Positions 1 through 36,775 of a stretch of 36,775 nt of DNA are shown here, one piece after another (the stretch's first letter is position 1; every line of letters starts with the position of its first letter). Source of the DNA: a virus. A program made the position numbers and the translations under genes. The stretch lies in IMG/VR virus record IMGVR_UViG_3300030382_000517, positions 1-36,775 of that record. The stretch is one strand, 5' to 3'. Below the pieces are notes generated by a model. It had not been told where the DNA came from and ran no database searches. It was given only the letters and a program-made list of their open reading frames with translations.

Positions 1-74
1 GTCGCTGTGGCTGCAACTTTAATATTCTTGCCGTTTGTACCACCTGATAGTAGTTGTTTTGAATATGTTGCCAT
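1..74 (-). CDS. Partial small virion protein, cut by the left edge
   Basis: Only the first 24 codons are present, beginning MATYSKQLLSGGTNGKNIK, and the frame runs off position 1. A purine-rich AAAGGAAAAATAAT segment precedes the ATG and gives a plausible ribosome site. The Ser-Gly-Gly-Thr-Asn-Gly run resembles the start of small virion proteins I recall from uncultured marine phages, usually around 100 residues; that is memory, not a search. It is the last complete start in the leftward structural series, just after the fibre-like gene. If the molecule is circular it should continue at the right edge, but joining position 1 directly to 36775 gives a stop after only about nine more codons, so some bases are probably missing at the join. 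Confidence 0.6.
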   Translation of the reverse strand, partial: MATYSKQLLSGGTNGKNIKVAATA

Positions 75-90
75 ATTATTTTTCCTTTAT

Positions 91-483
91 TTAATTGAAA
101 ACCGAGTTAGTAAGAATGTTATTGACATCATTCCACGTAGGTGAAGTGATGTCAGACGTAAGGGCTACTGTTCCAGTGGCATCAGGGAACGTTATTGTAC
201 GATCCGCAGTAGCATTAGTAGCCGCTAAAAAAGTTTCATAAGCATCAGCAGAAGAACCTTCGTAACAAATTAGTTGTGTTGAACCATTTAAATAAACCTG
301 ATTAGAAAAAGTAGCCACCTCTGTGACAGCCAAAGCGCCACTAACAGTTGTAGTAGACCCTGCTGTAGACAACGTAGGTGAACCTGTAGCCCAAGTAACA
401 ACATCCGTGAAGTTAGTGTTCATTTGCGCTGCAACAATCGCTGTTCCAGCCGTAAAAGAATTAGTGACCGCTAGTGCTGCCAT
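91..483 (-). CDS. Fibre-like or tail-associated structural protein, 130 aa
   Basis: A small, Thr/Ser/Ala-rich protein with no cysteine-rich or catalytic motif. The opening NSFTAGTAIVAAQMNTNF and the later DRTITFPDATGTVALTSD resemble the N-terminal part and the 'ITFPDATGTVAL' segment common in phage fibre and collar proteins. The ATG lies in a TAATG overlap with the stop of the nozzle-like gene, so translation is probably coupled. It belongs to the late leftward structural operon. Fibre or baseplate-associated role is inferred from composition and position; the exact role is unknown. Confidence 0.7.
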   Translation of the reverse strand: MAALAVTNSFTAGTAIVAAQMNTNFTDVVTWATGSPTLSTAGSTTTVSGALAVTEVATFSNQVYLNGSTQLICYEGSSADAYETFLAATNATADRTITFPDATGTVALTSDITSPTWNDVNNILTNSVFN

Positions 484-2225
484 TAACGCAATCTCCTTGT
501 CCTATACATACCAATGATGGATGTGACACCCCATTTGCCCCTGTAAGACACTGTTGGGATAACAGCAAACCTCAAACTAATAGCCACCGCTGTCCCAATC
601 GAAGACCATCTAGCCAACACATAGTTGTCTTCAGTGCCTTCTGCCTGCCATTCAGACGTATCCCACACACCAGTACCTGAACCTGAAGGAGCAGAATCCC
701 ACGTAGAAGGCGAACTTAAACCTGTAACACTTCCTGTTAAAGCCTCTACCCAACCGGCTAAATTGTAATCTTTATACACATATTGGTATATTTGTAAATC
801 AGCGTCCGCTAAAAGAACAGAACGAGTTTTACCCCACCTTTTAGGGAAAGTAGGACGATTACCTTCAAACCAGCCTGTTTGATAGTAAGAAACTATTTCA
901 GTTGCAGATGAATCATAGTTATCCACATCAAGGTTTTGATCAACTTTAGAAATACGATCAAAAGAAACAGGTGCATCAATAACTGAAGTAGCCGCTATAC
1001 CATAATGAGTGTCATTTGTAGGACGATATGCTAAAAGACTTCGAGCATTAATATCGTGTCTAACCCAGCCACCAGTAGCACCAAGACTAGGGTCCCAAAC
1101 AAACGTGTTTCTACGATTAATTAGATTAGAACCTGACAAGTTGTCATCAGATTGATAATTGACAGACAACCAAAGTTTCTCATCAAACCACATCATTGAA
1201 GGAACAACAGTGGTTGTTAAAGCAGGTTGCCCTACAGCATAAGTCATTGCAGGTTTTATACGTTCAAAAGCCCACGCTAAAGTCTGATCTCTTAACAGAA
1301 ACAATCCATCTTCAGCAAACCAGAAAAACACACCAATAGTAGTATTTATTGGCGTACACCCTTCCATGTTTCCCGCTGTGCGGGAAATGTTACGAACCTG
1401 AAAATTGTCAGTATTAGTACCCACAAGTTCATAAACAGAGTTTTCTTTGAAAACAAGTAAACGGTTCTGATCGGGAAGAATACCTGTTATATGGTCACCG
1501 TCTTCACCTATGTCTATGTCTGTGTAATCTGTAGCAGTCCAATTTTCTGCATCAGATTGTTTAGACCATCTTAAACGATTCTTATGATATGTTCCGCTTT
1601 CCAAAGTGTAAGCAGCCCAAACATAGTCACTCCAAGCAGCAATATAACGGGCGCAAGGAAAATGACCATCAGTTCCATCAAGATCAGGGATTAAATACCC
1701 CGGATACGATCCGGGCGACACATTATCACCATGCCATTTGATAGCGGCTCCCGTCGAATGGGCCCCTGCCAGCATGGTGCCGTTCACAATGTAGGTGTAA
1801 CCGTTGAAGGTCAGACCCGTAGCAGGCTGACTCCCCGAAAAGACCAGAGTACCATCGGGACGGTCCATAGGACCTGCAAAGTCACCGGAAGCGTTCTCAT
1901 TCCAATACATCTCCGTAGTTGAGGGAGCCGTTGACGGGTTGACGCTGGCAATGATCTGATTCTGTGCAACCTCATAATGAGTGAATAATGAAACAATATC
2001 ATCAGACAAGGCTGTACTATTAATTTTAGTAACAGCGTTACGTCTACGAACACCGCCTCTAGGGTCAACCTCTACGTTCAACATTGCTGGAGATTCATTA
2101 GGGGCTAAATTGAACTGATCCGCTCTAAGATTCAAACCACCAGTAAAATCTGATTTTTCTTCGTATCTGTATGCTTCTTTACCTGCACCTGAAGTAACAG
2201 GAGGCATTTTTATATCGAAAGGCAT
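483..2225 (-). CDS. Tail nozzle / head-stabilisation-like protein, 580 aa
   Basis: A large, cysteine-poor, beta-rich protein. The N-terminal segment about residues 27-65 (FTGGLNLRADQFNLAPNES, then a GGVRRRNAV turn) is typical of phage tail-tube/nozzle proteins that cap the portal vertex in short-tailed phages. Repeated Trp/Tyr/Asp patches such as NRLLVFKENSVYELVG and FFWFAEDGLFLL suggest a propeller-like fold, as in P22 gp10-type proteins. It follows the adaptor gene with a 3-bp gap, the order expected for portal-capsid-adaptor-nozzle modules. A short interior stretch (about 1740-1860) has clearly higher GC than the rest. Assignment is from motif and order; a host-binding beta-structure protein is the alternative. 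Confidence 0.65.
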   Translation of the reverse strand: MPFDIKMPPVTSGAGKEAYRYEEKSDFTGGLNLRADQFNLAPNESPAMLNVEVDPRGGVRRRNAVTKINSTALSDDIVSLFTHYEVAQNQIIASVNPSTAPSTTEMYWNENASGDFAGPMDRPDGTLVFSGSQPATGLTFNGYTYIVNGTMLAGAHSTGAAIKWHGDNVSPGSYPGYLIPDLDGTDGHFPCARYIAAWSDYVWAAYTLESGTYHKNRLRWSKQSDAENWTATDYTDIDIGEDGDHITGILPDQNRLLVFKENSVYELVGTNTDNFQVRNISRTAGNMEGCTPINTTIGVFFWFAEDGLFLLRDQTLAWAFERIKPAMTYAVGQPALTTTVVPSMMWFDEKLWLSVNYQSDDNLSGSNLINRRNTFVWDPSLGATGGWVRHDINARSLLAYRPTNDTHYGIAATSVIDAPVSFDRISKVDQNLDVDNYDSSATEIVSYYQTGWFEGNRPTFPKRWGKTRSVLLADADLQIYQYVYKDYNLAGWVEALTGSVTGLSSPSTWDSAPSGSGTGVWDTSEWQAEGTEDNYVLARWSSIGTAVAISLRFAVIPTVSYRGKWGVTSIIGMYRTRRLR

Positions 2226-2228
2226 CTA

Positions 2229-3035
2229 TCAGTTTTCCCATGAGTAACGCAAACGGTTAGGTAAAAAGTTGGAACCCATCCAACGAGAAGTCCGAACACT
2301 GTTCAACAATAATGGTTGAGGAGCGGGAGTGTCTTCAAACCTTGCACGAAGATTATCTAACTCGCCTTGAAACAAAGCAAAATATTGGTTAGCCATACCC
2401 GCATCTTCTTGCTGTTGATACGTTCTGTATATTGCGTACAAAGATAAAACATTATCGAAAGGAACCGGCAAATCAGGCGTGTCAGCGTCTGCTATAGCGG
2501 TACGATTAATAACCGTTGTTCCACCAAATTCTATGGGGTTACGGTAACCACGCATATAAATTGTTTGACCCGATCCGGGTGTAGGGAACAAACGAATAAC
2601 CTGATTGCTTATACCAGCACTGGCGCTTGAACCTGAAGCCCACATTGACCAGTACCACGGGTCACCAGAGTTGTTAGAATTTAACGGATATAGAATATCA
2701 GCAGCGTCGTAACCTATGTATCTTAAAACTTGAGAATCTCTTTTCAGAGAAGCAATTTCTCTTAAACCAACGTTAGAAGGAGCGACAGCACCAGAAAAAG
2801 TAACACCATCATGTGTGATACTAAGATTAGTGGCGATGTCTGCTATCGGGTAATCTGATTGCCCACCCACAGTTGTGAAACTTAAAGCAACTTCATAGAA
2901 AGGCCAACGTTTCTCAGAGTAGACAATCAGGTTGTAACCTTCACGAATGAATGTGTTCATTGTAGAATCTGACACATCACTGCTGGTTATATCAACTATG
3001 TCACGGACATAAGTCCGCATTGCACTTAACTGCAC
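2229..3035 (-). CDS. Head-tail adaptor / connector-like protein, 268 aa
   Basis: The N-terminus (MRTYVRDIVDITSSDVSDST, then FIREGYNLIVYSEKRWPF) is a helical pattern familiar from phage adaptor proteins that dock under the portal, with the conserved-looking RWPF turn. The middle is beta-rich and the C-terminal third returns to helices (residues about 200-235). The chosen start is a GTG at 3035 preceded by GGGG; an internal ATG at 3020 has no convincing ribosome site. It sits between the small basic gene and the nozzle-like gene, which supports a head-tail joining role. No enzymatic motif is seen. The specific subfamily (gp4/gp11-like) cannot be settled by eye. Confidence 0.6.
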   Translation of the reverse strand: MQLSAMRTYVRDIVDITSSDVSDSTMNTFIREGYNLIVYSEKRWPFYEVALSFTTVGGQSDYPIADIATNLSITHDGVTFSGAVAPSNVGLREIASLKRDSQVLRYIGYDAADILYPLNSNNSGDPWYWSMWASGSSASAGISNQVIRLFPTPGSGQTIYMRGYRNPIEFGGTTVINRTAIADADTPDLPVPFDNVLSLYAIYRTYQQQEDAGMANQYFALFQGELDNLRARFEDTPAPQPLLLNSVRTSRWMGSNFLPNRLRYSWEN

Positions 3036-3044
3036 TATAAACCC

Positions 3045-3251
3045 CTACTTGGTTTTTTTAGATTTAAAAACTTTAGTAGATGTTTTCACAGGAGCCTTCT
3101 GGATCGGTGACGTGTCTGCGACACGATGAATGTTACGTGATTGTCCAACGGTTTGAGGCCGTGGTGACGAATCCCGGAAATTGGTATCAGCCGAAGGTTC
3201 CCCTGCCGGTCTAACCCCTTTCTTATACGTATACTGTTCATATCTAGCCAT
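3045..3251 (-). CDS. Small basic protein between capsid and adaptor genes, 68 aa
   Basis: Unrecognised. The protein is rich in Lys, Arg, Ser, Thr and Pro and ends in a lysine cluster (KVFKSKKTK), so it is probably disordered and could contact DNA or an acidic partner. An AGGAG-type ribosome site lies just before the ATG. Its location directly downstream of the major capsid gene and upstream of the adaptor suggests a minor virion or head-completion component, but nothing in the sequence proves this. Confidence 0.6.
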   Translation of the reverse strand: MARYEQYTYKKGVRPAGEPSADTNFRDSSPRPQTVGQSRNIHRVADTSPIQKAPVKTSTKVFKSKKTK

Positions 3252-3287
3252 TAGGACTCCTGTAAAAACTATCTCTGTGCCATCAAA

Positions 3288-4253
3288 TTATGCAGGTGTA
3301 ATACCGTACATGTATCCTTGACGGGCGCGGTTACTTGTTGTTAACTCGCCGTAGCAGAGTAACTGTGAGAATACCGCATCTTGATTTGTAGGACGGACAA
3401 ACGGAGTTGGCTTAAACCAAACGTCTGAGTGTGCTACAAGTTGTAGATACTTGGTATTCAACATGTACATTTTTCCTTCGCCCGCGAGAACGCCGTCAAA
3501 TGTTACTGGACATCCCTTGAAAAGAAGGTTCTGGAAACCACCATCAGCCATGTCGGTGTCGGTGTACCTGATCTGTCCTTCAAGAAGACCCTCGTATGTT
3601 TCATACTGGGTTTGTCCTGTGATGATGATTGTAGGCTGATCATTACCCACTGAACAGTTATTGTAAGTGGTAGCCATGTTTGCTTGAGTAAGAGCGCCAC
3701 CTACGTTAGTAACTTGTGATCTCCACCACGAGTTATCTCCGTCAGTAGCATCAATACCCGCAAAAGCGGCTGATCCATCATCATTACCTAGACCAACACA
3801 AGCGGCTAGACCATTCCAGTCTTTGCCACCGTTGCCGGTGCTGTTACCATAAAACATGGTGTTCATGTTTTCAATAATTGTTTCCTGCGTTTGAAAGATT
3901 TTTCCTTCAAGAAGGTCAATTATTTGTGCTTCGCCATTATTTTTGGCTTCTTCAATACCGTTGATTGTTACTGTCGCAGCATACTGTTTCCAAGAGTACT
4001 CAGCAGCGCTTATGCCTGTTTGAGCAGTTGTGGAAATAGCATCTGTACCAGCGTATGAACCAGCGGTAGAGTTTGTGCCATAAATAAGGGGTACTACTAT
4101 GTTCGCACCACCTGATACACGCCTAATTGTCTGACCATTTGTTAAAGCGTAAAACAGTGGTCTTGCGCTGAAAATGTTGTCAGTCAGTTTAGGGATATAG
4201 TTTTTCAGAGTGGTGGAAAGTATTTCATCAAAGTTAGCATTACCTGCTGCCAT
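3288..4253 (-). CDS. Major capsid protein (HK97-like), 321 aa
   Basis: The N-terminus (NANFDEILSTTLKNYIP, then FSARPLFYALTNG) and the following GGANIVVPLIYGTNS, WKQYAATVTINGIEEAKN and MFYGNSTGNGGKDWNGL segments match the usual layout of phage HK97-fold capsid proteins: N-arm, long spine helix (about residues 100-140) and A-domain. Length is typical for a capsid protein without a large N-terminal delta domain, fitting the separate scaffold gene upstream. A GAGG-type ribosome site precedes the ATG. Its order after portal and scaffold strengthens the call. Likely the most abundant virion protein. Confidence 0.88.
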   Translation of the reverse strand: MAAGNANFDEILSTTLKNYIPKLTDNIFSARPLFYALTNGQTIRRVSGGANIVVPLIYGTNSTAGSYAGTDAISTTAQTGISAAEYSWKQYAATVTINGIEEAKNNGEAQIIDLLEGKIFQTQETIIENMNTMFYGNSTGNGGKDWNGLAACVGLGNDDGSAAFAGIDATDGDNSWWRSQVTNVGGALTQANMATTYNNCSVGNDQPTIIITGQTQYETYEGLLEGQIRYTDTDMADGGFQNLLFKGCPVTFDGVLAGEGKMYMLNTKYLQLVAHSDVWFKPTPFVRPTNQDAVFSQLLCYGELTTSNRARQGYMYGITPA

Positions 4254-4277
4254 TTGTTTTTTACCTCATTCTGTTAT

Positions 4278-5012
4278 CTATGAAGCAAGTTCCCGTTTCG
4301 CATCCTCGAATGCTTGCCGGATAGAATTAGGTTTAAGAACCGTACTGTCCTTAACAGCCCCTGTTTGTTTTGAACCTGTCGGTTCTACAACAGTAGCGTC
4401 TCGTTTAGCGTCTGTCCGTTCCTGTTCTTTTTCAAGTTTACTGGCCTTTTCTGCAACGTCGCCGTAGCGCATGTGTGTTAGCGCGGCTTCTAAATTGCCT
4501 ATTTTATGAGTCAGTGCATGTTGATAAAGTTCTTGAGCGTCAAAATCGCCGTACTGGTCTTTAAGCCCTTCTACTTGCTTTTCTGTTTGTTGTCGTCTTT
4601 GTAACCGATTCTGCTGCGCTATCTGTGTTTCCAAATTCGCTATGCGCTGCTCGGTAGGATCAGGTTCTGTGTCACCCCAAGTGTCATAACTATCGTCACC
4701 ACCTGTATTGGATGATCCAACCTGAACCCCGAACGCATCAGCCAACGCTGTTAACGTACCATTAGGGTCCGCTTCCAACGAGGAAACTATTGCTTCCGCT
4801 TGCTGTAACCGTTTACGTTCGGAAGCCAATTCCTGCGTCTTACGTGTGTAATCCGACTGTCTTTGGTATCCGTCCCGAAGTTCTTCAAGGCTGACCTCTT
4901 GATTTTCGCCATCCACCTTAACGGCGTATGTGTTACCAGAAGGTTCCTCTGAAACTTCAACTGAAGACTCTGGAGTGTCCACCTTAGTGGATTCCGTTAC
5001 ATCCTCTTCCAT
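4278..5012 (-). CDS. Capsid scaffolding protein, 244 aa
   Basis: Highly charged, Glu/Gln/Lys-rich protein with a long predicted coiled-coil (residues about 40-85 and 125-195) and a very acidic N-terminus (MEEDVTESTKVDTPESS). These are the usual traits of phage scaffolds, which organise capsid subunits and are then removed. The basic, helical C-terminus (NSIRQAFEDAKRELAS) would be the expected capsid-binding end. GGAGAAAATAGAAT precedes the ATG. It lies between portal and major capsid genes, the canonical position. No protease motif is visible here, so how the scaffold leaves the head is unknown. Confidence 0.85.
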   Translation of the reverse strand: MEEDVTESTKVDTPESSVEVSEEPSGNTYAVKVDGENQEVSLEELRDGYQRQSDYTRKTQELASERKRLQQAEAIVSSLEADPNGTLTALADAFGVQVGSSNTGGDDSYDTWGDTEPDPTEQRIANLETQIAQQNRLQRRQQTEKQVEGLKDQYGDFDAQELYQHALTHKIGNLEAALTHMRYGDVAEKASKLEKEQERTDAKRDATVVEPTGSKQTGAVKDSTVLKPNSIRQAFEDAKRELAS

Positions 5013-5074
5013 ATTCTATTTTCTCCTTGGAGTCCTAAAAGGCTGCTCCTATACTATTCGGGAACTGTGTCCCG

Positions 5075-6952
5075 TTATAAGGATGGAAATTCCATCCCCA
5101 TTTGACCCTGTAATTGGGCCAACAACTCTGGAGGCACGCCGCCGGTTGGAGCAAACGCTCCCGTGTCGGGGCCGGGTGGTACAGGCACTTGACCAAATGG
5201 TGTAGGTGCTGCACCTGCCTCTTCAGAAGCAACTTCCATGTCTTGCGGAGTTTGCTGCTGAATAATAAACTTTTCAGGATCTTTAACATCGAATCCCATT
5301 GTTAAAACATGTTTCGCTAAAGCAACAGGATCTATGACAGTGCCTACGAGAGGTGCCATAGCATTTAATAATGAGACAGCCTGCTGTTTACGAATAGTGT
5401 CATTGATAGGTTGAGTTGAACCACCTTCAACAGTGAAATCAAATTCCCCTATAATGTCATCTCTGCTGTAAGTAAAGAACATGTCTTGACCGCCTTTACC
5501 GGCGATACGAGCCATCTGTTCACCTGTCATAAACTGTTGCATCAACTGGATAACCCGTCGTGCTAACTGTCCGATACTTATTTCAATTATTGCAAGTTTG
5601 TCTGCTGCGCGAGCATTACCTGCATCAGCGATAATGGATGCTTCTGTCGCTGTACGCCTAATTTCAGGCATCGAGCCACGGGCATATTCTGAAACACCAG
5701 ACACAGTGTTGATGTCTTGTTCAATGATGGCTGAAGTGTTATAAATTTCTGGTGATAAAGGAGTTTGTGGCATTGGTACCACAACTTCTTGCAAAGGTTT
5801 ATTTTCATCAACCACTGGAACTAAACGTCCATCTTGATCTGATTCTAACGCTTCGCGTCCTTCAGGACCGAATGAACGTTCGTGGTACAAATATTTTCTT
5901 GCATAACGTTTACGTGCATTTATAAGTTGCGTACGTGTTTTATCCAATTCGAGTTGTAAAGACTCTATTGATTCTAAATCACCCATTGGGTAAAAGAAAT
6001 CAGGAATGTCATAATTTCGTAACATTACAAAAGGTTGACCGTAAGCGTAAGGCATAGGCATAGGATCAACTAGAAACTCTTCGCTCGCTTGTGAGAACAC
6101 TGACATTGTGTTTTCTTCAATGTCATAATATTCGTAGATTGCTACCCTATCTTCGTCAGCCAAATATTGTTCTTGTTCTTGTATCTGACGGTTTTGAAAC
6201 ATCGGGTACAAAATACCGTCGGCTTGTAAACGTTTACGAACTGATGCTTTGTATCGTTTATCTTTTTTAGCCTCTTCCAAAGGACGCACTATGCGTTGAC
6301 AAATCCAATTAGCATCTTCTACACAAGTTGCTTCCGGGTCGATGTAAATGTCAAAAGGTGAAACTCTTTCAATGAAAGGCTGGTCTTCCACAACCATCAT
6401 TGTTGTTTCAGGAATGTTAACAATTATTTCTTCATCTGTTGGAAGATCACCTGCCATATCAATATTTTCCACAGCGAAAGTATCCGCTTCTAAAATAGCG
6501 TCATCTAACATTTCTTCACGTTCAGAGTCGCTGAGAGTTCGTTCTTGTTCAACAAACTTCCAACCGACTTTCATCCATGCGTGACCCGTTATAAGAAAGT
6601 CTTTAACTGCACGTCGGAAAGGTTTACGAAAATCGTGATGTCTCCACAAATAGTTAACTACCGCTTCAACAAACGCCGCTCTGTCTTGATCTTCTTCTTG
6701 GGTAGCGGAAACAACTATTTTAGGGTGATTAACCGAAACGGAAGGTGCTATAACATTAACTGTACTAAAAGCAAGATTAACTACGATCAGATCTTCATTA
6801 GTTGCTGTTGTTTGAGGCCATTGCCTTCCACGGTACAAGTCTGTCATACGTTGCCATAGCGAGTCGTAACCCATTTCTTCCCGCCAACGTGCTGATGATT
6901 CTAACCTTTTTTTAGCAGTGGCATATTGCTCTGCTCTGGTTTTACGTGCCAT
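5075..6952 (-). CDS. Portal protein, 625 aa
   Basis: A large, mostly helical protein located between the terminase genes and the scaffold, where portals are normally found. The N-terminal region (WREEMGYDSLWQRMTDLYRG, then NLAFSTVNVIAPSVSVNHPKI) and the middle segment SIESLQLELDKTRTQLINARKRYARKYL look like portal clip and stem regions. VSGVSEYARGSMPEIRRTATEAS is a portal-like loop and wing motif, where tunnel-loop residues often precede a long helix. The C-terminus is Pro/Gly/Gln-rich and probably flexible. The ATG overlaps the previous stop in a TAATG, implying coupled translation. It forms the DNA-entry channel at one capsid vertex. Confidence 0.85.
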   Translation of the reverse strand: MARKTRAEQYATAKKRLESSARWREEMGYDSLWQRMTDLYRGRQWPQTTATNEDLIVVNLAFSTVNVIAPSVSVNHPKIVVSATQEEDQDRAAFVEAVVNYLWRHHDFRKPFRRAVKDFLITGHAWMKVGWKFVEQERTLSDSEREEMLDDAILEADTFAVENIDMAGDLPTDEEIIVNIPETTMMVVEDQPFIERVSPFDIYIDPEATCVEDANWICQRIVRPLEEAKKDKRYKASVRKRLQADGILYPMFQNRQIQEQEQYLADEDRVAIYEYYDIEENTMSVFSQASEEFLVDPMPMPYAYGQPFVMLRNYDIPDFFYPMGDLESIESLQLELDKTRTQLINARKRYARKYLYHERSFGPEGREALESDQDGRLVPVVDENKPLQEVVVPMPQTPLSPEIYNTSAIIEQDINTVSGVSEYARGSMPEIRRTATEASIIADAGNARAADKLAIIEISIGQLARRVIQLMQQFMTGEQMARIAGKGGQDMFFTYSRDDIIGEFDFTVEGGSTQPINDTIRKQQAVSLLNAMAPLVGTVIDPVALAKHVLTMGFDVKDPEKFIIQQQTPQDMEVASEEAGAAPTPFGQVPVPPGPDTGAFAPTGGVPPELLAQLQGQMGMEFPSL

Positions 6953-7206
6953 TAGACTTTCTCTATGTTACGGCCTTGCGCTAACGCCTCGCCTACTAGT
7001 TTGTTTTCTCTTTCTCGTAAAGTCAAATGCTGCTCGTCTGGCGGTAACAGTGAGCGGGAGACCGCTCCAGTTACGAATTTGATCCCAAGAAGTTTTTGAC
7101 GACGTTCCCATAACTCATCCAGTTCTGCATCTGAGACGGGACCTCGAAAGTCCTGAACATACAAAGCAAATTCTTCGTATGTTGCCTCGCGAGGGAGGAC
7201 AGCCAT
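6952..7206 (-). CDS. Small protein upstream of portal, 84 aa, function unknown
   Basis: Unrecognised. The start is taken as the ATG at 7206, which overlaps the stop of the preceding gene as TAATG; a longer frame exists, but that start would lie inside the upstream gene. The protein reads MAVLPREATYEEFALYVQDF and is acidic and helical, with a second charged helix near the C-terminus (LTLRERENKLVGEALAQG). It sits between the terminase and portal genes, overlapping both neighbours by one base, so it is almost certainly translated with the packaging module. A packaging accessory or minor head component is possible but unproven. Confidence 0.6.
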   Translation of the reverse strand: MAVLPREATYEEFALYVQDFRGPVSDAELDELWERRQKLLGIKFVTGAVSRSLLPPDEQHLTLRERENKLVGEALAQGRNIEKV

Positions 7207-7514
7207 TATGGACGAGGGCCGAAGCCTTTTGCATTCCAACCCTTGAGACGTGGCTGAGGATCTGATGGCTCAACATTACCTGTTGTACCATGCTGATTAA
7301 ACGGTGTTTCTTTCACAGAAATCTCACCATAACCGCCAGTCATGTTTGCATACTTGTTGTCTTCAAAACGTTGCGCGAAATCCTGTGAGCCGCCCGGTTC
7401 CCAAATAGGGTTAGCAACCACAGAAGAACCGCGTTCCATTTTGTTGTTACCACCTTTTGTACCAGCACCATCCACATTTTGTGAAGCACTAGTATGTGAA
7501 ACAAATCTTGCCAT
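7206..7514 (-). CDS. Small Gly/Asn-rich protein, 102 aa, function unknown
   Basis: Unrecognised. Low-complexity, Gly/Asn/Ser/Pro-rich sequence without catalytic motifs, probably largely disordered. It begins MARFVSHTSASQNVDGAGTK, and an AGGAGG-type ribosome site lies just before the ATG (minus strand, near 7520). It follows the terminase nuclease ORF after a 46-bp gap, the largest gap in this part of the late operon. It is translationally linked to the next gene by TAATG. Position suggests a packaging- or head-associated protein. Confidence 0.6.
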   Translation of the reverse strand: MARFVSHTSASQNVDGAGTKGGNNKMERGSSVVANPIWEPGGSQDFAQRFEDNKYANMTGGYGEISVKETPFNQHGTTGNVEPSDPQPRLKGWNAKGFGPRP

Positions 7515-7560
7515 AATTGAAACCTCCTAATGGTTCCTAAAAGTCTTCTAAATACTATGG

Positions 7561-8226
7561 TTACAGTGTCCCACGTATACTATGTTTACCTATCAACATT
7601 TCATCAGTTTCCTCTGGTTTAACCATTCTAGCAAACCAATCCACAGTCCAATAATCGTCAGTTTTCGTTGAATACTCAGGCATAAACGCATACTGGCGCA
7701 TTTCATTAGCCAACGCTAAAGCCATAACACGGTCATCATGCGGGCTACCTGACATAGTACCCCTGCTTGTACGCACATAAGTACGTAACTCAGCCAAAGT
7801 AAACCTATCGTGAATCGTTAACTCTTCTGAACGTAAAGCCATACCAAGATCATCAATCAACAAAGGTTTAGTCGTTCTAGTAGTTTTCCAACCAAACTCT
7901 TGAGACACTTTAGAAGTTGACTGATTCAAACTTCTTTTACGAAAAAGATTAGGGTGACCTAAATGACGCAACTGAACCAACGTAGTTAAACCATGATTGT
8001 TTGATTCCACGCAAGTCAAACCGTCGTTATACCACAACGCCAAATTGTACACTTCATTAGCCAAAGTATCAGGTGGTATGTGACCATGCCAAATAGCAAC
8101 CTGCTCACCACTGCGTACATCTAACACTTGAGCACAAGAATAGTCGCCGTGGATTAAACCTTCCGCTGTGTCAACACCTAAACAATAAATGTGGTTTGCT
8201 TCCGGCTCACGCCAAACTGTAAGCAT
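7561..8226 (-). CDS. terL: Terminase large subunit, nuclease part (second half of a split TerL), 221 aa
   Basis: This ORF carries the RNase-H-like nuclease half of a phage terminase. The three acidic positions expected for two-metal catalysis are visible: Asp19 in LGVDTAEGL, Glu74 in TCVESNNHG, and Asp164/Asp165 in SPHDDRVMALALA. The ATPase half is in the upstream ORF, in a different frame, overlapping by 20 bases. The second ORF opens at an ATG preceded at 10 bases by GGAG, so reinitiation is possible. Alternatively a +1 shift in the overlap would make one chain of about 510 aa, a normal TerL length. It would cut concatemeric phage DNA during packaging. A sequencing or assembly indel is the main rival explanation for the split. 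Confidence 0.85.
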   Translation of the reverse strand: MLTVWREPEANHIYCLGVDTAEGLIHGDYSCAQVLDVRSGEQVAIWHGHIPPDTLANEVYNLALWYNDGLTCVESNNHGLTTLVQLRHLGHPNLFRKRSLNQSTSKVSQEFGWKTTRTTKPLLIDDLGMALRSEELTIHDRFTLAELRTYVRTSRGTMSGSPHDDRVMALALANEMRQYAFMPEYSTKTDDYWTVDWFARMVKPEETDEMLIGKHSIRGTL

Positions 8227-9112
8227 CTTTTCTAAACTCCACTACTTTCGGATGAGGGTTCCACAAATACCCTCCTTGACCTTCTTCTATTTGACCTGCC
8301 ATACTTTCTAACACATCCAAATCAAACACAGGGTTACCAGACTTAATAAACGCCTCTTCAGGACTGGTCGGATACTCTTGAGCCAACTGCCACGCCAACA
8401 TAGATTCTTTCTTAGACTGATACCAAGTCTCATCCCTGTCCTCAGTAGCAGACCAAGGGAAAAACATTGGTTCAAACTTGTTGGTACCAGTTTCAGAACC
8501 AACCCACAGTTCGTGAAAAAAGTTACCCGAACCGTTAGCAGTAGACAAACCTATAATCCTACCGCCAACATCAGCGACAGGTTCTATAGAAGCCCACGCT
8601 TCTTCAGGGTTTGGAAGGAACGCCCATTCGTCAACCACAACCAGCGTAGCCGACTCACCTCTAGCAGGATCGGATGCTGAAGGCATTGAAGTAATTTGAG
8701 AACCATTATCAAACCCCATTTTCTGCTGATGTTCAACAGTTGATTTCGGACCACGCGACACCATCCATTCAGGTAAATGCTGAAAACCATACTTTGATTT
8801 TCTTAATAATAAAACAGACTCACGTTCAGTACGAGAAAGATCAATAATGTTCTGATCAGAGAAAAAGAACGCTAACCAAAACTGGTGAGCAGCAACAAGA
8901 GTAGTCCAACCTATCTGACGTGCTTTTAAGGTGAGACTGTAACGGTTTGTTTCCCAGTGTTGTAATGCGGTAGATTGCGCACGTCGTAAATCAAATAGGA
9001 TACGCCCGTGAGCAGGATGAGCAATATGCCAATACTTATGTAGGAAATAAGACTCATCTCTTTCACAACGTCTCCACTCAGCCTCTTGTTGCAGTTCTGT
9101 TAAACGAGACAC
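8207..9112 (-). CDS. terL: Terminase large subunit, ATPase part (first half of a split TerL), 301 aa
   Basis: Contains the packaging-motor ATPase: a terminase-type Walker A at residues 63-71 (KARQIGWTT), Walker B with catalytic Glu at 157-162 (LVVVDE), and a coupling motif STA at 190-192. It ends after YSLA at a TGA, just where the linker to the nuclease domain would start, while the nuclease continues in another frame. The start is a GTG whose first base is the last base of the preceding zinc-ribbon gene's TAG (TAGTG), so it is translationally coupled. The motor would pump DNA through the portal. Both halves keep intact motifs, so decay looks unlikely. Confidence 0.88.
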   Translation of the reverse strand: MSRLTELQQEAEWRRCERDESYFLHKYWHIAHPAHGRILFDLRRAQSTALQHWETNRYSLTLKARQIGWTTLVAAHQFWLAFFFSDQNIIDLSRTERESVLLLRKSKYGFQHLPEWMVSRGPKSTVEHQQKMGFDNGSQITSMPSASDPARGESATLVVVDEWAFLPNPEEAWASIEPVADVGGRIIGLSTANGSGNFFHELWVGSETGTNKFEPMFFPWSATEDRDETWYQSKKESMLAWQLAQEYPTSPEEAFIKSGNPVFDLDVLESMAGQIEEGQGGYLWNPHPKVVEFRKDAYSLA

Positions 9113-9264
9113 TACACGTAAACTTCAACAAAAGCATTGCATTCAGGACAACTTAAATTAGTCACCATCTCATAAGAATCATCCATAATCGCCGGTCTTG
9201 AATCGTCATCGAGATCATGGTCACCGCCCCAAATTAACTCTGTTTTACAATGCCAACAATTCAT
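9112..9264 (-). CDS. Small zinc-ribbon protein, 50 aa
   Basis: Found by reading the frame; too short for ordinary ORF cut-offs. It begins MNCWHCKTELIWGG and ends LSCPECNAFVEVYV. Two CxxC pairs at residues 3-6 and 39-42 are well placed to bind one zinc ion, and the middle is Asp-rich. The gene starts 3 bp after the stop of the membrane protein gene and its TAG overlaps the GTG of the terminase ATPase gene, so the spacing is that of a real operon gene. Similar two-knuckle proteins are common near phage packaging genes; the target (DNA, RNA or protein) is unknown. Confidence 0.75.
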   Translation of the reverse strand: MNCWHCKTELIWGGDHDLDDDSRPAIMDDSYEMVTNLSCPECNAFVEVYV

Positions 9265-9267
9265 ATC

Positions 9268-9450
9268 TCACCCCGGATGGTTCATCAAAAATTCCTGATA
9301 CTTCTCAGGTGAATCCAACACTATCGTAGTATACGAATACTTAGCGCTATCATCACCCTTTCCAAGAGTAACAGTAATAGCCCCAATAAGAGTACCAATA
9401 GCAACAAGCAAACCAGTGATGGCTGCTATAAGTTTAATTGTTTTATTCAT
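9268..9450 (-). CDS. Small single-pass membrane protein, 60 aa
   Basis: Begins MNKTIKLIAAITGLLVAIG, giving one strong hydrophobic helix at about residues 5-29 after a short basic start, followed by a soluble, Tyr/Asp-rich tail (SPEKYQEFLMNHPG). The predicted topology would put the tail outside the cytoplasm. The start ATG follows directly after the TAG of another small membrane gene. It could act in lysis, in membrane remodelling or as a superinfection factor; the r1t-like holin candidate lies elsewhere (21611-21775), so a second holin-like role here is only a guess. Confidence 0.65.
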   Translation of the reverse strand: MNKTIKLIAAITGLLVAIGTLIGAITVTLGKGDDSAKYSYTTIVLDSPEKYQEFLMNHPG

Positions 9451-9567
9451 CTACTGGAACCACGATTGTACGATCCGGGATAATGCCCCCACCAGACACA
9501 CTGTAGAAGCGCCAATTATTCCCATCAACGTCAGGATTATCCAATCCTTCCCTGAAGGTGGTCTCAT
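9451..9567 (-). CDS. Very small membrane protein, 38 aa
   Basis: Found by reading the frame. The protein is MRPPSGKDW followed by a hydrophobic helix of about 22 residues (IILTLMGIIGASTVCLVGAL) and a short RIVQSWFQ tail. The start overlaps the previous stop as ATGA and the stop abuts the next ATG, so the gene fits the tight small-gene tiling here. A longer 89-codon frame covers the same DNA but has no such hydrophobic pattern or spacing, so this reading is preferred. Function unknown; membrane insertion is the only confident inference. Confidence 0.65.
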   Translation of the reverse strand: MRPPSGKDWIILTLMGIIGASTVCLVGALSRIVQSWFQ

Positions 9568-9722
9568 TGGCATGATTCACAAGTCTCAGGGTTCTCCAAC
9601 CCGCAAACGAGTTCCTCTTCGTCCGAAAAAACATCATATTCTTCAGATGAAAAGGCACCATCATATACAAATTCAGGGCGTTCCCCCAGAACCGTCTCAT
9701 CCTCATAATCAATACCTTTCAT
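9564..9722 (-). CDS. Small acidic protein, 52 aa, function unknown
   Basis: Found by reading the frame. It begins MKGIDYEDETVLGERPEF and is strongly acidic in the middle (SSEEYDVFSDEEE), then ends with a Cys cluster (CGLENPETCESCQ; Cys40, Cys48, Cys51) that might bind a metal. The start is 3 bp after the stop of the 308-aa gene and the stop overlaps the next start as ATGA. The acid-rich middle could mimic DNA or bind a basic partner, but no family was recognised. Confidence 0.65.
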   Translation of the reverse strand: MKGIDYEDETVLGERPEFVYDGAFSSEEYDVFSDEEELVCGLENPETCESCQ

Positions 9723-9725
9723 TAA

Positions 9726-10649
9726 TTATCCAAGTAAATCATCAAGACTTTCACCATATTTTTCAAATAATTTTGCTTGATCTATAAGCCAATTTGAAGC
9801 CTCTTTAGCATTTTTTTCATTTACTGCTTCGTTAAAATTAACTGATTGTTGTGTCGTAAGTTTAGTTGGGTTCAACCCTTGAATATCGTTCAAATAAAAT
9901 CGTCGAATATCGTCATATATTGCATGGACATCTCTCCCTTGTCCGCGTTGGAGAACTGCCGCTTCAGCGGCGGTGTATGGTTGATCCATGTATTTCCAAT
10001 CTAAAGTGTCATAAAATAGTTGCGTTAACTCAGGATCACCTCCTGTTATAAGTTTTGTGTAACCACTCTCATCTGCCATCTCTCCAAAGTGAATACCCAT
10101 ATCTGTTACAGGTCGACGTATTTTAGGTGTAGGAGTTCGTGCAATTCCCAGCGATTTCAACTCATCAACCTGTTTAACAACATCTACTGCTTCATCACTA
10201 CTACGAACTAATCTTTTAATTGCTTTAATTACATCAGGAGCAATTTTTATTGCAGGACCTACAACCATACCAGCCGCTTTAGGCACACCCGGATACATAT
10301 CACCCTCATGCACACCTGTAGCACCAAGATCTCTACCTCTTAAAGGTTGCATCATTCTTACAGCCGTTTCTGCTTTTGCCCTCCCCCCATATAAAGGGTT
10401 TGTAGGTGTAAGTGCCGCTCCCTGTGGTGATCTTTCATCAAGCCAACCAGCGGCACTCGCAGCCTTCTCGATCACAGCATCCAACCAGCCTCCCCATGGA
10501 CCCATATAAGGTTTAGATTCAGGTTTCATAGGACGATTAGCAAAACGCGGATCCCTATAATCCTGAGACAACACCTCAGGATTCATATTCTCCTCAGCAA
10601 CCTGACGTATCACATTATCCATCCAATACTGGCGACTATCCATTACCAT
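9726..10649 (-). CDS. Unknown protein between small and large terminase genes, 307 aa
   Basis: Unrecognised. The start is taken as the ATG at 10649, six bases after GAGAG; an ATG two codons on (10643) and a TTG one codon earlier (10652) are alternatives. The N-terminus (QYWMDNVIRQVAEENMNPEV) looks helical, followed by Gly/Pro/Met-rich linkers such as PYMGPWGGW and MMQPLRGRDLG, a hydrophobic patch near residues 125-145 (AAGMVVGPAIKIAPDVIKAIK), and a charged C-terminus. Low sequence complexity is not marked. It overlaps the upstream TerS-like gene by 14 bases. Its place in the packaging operon suggests a virion or packaging accessory, but no catalytic motif could be identified. Confidence 0.6.
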   Translation of the reverse strand: MVMDSRQYWMDNVIRQVAEENMNPEVLSQDYRDPRFANRPMKPESKPYMGPWGGWLDAVIEKAASAAGWLDERSPQGAALTPTNPLYGGRAKAETAVRMMQPLRGRDLGATGVHEGDMYPGVPKAAGMVVGPAIKIAPDVIKAIKRLVRSSDEAVDVVKQVDELKSLGIARTPTPKIRRPVTDMGIHFGEMADESGYTKLITGGDPELTQLFYDTLDWKYMDQPYTAAEAAVLQRGQGRDVHAIYDDIRRFYLNDIQGLNPTKLTTQQSVNFNEAVNEKNAKEASNWLIDQAKLFEKYGESLDDLLG

Positions 10650-11094
10650 CAACCACTCTCAGATGATGAATTTGTGCCTCCAACTCATCAGCCAACTCGC
10701 CATCAGACATAGCAGCCGCATCCCTGTCCTCAACAACAACACGACGCTTAGGAGTAAACTTCTCAATATACTGCAAATACAAAGACGCAGCCTGAACAGA
10801 CCCACCCACAGCCTGAGTGTGCAAAGCATCAATAACACCCTGCGTTCTCTCAGGATGAATATTCAACTCCGCAGCGCGACGATCCCACTCCTTAGCAAAA
10901 CGAGCATCACGCTTAATACGACGAATAGAATCAGGACTAATACCATTCTCCAAAGCCCAATCCTTCTGATGCTTAGGAACCCTTTCGGGTCCCTGAAGTA
11001 GCCAATCTAAAAGACTCTTCCACTTCTTAGGCATGATCTTTTCGCCTGTCTCTTTGTCTGTTTGCCAGCCGCGTCCGCCACCATTCTGAGCCAT
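10636..11094 (-). CDS. terS: Terminase small subunit-like DNA-binding protein, 152 aa
   Basis: The start is the ATG at 11094, ten bases after GGAGG; a longer frame upstream has no ribosome site and runs into control-region DNA. After an opening MAQNGGGRGWQTD comes a helix-turn-helix-like region around residues 35-65 (KHQKDWALENGISPDSIRRI), then a basic helix and an acidic C-terminus. This shape and its place as first gene of the packaging operon match phage terminase small subunits, which recognise packaging sites and regulate the large subunit. A transcriptional regulator is the alternative. It is divergent from the early genes, so control DNA is shared. Confidence 0.65.
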   Translation of the reverse strand: MAQNGGGRGWQTDKETGEKIMPKKWKSLLDWLLQGPERVPKHQKDWALENGISPDSIRRIKRDARFAKEWDRRAAELNIHPERTQGVIDALHTQAVGGSVQAASLYLQYIEKFTPKRRVVVEDRDAAAMSDGELADELEAQIHHLRVVDGNG

Positions 11095-11141
11095 AATAAG
11101 GAAACCTCCAATAAAAGTAGTGGTATTGTCCCAACACCCTA

Positions 11142-11163
11142 ATGTTACAATCATGTTACAATC
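11142..11163 (-). repeat. Tandem 11-bp repeats GATTGTAACAT x2
   Basis: On the minus strand two perfect, directly adjacent GATTGTAACAT units lie about 50-70 bases upstream of the small terminase start. TGTCCCA and TGGGACA flank them at a distance. The spacing of 11 bp puts both units on one helix face, as for a repressor or activator binding site that could control late transcription. No protein is known to bind here; the regulator is a guess. Confidence 0.6.
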
Positions 11164-11203
11164 AGCACTAAACAGTGGGACACTAAAACCTATAACATGA
11201 AGG

Positions 11204-11218
11204 GCATGACATGACATG
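11204..11218 (+). repeat. GCATGACATGACATG repeat, inverted relative to 16633-16646
   Basis: Contains two overlapping CATGACATG units. Its 14-base core CATGACATGACATG is the exact reverse complement of CATGTCATGTCATG at 16633-16646, 5.4 kb away. The same half-site recurs in a perfect 14-bp palindrome at 16679-16692. These are probably binding sites of one phage regulator or replication protein, or the ends of a mobile module. Confidence 0.65.
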
Positions 11219-11318
11219 AAAAGCAACTACCAAAAGTTGCGTACAGTCATCCGGTGAACCAACCTAAATCATGACCCGAACGCCTATGGATATCTATACA
11301 TATATCGCTGGCTTGGTG

Positions 11319-11344
11319 GGTACCCCCCCATGCGTGGGGCTACC
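11319..11344. other. GC-rich hairpin in the control region
   Basis: GGTA-C-CCCC pairs with GGGG-C-TACC around an 8-base loop, with one C-C mismatch. There is no following T run in either direction, so it is not a standard intrinsic terminator. It may be a structured origin element or a protein site; it lies next to a G-rich run and a second short ACCTTAAAGGT palindrome. Confidence 0.4.
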
Positions 11345-11354
11345 TTAAAGGTAA

Positions 11355-11374
11355 GGTTGAGGGTTAGGGTTGGG
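11355..11374 (+). other. G-rich run with telomere-like TTAGGG spacing
   Basis: Reads GGTTGAGGGTTAGGGTTGGG: one GG and three GGG tracts separated by 2-4 bases, the pattern of a potential G-quadruplex. It lies between a hairpin and the Fur/Zur-like palindrome in the divergent control region. The function is unknown; G-quadruplex formation depends on conditions not visible in sequence. Confidence 0.4.
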
Positions 11375-11390
11375 TTCTGGCTCTGTGTAT

Positions 11391-11405
11391 TGAGAATGAT
11401 TCTCA
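11391..11405. promoter_or_regulatory. Fur/Zur-like palindrome TGAGAATGATTCTCA
   Basis: A perfect 6-3-6 inverted repeat. It resembles Fur and Zur boxes, for example AATGATTCTCATT-type iron sites and TGAAAATGATTTTCA-type zinc sites known in bacteria. A TTGACT hexamer lies 9 bases downstream, so a bound metal-sensing repressor would sit next to a possible promoter. A 15-base palindrome of this kind can occur by chance, so confidence is moderate. Confidence 0.4.
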
Positions 11406-11464
11406 TTTTGTTCTTGACTTGATCGAACCAGCGCAAAACTAGTTACACCTTTGTTGTTTGTTTG

Positions 11465-11480
11465 TGTGACGAATGTCACA
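11465..11480. promoter_or_regulatory. Perfect CRP/GlxR-type site TGTGA-N6-TCACA
   Basis: The sequence TGTGACGAATGTCACA has both CRP half-sites exact with the standard 6-base spacer. The centre (11472-11473) lies about 65-70 bp upstream of the start point expected for the TTGACG/TTTATT promoter at 11505-11533, a spacing similar to activator sites at -61 or -71. By simple counting, the ten fixed bases should occur about 0.04 times in a random window of this size. Host CRP or GlxR is the likely reader. Confidence 0.55.
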
Positions 11481-11504
11481 TGAGGTTTTCTGTAGTTGCC
11501 TGTA

Positions 11505-11533
11505 TTGACGGGGTTTTTATTGCAAGATTTATT
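11505..11533 (+). promoter_or_regulatory. Candidate early promoter TTGACG-17-TTTATT
   Basis: TTGACG matches the sigma-70 -35 consensus at five of six positions, 17 bases before TTTATT, a four-of-six -10. The expected start point near 11540 leaves a leader of about 75 bases before the ATG at 11615, and the CRP-type palindrome sits upstream. The downstream gene group is rightward, so this is a reasonable early promoter. The -10 is weak, so an alternative start is possible. Confidence 0.4.
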
Positions 11534-11566
11534 GTTGCCTATGTCAGTAGTTGGTTGTTATTTAAG

Positions 11567-11614
11567 ATACGATTATTGGGTACCCAGAATTGAGTACAGA
11601 AAGAGAGAGAGACA
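11567..11614 (+). promoter_or_regulatory. Leader element 0: ACGAT box, hairpin and purine-rich ribosome site
   Basis: Contains ACGAT (11569-11573), the perfect palindrome TGGGTACCCA (11577-11586), then ACAGAAAGAGAGAGAGACA directly before the ATG at 11615. The same order (ACGAT, short hairpin, CAGAAA-GAGAG) occurs before three later genes. It lacks the larger upstream junction seen in elements at 11777 and 12691. The purine run probably acts as the ribosome-binding segment. Confidence 0.5.
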
Positions 11615-11767
11615 ATGGAAATTATAGAAAAAGCAATTAGAGATTTAACAGTTGATGATCTTTACACATTGGCTTACAGATATGAAAATAAAAAGTTCAT
11701 AGGTCTAGTAGAGAAAGTTGTTGCAGAGTTAGCAAATAGTACTGGAACTTACAGAATCTATAACTAA
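11615..11767 (+). CDS. First early-block protein, 50 aa, unknown
   Basis: Found by reading the frame. MEIIEKAIRDLTVDDLYTLA is a charged amphipathic helix, followed by a short basic segment (YRYENKKF) and a second amphipathic helix (LVEKVVAELANSTG). No cysteine or signal peptide is visible. It is the first gene after the control region and has the AGAAAGAGAG-type leader. The compact helical shape and position suggest an early regulator or host-interaction protein, but no family was recognised. Confidence 0.65.
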   Translation: MEIIEKAIRDLTVDDLYTLAYRYENKKFIGLVEKVVAELANSTGTYRIYN

Positions 11768-11776
11768 GTTTGTTTA

Positions 11777-11861
11777 CCCTGAATGGTTTAAGCCATCGAC
11801 CAAATGCGAAGTTTGGACAGGGACGATAGGGAGAATTCCCAATCAGAAAGAGAGATAGACA
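11777..11861 (+). ncRNA. Structured leader element 1 with three-way junction
   Basis: The outer stem CCCTG (11777) pairs with CAGGG (11818). Inside are two hairpins: ATGG/CCAT with loop TTTAAG, and CCAAA/TTTGG with loop TGCGAAG. Directly downstream come ACGAT, a GGGA/TCCC hairpin with loop GAAT, and AATCAGAAAGAGAG before the ATG at 11862. Element 3 has the same layout with different stem bases, including changed but still paired positions. It is most simply a cis-acting RNA leader; no known riboswitch class was recognised. Confidence 0.6.
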
Positions 11862-12188
11862 ATGAAAACAAAAACACTTAAGGGATATAGCGAAAACGTT
11901 AAAGTTCAACAATTAGATAAAGACTTTAATACTAGAGATTATGAAGTTTTATTAAATGAACTGGGCTGTATTCATATTATTGATTGGATGAAGCGCGCTA
12001 GTGTTGCGTTTCATCCATCCAAGGCCGCAAACGTTAAGGTTGAACAATACAACGAGAGATTTTCTGGAAAATTTGTATCAGTTGCTTTTAAAGATCGCAG
12101 CAATGGAAATGGCGATCGCGTAAGTACTTTTATGACTTATGAACAGGCGAGAGAGTTGCGAGATCAATTAAACGCTCTGGACATATAG
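11862..12188 (+). CDS. Early-block protein, 108 aa, unknown
   Basis: Unrecognised. The protein begins MKTKTLKGYSENVKVQQLDK and is a small basic, mixed alpha/beta protein with an apparent beta hairpin near residues 73-83 (GKFVSVAFKD) and a C-terminal helix (YEQARELRDQLNAL). No membrane or zinc motif is visible. It is preceded by structured leader 1 and the purine-rich ribosome site, and followed by leader 2. A C-terminal single-strand-binding-like fold could be tested, but nothing in the sequence establishes it. Confidence 0.7.
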   Translation: MKTKTLKGYSENVKVQQLDKDFNTRDYEVLLNELGCIHIIDWMKRASVAFHPSKAANVKVEQYNERFSGKFVSVAFKDRSNGNGDRVSTFMTYEQARELRDQLNALDI

Positions 12189-12196
12189 AAAGTTTC

Positions 12197-12272
12197 CCCC
12201 GAACGGTTTTATTCAAGTTCGATTCTTGAACGGGGACGATTGAAATGAAATCAATCAGAAAAGAGAGAGAAT
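12197..12272 (+). ncRNA. Structured leader element 2
   Basis: CCCCG (12197) pairs with CGGGG (12231), enclosing a hairpin TTCAAG/CTTGAA with the T-loop-like sequence TTCGATT. It is followed by ACGAT, a GATTGA/TCAATC hairpin and CAGAAAAGAGAGAG before the ATG at 12273. The first junction hairpin present in elements 1 and 3 is missing or weak, but the bases just after the outer stem resemble those of element 1 (CCCYGAAYGGTTT). Confidence 0.55.
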
Positions 12273-12680
12273 ATGGAAACATTAGAAAAATTAGAAGACA
12301 AAGAACTATTGAAAAATTTGTTTGTCACGGCGATAGAAGGCGGGATTGACTACTGGTCACGGTTAACCGCTTATAAGCATTCGATAGACGACTGGTTCGC
12401 AACTATTGAGACCGATGATATATCTAGTGATGACCTGATTTTGTTAAGAGTTGATGAGAGTACGATTCTTAAGGGAATAAAACTATTTGCTAAGGAATTA
12501 GAGCGGGACGATGTTCAAGATTGGAATGAAGAATCAGAGCATGCGCAGATGGCACGCTATAGCGCCGCTCTGATCTCATCTAATGGGGCAGTAAATTTGT
12601 TCGATGACTACGGTTATGACGTTATAGGAGCGGATTGTATCGTCCAGATGGGTTTGTTTGGTGAAGTGATATATGGCTAG
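12273..12680 (+). CDS. Conserved phage protein of unknown role, 135 aa
   Basis: Acidic, mainly helical protein, starting METLEKLEDKELLKNLFVTA. Motifs GGIDYWSRLTAYK near residues 23-35 and the C-terminal DVIGADCIVQMGLFGEVIYG look like a widely seen phage or plasmid family whose members end in a very similar 'AD-IVQ--LFGE--YG' segment; that is memory and no role is known. The two ends might form one fold. It is preceded by leader 2 and followed by leader 3. Early position suggests a host takeover function, but this is not shown. Confidence 0.72.
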   Translation: METLEKLEDKELLKNLFVTAIEGGIDYWSRLTAYKHSIDDWFATIETDDISSDDLILLRVDESTILKGIKLFAKELERDDVQDWNEESEHAQMARYSAALISSNGAVNLFDDYGYDVIGADCIVQMGLFGEVIYG

Positions 12681-12690
12681 GAGAATGTAC

Positions 12691-12775
12691 GGGTACAGGT
12701 TCAAAGCCTGCGGGGAGTTGCAAGACTCCTAACCCACGATATGGGAGTGTTTCCCAATCAGAAAAGAGAGAGATA
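12691..12775 (+). ncRNA. Structured leader element 3 with three-way junction
   Basis: The outer stem GGGT (12691) pairs with ACCC (12732). Inside are CAGG/CCTG with loop TTCAAAG, and GGAGT/ACTCC with loop TGCAAG. Then come ACGAT, a GGGA/TCCC hairpin with loop GTGTT, and AATCAGAAAAGAGAGAG before the ATG at 12776. Stems differ from element 1 but pair the same way, while the loops are nearly the same (TT-AAG and TGC-AAG). That pattern points to conserved RNA structure. Confidence 0.65.
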
Positions 12776-13408
12776 ATGAAACAAAGTAATCTAAGCAATT
12801 TAATAAAGGATGCTATCGAATACGGCGAATCGTCCGCATCTAGTAATAGATGGCGTGCATACCGTGACTATTGTGTCAAAGGTAAATGTAACCCTTACGG
12901 CGAACCGTACTATGCCGTTGAAGTATGGCACCATAACACCGCTATGTTCAGGGTATATGAGGACGGGCAGGTTGATCCGTTAGACGAGGGTCATGGCTCT
13001 ACTTCTGACCGTTGCGGAGTGCGCAAAATAACAGCAGGCTACAACGGTGACGATAAATCTATAAGTTGGAAAGAACTTTACGGTTATGAAACCAGCACCA
13101 AAACGGAATTAAAAAAGGCTGTAGCAGATTCTGCCGCTCCTCATTTTTTCAGTCATAGCAGTATGTTGTTTTTTAATTCTAAATTAGAGGCTCCTATTTA
13201 TAAGCGTAATGGCGGTTATGTGTTTATAACTTCAGAACAACGGGAATATGACGACCGTAAGTATACGGTGCGCACCTTTCCCAGTGTCACAAATACTATA
13301 GATACGGTTGGACAGTTCCAGCAGTGGTCTACGCTGGCAAGTGCGCAGGCAGTAGCGGAGAGAACGCCAGTAGCGGATGTTGAGAAGATCGGCAGGTACT
13401 GGAACTAA
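12776..13408 (+). CDS. Early-block protein, 210 aa, unknown
   Basis: Unrecognised. Starts MKQSNLSNLIKDAIEYGESS. Aromatic-rich beta-like stretches (YYAVEVWHHNTAMFRVYEDG near residues 45-64, and YKRNGGYVFITSEQREYDDRKYTVRTF) suggest a compact globular protein. Three cysteines (Cys33, Cys38 and Cys80) do not form an obvious zinc pair. The start is set by leader 3 and the AGAGAGATA ribosome segment. Its stop overlaps the next start as TAATG. Function unknown; an early host-interaction role is possible only by context. Confidence 0.7.
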   Translation: MKQSNLSNLIKDAIEYGESSASSNRWRAYRDYCVKGKCNPYGEPYYAVEVWHHNTAMFRVYEDGQVDPLDEGHGSTSDRCGVRKITAGYNGDDKSISWKELYGYETSTKTELKKAVADSAAPHFFSHSSMLFFNSKLEAPIYKRNGGYVFITSEQREYDDRKYTVRTFPSVTNTIDTVGQFQQWSTLASAQAVAERTPVADVEKIGRYWN

Positions 13409-13854
13409 TGAGTAACTATAAAATGGTTTTCCCAAAAGGTTACAGCCGGTTATTGTCGAAACAATATCAAGCAGGTAAGCGTATGAATTTTAAAACGGCG
13501 CATCGTATAGAGCGCATAGAAGGGATTGAGCAAAAGGTTCTTAATGGTGAACCACTTAATGATCTTGAAGCGAAATATTACGATCCTGTTACGGGTGAGT
13601 GGTCAGTTGAGTGGTATGAAAATCGCATGTATTACCGTAAAGGTACTAAGGCACCTATGAGAAAAGTAGTTGACCCGTGTTACGAGTGCGGTAAAACAAC
13701 GGTGTTTGGGTCGGGTCGGTTCGTGAACCGTGTGGGGTCAGACTGTAACCCTAATGAGGGTATCACTCATACAGATTTAGTGATGGTTGGTGACTGGTTT
13801 TGTTGTGGTGAATGTGATGCAAAGTTTTTCCCTGAAGAATCTTTAGATAAATAA
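13408..13854 (+). CDS. Zinc-binding protein, 148 aa
   Basis: Starts MSNYKMVFPKGYSRLLSKQY, with a basic first half. The second half holds Cys91 and Cys94 (CYEC), Cys113, and Cys132, Cys133 and Cys136 (CCGEC), enough for a treble-clef or ribbon zinc site. The preceding gene's TAA overlaps this ATG as TAATG, implying coupled translation. Such small basic zinc proteins are common in phage early regions and may bind nucleic acid, but a specific target is not visible. Confidence 0.7.
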   Translation: MSNYKMVFPKGYSRLLSKQYQAGKRMNFKTAHRIERIEGIEQKVLNGEPLNDLEAKYYDPVTGEWSVEWYENRMYYRKGTKAPMRKVVDPCYECGKTTVFGSGRFVNRVGSDCNPNEGITHTDLVMVGDWFCCGECDAKFFPEESLDK

Positions 13855-13912
13855 ACAGTATGTAGAAGTTATTACTGTTATACTGAAATTATACAATAGA
13901 AAGAGAGAGAAA
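13855..13912 (+). promoter_or_regulatory. Short intergenic leader with 7-bp hairpin and AGAAAGAGAGAG site
   Basis: AACAGTA pairs with TACTGTT around a 12-base loop; this inverted repeat begins at the upstream stop codon. ATAGAAAGAGAGAGAAA then runs to the ATG at 13913. The purine-rich ribosome segment resembles those of leaders 0 to 3, but the ACGAT box and three-way junction are absent. Confidence 0.4.
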
Positions 13913-14017
13913 ATGCGACCGGAAGAATTATTAGTGTTACACATGGCGCTATGGGCGATTGGTGTTGCTCTACTAGCGTTCGTGTGGGATGCGTACAAAG
14001 TAAGGAAGAAGCGATGA
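13913..14017 (+). CDS. Very small membrane protein, 34 aa
   Basis: Found by reading the frame. MRPEELLVLHMALWAIGVAL continues to LAFVWDAYKVRKKR: one hydrophobic helix of about 20 residues (6-26) and a positively charged tail. The positive-inside rule would place the C-terminus in the cytoplasm. The gene has its own AGAAAGAGAGAG ribosome segment and its stop overlaps the next start as ATGA, so the reading is well supported. A holin-like, antiholin or superinfection-exclusion role is possible; none can be chosen from the sequence. Confidence 0.65.
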   Translation: MRPEELLVLHMALWAIGVALLAFVWDAYKVRKKR

Positions 14018-14229
14018 GCATGGTTCACGGCTATTTAAACAGCACCCCAGATGACTACGGTCACAGGTGGACTAACAGTGCGGATAATGAAACAGTCGAG
14101 TGTCAGTACTGCGGAGACTCTTTTAATTCAAAACGGTTCTGTACGAACAGACTGGTCGTGTCTGAGCAATTAAGAGCGGATGACGAGGAGATGTCCGCAT
14201 ACTATTTAGAAAAAGAAAGAGAGGAATAA
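14014..14229 (+). CDS. Small Cys-rich protein, possible zinc finger, 71 aa
   Basis: The chosen start is the ATG of the ATGA overlap with the membrane-protein gene; a longer frame upstream lies inside that gene. MSMVHGYLNSTPDDYGHRWT leads to CQYCGDSFNSKRFC, with a CxxC pair at Cys39 and Cys42 and a third Cys at 52, followed by an acidic, helical tail. His14 or His19 could complete a zinc site. The final GAATAATGG junction places the next gene in a TAATG overlap. Probable nucleic-acid or protein interaction module; family not recognised. Confidence 0.62.
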   Translation: MSMVHGYLNSTPDDYGHRWTNSADNETVECQYCGDSFNSKRFCTNRLVVSEQLRADDEEMSAYYLEKEREE

Positions 14230-14471
14230 TGGAAATCATTGAAACGATCCTGTGGATTGCTATAGGGGTGGCACTTGCTGTGCCGATCACTCAGGCTTTC
14301 TGCATGAGAGGAGAGAGAAGGCGTACTGCCTTGTTGAAAAACATTTACTTACAGGGATGTTTTGATTCGGTTGACACGCTGGTAGCACAACAATTATCCG
14401 ACAGGGAACAACAAGCCGAGTATCAACTCGGAGTGCATCTGGAGGAAGAAAGAATGAAAGAGAGGGGCTAA
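14229..14471 (+). CDS. Small membrane-anchored protein, 80 aa
   Basis: The N-terminus MEIIETILWIAIGVALAVPI is a single hydrophobic segment, followed by QAFCMRGERRRT, then a charged helical tail of about 50 residues (LSDREQQAEYQLGVHLEEER). Predicted as a membrane anchor with a cytoplasmic helical tail. A TAATG overlap with the previous stop and another with the next ATG support both ends. A role in membrane attachment of early proteins is possible; a coiled-coil could be tested in the tail. Confidence 0.68.
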   Translation: MEIIETILWIAIGVALAVPITQAFCMRGERRRTALLKNIYLQGCFDSVDTLVAQQLSDREQQAEYQLGVHLEEERMKERG

Positions 14472-14638
14472 TGGGTATTGAAGATGAACTTACGTTCCAT
14501 TCTCTTAACACCCCTGAGGGTGACGCATTGTACAACGAGATGTACGGCTACTATCGTTGCGGTATTTGCAACAGGAGAACAAGCCGGCATCCGTCTGTGT
14601 TGAGTAGAGATGGGGTGAAGATATGTCGGAAATGTTAG
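14471..14638 (+). CDS. Small zinc-ribbon protein, 55 aa
   Basis: Found by reading the frame. It starts MGIEDELTFHSLNTPEGDAL and ends with CGICNRRTSRHPSVLSRDG followed by ICRKC. Two pairs, Cys30/Cys33 and Cys52/Cys55, have the spacing of a small zinc ribbon. The ATG overlaps the previous TAA as TAATG. The next gene starts 13 bases before this one ends. Similar small ribbons often bind DNA or RNA polymerase, but the target here is not known. Confidence 0.65.
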   Translation: MGIEDELTFHSLNTPEGDALYNEMYGYYRCGICNRRTSRHPSVLSRDGVKICRKC

Positions 14639-14745
14639 ATAAAGAGAAGTTGGATAACCCGATAGAAGTCTTTGGATATTTTTTAGACTTGGCGTTGTCC
14701 TCTGATAAACCAATTAAGGAGAAGAATGATGACTGCGACAGTTGA
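14623..14745 (+). CDS. Small acidic protein, 40 aa, unknown
   Basis: Found by reading the frame. MSEMLDKEKLDNPIEVFGYF followed by LDLALSSDKPIKEKNDDCDS: one amphipathic helix, no signal or zinc motif. It overlaps the zinc-ribbon gene by 16 bases and the next gene by 20, which is tight even for this operon, so it may be a minor or false gene. Composition is acidic. No family was recognised. Confidence 0.4.
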   Translation: MSEMLDKEKLDNPIEVFGYFLDLALSSDKPIKEKNDDCDS

Positions 14746-15022
14746 GGAAAATTCTATTCAAGATTTTATTTTTCGTTTACGAGATTACATAGATACACGT
14801 TTCGATTATGGAGATGACACGATACTGGCTAATGCTTTGGAATGTGTATATCAGATCTTGGAAGAACAATACATAGGAGAACCAATCAAAATACAGTTAC
14901 CTTTAACAGATTTGGCGGACACGGTGGCGGGTGGCAACCATTACAACGATGTTAAGTGTCATGATCCGATCAACAAATTGAATGAGTTGTTGAAAGAAAA
15001 AGATAATGTTGATAAAGGTTAG
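14726..15022 (+). CDS. Early-block protein, 98 aa, unknown
   Basis: Unrecognised. The start is the first of two adjacent ATGs, preceded by AAGGAG six bases upstream, so the ribosome site is strong. The sequence MMTATVEENSIQDFIFRLRD has long helices and two conserved-looking charged ends. HYNDVKCHDPINKLNELLKE near the C-terminus includes one His-Cys-His cluster that could bind metal, but a site is not complete. It ends 17 bases after the next gene starts. Probable soluble early protein. Confidence 0.65.
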   Translation: MMTATVEENSIQDFIFRLRDYIDTRFDYGDDTILANALECVYQILEEQYIGEPIKIQLPLTDLADTVAGGNHYNDVKCHDPINKLNELLKEKDNVDKG

Positions 15023-15566
15023 TACTCTGGCGATGCTGGGGTTGTTGTGGAGTTGTGTCCCAACACAACAGTTGGATGACGACTTCGGCGAATACGGTGT
15101 CCCAGTTGTAACGGTGCCTACGTCAACGACCATTCCGTGGGACAAGACGGCTTACGCTAATTACATTAACGCTGAGGAGATACCGGAATGTCCACCTTCT
15201 GGTTCTTGTGAGGTGCCTGTTGATGAGTACATTGTGTCTTTACCATCGTTGAAAGATCTGGTTGAAGAATATTTTGAACCTGAAGATGTGCCTTTAATGT
15301 TACGTATCGCTTTTTGTGAGTCGTCTGCTAAACCAGATGATAAATGGTCTGATGCTATTAACAGAAAATCTGGGGCTACTGGCTGGTTCCAGCACCTACC
15401 TAAATGGTGGGAGGAAAGAAGTTACAAGGCTGGGTTCAGCGGTTGGTTGGCTGTTGAACCACGCGCCAATGTTGGCGTAGCGGCTTGGCTGTTTTATGAA
15501 CAACCACATCCAAAGTGGGGAAATGCCTCGCATTGGTATCCGAGTAGATCATGTTGGGAGGAATAA
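15006..15566 (+). CDS. Predicted lipoprotein lytic transglycosylase-like enzyme, 186 aa
   Basis: A hydrophobic N-terminus ends in a lipobox-like LLWSC (Cys17), so the mature protein is probably lipidated and held at the outer face of the membrane. The second half contains a lysozyme-like transglycosylase signature: IAFCESSAKPDDKWSDAINR with likely catalytic Glu105, then SGATGWFQHLPKWW and a final PRANVGVAAWLFYEQPHPKW. These match the pattern of small transglycosylases that cut glycan strands. It lies in the early operon, not with the amidase and holin, so wall remodelling, entry or superinfection exclusion may be involved. No separate linker domain is visible. Confidence 0.72.
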   Translation: MLIKVSTLAMLGLLWSCVPTQQLDDDFGEYGVPVVTVPTSTTIPWDKTAYANYINAEEIPECPPSGSCEVPVDEYIVSLPSLKDLVEEYFEPEDVPLMLRIAFCESSAKPDDKWSDAINRKSGATGWFQHLPKWWEERSYKAGFSGWLAVEPRANVGVAAWLFYEQPHPKWGNASHWYPSRSCWEE

Positions 15567-15567
15567 C

Positions 15568-15705
15568 ATGGGAATAAAACCATCAGGTGAGAATACGTCT
15601 ATCACCATGGAGCAATACTGGCGTAACAGGCAAGAAGAAAATGATAAACCAGAACGGAAACGTGCTGTTAAGAAACGACAATCTCTTAGTTGGGGTTCAG
15701 AATGA
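15568..15705 (+). CDS. Small basic protein, 45 aa, unknown
   Basis: The ATG at 15568 is preceded by GGGAGGAATAAC, a good ribosome site; an upstream in-frame start has none. MGIKPSGENTSITMEQYWRN leads to a Lys/Arg-rich end (KPERKRAVKKRQSLSWGSE). It is probably a small DNA- or RNA-binding factor or structural peptide. Its stop overlaps the next start as ATGA. No family recognised. Confidence 0.6.
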   Translation: MGIKPSGENTSITMEQYWRNRQEENDKPERKRAVKKRQSLSWGSE

Positions 15706-15995
15706 TGATACTTAAAAACGGTTCACGTCCTTTAATGTGGAGTCAAGGGTTAGGTAGTGGCGGTGAAAGAAATTTTATCGGAGTGGTACTGGCTGAATGG
15801 GATAAACATTACCCGTTCGTAGTGTGGCACATGGCATCAGATGATGGCAACAAGTGGGATACTTTTAGTGGTACATACTGTCAAACTCTTGAAGAAGCAA
15901 AAGATCTTTACCGTAAAAAAACTGGTACAGATTATCAAAGACAAACAGAAGCGTTAGCGACAGGAATGAAAGTAGAAAGGAATTTGAATGTCTAA
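15702..15995 (+). CDS. Early-block protein, 97 aa, unknown
   Basis: The ATG at 15702 overlaps the previous stop as ATGA; the upstream extension lies inside the preceding gene. MMILKNGSRPLMWSQGLGSG is followed by a beta-like middle (FIGVVLAEWDKHYPFVVWHM) and a helical C-terminus (LEEAKDLYRKKTGTDYQRQT). The protein is aromatic-rich and may be compact. No motif assigns a role. It ends 8 bases after the next start. Confidence 0.65.
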   Translation: MMILKNGSRPLMWSQGLGSGGERNFIGVVLAEWDKHYPFVVWHMASDDGNKWDTFSGTYCQTLEEAKDLYRKKTGTDYQRQTEALATGMKVERNLNV

Positions 15996-16278
15996 AAGAT
16001 TAGCGGAGTTTCCGACCAGTAAACGTGCCGAGAAATATAATTGGCGAGACTGGTTGGATGGTGAAGCACACCTGTTGCAAGAAGGGGAGGATTTTCAAGT
16101 GAGTTATGACTCGTTCAGAGCGTCCGCTCATCAAGCAGCGAAACGTCACCACCTGAAAGTCAAAGTTAAAAAACTATCCGTAGGAGACATTGTTCACACA
16201 ATCAGTCCAACAGGCAGTAAAGTAGTTCACAGAATAGCGGACGACAGTTTCATGTCGTTGCAGGCAGTTAAAAGATGA
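15988..16278 (+). CDS. Early-block basic protein, 96 aa, unknown
   Basis: Starts MSKRLAEFPTSKRAEKYNWR; GAAAGG precedes the ATG. A basic helical stretch (SAHQAAKRHHLKVKVKKLS, residues 48-66) could contact nucleic acid. The N-terminal W-D-W pattern (YNWRDWLDGEAHL) suggests a small alpha/beta domain. It overlaps the previous gene by 8 bases. DNA-binding is inferred from charge only. Confidence 0.65.
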   Translation: MSKRLAEFPTSKRAEKYNWRDWLDGEAHLLQEGEDFQVSYDSFRASAHQAAKRHHLKVKVKKLSVGDIVHTISPTGSKVVHRIADDSFMSLQAVKR

Positions 16279-16285
16279 CCGATTG

Positions 16286-16324
16286 GGGTCGGGGCGGGTT
16301 ACCCTCTCTTACCTGTTCCGACCC
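16286..16324 (+). other. Intergenic hairpin before the last gene of block A
   Basis: GGGTCGG (16286) can pair with CCGACCC (16318), a 7-bp stem with a 25-base loop that holds a small GGG/CCC pairing. No T run follows, so this is not an ordinary terminator. AGGAGAAAACAA then gives the ribosome site for the ATG at 16346. It may be an RNA processing or attenuation element. Confidence 0.35.
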
Positions 16325-16345
16325 TCTACCTTTAGGAGAAAACAA

Positions 16346-16618
16346 ATGAGTAAAATGAGTGACGTAGATATCCAATTCAAAGAATTGAAAGAAAAAATTG
16401 CAGAGATAGAACTGGTTGTTTCCAGTTTCCTCGGAGTTCTACTGGCTATCTGTCGAGCAGAAGGAGACTTGGCTCACGATGACGGAGTGGTAGCCGCTAA
16501 CAAAACAAGAATCTTCGGTGAAATATACGACCATCTTTCTGGCGCTATGGGAACAGAAACACCAGAAGAAACAGAAGATTCAGACGACAACGTAGTTGAC
16601 CTGTTTGATAAAGAGTAA
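16346..16618 (+). CDS. Small acidic helical protein, 90 aa, unknown
   Basis: The ATG at 16346 follows a strong AGGAG at 8 bases; an earlier in-frame ATG lies inside the hairpin region without a ribosome site. MSKMSDVDIQFKELKEKIAE is a long amphipathic helix, then a hydrophobic helix (LVVSSFLGVLLAICRAEGD) and an acidic tail rich in Glu and Asp. The C-terminal NVVDLFDKE resembles a short peptide motif that could bind a partner such as the sliding clamp or single-strand-binding protein, but this is only a resemblance. Confidence 0.68.
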   Translation: MSKMSDVDIQFKELKEKIAEIELVVSSFLGVLLAICRAEGDLAHDDGVVAANKTRIFGEIYDHLSGAMGTETPEETEDSDDNVVDLFDKE

Positions 16619-16632
16619 GACTGTACGCAACG

Positions 16633-16646
16633 CATGTCATGTCATG
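16633..16646 (+). repeat. CATGTCATGTCATG, inverse of 11205-11218
   Basis: The 14 bases are the exact reverse complement of CATGACATGACATG at 11205-11218. Block A (11.6-16.6 kb) is thus bordered by inverted copies. A nearby palindrome at 16679-16692 gives the same half-site on both strands. Likely a regulator or replication-protein site, or module ends. Confidence 0.65.
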
Positions 16647-16652
16647 TCTGGG

Positions 16653-16667
16653 GAACCCGTTGGGTTC
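16653..16667 (+). terminator. Weak terminator-like hairpin between blocks A and B
   Basis: GAACCC pairs with GGGTTC around a 3-base loop. It lies after the last block A stop and before the block B promoter, where termination would be expected. The following bases, ATTATACATG, are not a true T run, so it may not terminate efficiently. Confidence 0.35.
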
Positions 16668-16678
16668 ATTATACATGC

Positions 16679-16692
16679 CATGACATGTCATG
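16679..16692. repeat. Perfect palindrome CATGACATGTCATG overlapping a -35 element
   Basis: The 14-base palindrome contains ATGACA, the probable -35 element of the block B promoter. A protein bound here would directly block or assist polymerase. The half-site is shared with the repeats at 11204 and 16633. Confidence 0.6.
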
Positions 16693-16707
16693 CGCGGATA
16701 GTATGCT
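16680..16707 (+). promoter_or_regulatory. Candidate promoter ATGACA-16-TATGCT, near-leaderless
   Basis: ATGACA matches the -35 consensus at five of six positions, and TATGCT matches the -10 at four of six, with a 16-base spacer. The expected start point is near 16714, only about seven bases before the ATG at 16721, and the bases between lack a Shine-Dalgarno sequence. It would therefore give a leaderless or near-leaderless mRNA, a common mode in actinobacteria. Confidence 0.5.
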
Positions 16708-16720
16708 AATCTAAACAACC

Positions 16721-17545
16721 ATGAACACAGCGACCGACACAGACAACAGAATAATCCTCAGACAATCATGGCTAGGTTCCCTAGCGATGTGTCCAGAGAG
16801 AGCCAGACAAGACCTACTAGGCATCTCAGAATCCACAGAATCCACCAACACTGCGATAGGCACATCAGTCCACTATGGGATAGAGCAATGCCTCATAGAC
16901 AAAATGGAAACAGGCACACCACTTTCAAAAACTGACACAATCTCAGCGTCATTAGAAGAATGGTTCAGAAAAGAACTTGAGATAGTCAGATGGAACCACA
17001 AGACAGATGAATGTATAGAAATAATTAAATTAAACACAGCCGCATGGTGGGATGAAGTAATGCCAGACATCGACCCGATAGCCGTTGAGCAACACTTCGA
17101 ACTACCACTCATAGTTGATCACGAACCAGAAATCTGGTTACAAGGAACCATCGACTGCGTACAATCTTTCCCCCGTCCGATAGTTGATTGGAAAAATCCG
17201 GGTCGTAAACCATCAGACGACTGGGAGAAGAAACGTTGGTCAGTTCAAGCCGCCGCTTACACTTGGGCAGTTTTACAAATGGAAGATAACACCCTCACAG
17301 AACCTTTAGATTTCGAGTTCGTACACCTAGTCAAGGGGAAGGTGCATAGAACTTTAGTGAACGTAACACCAGCAGAGCATGTGAGTCTGGTCGCTTTAGC
17401 ACGCTCTGCTGGTACACTCATAGCCGCAAACCTACCTGTATGGCCATTAAACATGGTCGGATGGCACTGCGCTCCTAAATGGTGTGGTGCTTGGAAAACA
17501 TGCAGAGGGAAAATTGCGGGAACAGACCCATGGAACCAACTATAG
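16721..17545 (+). CDS. Cas4/RecB-like PD-(D/E)XK nuclease with probable iron-sulfur site, 274 aa
   Basis: Residues 139-158 give the nuclease core: WLQGTID (Asp145) and IVDWK (Asp156, Lys158). Earlier, GTSVHYGIEQ holds the family's His51, and downstream Gln176 in SVQAAAYTWA is the usual RecB-family glutamine. Cys24 near the N-terminus and Cys250, Cys255 and Cys261 near the C-terminus match the four-cysteine arrangement that binds a 4Fe-4S cluster in Cas4, AddB and related exonucleases. It is probably a DNA exonuclease used for recombination or end processing. There is no ribosome site, so it may be leaderless. It is the first gene of the replication block; a CRISPR role is unlikely because no cas1, cas2 or array is present. 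Confidence 0.82.
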   Translation: MNTATDTDNRIILRQSWLGSLAMCPERARQDLLGISESTESTNTAIGTSVHYGIEQCLIDKMETGTPLSKTDTISASLEEWFRKELEIVRWNHKTDECIEIIKLNTAAWWDEVMPDIDPIAVEQHFELPLIVDHEPEIWLQGTIDCVQSFPRPIVDWKNPGRKPSDDWEKKRWSVQAAAYTWAVLQMEDNTLTEPLDFEFVHLVKGKVHRTLVNVTPAEHVSLVALARSAGTLIAANLPVWPLNMVGWHCAPKWCGAWKTCRGKIAGTDPWNQL

Positions 17546-17561
17546 AAAAGAGGTAGACCCA

Positions 17562-18128
17562 ATGGGAGAAAAAGATAACACCTTCACGGTGTTCCGTAGA
17601 CAGGTCATACAGACCGGCAAATTTGAACCGGCAGAAGCGTCATGTTCAGTGACTGTCACCCTGACAGGTGACGAAAGTCAAGAAGGCGTAGCCAACTTGA
17701 TTGCCGAGTGGGGTACGACCTTAGAGATAGCCAACTATGAAGCGTTGGGTGTCGGATATGAAATGACAGAATCAGGCGTACGGAGGTTAGAAAAAAGCCT
17801 TCCCGAACACACTGCGACAGCACCCGTGGCGCAACCAGCCGCGGGGAATAGTCCCCCACCCGCTCCCGTTATCGGAGGCAGCGGAATGGATTCAATGTGG
17901 CGCGATTTGATGGAAAACCACGATGATTGGTGGCCACCTAACTGGCCTAAGAAAGTCAGCGGAGAGTTCAAACCAAACTCACCTGATTACAAAACTAAAA
18001 AAACCAATAAAGGTATTTGGATAAGAGACCAAAAAGGGAACTATCAGATCCCCGACTGGTTCATCTGTCCATTCACACAGAAAACTGCTGTAGAACTTAA
18101 AGCAGTTACACAAACCTTTCCATCGTAG
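17562..18128 (+). CDS. Unknown protein between nuclease and helicase, 188 aa
   Basis: The ATG at 17562 follows AGAGGT; a longer upstream frame overlaps the nuclease gene. The N-terminal part (MGEKDNTFTVFRRQVIQTGK, then CSVTVTLTGDESQEGVANL) resembles a small beta-rich domain, then comes an Ala/Pro-rich linker (APVAQPAAGNSPPPAPVIGG, residues 92-111) and a Trp-rich C-terminal region (DDWWPPNWP, then IWIRDQKGNYQIPDWF). This two-domain layout and the location beside a recombination nuclease would fit a single-strand-binding or strand-annealing partner, but I do not recognise a specific fold. It lies just upstream of the helicase gene. Confidence 0.65.
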   Translation: MGEKDNTFTVFRRQVIQTGKFEPAEASCSVTVTLTGDESQEGVANLIAEWGTTLEIANYEALGVGYEMTESGVRRLEKSLPEHTATAPVAQPAAGNSPPPAPVIGGSGMDSMWRDLMENHDDWWPPNWPKKVSGEFKPNSPDYKTKKTNKGIWIRDQKGNYQIPDWFICPFTQKTAVELKAVTQTFPS

Positions 18129-18140
18129 AGGTATAACAAC

Positions 18141-19130
18141 GTGGCTGATGTTGTACCACCAGATGAAGTTGCCCGCCGTCTTTTCGTTGCCACGGACGGA
18201 GAGGCGGTGGACACATCTGAAGAAGAACCAGAAGAAGAATTTGAACCTAAACGCTGGTCATTAACCAAATCAGTAGTAGACAACCTCGTAGGATTCATCC
18301 AAAACCCGTCCGAAAGATGGTACCTAGGGTTCAACGAAATAGACTTAGCGACCCGCGGCATAGGCAAAGGCGAAGTGTTGATGGTCGTAGGTAGATCACA
18401 CACAGGTAAATCACAAATGTTGTTAAACAGTATTGTTTCAAACCTGATAAACCACCCCGAAGCGCACGTAGTTATCTTCTCAATGGACGAACCACGCGAA
18501 CTCATAGCGATGAAACTGTACTGTCTGCTCAGAGGCAAATCATCCACAGAAGTGGAAGAAGCAATCAAAGCCCTAGACCCACACACATTAAACGACTTAG
18601 CGGAAGCATCCGAAAGGGAACTGTCAAGAGTAGCGATCATAGACGAATCATTCCCACTAGAACAAATGGCAGAAGTCATGGACGAAATAAGAGACTGGTG
18701 GGGAGTGAACCCATCCTTCTGCATGATCGACTACCTAGAGTTACTACCCGGAGGCGACTCCGATGCGACAGGAGTGACAACCAAAGCACAAGCAGTTAAA
18801 CGTTGGGCTAAAACGCAACGAGTACCAGTCGGCCTAGTACACCAAGCAGGCAGAGGCTCCGGTGATAAAGGCAAAGCCGCAGGACTGTACGCAGGCAGGT
18901 ACGGAGGTGAACAAGAAGCGATCTTCGTGATCGAAGTTTACAGACAAAGAGACAGATATGACCTGTCACCGTGGGAAAAAGAATTTCACGAAAATTCAAT
19001 CAACCTGAACCTGTGTAAAAACAAAAGAACAGCACGACTCATAGATCAAACCTACTATTTAGACCCTGAGTTCGGAGGCGTTCACCCTTACTGGGAGGAG
19101 TTGATGCCCAATGCCAATCAACAAATATGA
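18141..19130 (+). CDS. DnaB-like replicative helicase (SF4/RecA-type ATPase), 329 aa
   Basis: Starts at a GTG preceded by AGAGGT. After an acidic N-terminal tail, the C-terminal ATPase domain has Walker A at residues 84-91 (GRSHTGKS), Walker B around Asp197 (FCMIDYLELLPGG) and the expected downstream glutamine in PVGLVHQAGRG. There is a glycine-rich loop (AGLYAGRYGGEQEA) that resembles the DNA-contact loop of hexameric helicases. The usual N-terminal DnaB domain is absent; the first 40 residues are mostly acidic. It overlaps the primase gene by 20 bases, fitting a helicase-primase pair. It probably unwinds DNA at the fork. Confidence 0.85.
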   Translation: MADVVPPDEVARRLFVATDGEAVDTSEEEPEEEFEPKRWSLTKSVVDNLVGFIQNPSERWYLGFNEIDLATRGIGKGEVLMVVGRSHTGKSQMLLNSIVSNLINHPEAHVVIFSMDEPRELIAMKLYCLLRGKSSTEVEEAIKALDPHTLNDLAEASERELSRVAIIDESFPLEQMAEVMDEIRDWWGVNPSFCMIDYLELLPGGDSDATGVTTKAQAVKRWAKTQRVPVGLVHQAGRGSGDKGKAAGLYAGRYGGEQEAIFVIEVYRQRDRYDLSPWEKEFHENSINLNLCKNKRTARLIDQTYYLDPEFGGVHPYWEELMPNANQQI

Positions 19131-20139
19131 ACCACACATCATACAAGGATTCGCTGACCTGTTCAGAGGCGGCAAAGTAGCAATAGACACAGGCGACTTC
19201 AGACCATGGACAAACCACGACGGAACATTCGTCGCCGCACAAGGCGAAGAATACGAAACTAAAATAGCAGACCACCTGCAAGCAGACCCAGCCATCGGAG
19301 TGTACCCACTGTTCGCACAAGAAGACGGACTGAAAGTCTACTGGGGGTGCGTTGACTTTGACGAAGGAATACAAGAATCATACATACACGCAAAAAACGT
19401 ATACGAAGTCCTGAAACAACTAGACGTACAATCTTGGATAGAGCGATCACGTTCCAAGGGATACCACCTTTGGGTGTTTTTCACCACCCCGATGTACGCA
19501 AAAGAAGTAAGAGAAGGACTGATAGGAGCCTGCGACATCGTTGAAGCACCAACAAAAGAAGTAAACCCGAAACAAGTAGAACTCTCAGAACGAGGGTGGG
19601 GAAACGGAGTGAGACTACCCTACGCGGACAACCGTCAACAAGGAGGCTACAACGAGATGGACAGACCCGAATACTCCTTTTCTATGGTACCAGTAAAAAC
19701 CTTCGTTGAAGAAGCCATAAAAACACGTATAACACCCGACTACTGGGAGCCTGTCAGAGCCCTGTACAAGCCTCCTAAGCCGTTCAAACCATCAACAGAA
19801 GGATACACCCCCACAGGACCCCTCAAAGGCCTTGCAGCGACCATAAGGAAGAACGGTCCCAGACCCACAGACACACTACCCCAAGGAGACAGATCAGCGA
19901 CCCTATTCTCACTCGCTTGCATAATGGTAAGACAAGGGTATCCACAACAAAACATTTTTAATGAATTAAAGTCAGCGGACAAGGAATGGGGAGGAAAATA
20001 CGACAGCCGTCAAGACGGCGACACACAAATTTGGAGAATAGTAAGTGCCTCAGAAAAAGTCGCGTGGGATAACGAAGAAACCTATCAGCGTAATTATAGA
20101 GAGAAGACCAAAAGTCAAGGCACGCCCAAGACACACTAA
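19111..20139 (+). CDS. Archaeo-eukaryotic-type primase (AEP), 342 aa
   Basis: The N-terminal half has the AEP signatures: VYWGCVDFDEG with Asp82 and Asp84, SRSKGYHLWVFF with Ser114 and His119, and GNGVRLPY with Arg168. These form the polymerase active site that makes primers. The C-terminal part (residues about 250-325) is helical and resembles a primase C-terminal domain (RSATLFSLACIMVRQGYPQQN). It is preceded by GGGAGGAG and overlaps the helicase gene. AEP enzymes may also have polymerase activity, which matters because no separate DNA polymerase is seen. It is not a bacterial DnaG-type primase. Confidence 0.82.
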   Translation: MPINKYEPHIIQGFADLFRGGKVAIDTGDFRPWTNHDGTFVAAQGEEYETKIADHLQADPAIGVYPLFAQEDGLKVYWGCVDFDEGIQESYIHAKNVYEVLKQLDVQSWIERSRSKGYHLWVFFTTPMYAKEVREGLIGACDIVEAPTKEVNPKQVELSERGWGNGVRLPYADNRQQGGYNEMDRPEYSFSMVPVKTFVEEAIKTRITPDYWEPVRALYKPPKPFKPSTEGYTPTGPLKGLAATIRKNGPRPTDTLPQGDRSATLFSLACIMVRQGYPQQNIFNELKSADKEWGGKYDSRQDGDTQIWRIVSASEKVAWDNEETYQRNYREKTKSQGTPKTH

Positions 20140-20437
20140 AAAAGGTCACGTATTCACCCCAAAAACAACACTCGATGAAGAATCCTACGTAGCACAAGCA
20201 TGGCTCGAACAAGTAGGAACCACCCTCGAAGGCCCCCTAGAAATAACAGTCATGTACTCCCCGACACACACAATCCTTCACGTAATGGACTCGCCACACA
20301 ACGCAAAAACCTTAACAGGTGACCTTGACAACTACCTTAAATTAACTTTAGATGGACTCAACGGAGTCGGATGGGCAGATGACAGACAAATAGTGAGAAT
20401 CAACGCGGTGAAAGTAGACAAACTTGATATTGATTAA
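20045..20437 (+). CDS. RusA-like Holliday-junction resolvase, 130 aa
   Basis: The motif TGDLDNYLKLTLDGLNG (residues 91-107) with Asp93 and Asp95, followed by GWADDRQI (Asp112, Asp113), is the RusA signature. The start is taken as GTG at 20045, with GGAG 8 bases upstream; it overlaps the primase end by 95 bases, but no later start codon precedes the conserved N-terminal strand (PISVIIERRPKVKARPR). RusA enzymes cut four-way DNA junctions as homodimers. It probably resolves branched replication and recombination products before packaging. Confidence 0.85.
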   Translation: MPQKKSRGITKKPISVIIERRPKVKARPRHTKKGHVFTPKTTLDEESYVAQAWLEQVGTTLEGPLEITVMYSPTHTILHVMDSPHNAKTLTGDLDNYLKLTLDGLNGVGWADDRQIVRINAVKVDKLDID

Positions 20438-20942
20438 ACTAGAACCTTGGGAATACGAATGGGCTACACACGTAGGATGCAGACGTTTCATAGAAAACTG
20501 GGAGAAACAAGACGCATCACATTACAAACGTGAATACATGGAAGACGACAGAACAGCACAAGTCGCCGCAGCAATAGGAGAACTGGCAGTAGCCAGAGTA
20601 ACCAACCAATACTGGGGAGGTCACGTCTGGCCGGGAAACCGTCACGTAGAAAACCGTAACCGCGCAGACGTAGGTAACAACATAGAAGTAAGAAGAGTTA
20701 GAACATCTAACAACGCGGCAGTGAGACGTAGACAACTAGGAAAAGGACTTGTCCTGTTCGTAGTTAGACCAGTACCACCAGAATTTAGAGAGGTGGAGAT
20801 GCTGGGATGGTTAGACCATGACGAAGCATGGGAACTCGGAGGACCTTCAGGTTATGATGCGGACAACACCCGTGTCATAGCCCCCGATTTTTTAAAGGCG
20901 GTAACAGAATATGGCGGGGAAACAACGCGAGTTCCCGACTGA
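20424..20942 (+). CDS. Probable PD-(D/E)XK-fold protein, 172 aa
   Basis: Starts at TTG 20424, or a second TTG two codons later; no ATG is suitably placed. Possible catalytic positions are Glu53 in AAIGELAVARV, Asp82 in RADVGNN and Glu88 in IEVRRVR, which would be D-x5-E-x-R, a variant of the nuclease core. The Arg-rich region (residues 89-103) could bind DNA. Similar small proteins are common in phages of diverse hosts. It overlaps both neighbours by 14 and 32 bases. A nuclease or restriction-like role is likely but not proved; the Lys of the core is replaced by Arg. Confidence 0.55.
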   Translation: MILIKLEPWEYEWATHVGCRRFIENWEKQDASHYKREYMEDDRTAQVAAAIGELAVARVTNQYWGGHVWPGNRHVENRNRADVGNNIEVRRVRTSNNAAVRRRQLGKGLVLFVVRPVPPEFREVEMLGWLDHDEAWELGGPSGYDADNTRVIAPDFLKAVTEYGGETTRVPD

Positions 20943-21300
20943 CCCAACAGACGCGTGGCAAGAAGGAAAGGTACAGTTCGGGGCTAGAAACAAACTACAC
21001 CCAACAAGACCAATGACAGAAATAGAAGCAATGATGCAAACAGCACCATCCGGTGCGGACCCCATCTTACCTATAGAAGTCACATTACATTTAAAAGAAA
21101 TCCTCGCTGATGTAATAGATGAACTGTCACCATTAGAAAAATGGATAGCCGAAAGACTCTTCATAGAGGGACTGTCATTACGAAAAGCAGGAGCAGTCTT
21201 AGGGATACCTAAAACATCACTCGCACGTAGACGTGACCTAATAAGACGTAAACTTATGGCACGTTTATTGGAACACCCAGTAGTTAAGGAATGGATCTAA
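20911..21300 (+). CDS. Sigma-region-4-like helix-turn-helix protein, 129 aa
   Basis: Residues 70-115 read LSPLEKWIAERLFIEGLSLR, then KAGAVLGIPKTSLARRRDLI and RRKL. This is the sigma-70 region-4 helix-turn-helix pattern: a helix ending at EGLS, the turn AGAVLGIP, and a recognition helix with Arg/Lys residues. The first 60 residues lack region 2, so it is not a full sigma factor. It could be an anti-sigma, co-sigma or transcription activator that switches to late genes. It is the last early gene and converges on the late operon's end. Confidence 0.7.
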   Translation: MAGKQREFPTDPTDAWQEGKVQFGARNKLHPTRPMTEIEAMMQTAPSGADPILPIEVTLHLKEILADVIDELSPLEKWIAERLFIEGLSLRKAGAVLGIPKTSLARRRDLIRRKLMARLLEHPVVKEWI

Positions 21301-21611
21301 TCCGTTTCGGGGACGAGGCATTGCCGGATCAAACCCATTAAAGAAGTAGCCCAAATAGCGAAAGCATACTGAGCCTCTTCAACACCTTCGACACCGGCTT
21401 GAAAAGCAGCGAGAACACTCTCCGCTTCCGCCTCATCTAATACCAACAGTAAACCCAACAACCCGTCCTGAGACCACTTAGCGTGAGTCCCATCCAACGA
21501 ATCAAACAAGTTCGCTGAGGATTCTAACTCCGAATAAATTTCTTTCTGAATAGACGCACCTTGCTGCTCTAAGAACAATTCCCATTTAGCCTCAAGATCC
21601 GTGTCGTCCAT
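21297..21611 (-). CDS. Small acidic helical protein, 104 aa, unknown
   Basis: Unrecognised. Starts MDDTDLEAKWELFLEQQGAS and has several amphipathic helices with many Glu, Leu and Ala residues (VLDEAEAESVLAAFQAGVEG). Its start overlaps the holin stop as TAATG, and its end overlaps the last early gene by 4 bases. It is the last gene of the late operon, next to the lysis genes, so an antiholin or lysis regulator is a possible role, but no membrane segment is strong enough to support it. Confidence 0.65.
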   Translation of the reverse strand: MDDTDLEAKWELFLEQQGASIQKEIYSELESSANLFDSLDGTHAKWSQDGLLGLLLVLDEAEAESVLAAFQAGVEGVEEAQYAFAIWATSLMGLIRQCLVPETD

Positions 21612-21775
21612 TATTGTTTCGCTACCTTGTCCTTAACTACAGTTTTAAGAACAGACACAGCCGCCGCTAAACCAGCAACACCCGCGCCTTTAACTGACGA
21701 CAAGTCAGCAACAACAAAGACACCCAAGAATGCTTGCGCGAAAGTCCACGCTGCACGTTCCAACATGTCAACCAT
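21611..21775 (-). CDS. Probable r1t-type holin, 54 aa
   Basis: Found by reading the frame. It reads MVDMLERAAWTFAQAFLGVF, continues with VVADLSSVKGAGVAGLAAAV and ends SVLKTVVKDKVAKQ. There are two hydrophobic segments (about residues 9-24 and 30-44) around a short loop, and a basic tail. The ERA-WTFAQAFLG pattern resembles r1t-type holins known from Gram-positive phages. It lies in the lysis cassette, about 550 bp after the amidase. Its stop overlaps the next start as TAATG. It would form membrane holes that let the endolysin reach the wall. Confidence 0.72.
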   Translation of the reverse strand: MVDMLERAAWTFAQAFLGVFVVADLSSVKGAGVAGLAAAVSVLKTVVKDKVAKQ

Positions 21776-21780
21776 ATTCT

Positions 21781-21921
21781 TCAATTTCTTTTCCTTTTAT
21801 TAGATTTCCTCGCATTATCATATGCGATAGCGGCAGCCTGATCACGTTTATAACCTTCCGTAATCAACTTGCCTATATTACGACCAATGGTCGCCCGATC
21901 AGAACCTTTTTCTAAAGGCAT
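21781..21921 (-). CDS. Small conserved-looking phage protein, 46 aa
   Basis: Found by reading the frame. MPLEKGSDRATIGRNIGKLI followed by TEGYKRDQAAAIAYDNARKS and a basic end (NKRKRN). The pattern MPL-KG------I--NI--L---G----QA-AIA---A is one I recall in many marine and enteric phages, often near lysis or structural genes, with no known function; this is memory. The gene sits between the amidase and holin genes. Probably a helix-loop-helix peptide that binds nucleic acid or a partner. Confidence 0.68.
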   Translation of the reverse strand: MPLEKGSDRATIGRNIGKLITEGYKRDQAAAIAYDNARKSNKRKRN

Positions 21922-21923
21922 AA

Positions 21924-21959
21924 TCAGTACCTCGGACGAGGCCTTTTCTTACGCGCCAC
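21924..21959 (-). CDS. Possible 11-codon basic peptide MARKKRPRPRY
   Basis: A GTG start overlaps the preceding TAG as TAGTG and the stop ends two bases before the next ATG, so the geometry is that of a coupled micro-ORF. The predicted peptide is MARKKRPRPRY. It may be a real small peptide, a translational coupling device or chance. No other evidence supports it. Confidence 0.25.
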   Translation of the reverse strand: MARKKRPRPRY

Positions 21960-22120
21960 TAATCGTTTTCATCAAACTTGGCACGCATACCGTTACTCAT
22001 TCGTAACATAGCGTCACCAGTTAACGTACCCAGATTAGCAGTAGGGCGAGTAACAGTATCAACTAAAACTTTCCCCACAGCAGGCACTCTTTTAGTTTTA
22101 CCATCTAAATTGTGCGGCAT
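21959..22120 (-). CDS. Small protein in the lysis region, 53 aa, unknown
   Basis: Found by reading the frame. MPHNLDGKTKRVPAVGKVLV followed by DTVTRPTANLGTLTGDAMLR. It has a mixed basic and hydrophobic sequence with Met-rich end (MSNGMRAKFDEND), no membrane helix and no cysteine. It lies among four consecutive small late genes. Its role is unknown; virion completion or lysis timing are possible by position. Confidence 0.6.
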   Translation of the reverse strand: MPHNLDGKTKRVPAVGKVLVDTVTRPTANLGTLTGDAMLRMSNGMRAKFDEND

Positions 22121-22126
22121 TGCAAC

Positions 22127-22312
22127 CTACTTTCCGAAAGGACGACCACCATATGCGGCGTTGCCCAAATTAGTATCCCGCAAAAACGCTGCGGCTTTCT
22201 TAGCCTTCTGACTCATATCCCACATGTTGAATGAAGACGTAGAGTTATAAGGCTGCTCATCTTGTGAACCAAACGTTTCTTCAAACGTTCCGTATCCTTC
22301 ACCTTTTGGCAT
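22127..22312 (-). CDS. Small late protein, 61 aa, unknown
   Basis: Unrecognised. MPKGEGYGTFEETFGSQDEQ is acidic and aromatic, followed by a helical basic segment (MSQKAKKAAAFLRDTNLG). Gly/Asn-rich C-terminus. AAGGAAAAATATT lies just before the ATG. It sits next to the amidase gene in the late operon. A minor virion protein is likely but unproven. Confidence 0.6.
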   Translation of the reverse strand: MPKGEGYGTFEETFGSQDEQPYNSTSSFNMWDMSQKAKKAAAFLRDTNLGNAAYGGRPFGK

Positions 22313-22323
22313 AATATTTTTCC

Positions 22324-23094
22324 TTATTGTATAAACAGGGAACCAAACGTTTCACCGTTCACCACCCCAGTAACCTTCAAAAAACCTTGTGTCTTCTGAA
22401 ACTCTCTAACAGCAGAAACAGTTTTCTTACCGTAAATCCCATCCACAGGACCCGGATCGAAACCACGCTCCGCTAACTTTCCCTGCACCAAACGCACAGG
22501 CAAACCACGACTACGAGAAGGACGAGACAAAGGAGTCTTCTTAACCTGCTCATGTAAATCTTTAAAGAACTGAATGATCGCAGCCCAATCAACAGCATCA
22601 GGAGCCTCTATGACACCCATACCATTCTCAACCCAATCACCTAAAACATCACCCGGACACGTCGTATACCCCTCACGACTCTTCTTACGATGTGTTGAAA
22701 CCCAAAGCCCTCTACCGAAATGAGACTCAGCGGCATCAACAACTGTTTGTAAAGAACGTAAAGCATTGTCGCTAGGCTTGTGATAACCCCAACCAGTAAA
22801 GCACACACTAATGGAACGACTGTTCCACCCTTTAGTCCCCGCTCCACGATTAGCCCAACCTCGTCCTTCAAAAATAGTTCCACTCTCATCAACCAGCCAG
22901 TTGTACCCAATACCATCCCAGCCTTTACCCATGTGATGACGTTCAAACGCTTTAACAGCATCAGAGTTCTTAGGTCCGTTCTCCACACCAGAATGGTGTA
23001 TGACAACACCCTGCACTCTCGCAGAGTTCAACTTGTCGAACTTCCCTTTAGGAGGGTTCTTAGCACCCCATTCTTTTCTGGAAACATACTTCAT
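22324..23094 (-). CDS. Endolysin: N-acetylmuramoyl-L-alanine amidase with peptidoglycan-binding domain, 256 aa
   Basis: The N-terminal PGRP/amidase-2 domain has zinc ligands and active-site residues: VVIHHSG (His33 or His34), GYNW (Tyr64), THRKK (His135) and TTCPGD (Cys146). It cuts the bond between muramic acid and the stem peptide. The C-terminal domain (residues 195-255; PVRLVQGKLAERGFDPGPVD, DGIYGKKTVSAVREFQ) is a typical PG_binding_1 helix bundle that anchors the enzyme to the wall. No signal peptide is visible, so export probably depends on the holin. Its place with the holin supports an endolysin role. Confidence 0.92.
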   Translation of the reverse strand: MKYVSRKEWGAKNPPKGKFDKLNSARVQGVVIHHSGVENGPKNSDAVKAFERHHMGKGWDGIGYNWLVDESGTIFEGRGWANRGAGTKGWNSRSISVCFTGWGYHKPSDNALRSLQTVVDAAESHFGRGLWVSTHRKKSREGYTTCPGDVLGDWVENGMGVIEAPDAVDWAAIIQFFKDLHEQVKKTPLSRPSRSRGLPVRLVQGKLAERGFDPGPVDGIYGKKTVSAVREFQKTQGFLKVTGVVNGETFGSLFIQ

Positions 23095-23129
23095 ATCTAT
23101 AAGCCTCTTTTGTCCCGTGTGTTTAAAAT

Positions 23130-26100
23130 CTACTCGATTTCTCTTTCTAAATTACGTATACTGCTACGCTCTTCAGAAGCCTCAATGCGTTGACGCACAG
23201 ACTCACCTCTTTGCAAACGCTCAGTGTTAATTTTCACACTCAAACCACCTAACGTAGACAGCATCGTTTGCAGCCAAGCATCCTGAGTTTTTCTATCTTC
23301 AGGAATGATCCTACGCCAACGCGCCATGTAAGGTAAAGCATTCTCTAAAGTGTTTAAAATCTTACCATTAATACGCCACTCACCTGTACTGTTCTTTTCA
23401 ACCCACGTACCACCACTCATAAATTTCATAATCTCAGGCAACCCACGGATATGACGGAAAGCAGCAGGCATATTAACCCAATCATCTTTCAAAGGAATAC
23501 CGGCATAAACTTTCTTCTCAGCGAAAAACTCTAAAGGAGCCTTCAAAATAGGAGAAGCACCAGAAGTAATCTGCTCCAACGCACGCTTACCCCCCTCAGC
23601 AGTAGGATCAAGCCTGATCAAATCCTGCAAAGGTAAATCAGGAGTAGCGTACGCAACCGAATCACCTATCTTAAACGGCAACTTGAAACCGAAAGGTTCC
23701 AAAATGTAATCAGCGACAAGTTCATCTTCAGGACCGCCCATCTCCATGTTTCTTTTAAGACTAACCATCCTGTTGAACTTGCCCGGATTCTCAGCCATCA
23801 TAGAAATCTGCAACGGAAAGTTTTTACGAGTCCAAGTGTAAAACGGAATAGCACGCTTCATAACGTTCATTTCCATACTGGACAAAGCACCGTAATCGAA
23901 ATGCAATTTGTAAACCTGCTCAATCGCTTCATCAAAAGTTTTACCTGTACGCATCCCATGTAACGCTGTCCCTAAACGCATAGCACTTTCAGCAGTACTG
24001 TTAGCGTTGCGTACAGCAGAGTACATAAAGAAACCTGCGTCTAAAGGATTGGCTCGTACACGTTTTGCTTGAGCGGGAGCGTTCTTACCTCCCACAACGA
24101 AATCCAACTTGCCTGTTTTACCCATATTAATATCAACAGACGACACTGCTTGACCTCCGCCGTGAACTCCGCGTTCAACTAAATCTAAAGCGTTACGCAA
24201 CTCGACATCCTTAGGGTTGGCTCTTAACAAAGTTTTTAAACCTTCAGTTAAATCACCCTTACCTGCTGCTGTTGCACGTCGCACAAGGTTGCCTGCTTTA
24301 ATAGTTTCATTCAACGGAATACCATCTAACCACATGTTAAATGCGCCTCCCATCAAGTTACGAATCACGAAACCCGGAGTGGCTACCATCTGTGCTTTCA
24401 TCCAGTTGTGTATCTTGTCGTAGCCTCTCAAAAATTTGTTAACCTCACGCGGGTCGTTCATCTTCTGCGCCGCTAACATTCCCGCTGTGAAATCATCCCA
24501 GAAAATTGGATCTCCCGTAATGTAAAACTGGCGAGGTCCACCCAACCCCCACATTTGTTGACCAGTCATCTGCCACGCTTCCTGAAGGTTCTTAGCGGTG
24601 ATGTTACTGATGTCTACCTCTCCACCGAAACTGTTCAAATTGAAAGGTTTGCTTCCTTCGACACTACCGTCACCTAACATGGTTCCTATAGCGTTAATGT
24701 AACCGTCTTTTTCGCGTTGCATCTGAATTAATCTTTGCTCTTCAATCACAGATTTAGCCTGCATTTCAGTAATGGCATGTTGACGTGCTAACAATTCTTT
24801 ATTGAAATCCATTCGTGATCCTCTTTGAGTAAAACCGTCTGCATCCACTCTGACAATCGGTCTTTCTGAAGGATAAACAGAACGAGAAGAACCAGTTAAC
24901 GTTTCCAACTGTGCTTCCAAGTTGCGTAACCTTTGAATTGTTTGTTCACCAGCCACAAACATGTTTTCTTCTATCGCTTGAGCGGCAACAAAATTTGCTT
25001 GACGTGCAGGCGCTCCACGCATAGTGTCATACTGGTTTATTAACAAACCTAGTTCTAAAGTTTCTTGCGTATCCCACCCTCTGTTAAGAGAAACTTGTCG
25101 TTGATCCAACGCTTGTTGAAGTTCAGTCCAAAACCTAGGATCATCCACACTAGGTAATCTTACGCTAGCAGCCGCTTCTGACACCTGTAAAGGAGCGTTA
25201 GGATCAATTTGACTTTGTGTACCACTGGGTCTGAAACGCCCACCTTCAAGATTAACAGTGTCATCCAAAAGAGAGGGTTGCAGAGGATCTCGTATCATCG
25301 TTAAAGTTTCTTCTAATGAGGTCATGTCATCACGAACAGATGCTCTTAAAGAAGTTCTAACCCCTGAAACCCTCCCAGTTTTGGGAGCAACCACCCCAGC
25401 ACGACTAGGCTCAATTCGTCCGACATCATCCATTCGGTTACGCACACCTGTGTCAAGATTTTCCATAACATCAAATACTCTACGCGGTCTGCTATATTCG
25501 GGTTGCAGAATGTAAGCCAAACGTTGCGCCCCTTCTGTACCCCATACTTCTTCCGCTTCAGCCATTAAAATAGCGCCACGTTTACGCAACGTAGTTAAAA
25601 TATCGTCAACACTGTCATCTATCTTCGACAAATAATGAACCTGTAAAGTGTCCTCAAGGTTACCCAACTCACTCATCGTTTTATGAAAACGTTGAATGAC
25701 TCTATTAGTATCCGGGTTTTTGATCCGTTGAGGAGCCAAAGTTAAAGTATCTTCATTAAACGGTCTTCTGATAAAAGTACCAACATCAGGTATAGCCTCA
25801 CCTGTTGCTCTGTTTATTTTATATAAACGTCCTTGAGCGCCACGTATCTCACCTTTGCCAGTAGGTAAACGCACCATGTCAAAATCTAGTCCTTCATCAA
25901 ACATGTAATTATATGTGACCGCATCGCCTGTACCTAATTCCCCTGTTTCAGCAATGAAACCCATCTTGCCGTACTCTCTTCTACGGTTAAGATCAGTCTG
26001 AAACTTATCTAATTGTGTTTTTAATTCATCTAAAGCGTCGTTTAAAAAACCTTCCGGTTCTCTTGCAAAATCTGCTCTATCAAACCAATAACCCAAATCA

Positions 26101-29100
26101 TTTAATAAATCTATTTGATCGTCAGTAATTTTATTAACCGCATTAGGATCTTTAGCAAGGTTTAACAAGTTTTTAGTTCGCTGATTTATACGCATCGTGG
26201 CTTTACTAGGAACTACCTGATAATTACCAGCACCCTTGACCTTCACAATTTTATTATTTAATTTTACTGTTTTAGCCAAACGTGCTGTACTCTCTTCAGG
26301 TAAATCAAAAGCCGCTCTAAAATTTTGCAACTCATCGAAATCTATTTGCCCTGAAGGGCTAGCAGTAACCATCACACCCGCTCTGTCAGCATCGAATAAA
26401 ACAGTGTTATCTAACCAGCCGCCAGCCAACTGAGCAAACTCTCCTTGCTCCGCAGGATTCAATGTTTGTGCCAGTATATTATTACTCTGATATTCCCCTG
26501 CCATTTCCCAATCTACACGCCACCTGAGAGGATCATCTGTTTTTACTGACGTGCGGAAGATAGAGGGATTCTCCGACCCATTAAAAATATTAATGTTATC
26601 AAAATCTAATCCATATTTTTGCATTATTTTTCTTCGAAATTCAACAAAATTATCGACACTTTTAATAATGTTTACTTTGTTAGGATGATTAGATGCTTCC
26701 ATCACCTTTCTGAAAGTTTTACCACCCAACTCTGCTACAGGACTATCTAAACCAGATTTCCATACTTTTGTAGGAATGGTGTAACCTTCACCTCCTAAAG
26801 TGCCTGTAATGCCACCCCACAGTTCATTCATTTCACGTTGAACGATCGTAATACCATTTTTAGAAGTCAACCCCGCAGCCAACTCTGTTGATTCGCTGAT
26901 CTGTTTCAAAGCAACAATCGTTCTGTCTTTCATCATCGTATCTTCAGACAGATTGCGTACATAAGGAATTAACGTTTCGTCTATAAAGGTGTGAGTGTTA
27001 GTCATGTCATCCGCTATGCGAGTTAACCCTTCGGCAACATCAGAAGCACTCTGCCCCTGCATGTTCCCTATCGTTTCGATAACGTTTCTCATTGTTGCAG
27101 TGCCTTCTTCTAACAGTTGAAGACGCATAGTGGCTGCTTCTAAATCAGCAAGAATAGGAGTTAATTCTCTGACAGCATCAACAGCGAAAGCAGTTGGATC
27201 TTCCAACCTGTACTCTGCACCAAAAGCAGTTCCCGGCACACCCTCTTCAGTGATGCCACGAACACCAAGTATTATTTCCAACTCTCTTGCTATGTCCGCA
27301 ATTTCTGCTTCTATCTGATGGCTTTCCAACATGCCTTGACCGGATTCGCTTATAAGGTCATTAATTTCTTTACGTATACGCGCAGCGCTTCTGGGAGGTA
27401 ACTTTTCTAAAAAATCATCAAGAGCATCTGTGTTAAGAGCGCCATTCATTTGTTCTATAGTTTCTATAACTTCACGTTGCGCTTTTATATTGTCAGCCAA
27501 TTTATTAATCTCAGCACCTGTTGCTTCAATAGTTTCATCAAATAATCTCAACGCATTACCATGTTGCGCTAATGTGTCAGCATTAAATATTAAACCTTGA
27601 TCAGCAGCGTATGTTTCAATGGATGCTAAACGCACATCACCTGCCATACTACGAACATACGAATCTTCTCTCGGTTCAAACCCTCTCACAAATAACGATT
27701 CATCATCCGCTAAATATCCTGCTTCACGGTACAAAGCATCTACTTGTTCAGGGATGGTGCGACCCAAAGGATCAGCCACAGTTCCCCCACTCTGCTCCAA
27801 CGCTAAACGCGCCTGCTGCTCTTCAGGATTCAAAGGACGACGAGTAGTTCTATAACCCGACCTGCCTAAATCATCAGTTTCGTAAGTTATTTGGCGTACA
27901 TCAGGCACATCAGAACCCTGCCTGTGAGGGCGACCTATGATAGTAGAAATCTCTTCACCAGTGTCAGCGTTAAGAATAGTTAAAGTCTCACCTTCAGTAA
28001 ATTCACCCGCCTCATTAATCCGATTAGGTTTAATTCTTCTTTCCCTCATGTGACTACTCACACGCCTGTTAGTAGCCTCTCTACGTCCAGCAGCAGGAGC
28101 CAAACCTTCAGCAGGATCACCTAAAAGTTTTATAGCAGCCTTCTCACCGCCCGTAGCGGTTTCAATAATCACACGACCTTCAGGTGTCAACATGTGAGGA
28201 GAGTAACCACCAAACCCCATCAACACCTCGTTCGCTTCACGCATAAAACTACTTTGTATACCCAATTCTGCTTCCTCAGCGGAACCACCATACAAATCTG
28301 AACGACCTAAAAACTCTATATCAGGCACCCTTACCAACTCGTCAAACAAATCAATAACTTCAGCAATCTGATTCAAATTCAAATCAGGAAAATCTTCAGC
28401 CAAACGAGCGTTCATCTCAGGTGAAAGAGGAACCCCAGCCTTAATGTCATCAGCCAACTCGGAAGGCAACGAAGTCAACTTACCTAAAGTAGTGTCATCT
28501 ATACGACCTATTTTTCGTTGAACCTCATTAACGAAAATTTTACGATTCCTCATCGCTGTACTAACCCAATGACCCTGAGTGGCAGAACCACGATCAAAAG
28601 CACCCTTAAAAAAAGTGCTTAAAATAATGTCATCAACTTCTTTAGATCGAGCGAGACGATTAGTTCTCTGCTTCAAATCTCTTCTACGTTGACGCGCCAA
28701 AATACCTTCAGGGTCTTGACCACCAGCACGACGCAACCTATCTAAATATCTTTGCTGAGTATCAACCATAAGTTCACCAAATCGTTGACCAGCCTTAGAA
28801 CCAGCAATCTTCTCAAACCTTAAACCCGGACTAGACATAATAGAAGCAGACACACCAGCACCAACAGGAAAAGTCTTTTTAATTTTAGGAACAAACTCAA
28901 CAGGCATTTTCGCAGCCTTCGCTAAAATGTTTTGAGCCTCCGAAGAAATATTTCTAGCAGTAGCAGATTCACGGAAACCTTTACGACGCGCCTGTTTCAA
29001 CAACGCAACAGTATCCTCCCCTTTAGGAAGAAGACTCTCCAACTTGTTACGAGTCATAGCAGGAATCTGATTCGCTCTTCTACGAGCAACCGCAGCCGAA

Positions 29101-29861
29101 TCTCTAGTCAACCGACCCAACAAAGGACCAGTACCCGGTGTACGCACCCTAAGACCAGTCTGAATACCAGCCTCCTCTATAAGATCCTTAGCCTCTTTAG
29201 TGCCAAGTTTAGTTAAAGCATTACGCGCACTGGAAACACTCCCACCTTTTTTACCAGCCGCACTAATAGCAGTAGTTAACGCTTTTTCTTTAGCCTGCAA
29301 CCTAGTAATATCATTCTTAGAAGCCTTAGAACCTTTTGTGGCTAAAGATTTTATATCTTTCTGAATAAGGGTTCTTGCCTGAGCCAACTCTTTAGTTAAC
29401 CCTTTCGCACCCCTAGCACGGGCGTACACGCCCAAACCACCAACATAAGACAAAGGATCTAAAGCAACATCGCCAACAAAACCAGCGATACGATTACCCC
29501 ACTTACCAAGATTGATATTCTCTTCACGCAAATAATCACCAAAACCATAATGATTTTTAGTTTGCGAAGCCAAATCCCGAAAACTGAAACCTTCCCCTTG
29601 GAAAAGATCAGTCATTTCTTTAACACCAGATGTTATAAAAGAACGAGGTAAATCAATAACACTCAACGCTTTACCAAACAACCCGCCTATGCCGCCTCCG
29701 CCAGAAGGAGCCTTCTTGTTTTTGAACCCTCCTGCGACAGCACCCCAATCAATCGCACCAGCAGGTCGAGAAACAGGAACAGGAATTTTAGGAGCAGTTT
29801 TAGGTTGAACGCCTTGTTGCGCTATGCGTCTTAAAATGTCGTCAAGAGAAGGAGTAGCCAT
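23130..29861 (-). CDS. Giant internal virion / ejection-type protein, 2243 aa
   Basis: At 6.7 kb this is nearly a fifth of the window. The N-terminal 150 residues are Gly-rich and moderately hydrophobic (GGGGIGGLFGKALSVIDLPR, then WGNRIAGFVGDVALDPLSYV), which might insert into a membrane. Long helical and charged regions follow, with recurrent Arg/Glu-rich segments, and the C-terminus is a helix rich in Glu and Arg (RIEASEERSSIRNLE). No clear catalytic motif was seen: I looked for transglycosylase, peptidase and polymerase patterns. In short-tailed phages such huge late proteins usually sit inside the head and are ejected with DNA to form a channel. A multi-domain virion enzyme remains possible. 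It follows the 974-aa protein with no gap. Confidence 0.7.
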   Translation of the reverse strand: MATPSLDDILRRIAQQGVQPKTAPKIPVPVSRPAGAIDWGAVAGGFKNKKAPSGGGGIGGLFGKALSVIDLPRSFITSGVKEMTDLFQGEGFSFRDLASQTKNHYGFGDYLREENINLGKWGNRIAGFVGDVALDPLSYVGGLGVYARARGAKGLTKELAQARTLIQKDIKSLATKGSKASKNDITRLQAKEKALTTAISAAGKKGGSVSSARNALTKLGTKEAKDLIEEAGIQTGLRVRTPGTGPLLGRLTRDSAAVARRRANQIPAMTRNKLESLLPKGEDTVALLKQARRKGFRESATARNISSEAQNILAKAAKMPVEFVPKIKKTFPVGAGVSASIMSSPGLRFEKIAGSKAGQRFGELMVDTQQRYLDRLRRAGGQDPEGILARQRRRDLKQRTNRLARSKEVDDIILSTFFKGAFDRGSATQGHWVSTAMRNRKIFVNEVQRKIGRIDDTTLGKLTSLPSELADDIKAGVPLSPEMNARLAEDFPDLNLNQIAEVIDLFDELVRVPDIEFLGRSDLYGGSAEEAELGIQSSFMREANEVLMGFGGYSPHMLTPEGRVIIETATGGEKAAIKLLGDPAEGLAPAAGRREATNRRVSSHMRERRIKPNRINEAGEFTEGETLTILNADTGEEISTIIGRPHRQGSDVPDVRQITYETDDLGRSGYRTTRRPLNPEEQQARLALEQSGGTVADPLGRTIPEQVDALYREAGYLADDESLFVRGFEPREDSYVRSMAGDVRLASIETYAADQGLIFNADTLAQHGNALRLFDETIEATGAEINKLADNIKAQREVIETIEQMNGALNTDALDDFLEKLPPRSAARIRKEINDLISESGQGMLESHQIEAEIADIARELEIILGVRGITEEGVPGTAFGAEYRLEDPTAFAVDAVRELTPILADLEAATMRLQLLEEGTATMRNVIETIGNMQGQSASDVAEGLTRIADDMTNTHTFIDETLIPYVRNLSEDTMMKDRTIVALKQISESTELAAGLTSKNGITIVQREMNELWGGITGTLGGEGYTIPTKVWKSGLDSPVAELGGKTFRKVMEASNHPNKVNIIKSVDNFVEFRRKIMQKYGLDFDNINIFNGSENPSIFRTSVKTDDPLRWRVDWEMAGEYQSNNILAQTLNPAEQGEFAQLAGGWLDNTVLFDADRAGVMVTASPSGQIDFDELQNFRAAFDLPEESTARLAKTVKLNNKIVKVKGAGNYQVVPSKATMRINQRTKNLLNLAKDPNAVNKITDDQIDLLNDLGYWFDRADFAREPEGFLNDALDELKTQLDKFQTDLNRRREYGKMGFIAETGELGTGDAVTYNYMFDEGLDFDMVRLPTGKGEIRGAQGRLYKINRATGEAIPDVGTFIRRPFNEDTLTLAPQRIKNPDTNRVIQRFHKTMSELGNLEDTLQVHYLSKIDDSVDDILTTLRKRGAILMAEAEEVWGTEGAQRLAYILQPEYSRPRRVFDVMENLDTGVRNRMDDVGRIEPSRAGVVAPKTGRVSGVRTSLRASVRDDMTSLEETLTMIRDPLQPSLLDDTVNLEGGRFRPSGTQSQIDPNAPLQVSEAAASVRLPSVDDPRFWTELQQALDQRQVSLNRGWDTQETLELGLLINQYDTMRGAPARQANFVAAQAIEENMFVAGEQTIQRLRNLEAQLETLTGSSRSVYPSERPIVRVDADGFTQRGSRMDFNKELLARQHAITEMQAKSVIEEQRLIQMQREKDGYINAIGTMLGDGSVEGSKPFNLNSFGGEVDISNITAKNLQEAWQMTGQQMWGLGGPRQFYITGDPIFWDDFTAGMLAAQKMNDPREVNKFLRGYDKIHNWMKAQMVATPGFVIRNLMGGAFNMWLDGIPLNETIKAGNLVRRATAAGKGDLTEGLKTLLRANPKDVELRNALDLVERGVHGGGQAVSSVDINMGKTGKLDFVVGGKNAPAQAKRVRANPLDAGFFMYSAVRNANSTAESAMRLGTALHGMRTGKTFDEAIEQVYKLHFDYGALSSMEMNVMKRAIPFYTWTRKNFPLQISMMAENPGKFNRMVSLKRNMEMGGPEDELVADYILEPFGFKLPFKIGDSVAYATPDLPLQDLIRLDPTAEGGKRALEQITSGASPILKAPLEFFAEKKVYAGIPLKDDWVNMPAAFRHIRGLPEIMKFMSGGTWVEKNSTGEWRINGKILNTLENALPYMARWRRIIPEDRKTQDAWLQTMLSTLGGLSVKINTERLQRGESVRQRIEASEERSSIRNLEREIE

Positions 29862-32786
29862 TTATGGTCGCTCTCGGGCAACTCCGGTGGTGATCTCGTT
29901 CGTTTGAGTCCCCATGTTCCACTTTCTCTCAAACTCGTAGCCAACCTGTGCAGCCCAGTCGATGTAACCCAGCACTCCCGGTTCGTATATCTGGTCAAGC
30001 CACGGGGCGTCGATACCGCCCTGCGGCATGTTTGCTTCGATCTTGTCCAAGTCTGCCTGTGTGAAGACGGTGCCCCCTGCATCGCTGTACACTGGGGTCT
30101 GCGGGGTCACGACCTCACCCCCCGGCTGGGGGTGCTGCGTTCCTCTAATGCGCTGCCCTGTTGGAAGGACCCCCGACGTATCCGGAAGGGATGACTCCGG
30201 GTAGAGGATCTCCGATTCGGACTGACCCACGTCAGGACCAAATTGTTTAGGTCCAACAGGCTCCTGCCCTCCCATTAATTCAATTTCATCTGTACCCAAA
30301 GTAGCCATAGGGTTCATGTTCAACAACTTGTCTACAAGACTGCCGTAACCTTCTTCAATCAAAGCAAACGCCACATTCTCATTCGTGTATTTAGTAGCCC
30401 CTAAAACACCAAGTCTTTGGCGTACATCTTTAATAATCTCATCCATCGTTGCACCAGAAATTGCTTCAAATTCTGCTTCTATAGCCGGGTTACTAGCAAC
30501 GCTCATTAAATTAGCCATAATGTTATCCGACGGGCTGCCTTCTGAACCGCCTAAAGCCTCCAACAAATCAGCCTGTTCATCGGCTTCCATCTGGTTTATA
30601 GCCAAATCTAAAGTACCTTGAGCAATCTTCTCATCAAACGATAAACCTGTTTCAGTATCGAAACTGTAATCCAAACCAAAGTTAGGATTATTCATTGGAT
30701 AACCTGTTACAGAATCAATAACCGTTTCTCTCATGTCAATACCTTGAGCAGTTAAATTAGTGAAGAAATTCTCCTGTGCTAATTGTTCAGCAGCGCTCAA
30801 ACCACTTTCCTCATCAAAACCGATAAGTCTGCCTGTACCACCAACATCAACGCCTTGAGCCATGAGATTAGCGATAATATTTTGTTGTGCTAAACCTTGA
30901 GCCGCTGTTAAACCAGTTCCCGTGTCAAACCCATACTGAAGACCCGTCTCAGGGTTAATAAGATTAGCAGCATTAAATTGTTGCTGTTGCAACTGTTGAG
31001 CAGCACTTAAACCACTCTTAACATCAAAACCGTACTCTCTACCAGTAAGAGGATTAATCCCTTGTGCTTGCAACTGGGCAGCGAACTTGTCTTGAACTTG
31101 ACCAGTAAACGGATTAACAAATGTGCGATCCAAGTCTGCTTGCCCACTAGCAAATTCTTGAGAACCTAAACGTTCACCTGTTCTAAACGCCTGATCAAAT
31201 TCACGTTCTTCTCTGCTGAAACCTTGAGCCGCTTCACGCTCACTGGTACCATATTGCATACCCGGAATGTCTATACCAGAAGCCAAACCAGCAGCCAACA
31301 TTTCAGGAGTAGTACCAAAGAAAGGAGCCAACTGATCACTATATAAAGCCTGTTCACCAATCTCTTGCAACTCACCAACAGAACCTAACTCTGCTGCTAA
31401 ACGCATATCTCTGCCTTGGCTACGCAAATCTTGTTCATAGCCACCAAAAATACCCAGACCCATCTGATTCAAAATCTGATCATCCATCAAACCAATGTTT
31501 GCCAAATCTTGTAAATACGCTCCACGTTCCTGATTACCACCAGAATAAATAGCGTTAGCGAGATCAAACTCGTCCGCAACTAAACTCTGATCAATGTCAC
31601 CGTATAAACCTTCACGAAAATCTGCTAACTCTAAGTTTCTTTGAGTCTGATCAGCGGTGTAACGATTCAATGTTTCTTGTTGCCTGTTTTTAAAATCTAA
31701 CATGATGTCAAAACGGCTGTCATCCCAAAGTTTTTTAGCCGCAACAATATCTATCAACCCTGCATCTACCGCCGCTTGAATGTAATTTTTCCTATCTTCC
31801 AACGCATCATCAACAAGATCTTCTTGTTGAGTTTGGAAAGTTTCAACAGGGTCAACAGGACCAATGGGATCACCACCTCCGAGACCACCACCTCCGAGAC
31901 CACCACCTCCGAGACCACCTAAACCTAAACCACCATTTACCATTGCCGCTAGTTCTGTTTGACTCATAATAAAAGGATTAGCCGGTGTAGACTCAGGACC
32001 GTAACCAAAAGTAGCCGCATCATTAATGTTCATTGGGCTTGTACCCCCAGCAGCCTGCGCTGTAAGAGCATTAAAAGCACCCGGACTAAGCATTCCTGCA
32101 TCTAATGCAGCCTGCGCTATAGCAGCCTCTTTTTGAGCAGGAGTGTTACCTGCTGGCGCACCATACTGAGTTTCTAAACCTTGAAGATATTTAAGAGCAT
32201 TAGGGTCCTTTGGTAAATAATTTAAAGGTCTATTCCATTCATCTACAAGAGGAGCAGGCGCAGCAGGTGCAGATGCTGGAGTTACCCCAGCAATAAAAGC
32301 ATCAAAAGCATCCTGTTCAGCAGTAGGTAAACCATAATATGTTTCTTGCTGTGTAAGACTCATCGCCGGATCAGGTAACTGTCTAGCAGGCGCAGCAGGC
32401 GCAGCAGGTGGTGTCATGCCTCCTACAAAAGCATCAAAAATACCTTGTTCTTGAGGGGATAAACCATAATATGTTTGTTGTTGAGCAGCAGTCATATTAG
32501 GATCAGGCAATGCTCTGGGTACAAAATTAGGATCAGCCCAACCACCCTGATTGGCTAATTGCCAATTAGTCATGTTTGGTATTCCACGTTCCATAGCACC
32601 CGGAGCAGTTTGTGCCTGCCAATCCATAAAAGGATCCTGCGTTCCCGGTCCTCTTACTTGATAAGATCCTTCCGGTCCTCCACCAGCCCATGCGTCCGTG
32701 AAAGCATCACGGGCTTTCTTTTCCCTCTTCCTCTTTGCATCTTCCGCAGCAAATTTCAAAGCAGCGTTTTCGCTCCAATCAACCAT
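29862..32786 (-). CDS. Large internal virion-like protein with internal repeats, 974 aa
   Basis: Begins MVDWSENAALKFAAEDAKRK, with a charged helix. Residues 92-134 and 136-178 are two similar copies: LPDP-M---QQ-TYYGL---EQ-, then -FDAF--G-TP--APAAPA. A Gly-rich run at 285-306 comes from a 15-bp DNA repeat. Residues 556-725 hold about four diverged repeats around (F/Y)GFD--(S/T)GL(S/T)AA--LAQ. The C-terminal 120 residues have markedly higher GC DNA (about 64% at 30001-30180). It lies between the 141-aa and 2243-aa genes, with overlap TAATG at its start. It is likely an internal virion protein, but a fibre or tail protein is not excluded. Confidence 0.65.
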   Translation of the reverse strand: MVDWSENAALKFAAEDAKRKREKKARDAFTDAWAGGGPEGSYQVRGPGTQDPFMDWQAQTAPGAMERGIPNMTNWQLANQGGWADPNFVPRALPDPNMTAAQQQTYYGLSPQEQGIFDAFVGGMTPPAAPAAPARQLPDPAMSLTQQETYYGLPTAEQDAFDAFIAGVTPASAPAAPAPLVDEWNRPLNYLPKDPNALKYLQGLETQYGAPAGNTPAQKEAAIAQAALDAGMLSPGAFNALTAQAAGGTSPMNINDAATFGYGPESTPANPFIMSQTELAAMVNGGLGLGGLGGGGLGGGGLGGGDPIGPVDPVETFQTQQEDLVDDALEDRKNYIQAAVDAGLIDIVAAKKLWDDSRFDIMLDFKNRQQETLNRYTADQTQRNLELADFREGLYGDIDQSLVADEFDLANAIYSGGNQERGAYLQDLANIGLMDDQILNQMGLGIFGGYEQDLRSQGRDMRLAAELGSVGELQEIGEQALYSDQLAPFFGTTPEMLAAGLASGIDIPGMQYGTSEREAAQGFSREEREFDQAFRTGERLGSQEFASGQADLDRTFVNPFTGQVQDKFAAQLQAQGINPLTGREYGFDVKSGLSAAQQLQQQQFNAANLINPETGLQYGFDTGTGLTAAQGLAQQNIIANLMAQGVDVGGTGRLIGFDEESGLSAAEQLAQENFFTNLTAQGIDMRETVIDSVTGYPMNNPNFGLDYSFDTETGLSFDEKIAQGTLDLAINQMEADEQADLLEALGGSEGSPSDNIMANLMSVASNPAIEAEFEAISGATMDEIIKDVRQRLGVLGATKYTNENVAFALIEEGYGSLVDKLLNMNPMATLGTDEIELMGGQEPVGPKQFGPDVGQSESEILYPESSLPDTSGVLPTGQRIRGTQHPQPGGEVVTPQTPVYSDAGGTVFTQADLDKIEANMPQGGIDAPWLDQIYEPGVLGYIDWAAQVGYEFERKWNMGTQTNEITTGVARERP
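31871..31915. repeat. Three perfect 15-bp repeats coding a Gly-rich run
   Basis: The unit CACCACCTCCGAGAC is repeated three times without error, with a partial fourth copy. It encodes GLGGG-type repeats at residues about 290-305 of the 974-aa protein. Perfect tandem units suggest recent slippage; copy number may vary among related phages. Confidence 0.85.
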
Positions 32787-33211
32787 TAATTTAACGCCTC
32801 CCGAATCCTCGCAGCAGTCTCAGCCCTCGAAGTAGAAGCAGACAAAGCATCATCAAAACGAGAACCAGTAAACTGCCCATAAGCACCCATACGCTCCGCA
32901 GCAATATTCATCAAAGCCTCATCCATAGCAGCAGAACGCTCCGCCATCTGACGGTTGTACGCAGCAGCAGACTCAGCCAAACCAAGATTCTTAACACCAG
33001 AAGTTTCCATACCACGCTGTGCATAATTAGTTAAAAGTTGCGGAACCCGCTTCTTATAAGCCTTCCCCATGTCAAACTTGTCAACATTATAATCACGCTT
33101 CAAACCCTTAGCCTTATAACTCGTACCAGCCAAATTACGTGCAAGACGTTGACTAGGAGTTATCCCATAAGGATCAGAAACATTATAATTTTTGAAAGGA
33201 TCAAAAGCCAT
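32786..33211 (-). CDS. Internal virion-like protein, 141 aa
   Basis: Begins MAFDPFKNYNVSDPYGITPS and is basic in the first half, then becomes an Ala/Met/Glu-rich helical region (LAESAAAYNRQMAERSAAMD, ALMNIAAERMGAY). This is a common pattern of small phage internal or ejection proteins. The stop overlaps the start of the 974-aa gene as TAATG. It may act with the 974-aa and 2243-aa proteins as a three-part ejection complex, as in T7-like phages, but homology has not been shown. Confidence 0.6.
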   Translation of the reverse strand: MAFDPFKNYNVSDPYGITPSQRLARNLAGTSYKAKGLKRDYNVDKFDMGKAYKKRVPQLLTNYAQRGMETSGVKNLGLAESAAAYNRQMAERSAAMDEALMNIAAERMGAYGQFTGSRFDDALSASTSRAETAARIREALN

Positions 33212-33214
33212 AAT

Positions 33215-33382
33215 TTAATTAAATACCTGACCTGCAATGACAAGAGTAGCGGTGTCTACAACAACATTGAGTACAACAGCCCCCTCCGACCCACCGCCGC
33301 TGAGAGCAGTACCAGCAGTTACATCCGAAATGTCGCCCGTACTGGTCTGTGTGATACGTTGGTTTATTCTCTGTACGCTCAT
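33215..33382 (-). CDS. Small beta-rich virion-like protein, 55 aa
   Basis: Found by reading the frame. MSVQRINQRITQTSTGDISD continues VTAGTALSGGGSEGAVVLNV and VVDTATLVIAGQVFN. The Gly/Thr/Val-rich pattern and regular beta strands fit a small decoration or fibre-trimer protein. The competing Cys-rich reading on the same strand (33219-33401) has no phage-like character. It is flanked by virion genes. Exact role unknown. Confidence 0.62.
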   Translation of the reverse strand: MSVQRINQRITQTSTGDISDVTAGTALSGGGSEGAVVLNVVVDTATLVIAGQVFN

Positions 33383-33393
33383 TGCAACACTCC

Positions 33394-33684
33394 CTATCCA
33401 AAGTATGTGATCTGAATATCAGAATCTGAAGACCCAGCCCTGATGAACTTCACATCTGTTAAATCGTCTTGGTACAAATCCATAACGCTGTATGGATTCA
33501 AATAGTGACCCACAGAAGCAGTCGGGGTTCCCCACCTGACTCTGATTGGTTCAGCACCGTTTGTTATCATCGCCGCAATAGCACCAGTTGCGGCTGTGCA
33601 AGCAACAGCCACAGTAGATACTGTTAACTGTTGGTCACCTACAGACGACCCGTACTGTGAGGCGTTATATCTTATTCCTGACAT
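33394..33684 (-). CDS. Small virion protein, 96 aa
   Basis: Begins MSGIRYNASQYGSSVGDQQL and is rich in beta-forming and small residues; the first half (VSTVAVACTAATGAIAAMIT) is hydrophobic, and the second half has a WGTPTASVGHYLNPYSVMDL segment. It resembles small phage tail- or head-decorating proteins by composition only. A plausible ribosome site precedes the ATG, and it is followed by two small late genes. No enzymatic motif. Confidence 0.62.
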   Translation of the reverse strand: MSGIRYNASQYGSSVGDQQLTVSTVAVACTAATGAIAAMITNGAEPIRVRWGTPTASVGHYLNPYSVMDLYQDDLTDVKFIRAGSSDSDIQITYFG

Positions 33685-33691
33685 GTTTCTC

Positions 33692-33820
33692 CTAACCGCC
33701 TAACGCCGTTACGCGGATTTCTAAATCATCCAATTTTTCTTGGATTTTAAACAACTCAAATTCGATAGCGCGAGCATTCTCACCTAACATTTTTTGTGTG
33801 GGCTGGTATATGACAGTCAT
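33692..33820 (-). CDS. Small coiled-coil peptide, 42 aa
   Basis: Found by reading the frame. MTVIYQPTQKMLGENARAIE followed by FELFKIQEKLDDLEIRVTAL and GG. Hydrophobic residues are spaced like a coiled coil in the second half. Its ATG overlaps the previous TAA as TAATG. A small trimerisation or chaperone accessory is possible; no family recognised. Confidence 0.58.
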   Translation of the reverse strand: MTVIYQPTQKMLGENARAIEFELFKIQEKLDDLEIRVTALGG

Positions 33821-34122
33821 TACTCTGCTGCTGCCGCCGTAGGTGGATCATCAGGGAAAACAACTTCGGACACCTTGCTGAAACCAGCAGGCAGGTCACG
33901 TAGTTCTTGCCTGTATGTCGCCCATTCCTCAGCAGTGTGATCGCCTAGGGTTGCGTCTGCTATTTGTGTCCAGTCAGTGTTACGCAATATTCCGTCACGT
34001 TCTGCTCTGACCATAGTGAAATCAAGATCCGCTGCTGCGGCTCGATCTGCTATCTCTTGTAATTCTTCAGCCGTGAGTTCGATGTACTCACCGTTCACGA
34101 CCTTATATCTTGGCTCTGCCAT
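33820..34122 (-). CDS. Tail fibre/tail assembly chaperone-like protein, 100 aa
   Basis: The middle, RAERDGILRNTDWTQIADAT, and the end of the domain, AEEWATYRQELRDLP, match the pattern of phage tail assembly chaperone domains (R-RN-LL---DWTQL---, then W--YRQ-LRDLP). Such proteins often help fibre or tail proteins fold. The first 40 residues are a helix-rich arm. The ATG overlaps the end of the tail-protein gene to the right, and its TAA overlaps the next gene's ATG, so it is translated with the fibre genes. High confidence in the family; the specific client is inferred. Confidence 0.82.
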   Translation of the reverse strand: MAEPRYKVVNGEYIELTAEELQEIADRAAAADLDFTMVRAERDGILRNTDWTQIADATLGDHTAEEWATYRQELRDLPAGFSKVSEVVFPDDPPTAAAAE

Positions 34123-34673
34123 TATCCTGCTCCGTTTATTCCATATAGTGTAAAAGTGCTGTGTTCTGCTAAATCGGTACTCCCAAGAGAATGCCCATAA
34201 AAAGCCACATCAGTAATTGCTGATGTGGAACTCCATAATCCTGCGGCAACTATAAGTTCCCATTGCAATACGCCAGTGGCATTATTAGGAACAACATCTT
34301 GAAAAAGAAGTTGTTTGTAATTAGAAGTATTTGCATAATTAGGAATCCAAATTTTACAGACACTAAAAGTGTCCGCTAAAACATCAGTACCGGGGCTTGT
34401 TGAATTGTATTGGAAGGCGGCTACACCAGTTTCTGTAGCCGCATCAACAGCACTACTAGCCGCCCTCATGCGAGTTGATGAATAGTTGTTACCTGTATCA
34501 ACTCCACCATTGCCTACTCGAAAATCGGAATAGGCACGATAGGCTGATTCTTCTGTCCTAACACTTGCCATTAGTAGAAGATGATCGTAACTAGCAGAAA
34601 TACTGCTTTTAGTCCAACTAGCCGCACCTCCTGAGCCTATTTCTTGATGATCTATTACATTCCAAACAGCCAT
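34122..34673 (-). CDS. Tail/fibre-type protein 1 of three related genes, 183 aa
   Basis: Starts MAVWNVIDHQEIGSGGAASW. The sequence has beta-rich repeats of Ser/Thr/Tyr and ends FTLYGINGAG. A similar order of motifs occurs in the next two genes: a SYDHLLLMASV-type strand, DTGNNYSSTRMR, and a final FTLYGI. The family is likely a small carbohydrate- or receptor-contact protein at the tail tip. It overlaps both neighbours by one base. Divergence among the three copies suggests different contact surfaces. Confidence 0.65.
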   Translation of the reverse strand: MAVWNVIDHQEIGSGGAASWTKSSISASYDHLLLMASVRTEESAYRAYSDFRVGNGGVDTGNNYSSTRMRAASSAVDAATETGVAAFQYNSTSPGTDVLADTFSVCKIWIPNYANTSNYKQLLFQDVVPNNATGVLQWELIVAAGLWSSTSAITDVAFYGHSLGSTDLAEHSTFTLYGINGAG

Positions 34674-35173
34674 TATGAACTCTTTATTCCGTAGAGGGTA
34701 AATTCTGAACCACGCGTAAAATCCGCTCCAGCACCCGCTTCATACAATTTGATTGTGCTTACCGCCGATGTGTCATCCCACAACTGTGAATTGAAAGAAA
34801 CTTGGTCATTCGCAAATCCCCAAGATGAGCAAACGCTAGTGTTCTTATTCGTGTTCGCATAATCTAATAAATCAATAGTGTGTGTTGAATAAATTGGATT
34901 ATTCTCACTTGCCCAAGCAACATAAGCGATGTTCATAAAAGCAATTCCAGCATTTGTATTCGTACTTGCCGATGAACCTGCGCCATACATTTGATGGCGT
35001 GAATAATTACTGCCTGTATCCGAATTTAGTTGTATCGCTAAAGTCCCACTAGAAGCATCGTGTAACGTGCCTCTTATTTGCAAATGCTCATACGTCGCAG
35101 GAACAGACGAAAACGTCACCGATGCAACGTCTGCTTCTAAATATACTGTTTCAATCGCTTCGATAATAGCCAT
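34673..35173 (-). CDS. Tail/fibre-type protein 2 of three related genes, 166 aa
   Basis: Starts MAIIEAIETVYLEADVASVT. Key shared motifs are ATYEHLQIRGTL, DTGSNYSRHQMYG and a final EFTLYGIKSS. It resembles the previous and next gene products, though direct identity is low by eye. The ends are TAATG overlaps. It probably forms a beta-rich tail-tip domain, and the repeated tail-protein genes would allow binding to different surface groups. No catalytic motif. Confidence 0.65.
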   Translation of the reverse strand: MAIIEAIETVYLEADVASVTFSSVPATYEHLQIRGTLHDASSGTLAIQLNSDTGSNYSRHQMYGAGSSASTNTNAGIAFMNIAYVAWASENNPIYSTHTIDLLDYANTNKNTSVCSSWGFANDQVSFNSQLWDDTSAVSTIKLYEAGAGADFTRGSEFTLYGIKSS

Positions 35174-35775
35174 TATGCTGTCACCATCCTTGGGAGAACA
35201 CCAAACAAGTCGAAACGTGAATCAGCCGCCCAATTCATGGAACTAATAAACACATCTATTTCAGTTACCGCCGCTTGATTTTTCCAAGTAAAACCAGTTA
35301 AAGCAACAATGTTTGGGCTACCAGAACCTTGCATGTTGTTCGCTCGACCACTTTGGAGAGAAGTGTATTTTCCTGAATTTATGTCATGTATGGTGCAAAT
35401 AAAACTTCCAAAAATATTTGCCCCGTCAGTTGATCTAGGAACAACCCCAATATCTGCGCTAGTTAAACTTTGAATATACGCAGCAACAGATGCTCCGTTG
35501 CTTTGTAAAATTTGACCTTCATAACTGCCTGCTGTTGTATCATTATTTAAAGTCATGCTTATCACACCACCAGTACCATGACTTCTCGCATAACCTATTA
35601 TGACTAGATCCATGTATTGTGACCAGTCGTTAGCACCAGTGGAACTTTGCATTTGAACATTGCTAGTTGAAGTTCCTGAAACGACAGTAGTTATTAAAGG
35701 AACCCACGCTTCACCATCCGTGAGAGTTCCGTCAACTATGTAATCAGGTGTTGCTGTGTTAATAGTAGTTGTCAT
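35173..35775 (-). CDS. Tail/fibre-type protein 3 of three related genes, 200 aa
   Basis: Starts MTTTINTATPDYIVDGTLTD. Similar layout to the two following gene products: YMDLVIIGYARSHGTGGVIS, LNNDTTAGSYEGQILQSNG, and a final RFDLFGVLPRMVTA. It has a longer N-terminal arm, perhaps for attachment to the virion. It overlaps both neighbours by one base. The three genes are likely products of duplication followed by divergence. Confidence 0.62.
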   Translation of the reverse strand: MTTTINTATPDYIVDGTLTDGEAWVPLITTVVSGTSTSNVQMQSSTGANDWSQYMDLVIIGYARSHGTGGVISMTLNNDTTAGSYEGQILQSNGASVAAYIQSLTSADIGVVPRSTDGANIFGSFICTIHDINSGKYTSLQSGRANNMQGSGSPNIVALTGFTWKNQAAVTEIDVFISSMNWAADSRFDLFGVLPRMVTA

Positions 35776-36764
35776 TAAGCCACCGCGTATCTGATTAGAA
35801 CAATACCAGCAGCACCGCCTACAGCACTTGAACCGCCACCTGTACCACCACTACCTGAGCCTGTGTTAACAACAGGTCCAACAATAGTTGTAGTAGCGCC
35901 ATTACCAACACCGCCTATACCTGAACCACCATCACCGCCATGACCAGCGCTCCAAGTACCTGAACCTCCACCACCGCCTGCGTAATAGGGAGTAAACGGG
36001 GAAGATAGACTGCCTACTGGACCGATGCCATAGCCTGTGGCTCCTGCACCGCCATCACCACCTTGTGAACTACCGTCTGTGTTACCTGCTTCGCCGACAG
36101 CACCTGCGCCACCGCCACCGCCAGCACCATATTCATTTGTGCTAATAGTACCGCCTTGACCGCCAGCATTACCTGTTCCTGCTCCTGAAGCAGTACCACC
36201 TGCTTGATTTGATTCGGATTTACCGCCACCACCAGAACCACCAGAACTAGGTGCGCCGTCTTTACCGCCGCCACGACCACCGCCACCAGCAGTTAAACTA
36301 AACGCAACAGAATCGCTCCCAGCGTTGCCGTGTTTATCGTTAGCAGGGTCAGGTGCAGCGCCACCTGCACCAACAGTAATAGTGTAAGGAGAAGAAGCAG
36401 GATCAATAGCGACTGTGCCTGTTAACATACCTCCAGCACCACCGCCGCCACCATTTGTTTTGTAACTGTTCTCTTGGGAGGCACCACCAGAACCGCCACC
36501 AGCAACTATCAAATAATCAACATCGCCACCACCAACAACAGTCAACGTGCCAGTACCCCTGAAAGTATGAACACGATACGTCGTACCAGAATCCTCATAC
36601 TGGGTAATAATCCCACCGAAAGCAGTTACAGGAGTTGCAGCACCGCCCAAACCGCCGTTCAACCACGCAGAAACAGCCGTAGACGGATTAGCCTTAGCCA
36701 AATCCTTACGACCCTTCCACGTAGAAACCGCAGTACTAGGGTTAGTCCTATCTTGTCGAAACAC
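35775..36764 (-). CDS. Glycine-rich fibre/adhesin-type protein, at least 329 aa
   Basis: After an N-terminal NPSTAV repeat (residues 8-13 and 26-31), the protein becomes highly Gly-rich, with runs such as GGGGGAGG and GGSGGGG up to residue 320, alternating with Asn/Ser/Thr. This resembles polyglycine-sandwich adhesins that bind receptors at fibre tips. The GTG at 36764 is not followed upstream by a stop before the window edge, so the true start could lie beyond position 36775. It ends with a typical beta strand (AGIVLIRYAVA). The following three tail-type genes probably form one receptor-binding module. Confidence 0.65.
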   Translation of the reverse strand: MFRQDRTNPSTAVSTWKGRKDLAKANPSTAVSAWLNGGLGGAATPVTAFGGIITQYEDSGTTYRVHTFRGTGTLTVVGGGDVDYLIVAGGGSGGASQENSYKTNGGGGGAGGMLTGTVAIDPASSPYTITVGAGGAAPDPANDKHGNAGSDSVAFSLTAGGGGRGGGKDGAPSSGGSGGGGKSESNQAGGTASGAGTGNAGGQGGTISTNEYGAGGGGGAGAVGEAGNTDGSSQGGDGGAGATGYGIGPVGSLSSPFTPYYAGGGGGSGTWSAGHGGDGGSGIGGVGNGATTTIVGPVVNTGSGSGGTGGGSSAVGGAAGIVLIRYAVA

Positions 36765-36775
36765 TATAAGACCTC

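Follow-up and report, generated by a model that had tools for sequence, protein, structure and literature searches.

A probable two-subunit large terminase encoded by consecutive ATPase and nuclease genes across a large viral clade

The large terminase (TerL) is normally a single chain. Phage T4 gp17 is of this kind: in structures 3cpe and 3ezk one chain is matched by both halves of the terminase described below, and the halves align to its two domains, unlike the arrangement reported here, in which each half has a gene of its own. In a jumbo-phage review, an ATPase-plus-nuclease TerL is presented as universal in the phages surveyed (PMC7824862). A TerL made from two genes has been described in the Arthrobacter cluster AY phages (PMC11920828, PMC12820723); BillyTP (GenBank PP978841) and BlueShadow likewise carry ATPase and nuclease on two consecutive overlapping genes. 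Within the open-licence PMC literature, the cluster AY papers were the only ones found to describe a two-gene TerL, and a description of the split-TerL lineage presented here was not found.

The window analysed here is the whole 36,775-base stretch of an IMG/VR virus record, and both of its TerL frames lie on the minus strand. An earlier note on this DNA, in which the strand went unstated, had claimed that TerL is split into two overlapping reading frames, and the sequence bears this out. The first part, the putative packaging ATPase subunit (ORF1, 301 aa, GTG start), is read from 9112 to 8207 and was assigned by its match to Pfam Terminase_6N. The second, the putative nuclease subunit (ORF2, 221 aa, ATG start), is read from 8226 to 7561 and was assigned from an AlphaFold model together with invariant acidic residues. 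The two genes share 20 nt (8207-8226, minus strand) that are coding in both frames, the nuclease frame being +1. Both the TGA that ends the ATPase gene (8207-8209) and the ATG that opens the nuclease gene (8224-8226) lie where the earlier note had placed them. So do a Shine-Dalgarno-like GGAG (8237-8240), separated from the ATG by a 10-nt spacer, and the TAG that closes the nuclease frame 15 nt upstream of the ATG (8242-8244). The AAAA run that the note had pointed to is present as well, at 8231-8228, one base away from the 8229-8232 that it gave. Codons for VEFR (8231-8242) precede the junction and codons for LTVW (8212-8223) follow the nuclease ATG, all on the minus strand; in the model of the nuclease half a strand is placed at residues 2-4, in the LTVW region. 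When a second copy of the 21-nt overlap motif, as a candidate DNA signal, was sought across the window with up to 3 mismatches, the junction itself was the sole match.

The halves were compared with Pfam families, with terminase profiles and with known structures. ORF1 matches Terminase_6N above the cut-off (E = 2.6e-7), and ORF2 matches Terminase_6C below the gathering cut-off (E = 0.0051). An ATPase profile built from 53 relatives matched T4 gp17 at E = 1.3e-31, and a nuclease profile of relatives matched RB49 at E = 6.4e-10 and T4 gp17 at E = 2.5e-8. The AlphaFold model of the nuclease half (mean pLDDT 78.3) matches T4 gp17 3cpe at E = 6.0e-12, and also the nuclease domains of G20c, RB49 and P74-26 (structures including 5m1f and 3c6a); the model of the ATPase half was poor (mean pLDDT 49.8) and was left out of the fold search. 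Among 53 aligned sequences, residues K63, A64, R65, Q66, G68, D161, E162, S190, T191, A192, N193 and G194 of the ATPase half show no variation, and neither do D19, E74, D164 and D165 of the nuclease half. Thus the claim that each half keeps its key motifs stands, given the Terminase_6N match, the gp17 profile matches and the invariant residues.

Measured against a TerL of the gp17/Terminase_6 type, the pair includes an N-terminal packaging ATPase with motifs that we take to be Walker A, Walker B and the coupling motif, and a predicted RNase H-fold nuclease with an acidic triad (D19, E74, D164/D165). The two domains are encoded by two ORFs in different frames and do not share one polypeptide reading frame. 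Both halves are complete domains, and the pair probably works like TerL in a two-gene form. Walker A usually carries GK[ST]. The corresponding stretch of ORF1, KARQIGWTT (8900-8926, minus strand; residues 63-71), lacks a lysine at this place, and in the profile alignment the lysine that follows RQLG in gp17 is missing from the window ATPase. Seven positions of this stretch (K63, A64, R65, Q66, G68, W69 and T71) are invariant in 53 of 53 sequences.

A comparison with relatives, which the earlier note had proposed as a check, shows that the split is common property. Relatives were taken as the best 80 matches of each viral-contig scan, plus one species-genome scan; the resulting 377 loci included 339 with both halves (E ≤ 1e-20), which reduced to 181 distinct 270-nt junction strings. 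These sequences are related, and the junction counts that follow are of non-independent events. Among the best 80 matches per scan, 179 of the 181 distinct junctions are split and two (L131 and L133) are uncut; the nuclease gene starts with ATG or GTG in all 179 split junctions. Half of the strings (91 of 181, the window included) have the geometry of the window: the nuclease is read in the +1 frame, and the ATPase gene stops 17 nt past the A of the ATG. In this class the start is ATG in 91 of 91, and the stop is TGA in 77, TAG in 10 and TAA in 4. A further 70 junctions are ATGA or GTGA overlaps (54 with ATG, 16 with GTG) that put the nuclease in the -1 frame, and four are TAATG junctions. Nine take other split forms, in which the stop lies 4 nt beyond an ATG (four), 5 nt beyond a GTG (three), or 29 or 26 nt beyond a GTG (one each). 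The remaining five hold a complete extra gene between the halves. Overall, 78 of the 181 junctions have the nuclease in the opposite (-1) frame. Because 91 of 181 junctions share one geometry and a split of one kind or another is seen in 179 of 181, the geometry is more than chance.

We placed these forms on a tree of 88 rows, obtained from the 153 of 181 junctions with long enough halves by removing near-copies; four of the five loci with an extra gene were among the 153 and two among the 88. Junction labels change at least 15 times on this tree. The split is conserved and its form is variable.

The genes found between the halves are of two kinds. At one locus (L063) a 90-aa ferredoxin gene (4177-4449; Fer4_15, E = 8.6e-17) lies between them, with a stop-start overlap on each side, and a near relative (L177) has a bare ATGA junction without the ferredoxin gene. 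At four loci from four different metagenome accessions, a PAPS-reductase-like gene of 277-282 aa is found instead (L274, 1218-2066; L352, 3873-4721; L354, 2858-3691; L367, 3873-4709); its likeness to PF01507 lies below the cut-off (E = 4e-4 to 2e-3). The stop of the PAPS-reductase-like gene overlaps the ATG or GTG of the nuclease gene, so that at all five insert loci the nuclease start overlaps the stop of the inserted gene. Since a whole gene intervenes at these five loci, a frameshift cannot yield a joined enzyme there, and the nuclease needs a start of its own. On a separate contig, from a TMED189 MAG (L221), a ferredoxin gene and an opposite-strand 2OG-Fe oxygenase gene are found just upstream of the split terminase (4158-4391 and 4388-4996).

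Uncut members of the family show where the cut was made. The uncut TerL of Podoviridae sp. ct52p938 (MW202803.1) belongs to the same terminase family and is 52% identical to the window in the ATPase part and 44% in the nuclease part; unlike the window pair, it is one continuous 560-aa protein. A profile scan seeded with this terminase supplied the best 80 more distant loci, to which L131-L134 were added. Among these 84 loci, which hold some redundancy (L451 and L452 are contigs of L132 and L133), 81 of 81 that could be assessed are uncut, the other three being broken by contig ends. When 37 uncut and 27 split rows were placed on a tree, all the split ones formed one clade (SH-aLRT 100) nested among the uncut ones, a pattern that takes a single change. 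The uncut proteins have a median length of 526 aa, to which the sum of the split pair, 301 + 221 aa, comes close.

In the linker alignment, uncut relatives typically read EFR-(E)DGG-xLxVW, whereas split ones read EFR and a stop, followed by M-x-LxVW or MLTVW; the VEFR and LTVW codons of the window align with the EFR that precedes and the LxVW that follows the DGG turn. The cut thus falls on a tight DGG turn that joins two predicted strands, and by this alignment the fission would have removed a turn of about three residues. An intein or intron between the halves was considered and rejected, as the linker alignment contains no extra sequence.

By the plain measure of ATPase and nuclease on consecutive separate genes, the window has a split-gene TerL, as cluster AY does. 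A blastp comparison of cluster AY and window proteins gave E = 0.008 over a 22-residue stretch and E = 0.19, no clear relation, and the cluster AY nuclease belongs to a different Pfam family (TerL_nuclease, PF20441). Most relatives of the cluster AY proteins carry a single terminase annotation under the match, among the matches listed. Because there is no clear blastp relation, the nuclease families differ, and the split clade sits among uncut TerL from the same family as itself, the split described here most likely has an origin independent of that in cluster AY.

The signals at the junction are those of a coupled gene pair: a start that overlaps or touches the upstream stop, and a Shine-Dalgarno-like motif. 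GGAG with a spacer of 10 occurs in 54 of the 91 window-type junctions. For the Val codon that supplies the first G of GGAG, GTG is used in 71 of 71 cases, versus 455 of 1115 in the gene body. Glu at the junction is GAG in 57 of 82 cases in the window class (1168 of 2168 in the body) and in 61 of 70 in the ATGA/GTGA class (755 of 1695 in the body). Codon choice favours GGAG, and the start signals are kept.

The overlap of the window-type class is also unusually constant. Two sites, +8 and +11 counted from the A of the ATG, are third positions in nuclease codons 3 and 4; they are the same in 91 of 91 and 89 of 91 junctions, respectively, and third positions just outside the overlap show near-maximal variety. 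The natural reason is that these third positions are also first positions of ATPase tail codons. Nuclease codon 7 is no longer Glu in 14 of 91 junctions (AGA in 9, AAC in 4, AGC in 1), yet the ATPase stop is still kept. Together, the frozen overlap and the kept stop favour an ATPase chain terminated by the stop of its own gene, although the freeze could instead reflect a nucleotide signal of some kind. The frozen ATPase tail, DA[YH]SLA, is absent from the ATGA lineages.

Three options had been raised in the earlier note for the split, namely a two-subunit enzyme made by coupled translation, a programmed +1 shift (for example at TTT-AGA) and a one-base assembly error, and the survey of relatives separates them. 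A contig from IMG/VR with an AAAA run near the junction is a plausible place for a single-base error that breaks an intact TerL gene. However, the same geometry recurs in 91 distinct junctions, some of which lack the AAAA run (the bases at positions -4 to -2 differ), and 88 further junctions, among the best 80 matches per scan, are split in other ways; the equivalent splits of the relatives refute an error, to which we give practically no weight. Some observations would fit a programmed +1 frameshift within the overlap, giving a fused TerL with or without a separate ATPase: the halves overlap in the +1 frame, the nucleotide-level conservation of the overlap might mark a shift signal, and joining the frames close to the ATG would produce one continuous protein resembling those of the uncut relatives. 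The window's own junction class could still be joined in this way. Yet the codons at which slippage would occur are not conserved, with 11 forms before GAT and nine at the prior position among the 91 junctions, and in the same set the upstream stop of the nuclease frame ranges from 15 to 120 nt before the ATG. RNA folding shows no excess over shuffled sequence in three stretches (mean z of +0.39, -0.28 and -0.45 for every second of the 91 junctions, n = 46; -0.07, 0.98 and 0.61 for the window itself). The -1 frame of 78 of the 181 junctions, the whole gene that intervenes in five, and the start codon present in every split junction among the best 80 matches per scan also speak against it. The split is most likely not a frameshift, and we consider a shift improbable.

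A different account would make the nuclease half a decaying remnant, with packaging served by another nuclease. Nothing was found in its favour beyond the principle that a separate gene could be lost, and the four acidic residues D19, E74, D164 and D165 are unchanged in all 53 aligned sequences. The nuclease gene is also present in 179 of 179 split junctions, a count to be read with the fact that loci were chosen partly by that gene. We regard decay as very improbable, less likely still than a frameshift. What the relatives support is the first of the three options, since the split and a nuclease start codon persist through varied frames.

We therefore favour, with a probability of roughly 0.92, the reading that this large terminase is truly an enzyme of two subunits encoded by two genes, that a single gene fission gave rise to it and that it is made by coupled translation. 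The ATPase subunit would be translated through to its own stop, and the nuclease subunit would start afresh at the ATG within the last ATPase codons, aided by the upstream GGAG and by ribosomes that end nearby (stop-start coupling). That the products are separate chains is what the sequence suggests. The cut would have replaced the short DGG turn that connects two predicted beta strands where the ATPase and nuclease domains adjoin, and because only this turn was replaced, both domains would be complete with almost no residues lost. The two proteins presumably meet in the packaging motor, perhaps by pairing of the same two strands between chains. The best reading of the sequence data is that the fission is old. 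Coupled translation is an ordinary mechanism; what is unusual is that a core packaging enzyme has remained in two pieces throughout a large clade, and that other genes have come to lie between them.

A bolder and more tentative extension, which we hold to be somewhat less than evenly probable, is that the nuclease is a free, exchangeable subunit of the tailed-phage motor. It would meet the ATPase ring by pairing the strands that flank the removed turn, the ratio of nuclease to ATPase might differ from 1:1, and metabolic genes would have a docking site in the vacated junction. If so, the lineage would offer a natural way to test whether a covalent link is needed for DNA translocation. More generally, a lineage that has kept both parts separate through many junction changes makes it possible to ask whether packaging and cutting require a covalent link between ATPase and nuclease. 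The split also matters in practice: such phages may be scored by gene callers and in TerL-based trees as having a truncated or a double terminase, and 'frameshift' flags at the TerL junction should not count as errors.

Several further observations were made. The species-genome scan returned two MAG contigs, Acidimicrobiaceae TMED189 and Euryarchaeota SAT11, which disagree on the host. For a minus-strand ORF of 2243 aa in the window (23130-29861), Pfam gave no match at E 0.01. Genes of the window are often tightly packed: seven adjacent minus-strand ORF pairs share exactly one base in a stop-start arrangement (at 483, 6952, 32786, 34122, 34673, 35173 and 35775). Other genes of the window include an SU10-type portal (5075-6952), a major head protein (3288-4253) and, at 18141-20139, a DnaB-like helicase that adjoins a TOTE-type archaeo-eukaryotic primase.

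Follow-up and report, generated by a model that had tools for sequence, protein, structure and literature searches.

Host nutrient control of phage genes is already known for phosphate in cyanophages. In the examples given in PMC10976474 and the works it cites, marine cyanophages have PhoB (Pho) boxes, at pstS of P-SSM2 and at genes of S-PM2d. As is proposed for the locus described here, a marine phage gene is thereby placed under a host nutrient regulator through a box in its own DNA; in those examples the regulator responds to phosphate, and each box belongs to a single gene, in some cases an auxiliary metabolic gene. Binding is not reliably indicated by Pho boxes predicted in a phage (PMC10976474). 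Among bacterial regulators, Rex of Streptomyces avermitilis acts via the operator TTGTGAA-N4-TTCACAA on nuoA1, on its own gene rex and on wblE, a WhiB gene (PMC5355995). Our full-text literature searches found no precedent for Zur/Fur boxes in phage early promoters.

Here, we analysed one whole IMG/VR virus record (36,775 bases, 44% GC, hereafter the window), in which no end repeats were detected. Unlike the cyanophage cases, its predicted boxes are of the Fur family and of the CRP/Rex class, they lie in the main early/late control region, and they have no adjoining metabolic gene.

The phage and its divergent control region

The leftward genes of the window encode the large terminase, portal, scaffold and major capsid proteins, and the rightward genes a PD-(D/E)XK exonuclease, a DnaB-like helicase, a primase, RusA and a sigma-region-4-like HTH protein. 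Neither an integrase nor a repressor was recognised among the scanned window proteins, and the phage is lytic-looking. It is uncultured and probably marine, the related IMG/VR loci being presumably mostly marine to judge from the dataset numbers. Leftward and rightward transcription diverge from the main control region, a 521-bp intergenic stretch (11095-11614), which is the divergent early/late control region. The palindrome at 11465-11480, on which a previous sequence-only reading had focused, was said to lie upstream of the early genes, and the layout confirms it: exonuclease, helicase and primase genes run rightward from this region; terminase, portal and capsid genes run leftward.

On the left, the control region is bordered by a small-terminase-like gene (TerS; 10636-11094, minus strand), the first gene of the leftward operon, read from the sequence with its ATG at 11094. 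It carries neither a Pfam nor a PHROG label; it adjoins the large terminase gene and is conserved in the fetched loci. The large terminase itself is seemingly split into two overlapping ORFs (7561-8226 and 8207-9112), with ATPase-type and nuclease-type parts. On the right, the first rightward ORF (11615-11767, plus strand, 50 aa) has a purine-rich leader, AAAGAGAGAGAGAC, ahead of its ATG; no Pfam family was found for it, and it is not conserved in the relative L008. The sigma-region-4-like protein (20911-21300, plus strand) is encoded near the end of the early operon. Its Pfam matches to sigma-70 region 4 are sub-threshold (E 0.009-0.03), and it is a candidate late-gene switch.

For comparison, 160 family loci, many from the same contigs, were fetched with TerL and TerS queries, and the family counts given below were made on 50 distinct control regions.

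A zinc-type box in the control region

The control region contains a Zur (Fur-family) box, TGAGAATGATTCTCA (11391-11405), whose centre lies 74.5 bp upstream of that of the CRP-like palindrome and which was absent from the sequence-only reading. It occurs exactly in the window, where 0.0002 occurrences are expected. A matrix built from sites of Acidimicrobiia, our tentative host group, gives it 28.7 bits, a score in which its flanks also fit the Acidimicrobiia sites; the next site in the window reaches 4.0 bits. The box motif, TGAGAATNATTCTCA, was found in 28 of 198 Acidimicrobiia genomes, mostly in one copy per genome, against 1 for the reversed control. In these genomes it mostly lies between the gene of a ZnuA-type lipoprotein (znuA) and a Fur-family gene, or before zip or the ABC-ATPase gene znuC, and because of this gene context we read it as the zinc-uptake (Zur) box of Acidimicrobiia. 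Only 3 of 98 genomes from the class of G002, a genome whose locus title reads Euryarchaeota, carry it. The phage box shares the identical 15-mer and similar flanks with the znuA/zur/zip/znuC boxes of Acidimicrobiia, and differs from them in being located in a phage without an adjoining zinc gene.

Zur-like boxes are present in 5 of the 50 family control regions (the window, L168/L169, L170, L174/L178 and L176); shuffled sequences give 0.01, and the reversed motif is absent. Some relatives carry the box in two or three copies, and the window in one. Beyond the family, the 18-mer around the box, TTGAGAATGATTCTCATT, was found in at least 119 IMG/VR stretches versus 3 for an equally palindromic reversed 18-mer, in a set that is not dereplicated and may contain prophages with host flanks. 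Among the matches listed, it is intergenic in 94 of 119 (79%) by simple ORF calling, and several of the 40 scanned genes neighbouring it are terminase genes. Tandem copies with a 23-nt period were observed in two of the loci L362-L480 (L390 and L407).

On these sequence comparisons, the Zur box is predicted with stronger support than the CRP-like palindrome. Some 140 bp separate it from the supposed early start downstream, and simple repression of the early promoter by Zur is therefore not obvious.

Two relatives were found binned in metagenome-assembled genomes (MAGs), of which one (TMED189) is assigned to the Acidimicrobiaceae and the other to the Euryarchaeota. In 296 Acidimicrobiia genomes, the sole close TerL match was the relative binned in the Acidimicrobiaceae MAG. 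At the DNA level, neither close nor distant matches to the window were found in the phage collection, and protein searches with TerL and the capsid found distant phages only, with no named host. Acidimicrobiia is proposed only tentatively as the host group. Other bacteria also use Fur-family boxes of such form, so the Zur and Rex boxes agree with an Acidimicrobiia host without proving it. A 93-kb contig (L151, G298; L236-L240), retrieved in search of flanking host DNA, is a relative phage only in its first 40 kb or so; the remaining 53 kb or so is different, higher-GC phage-like DNA, and the contig is probably a chimeric assembly.

The CRP-like palindrome and its candidate regulators

The palindrome TGTGACGAATGTCACA (11465-11480) is a CRP/Rex-class operator-like site. 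The sequence-only reading had reported both exact half-sites, TGTGA and TCACA, at the standard spacing, with an expectation of about 0.04 per window. Both statements are correct: on the plus strand, the palindrome is the single zero-mismatch match to TGTGA-N6-TCACA in 36,775 bases, and base composition predicts 0.040 exact matches per window, or 0.0006 for the intergenic stretch of 521 bp. When up to two mismatches are allowed, the window contains 21 matches versus 22.1 in shuffles, so that only the exact match is informative. The exact 16-mer has 35 copies in IMG/VR, compared with 12 for the reversed 16-mer.

Downstream of the palindrome lies a putative early promoter (11505-11533, plus strand, start at about 11540), with TTGACG at 11505-11510, TTTATT at 11528-11533 and 17 nt between them. 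TTTATT is a poor -10 (4 of 6, without the A at position 2), and the pair is not among the promoters listed by a promoter scan of the window. In Escherichia coli, class-I activity of CRP is highest near -61.5 and -71.5/-72.5. The centre of the palindrome had been described as near the classical class-I positions, which we could not uphold: its distance to the implied start, itself putative, is some 67-69 bp, and at about -68 it is half a helical turn or so off. The palindrome is thus not at a class-I/II-compatible position for a CRP/GlxR operator.

We then looked at the conservation of the site in the family. The relative L008, with a TerS identity of 93%, can be aligned across the control region, where 71% of positions agree. 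The longest stretch without a difference is a 32-nt block, TTGTTGTTTGTTTGTGTGACGAATGTCACATG (11451-11482, plus strand; column-shuffle P = 0.0017 at 71% mean identity), and the palindrome is identical in L008 at an unchanged offset. L008 also keeps the promoter hexamers and their spacing, as TTTACG-17-TTTATT. The sequence-only reading had suggested a search of related phages for the same site at the same spacing; L008 has it, but L010, which is as close as L008, is without it, and 47 of the 50 control regions have no exact site. Three, against 0.01 in shuffles, contain an exact TGTGA-N6-TCACA: those of the window, of L164 and of L008 (as L119). L164 has its own copy, TGTGACAAGTGTCACA, which ends 10 bp before the strong promoter TTGACA-16-TATGGT. 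L163, the twin of L164 and almost the same on the terminase side, is without the site. The reversed palindrome is found exactly once in the 50 control regions and, with at most one mismatch, in 4 of them versus 5 for the CRP-like palindrome; the family enrichment is therefore unconvincing alone. Most relatives are without both the CRP-like and the Zur boxes.

The sequence-only reading had assigned the palindrome to CRP/GlxR. The exact 10-base core and the 6-nt spacer do agree with such operators, but the assignment is not established, as the operator of Rex has the same TGTGA/TCACA core. In streamlined marine Acidimicrobiia, TTGTGAA-N4-TTCACAA lies ahead of rhodopsin genes and of nuoA and whiB, and such boxes are found at a distance of about 1.5 kb from rex. 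Likewise, the genome bin with the family phage contig L117 (G001) has two TGTGA-N6-TCACA sites, located before whiB and nuoA. A CRP query found no CRP in 13 streamlined Acidimicrobiia genomes, and rex is present in 53 of 60 genomes of the class. Matches to PF13545 in the streamlined genomes were considered as CRP and rejected, as the three proteins read resemble the DtxR type. For this reason, and with the CRP query empty, we dropped the CRP reading of these boxes for Rex. They are best read as putative Rex operators, and their position ahead of nuoA and a whiB gene is the one known from Streptomyces avermitilis (PMC5355995). In the Acidimicrobiia genomes L217-L229, Rex-type boxes precede whiB, nuoA and rhodopsin genes, which suggests that the Rex regulon of streamlined marine actinobacteria includes rhodopsin.

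The palindrome of the window could therefore be a Rex operator, through which Rex, sensing NADH/NAD+, would repress early transcription or gate it by redox. Besides the streamlined genomes, with their boxes, their rex genes and their lack of CRP, two observations favour this reading. The nuoA1 operator of S. avermitilis, TTGTGACCTGCTTCACAT, tolerates a C at the position of the C in the window site (PMC5355995). In addition, the control region of L010 contains TGTTCGTGAAAGTTTTCACAAAGT further upstream, which scores 25.1 bits with an Acidimicrobiia-derived matrix, shares 19 identical nucleotides with the site before whiB in the L117-containing genome bin, and is best read as a predicted Rex-type box. 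The window site itself fits less well: the 18-mer at 11464-11481, GTGTGACGAATGTCACAT, differs from TTGTGAA-N4-TTCACAA at 4 of 14 fixed positions, since the outer T/A pair is missing and the 16-mer has C/G at its positions 6 and 11, and its 7.2 bits with the same matrix about equal the score of a coding-region site at 6090. We consider Rex an unlikely regulator here, though one to be taken seriously. Positions 6 and 11 fit the CRP-type dialect better. GC-rich Acidimicrobiia do have CRP family proteins, whose recognition stretch reads S-R-E-R-V-N-K, and TGTGACNNNNGTCACA, in some cases before peptide-transporter-like genes, is found in such genomes, some of them with CRP family proteins, at about four times the frequency of the reversed control. 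Against CRP/GlxR stands the spacing to the putative promoter, which is off the class-I register. We put a CRP family regulator at 11465-11480 at a little below an even chance, and what is left beside CRP and Rex falls to another regulator or to none.

Proposed host-state sensing and its alternatives

The explanation that we favour, by a slight lean beyond even, is that the region 11095-11614 carries operators for host global regulators, namely the Zur box and a CRP-family or Rex-family site, and that the virus may read the metal and energy state of its host when starting its genes. Host Zur, responding to zinc, would bind at 11391-11405, and host CRP or Rex, responding to cAMP or NADH, at 11465-11480. 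The bound regulators would raise or lower rightward early transcription, and early expression would thereby follow host physiology. No homologue of Zur, Rex or CRP was found by tblastn in the window or in the fetched relatives. A role of the palindrome in sensing the cAMP or nutrient state of the host had been proposed from the sequence. Host sensing is plausible, because the Zur box lies 74 bp away and relatives have Zur- or Rex-type boxes in the same region; the CRP/cAMP link is not established. Relatives carry their own mixes of host-type boxes in the control region. The weakness of the putative promoters of this region counts against the explanation, and our confidence is held near one half because boxes predicted in phages can mislead as to actual binding (PMC10976474).

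An improbable alternative is that the palindromes are operators of a phage-encoded regulator that autoregulates the early genes, their likeness to host boxes being convergent. The control regions of relatives contain varied palindromes, CTTGTGCCACGTGGCACAAG and GTTAGGTTTGCCTAAC among them, enrichment is also seen for the reversed CRP-like control, and many early proteins have no family. However, the Zur box has its exact 15-mer in common with genome-encoded znuA/zur sites, and this 15-mer is present in phages whose first early genes differ. Similarly, L008 keeps the CRP-like site despite a different first early gene, and no repressor-like gene was found in the window. Pfam searches of the first early proteins of relatives revealed no DNA-binding family. 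A chance match without function at the CRP-like site, which we rate as less probable again, would agree with the 0.04 exact matches expected per window, with the many motif types that could catch the eye, and with reversed-palindrome controls that are not much rarer in the family. The preserved 32-nt block in L008, the placement of the site in the control region, the independent copy at the promoter of L164 and the excess of the exact 16-mer over its reversal in IMG/VR (35 vs. 12 copies) all argue against a chance match.

Two further readings seem very improbable to us. Copies of the box on replicating phage DNA could act as a decoy, soaking up host Zur and derepressing zinc uptake for the infection, much as in the laboratory Fur titration assay, instead of controlling a phage promoter. 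Several relatives do have two or three copies, and the box is far from the putative early promoter, but the window has only one copy, and that the box lies in the control region, and not at some other place in the genome, speaks for a role in transcription. The CRP-like palindrome could also act in RNA, as a hairpin, terminator or leader structure: a 10-bp stem can form, and a terminator scan lists the palindrome on the plus strand. Its fold z-score is only -1.5, however, its T tract is weak, no upstream gene reads into it, and TGTGA/TCACA is the core of a protein site. On the first three of these grounds, an intrinsic terminator at this position was rejected.

With operators for host regulators, the infection programme of abundant environmental phages would respond to metal and redox state. 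This significance rests on the presence of zinc-type and CRP/Rex-type sites in a single main control region without a recognisable repressor, on recurrence in the phage family and on strong over-representation in IMG/VR. Host prediction would also be aided, since control regions would carry the operator dialect of the host. As a broader and more doubtful proposal, to which we give appreciably less than even weight, boxes of host global regulators, chiefly of Fur-family metal sensors, may be common and unrecognised in the early/late control regions of environmental phages, tying phage transcription or host metal uptake to host zinc or iron and redox. The over-representation of Fur-family boxes in viral control regions is a general lead.

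Other elements were observed in the control regions. In L168, CTTGTGCCACGTGGCACAAG is present in two copies, one imperfect (about 505-525 and 640). In L170, GTTAGGTTTGCCTAAC (about 350) is a DtxR/IdeR-like palindrome; tested as TTAGGTNNNCCTAA in 148 genomes, it did not clearly exceed its reversed control. After the 32-nt block, the longest stretch that the window and L008 share without a difference (11282-11302) includes TATCTATACATA (11291-11302), an anchor found in the control regions of most relatives, where it sits between TerS and the early genes even with differing flanks. It is a candidate late promoter, for the sigma-like protein encoded at 20911-21300, or a candidate origin element. 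Finally, the 11-nt repeat ATGTTACAATC occurs in two copies at 11142-11163, enclosed by GTCCC and GGGAC and adjoining terS. It is also found in L011, and L062 has more copies; these repeats may be a packaging or operator site.
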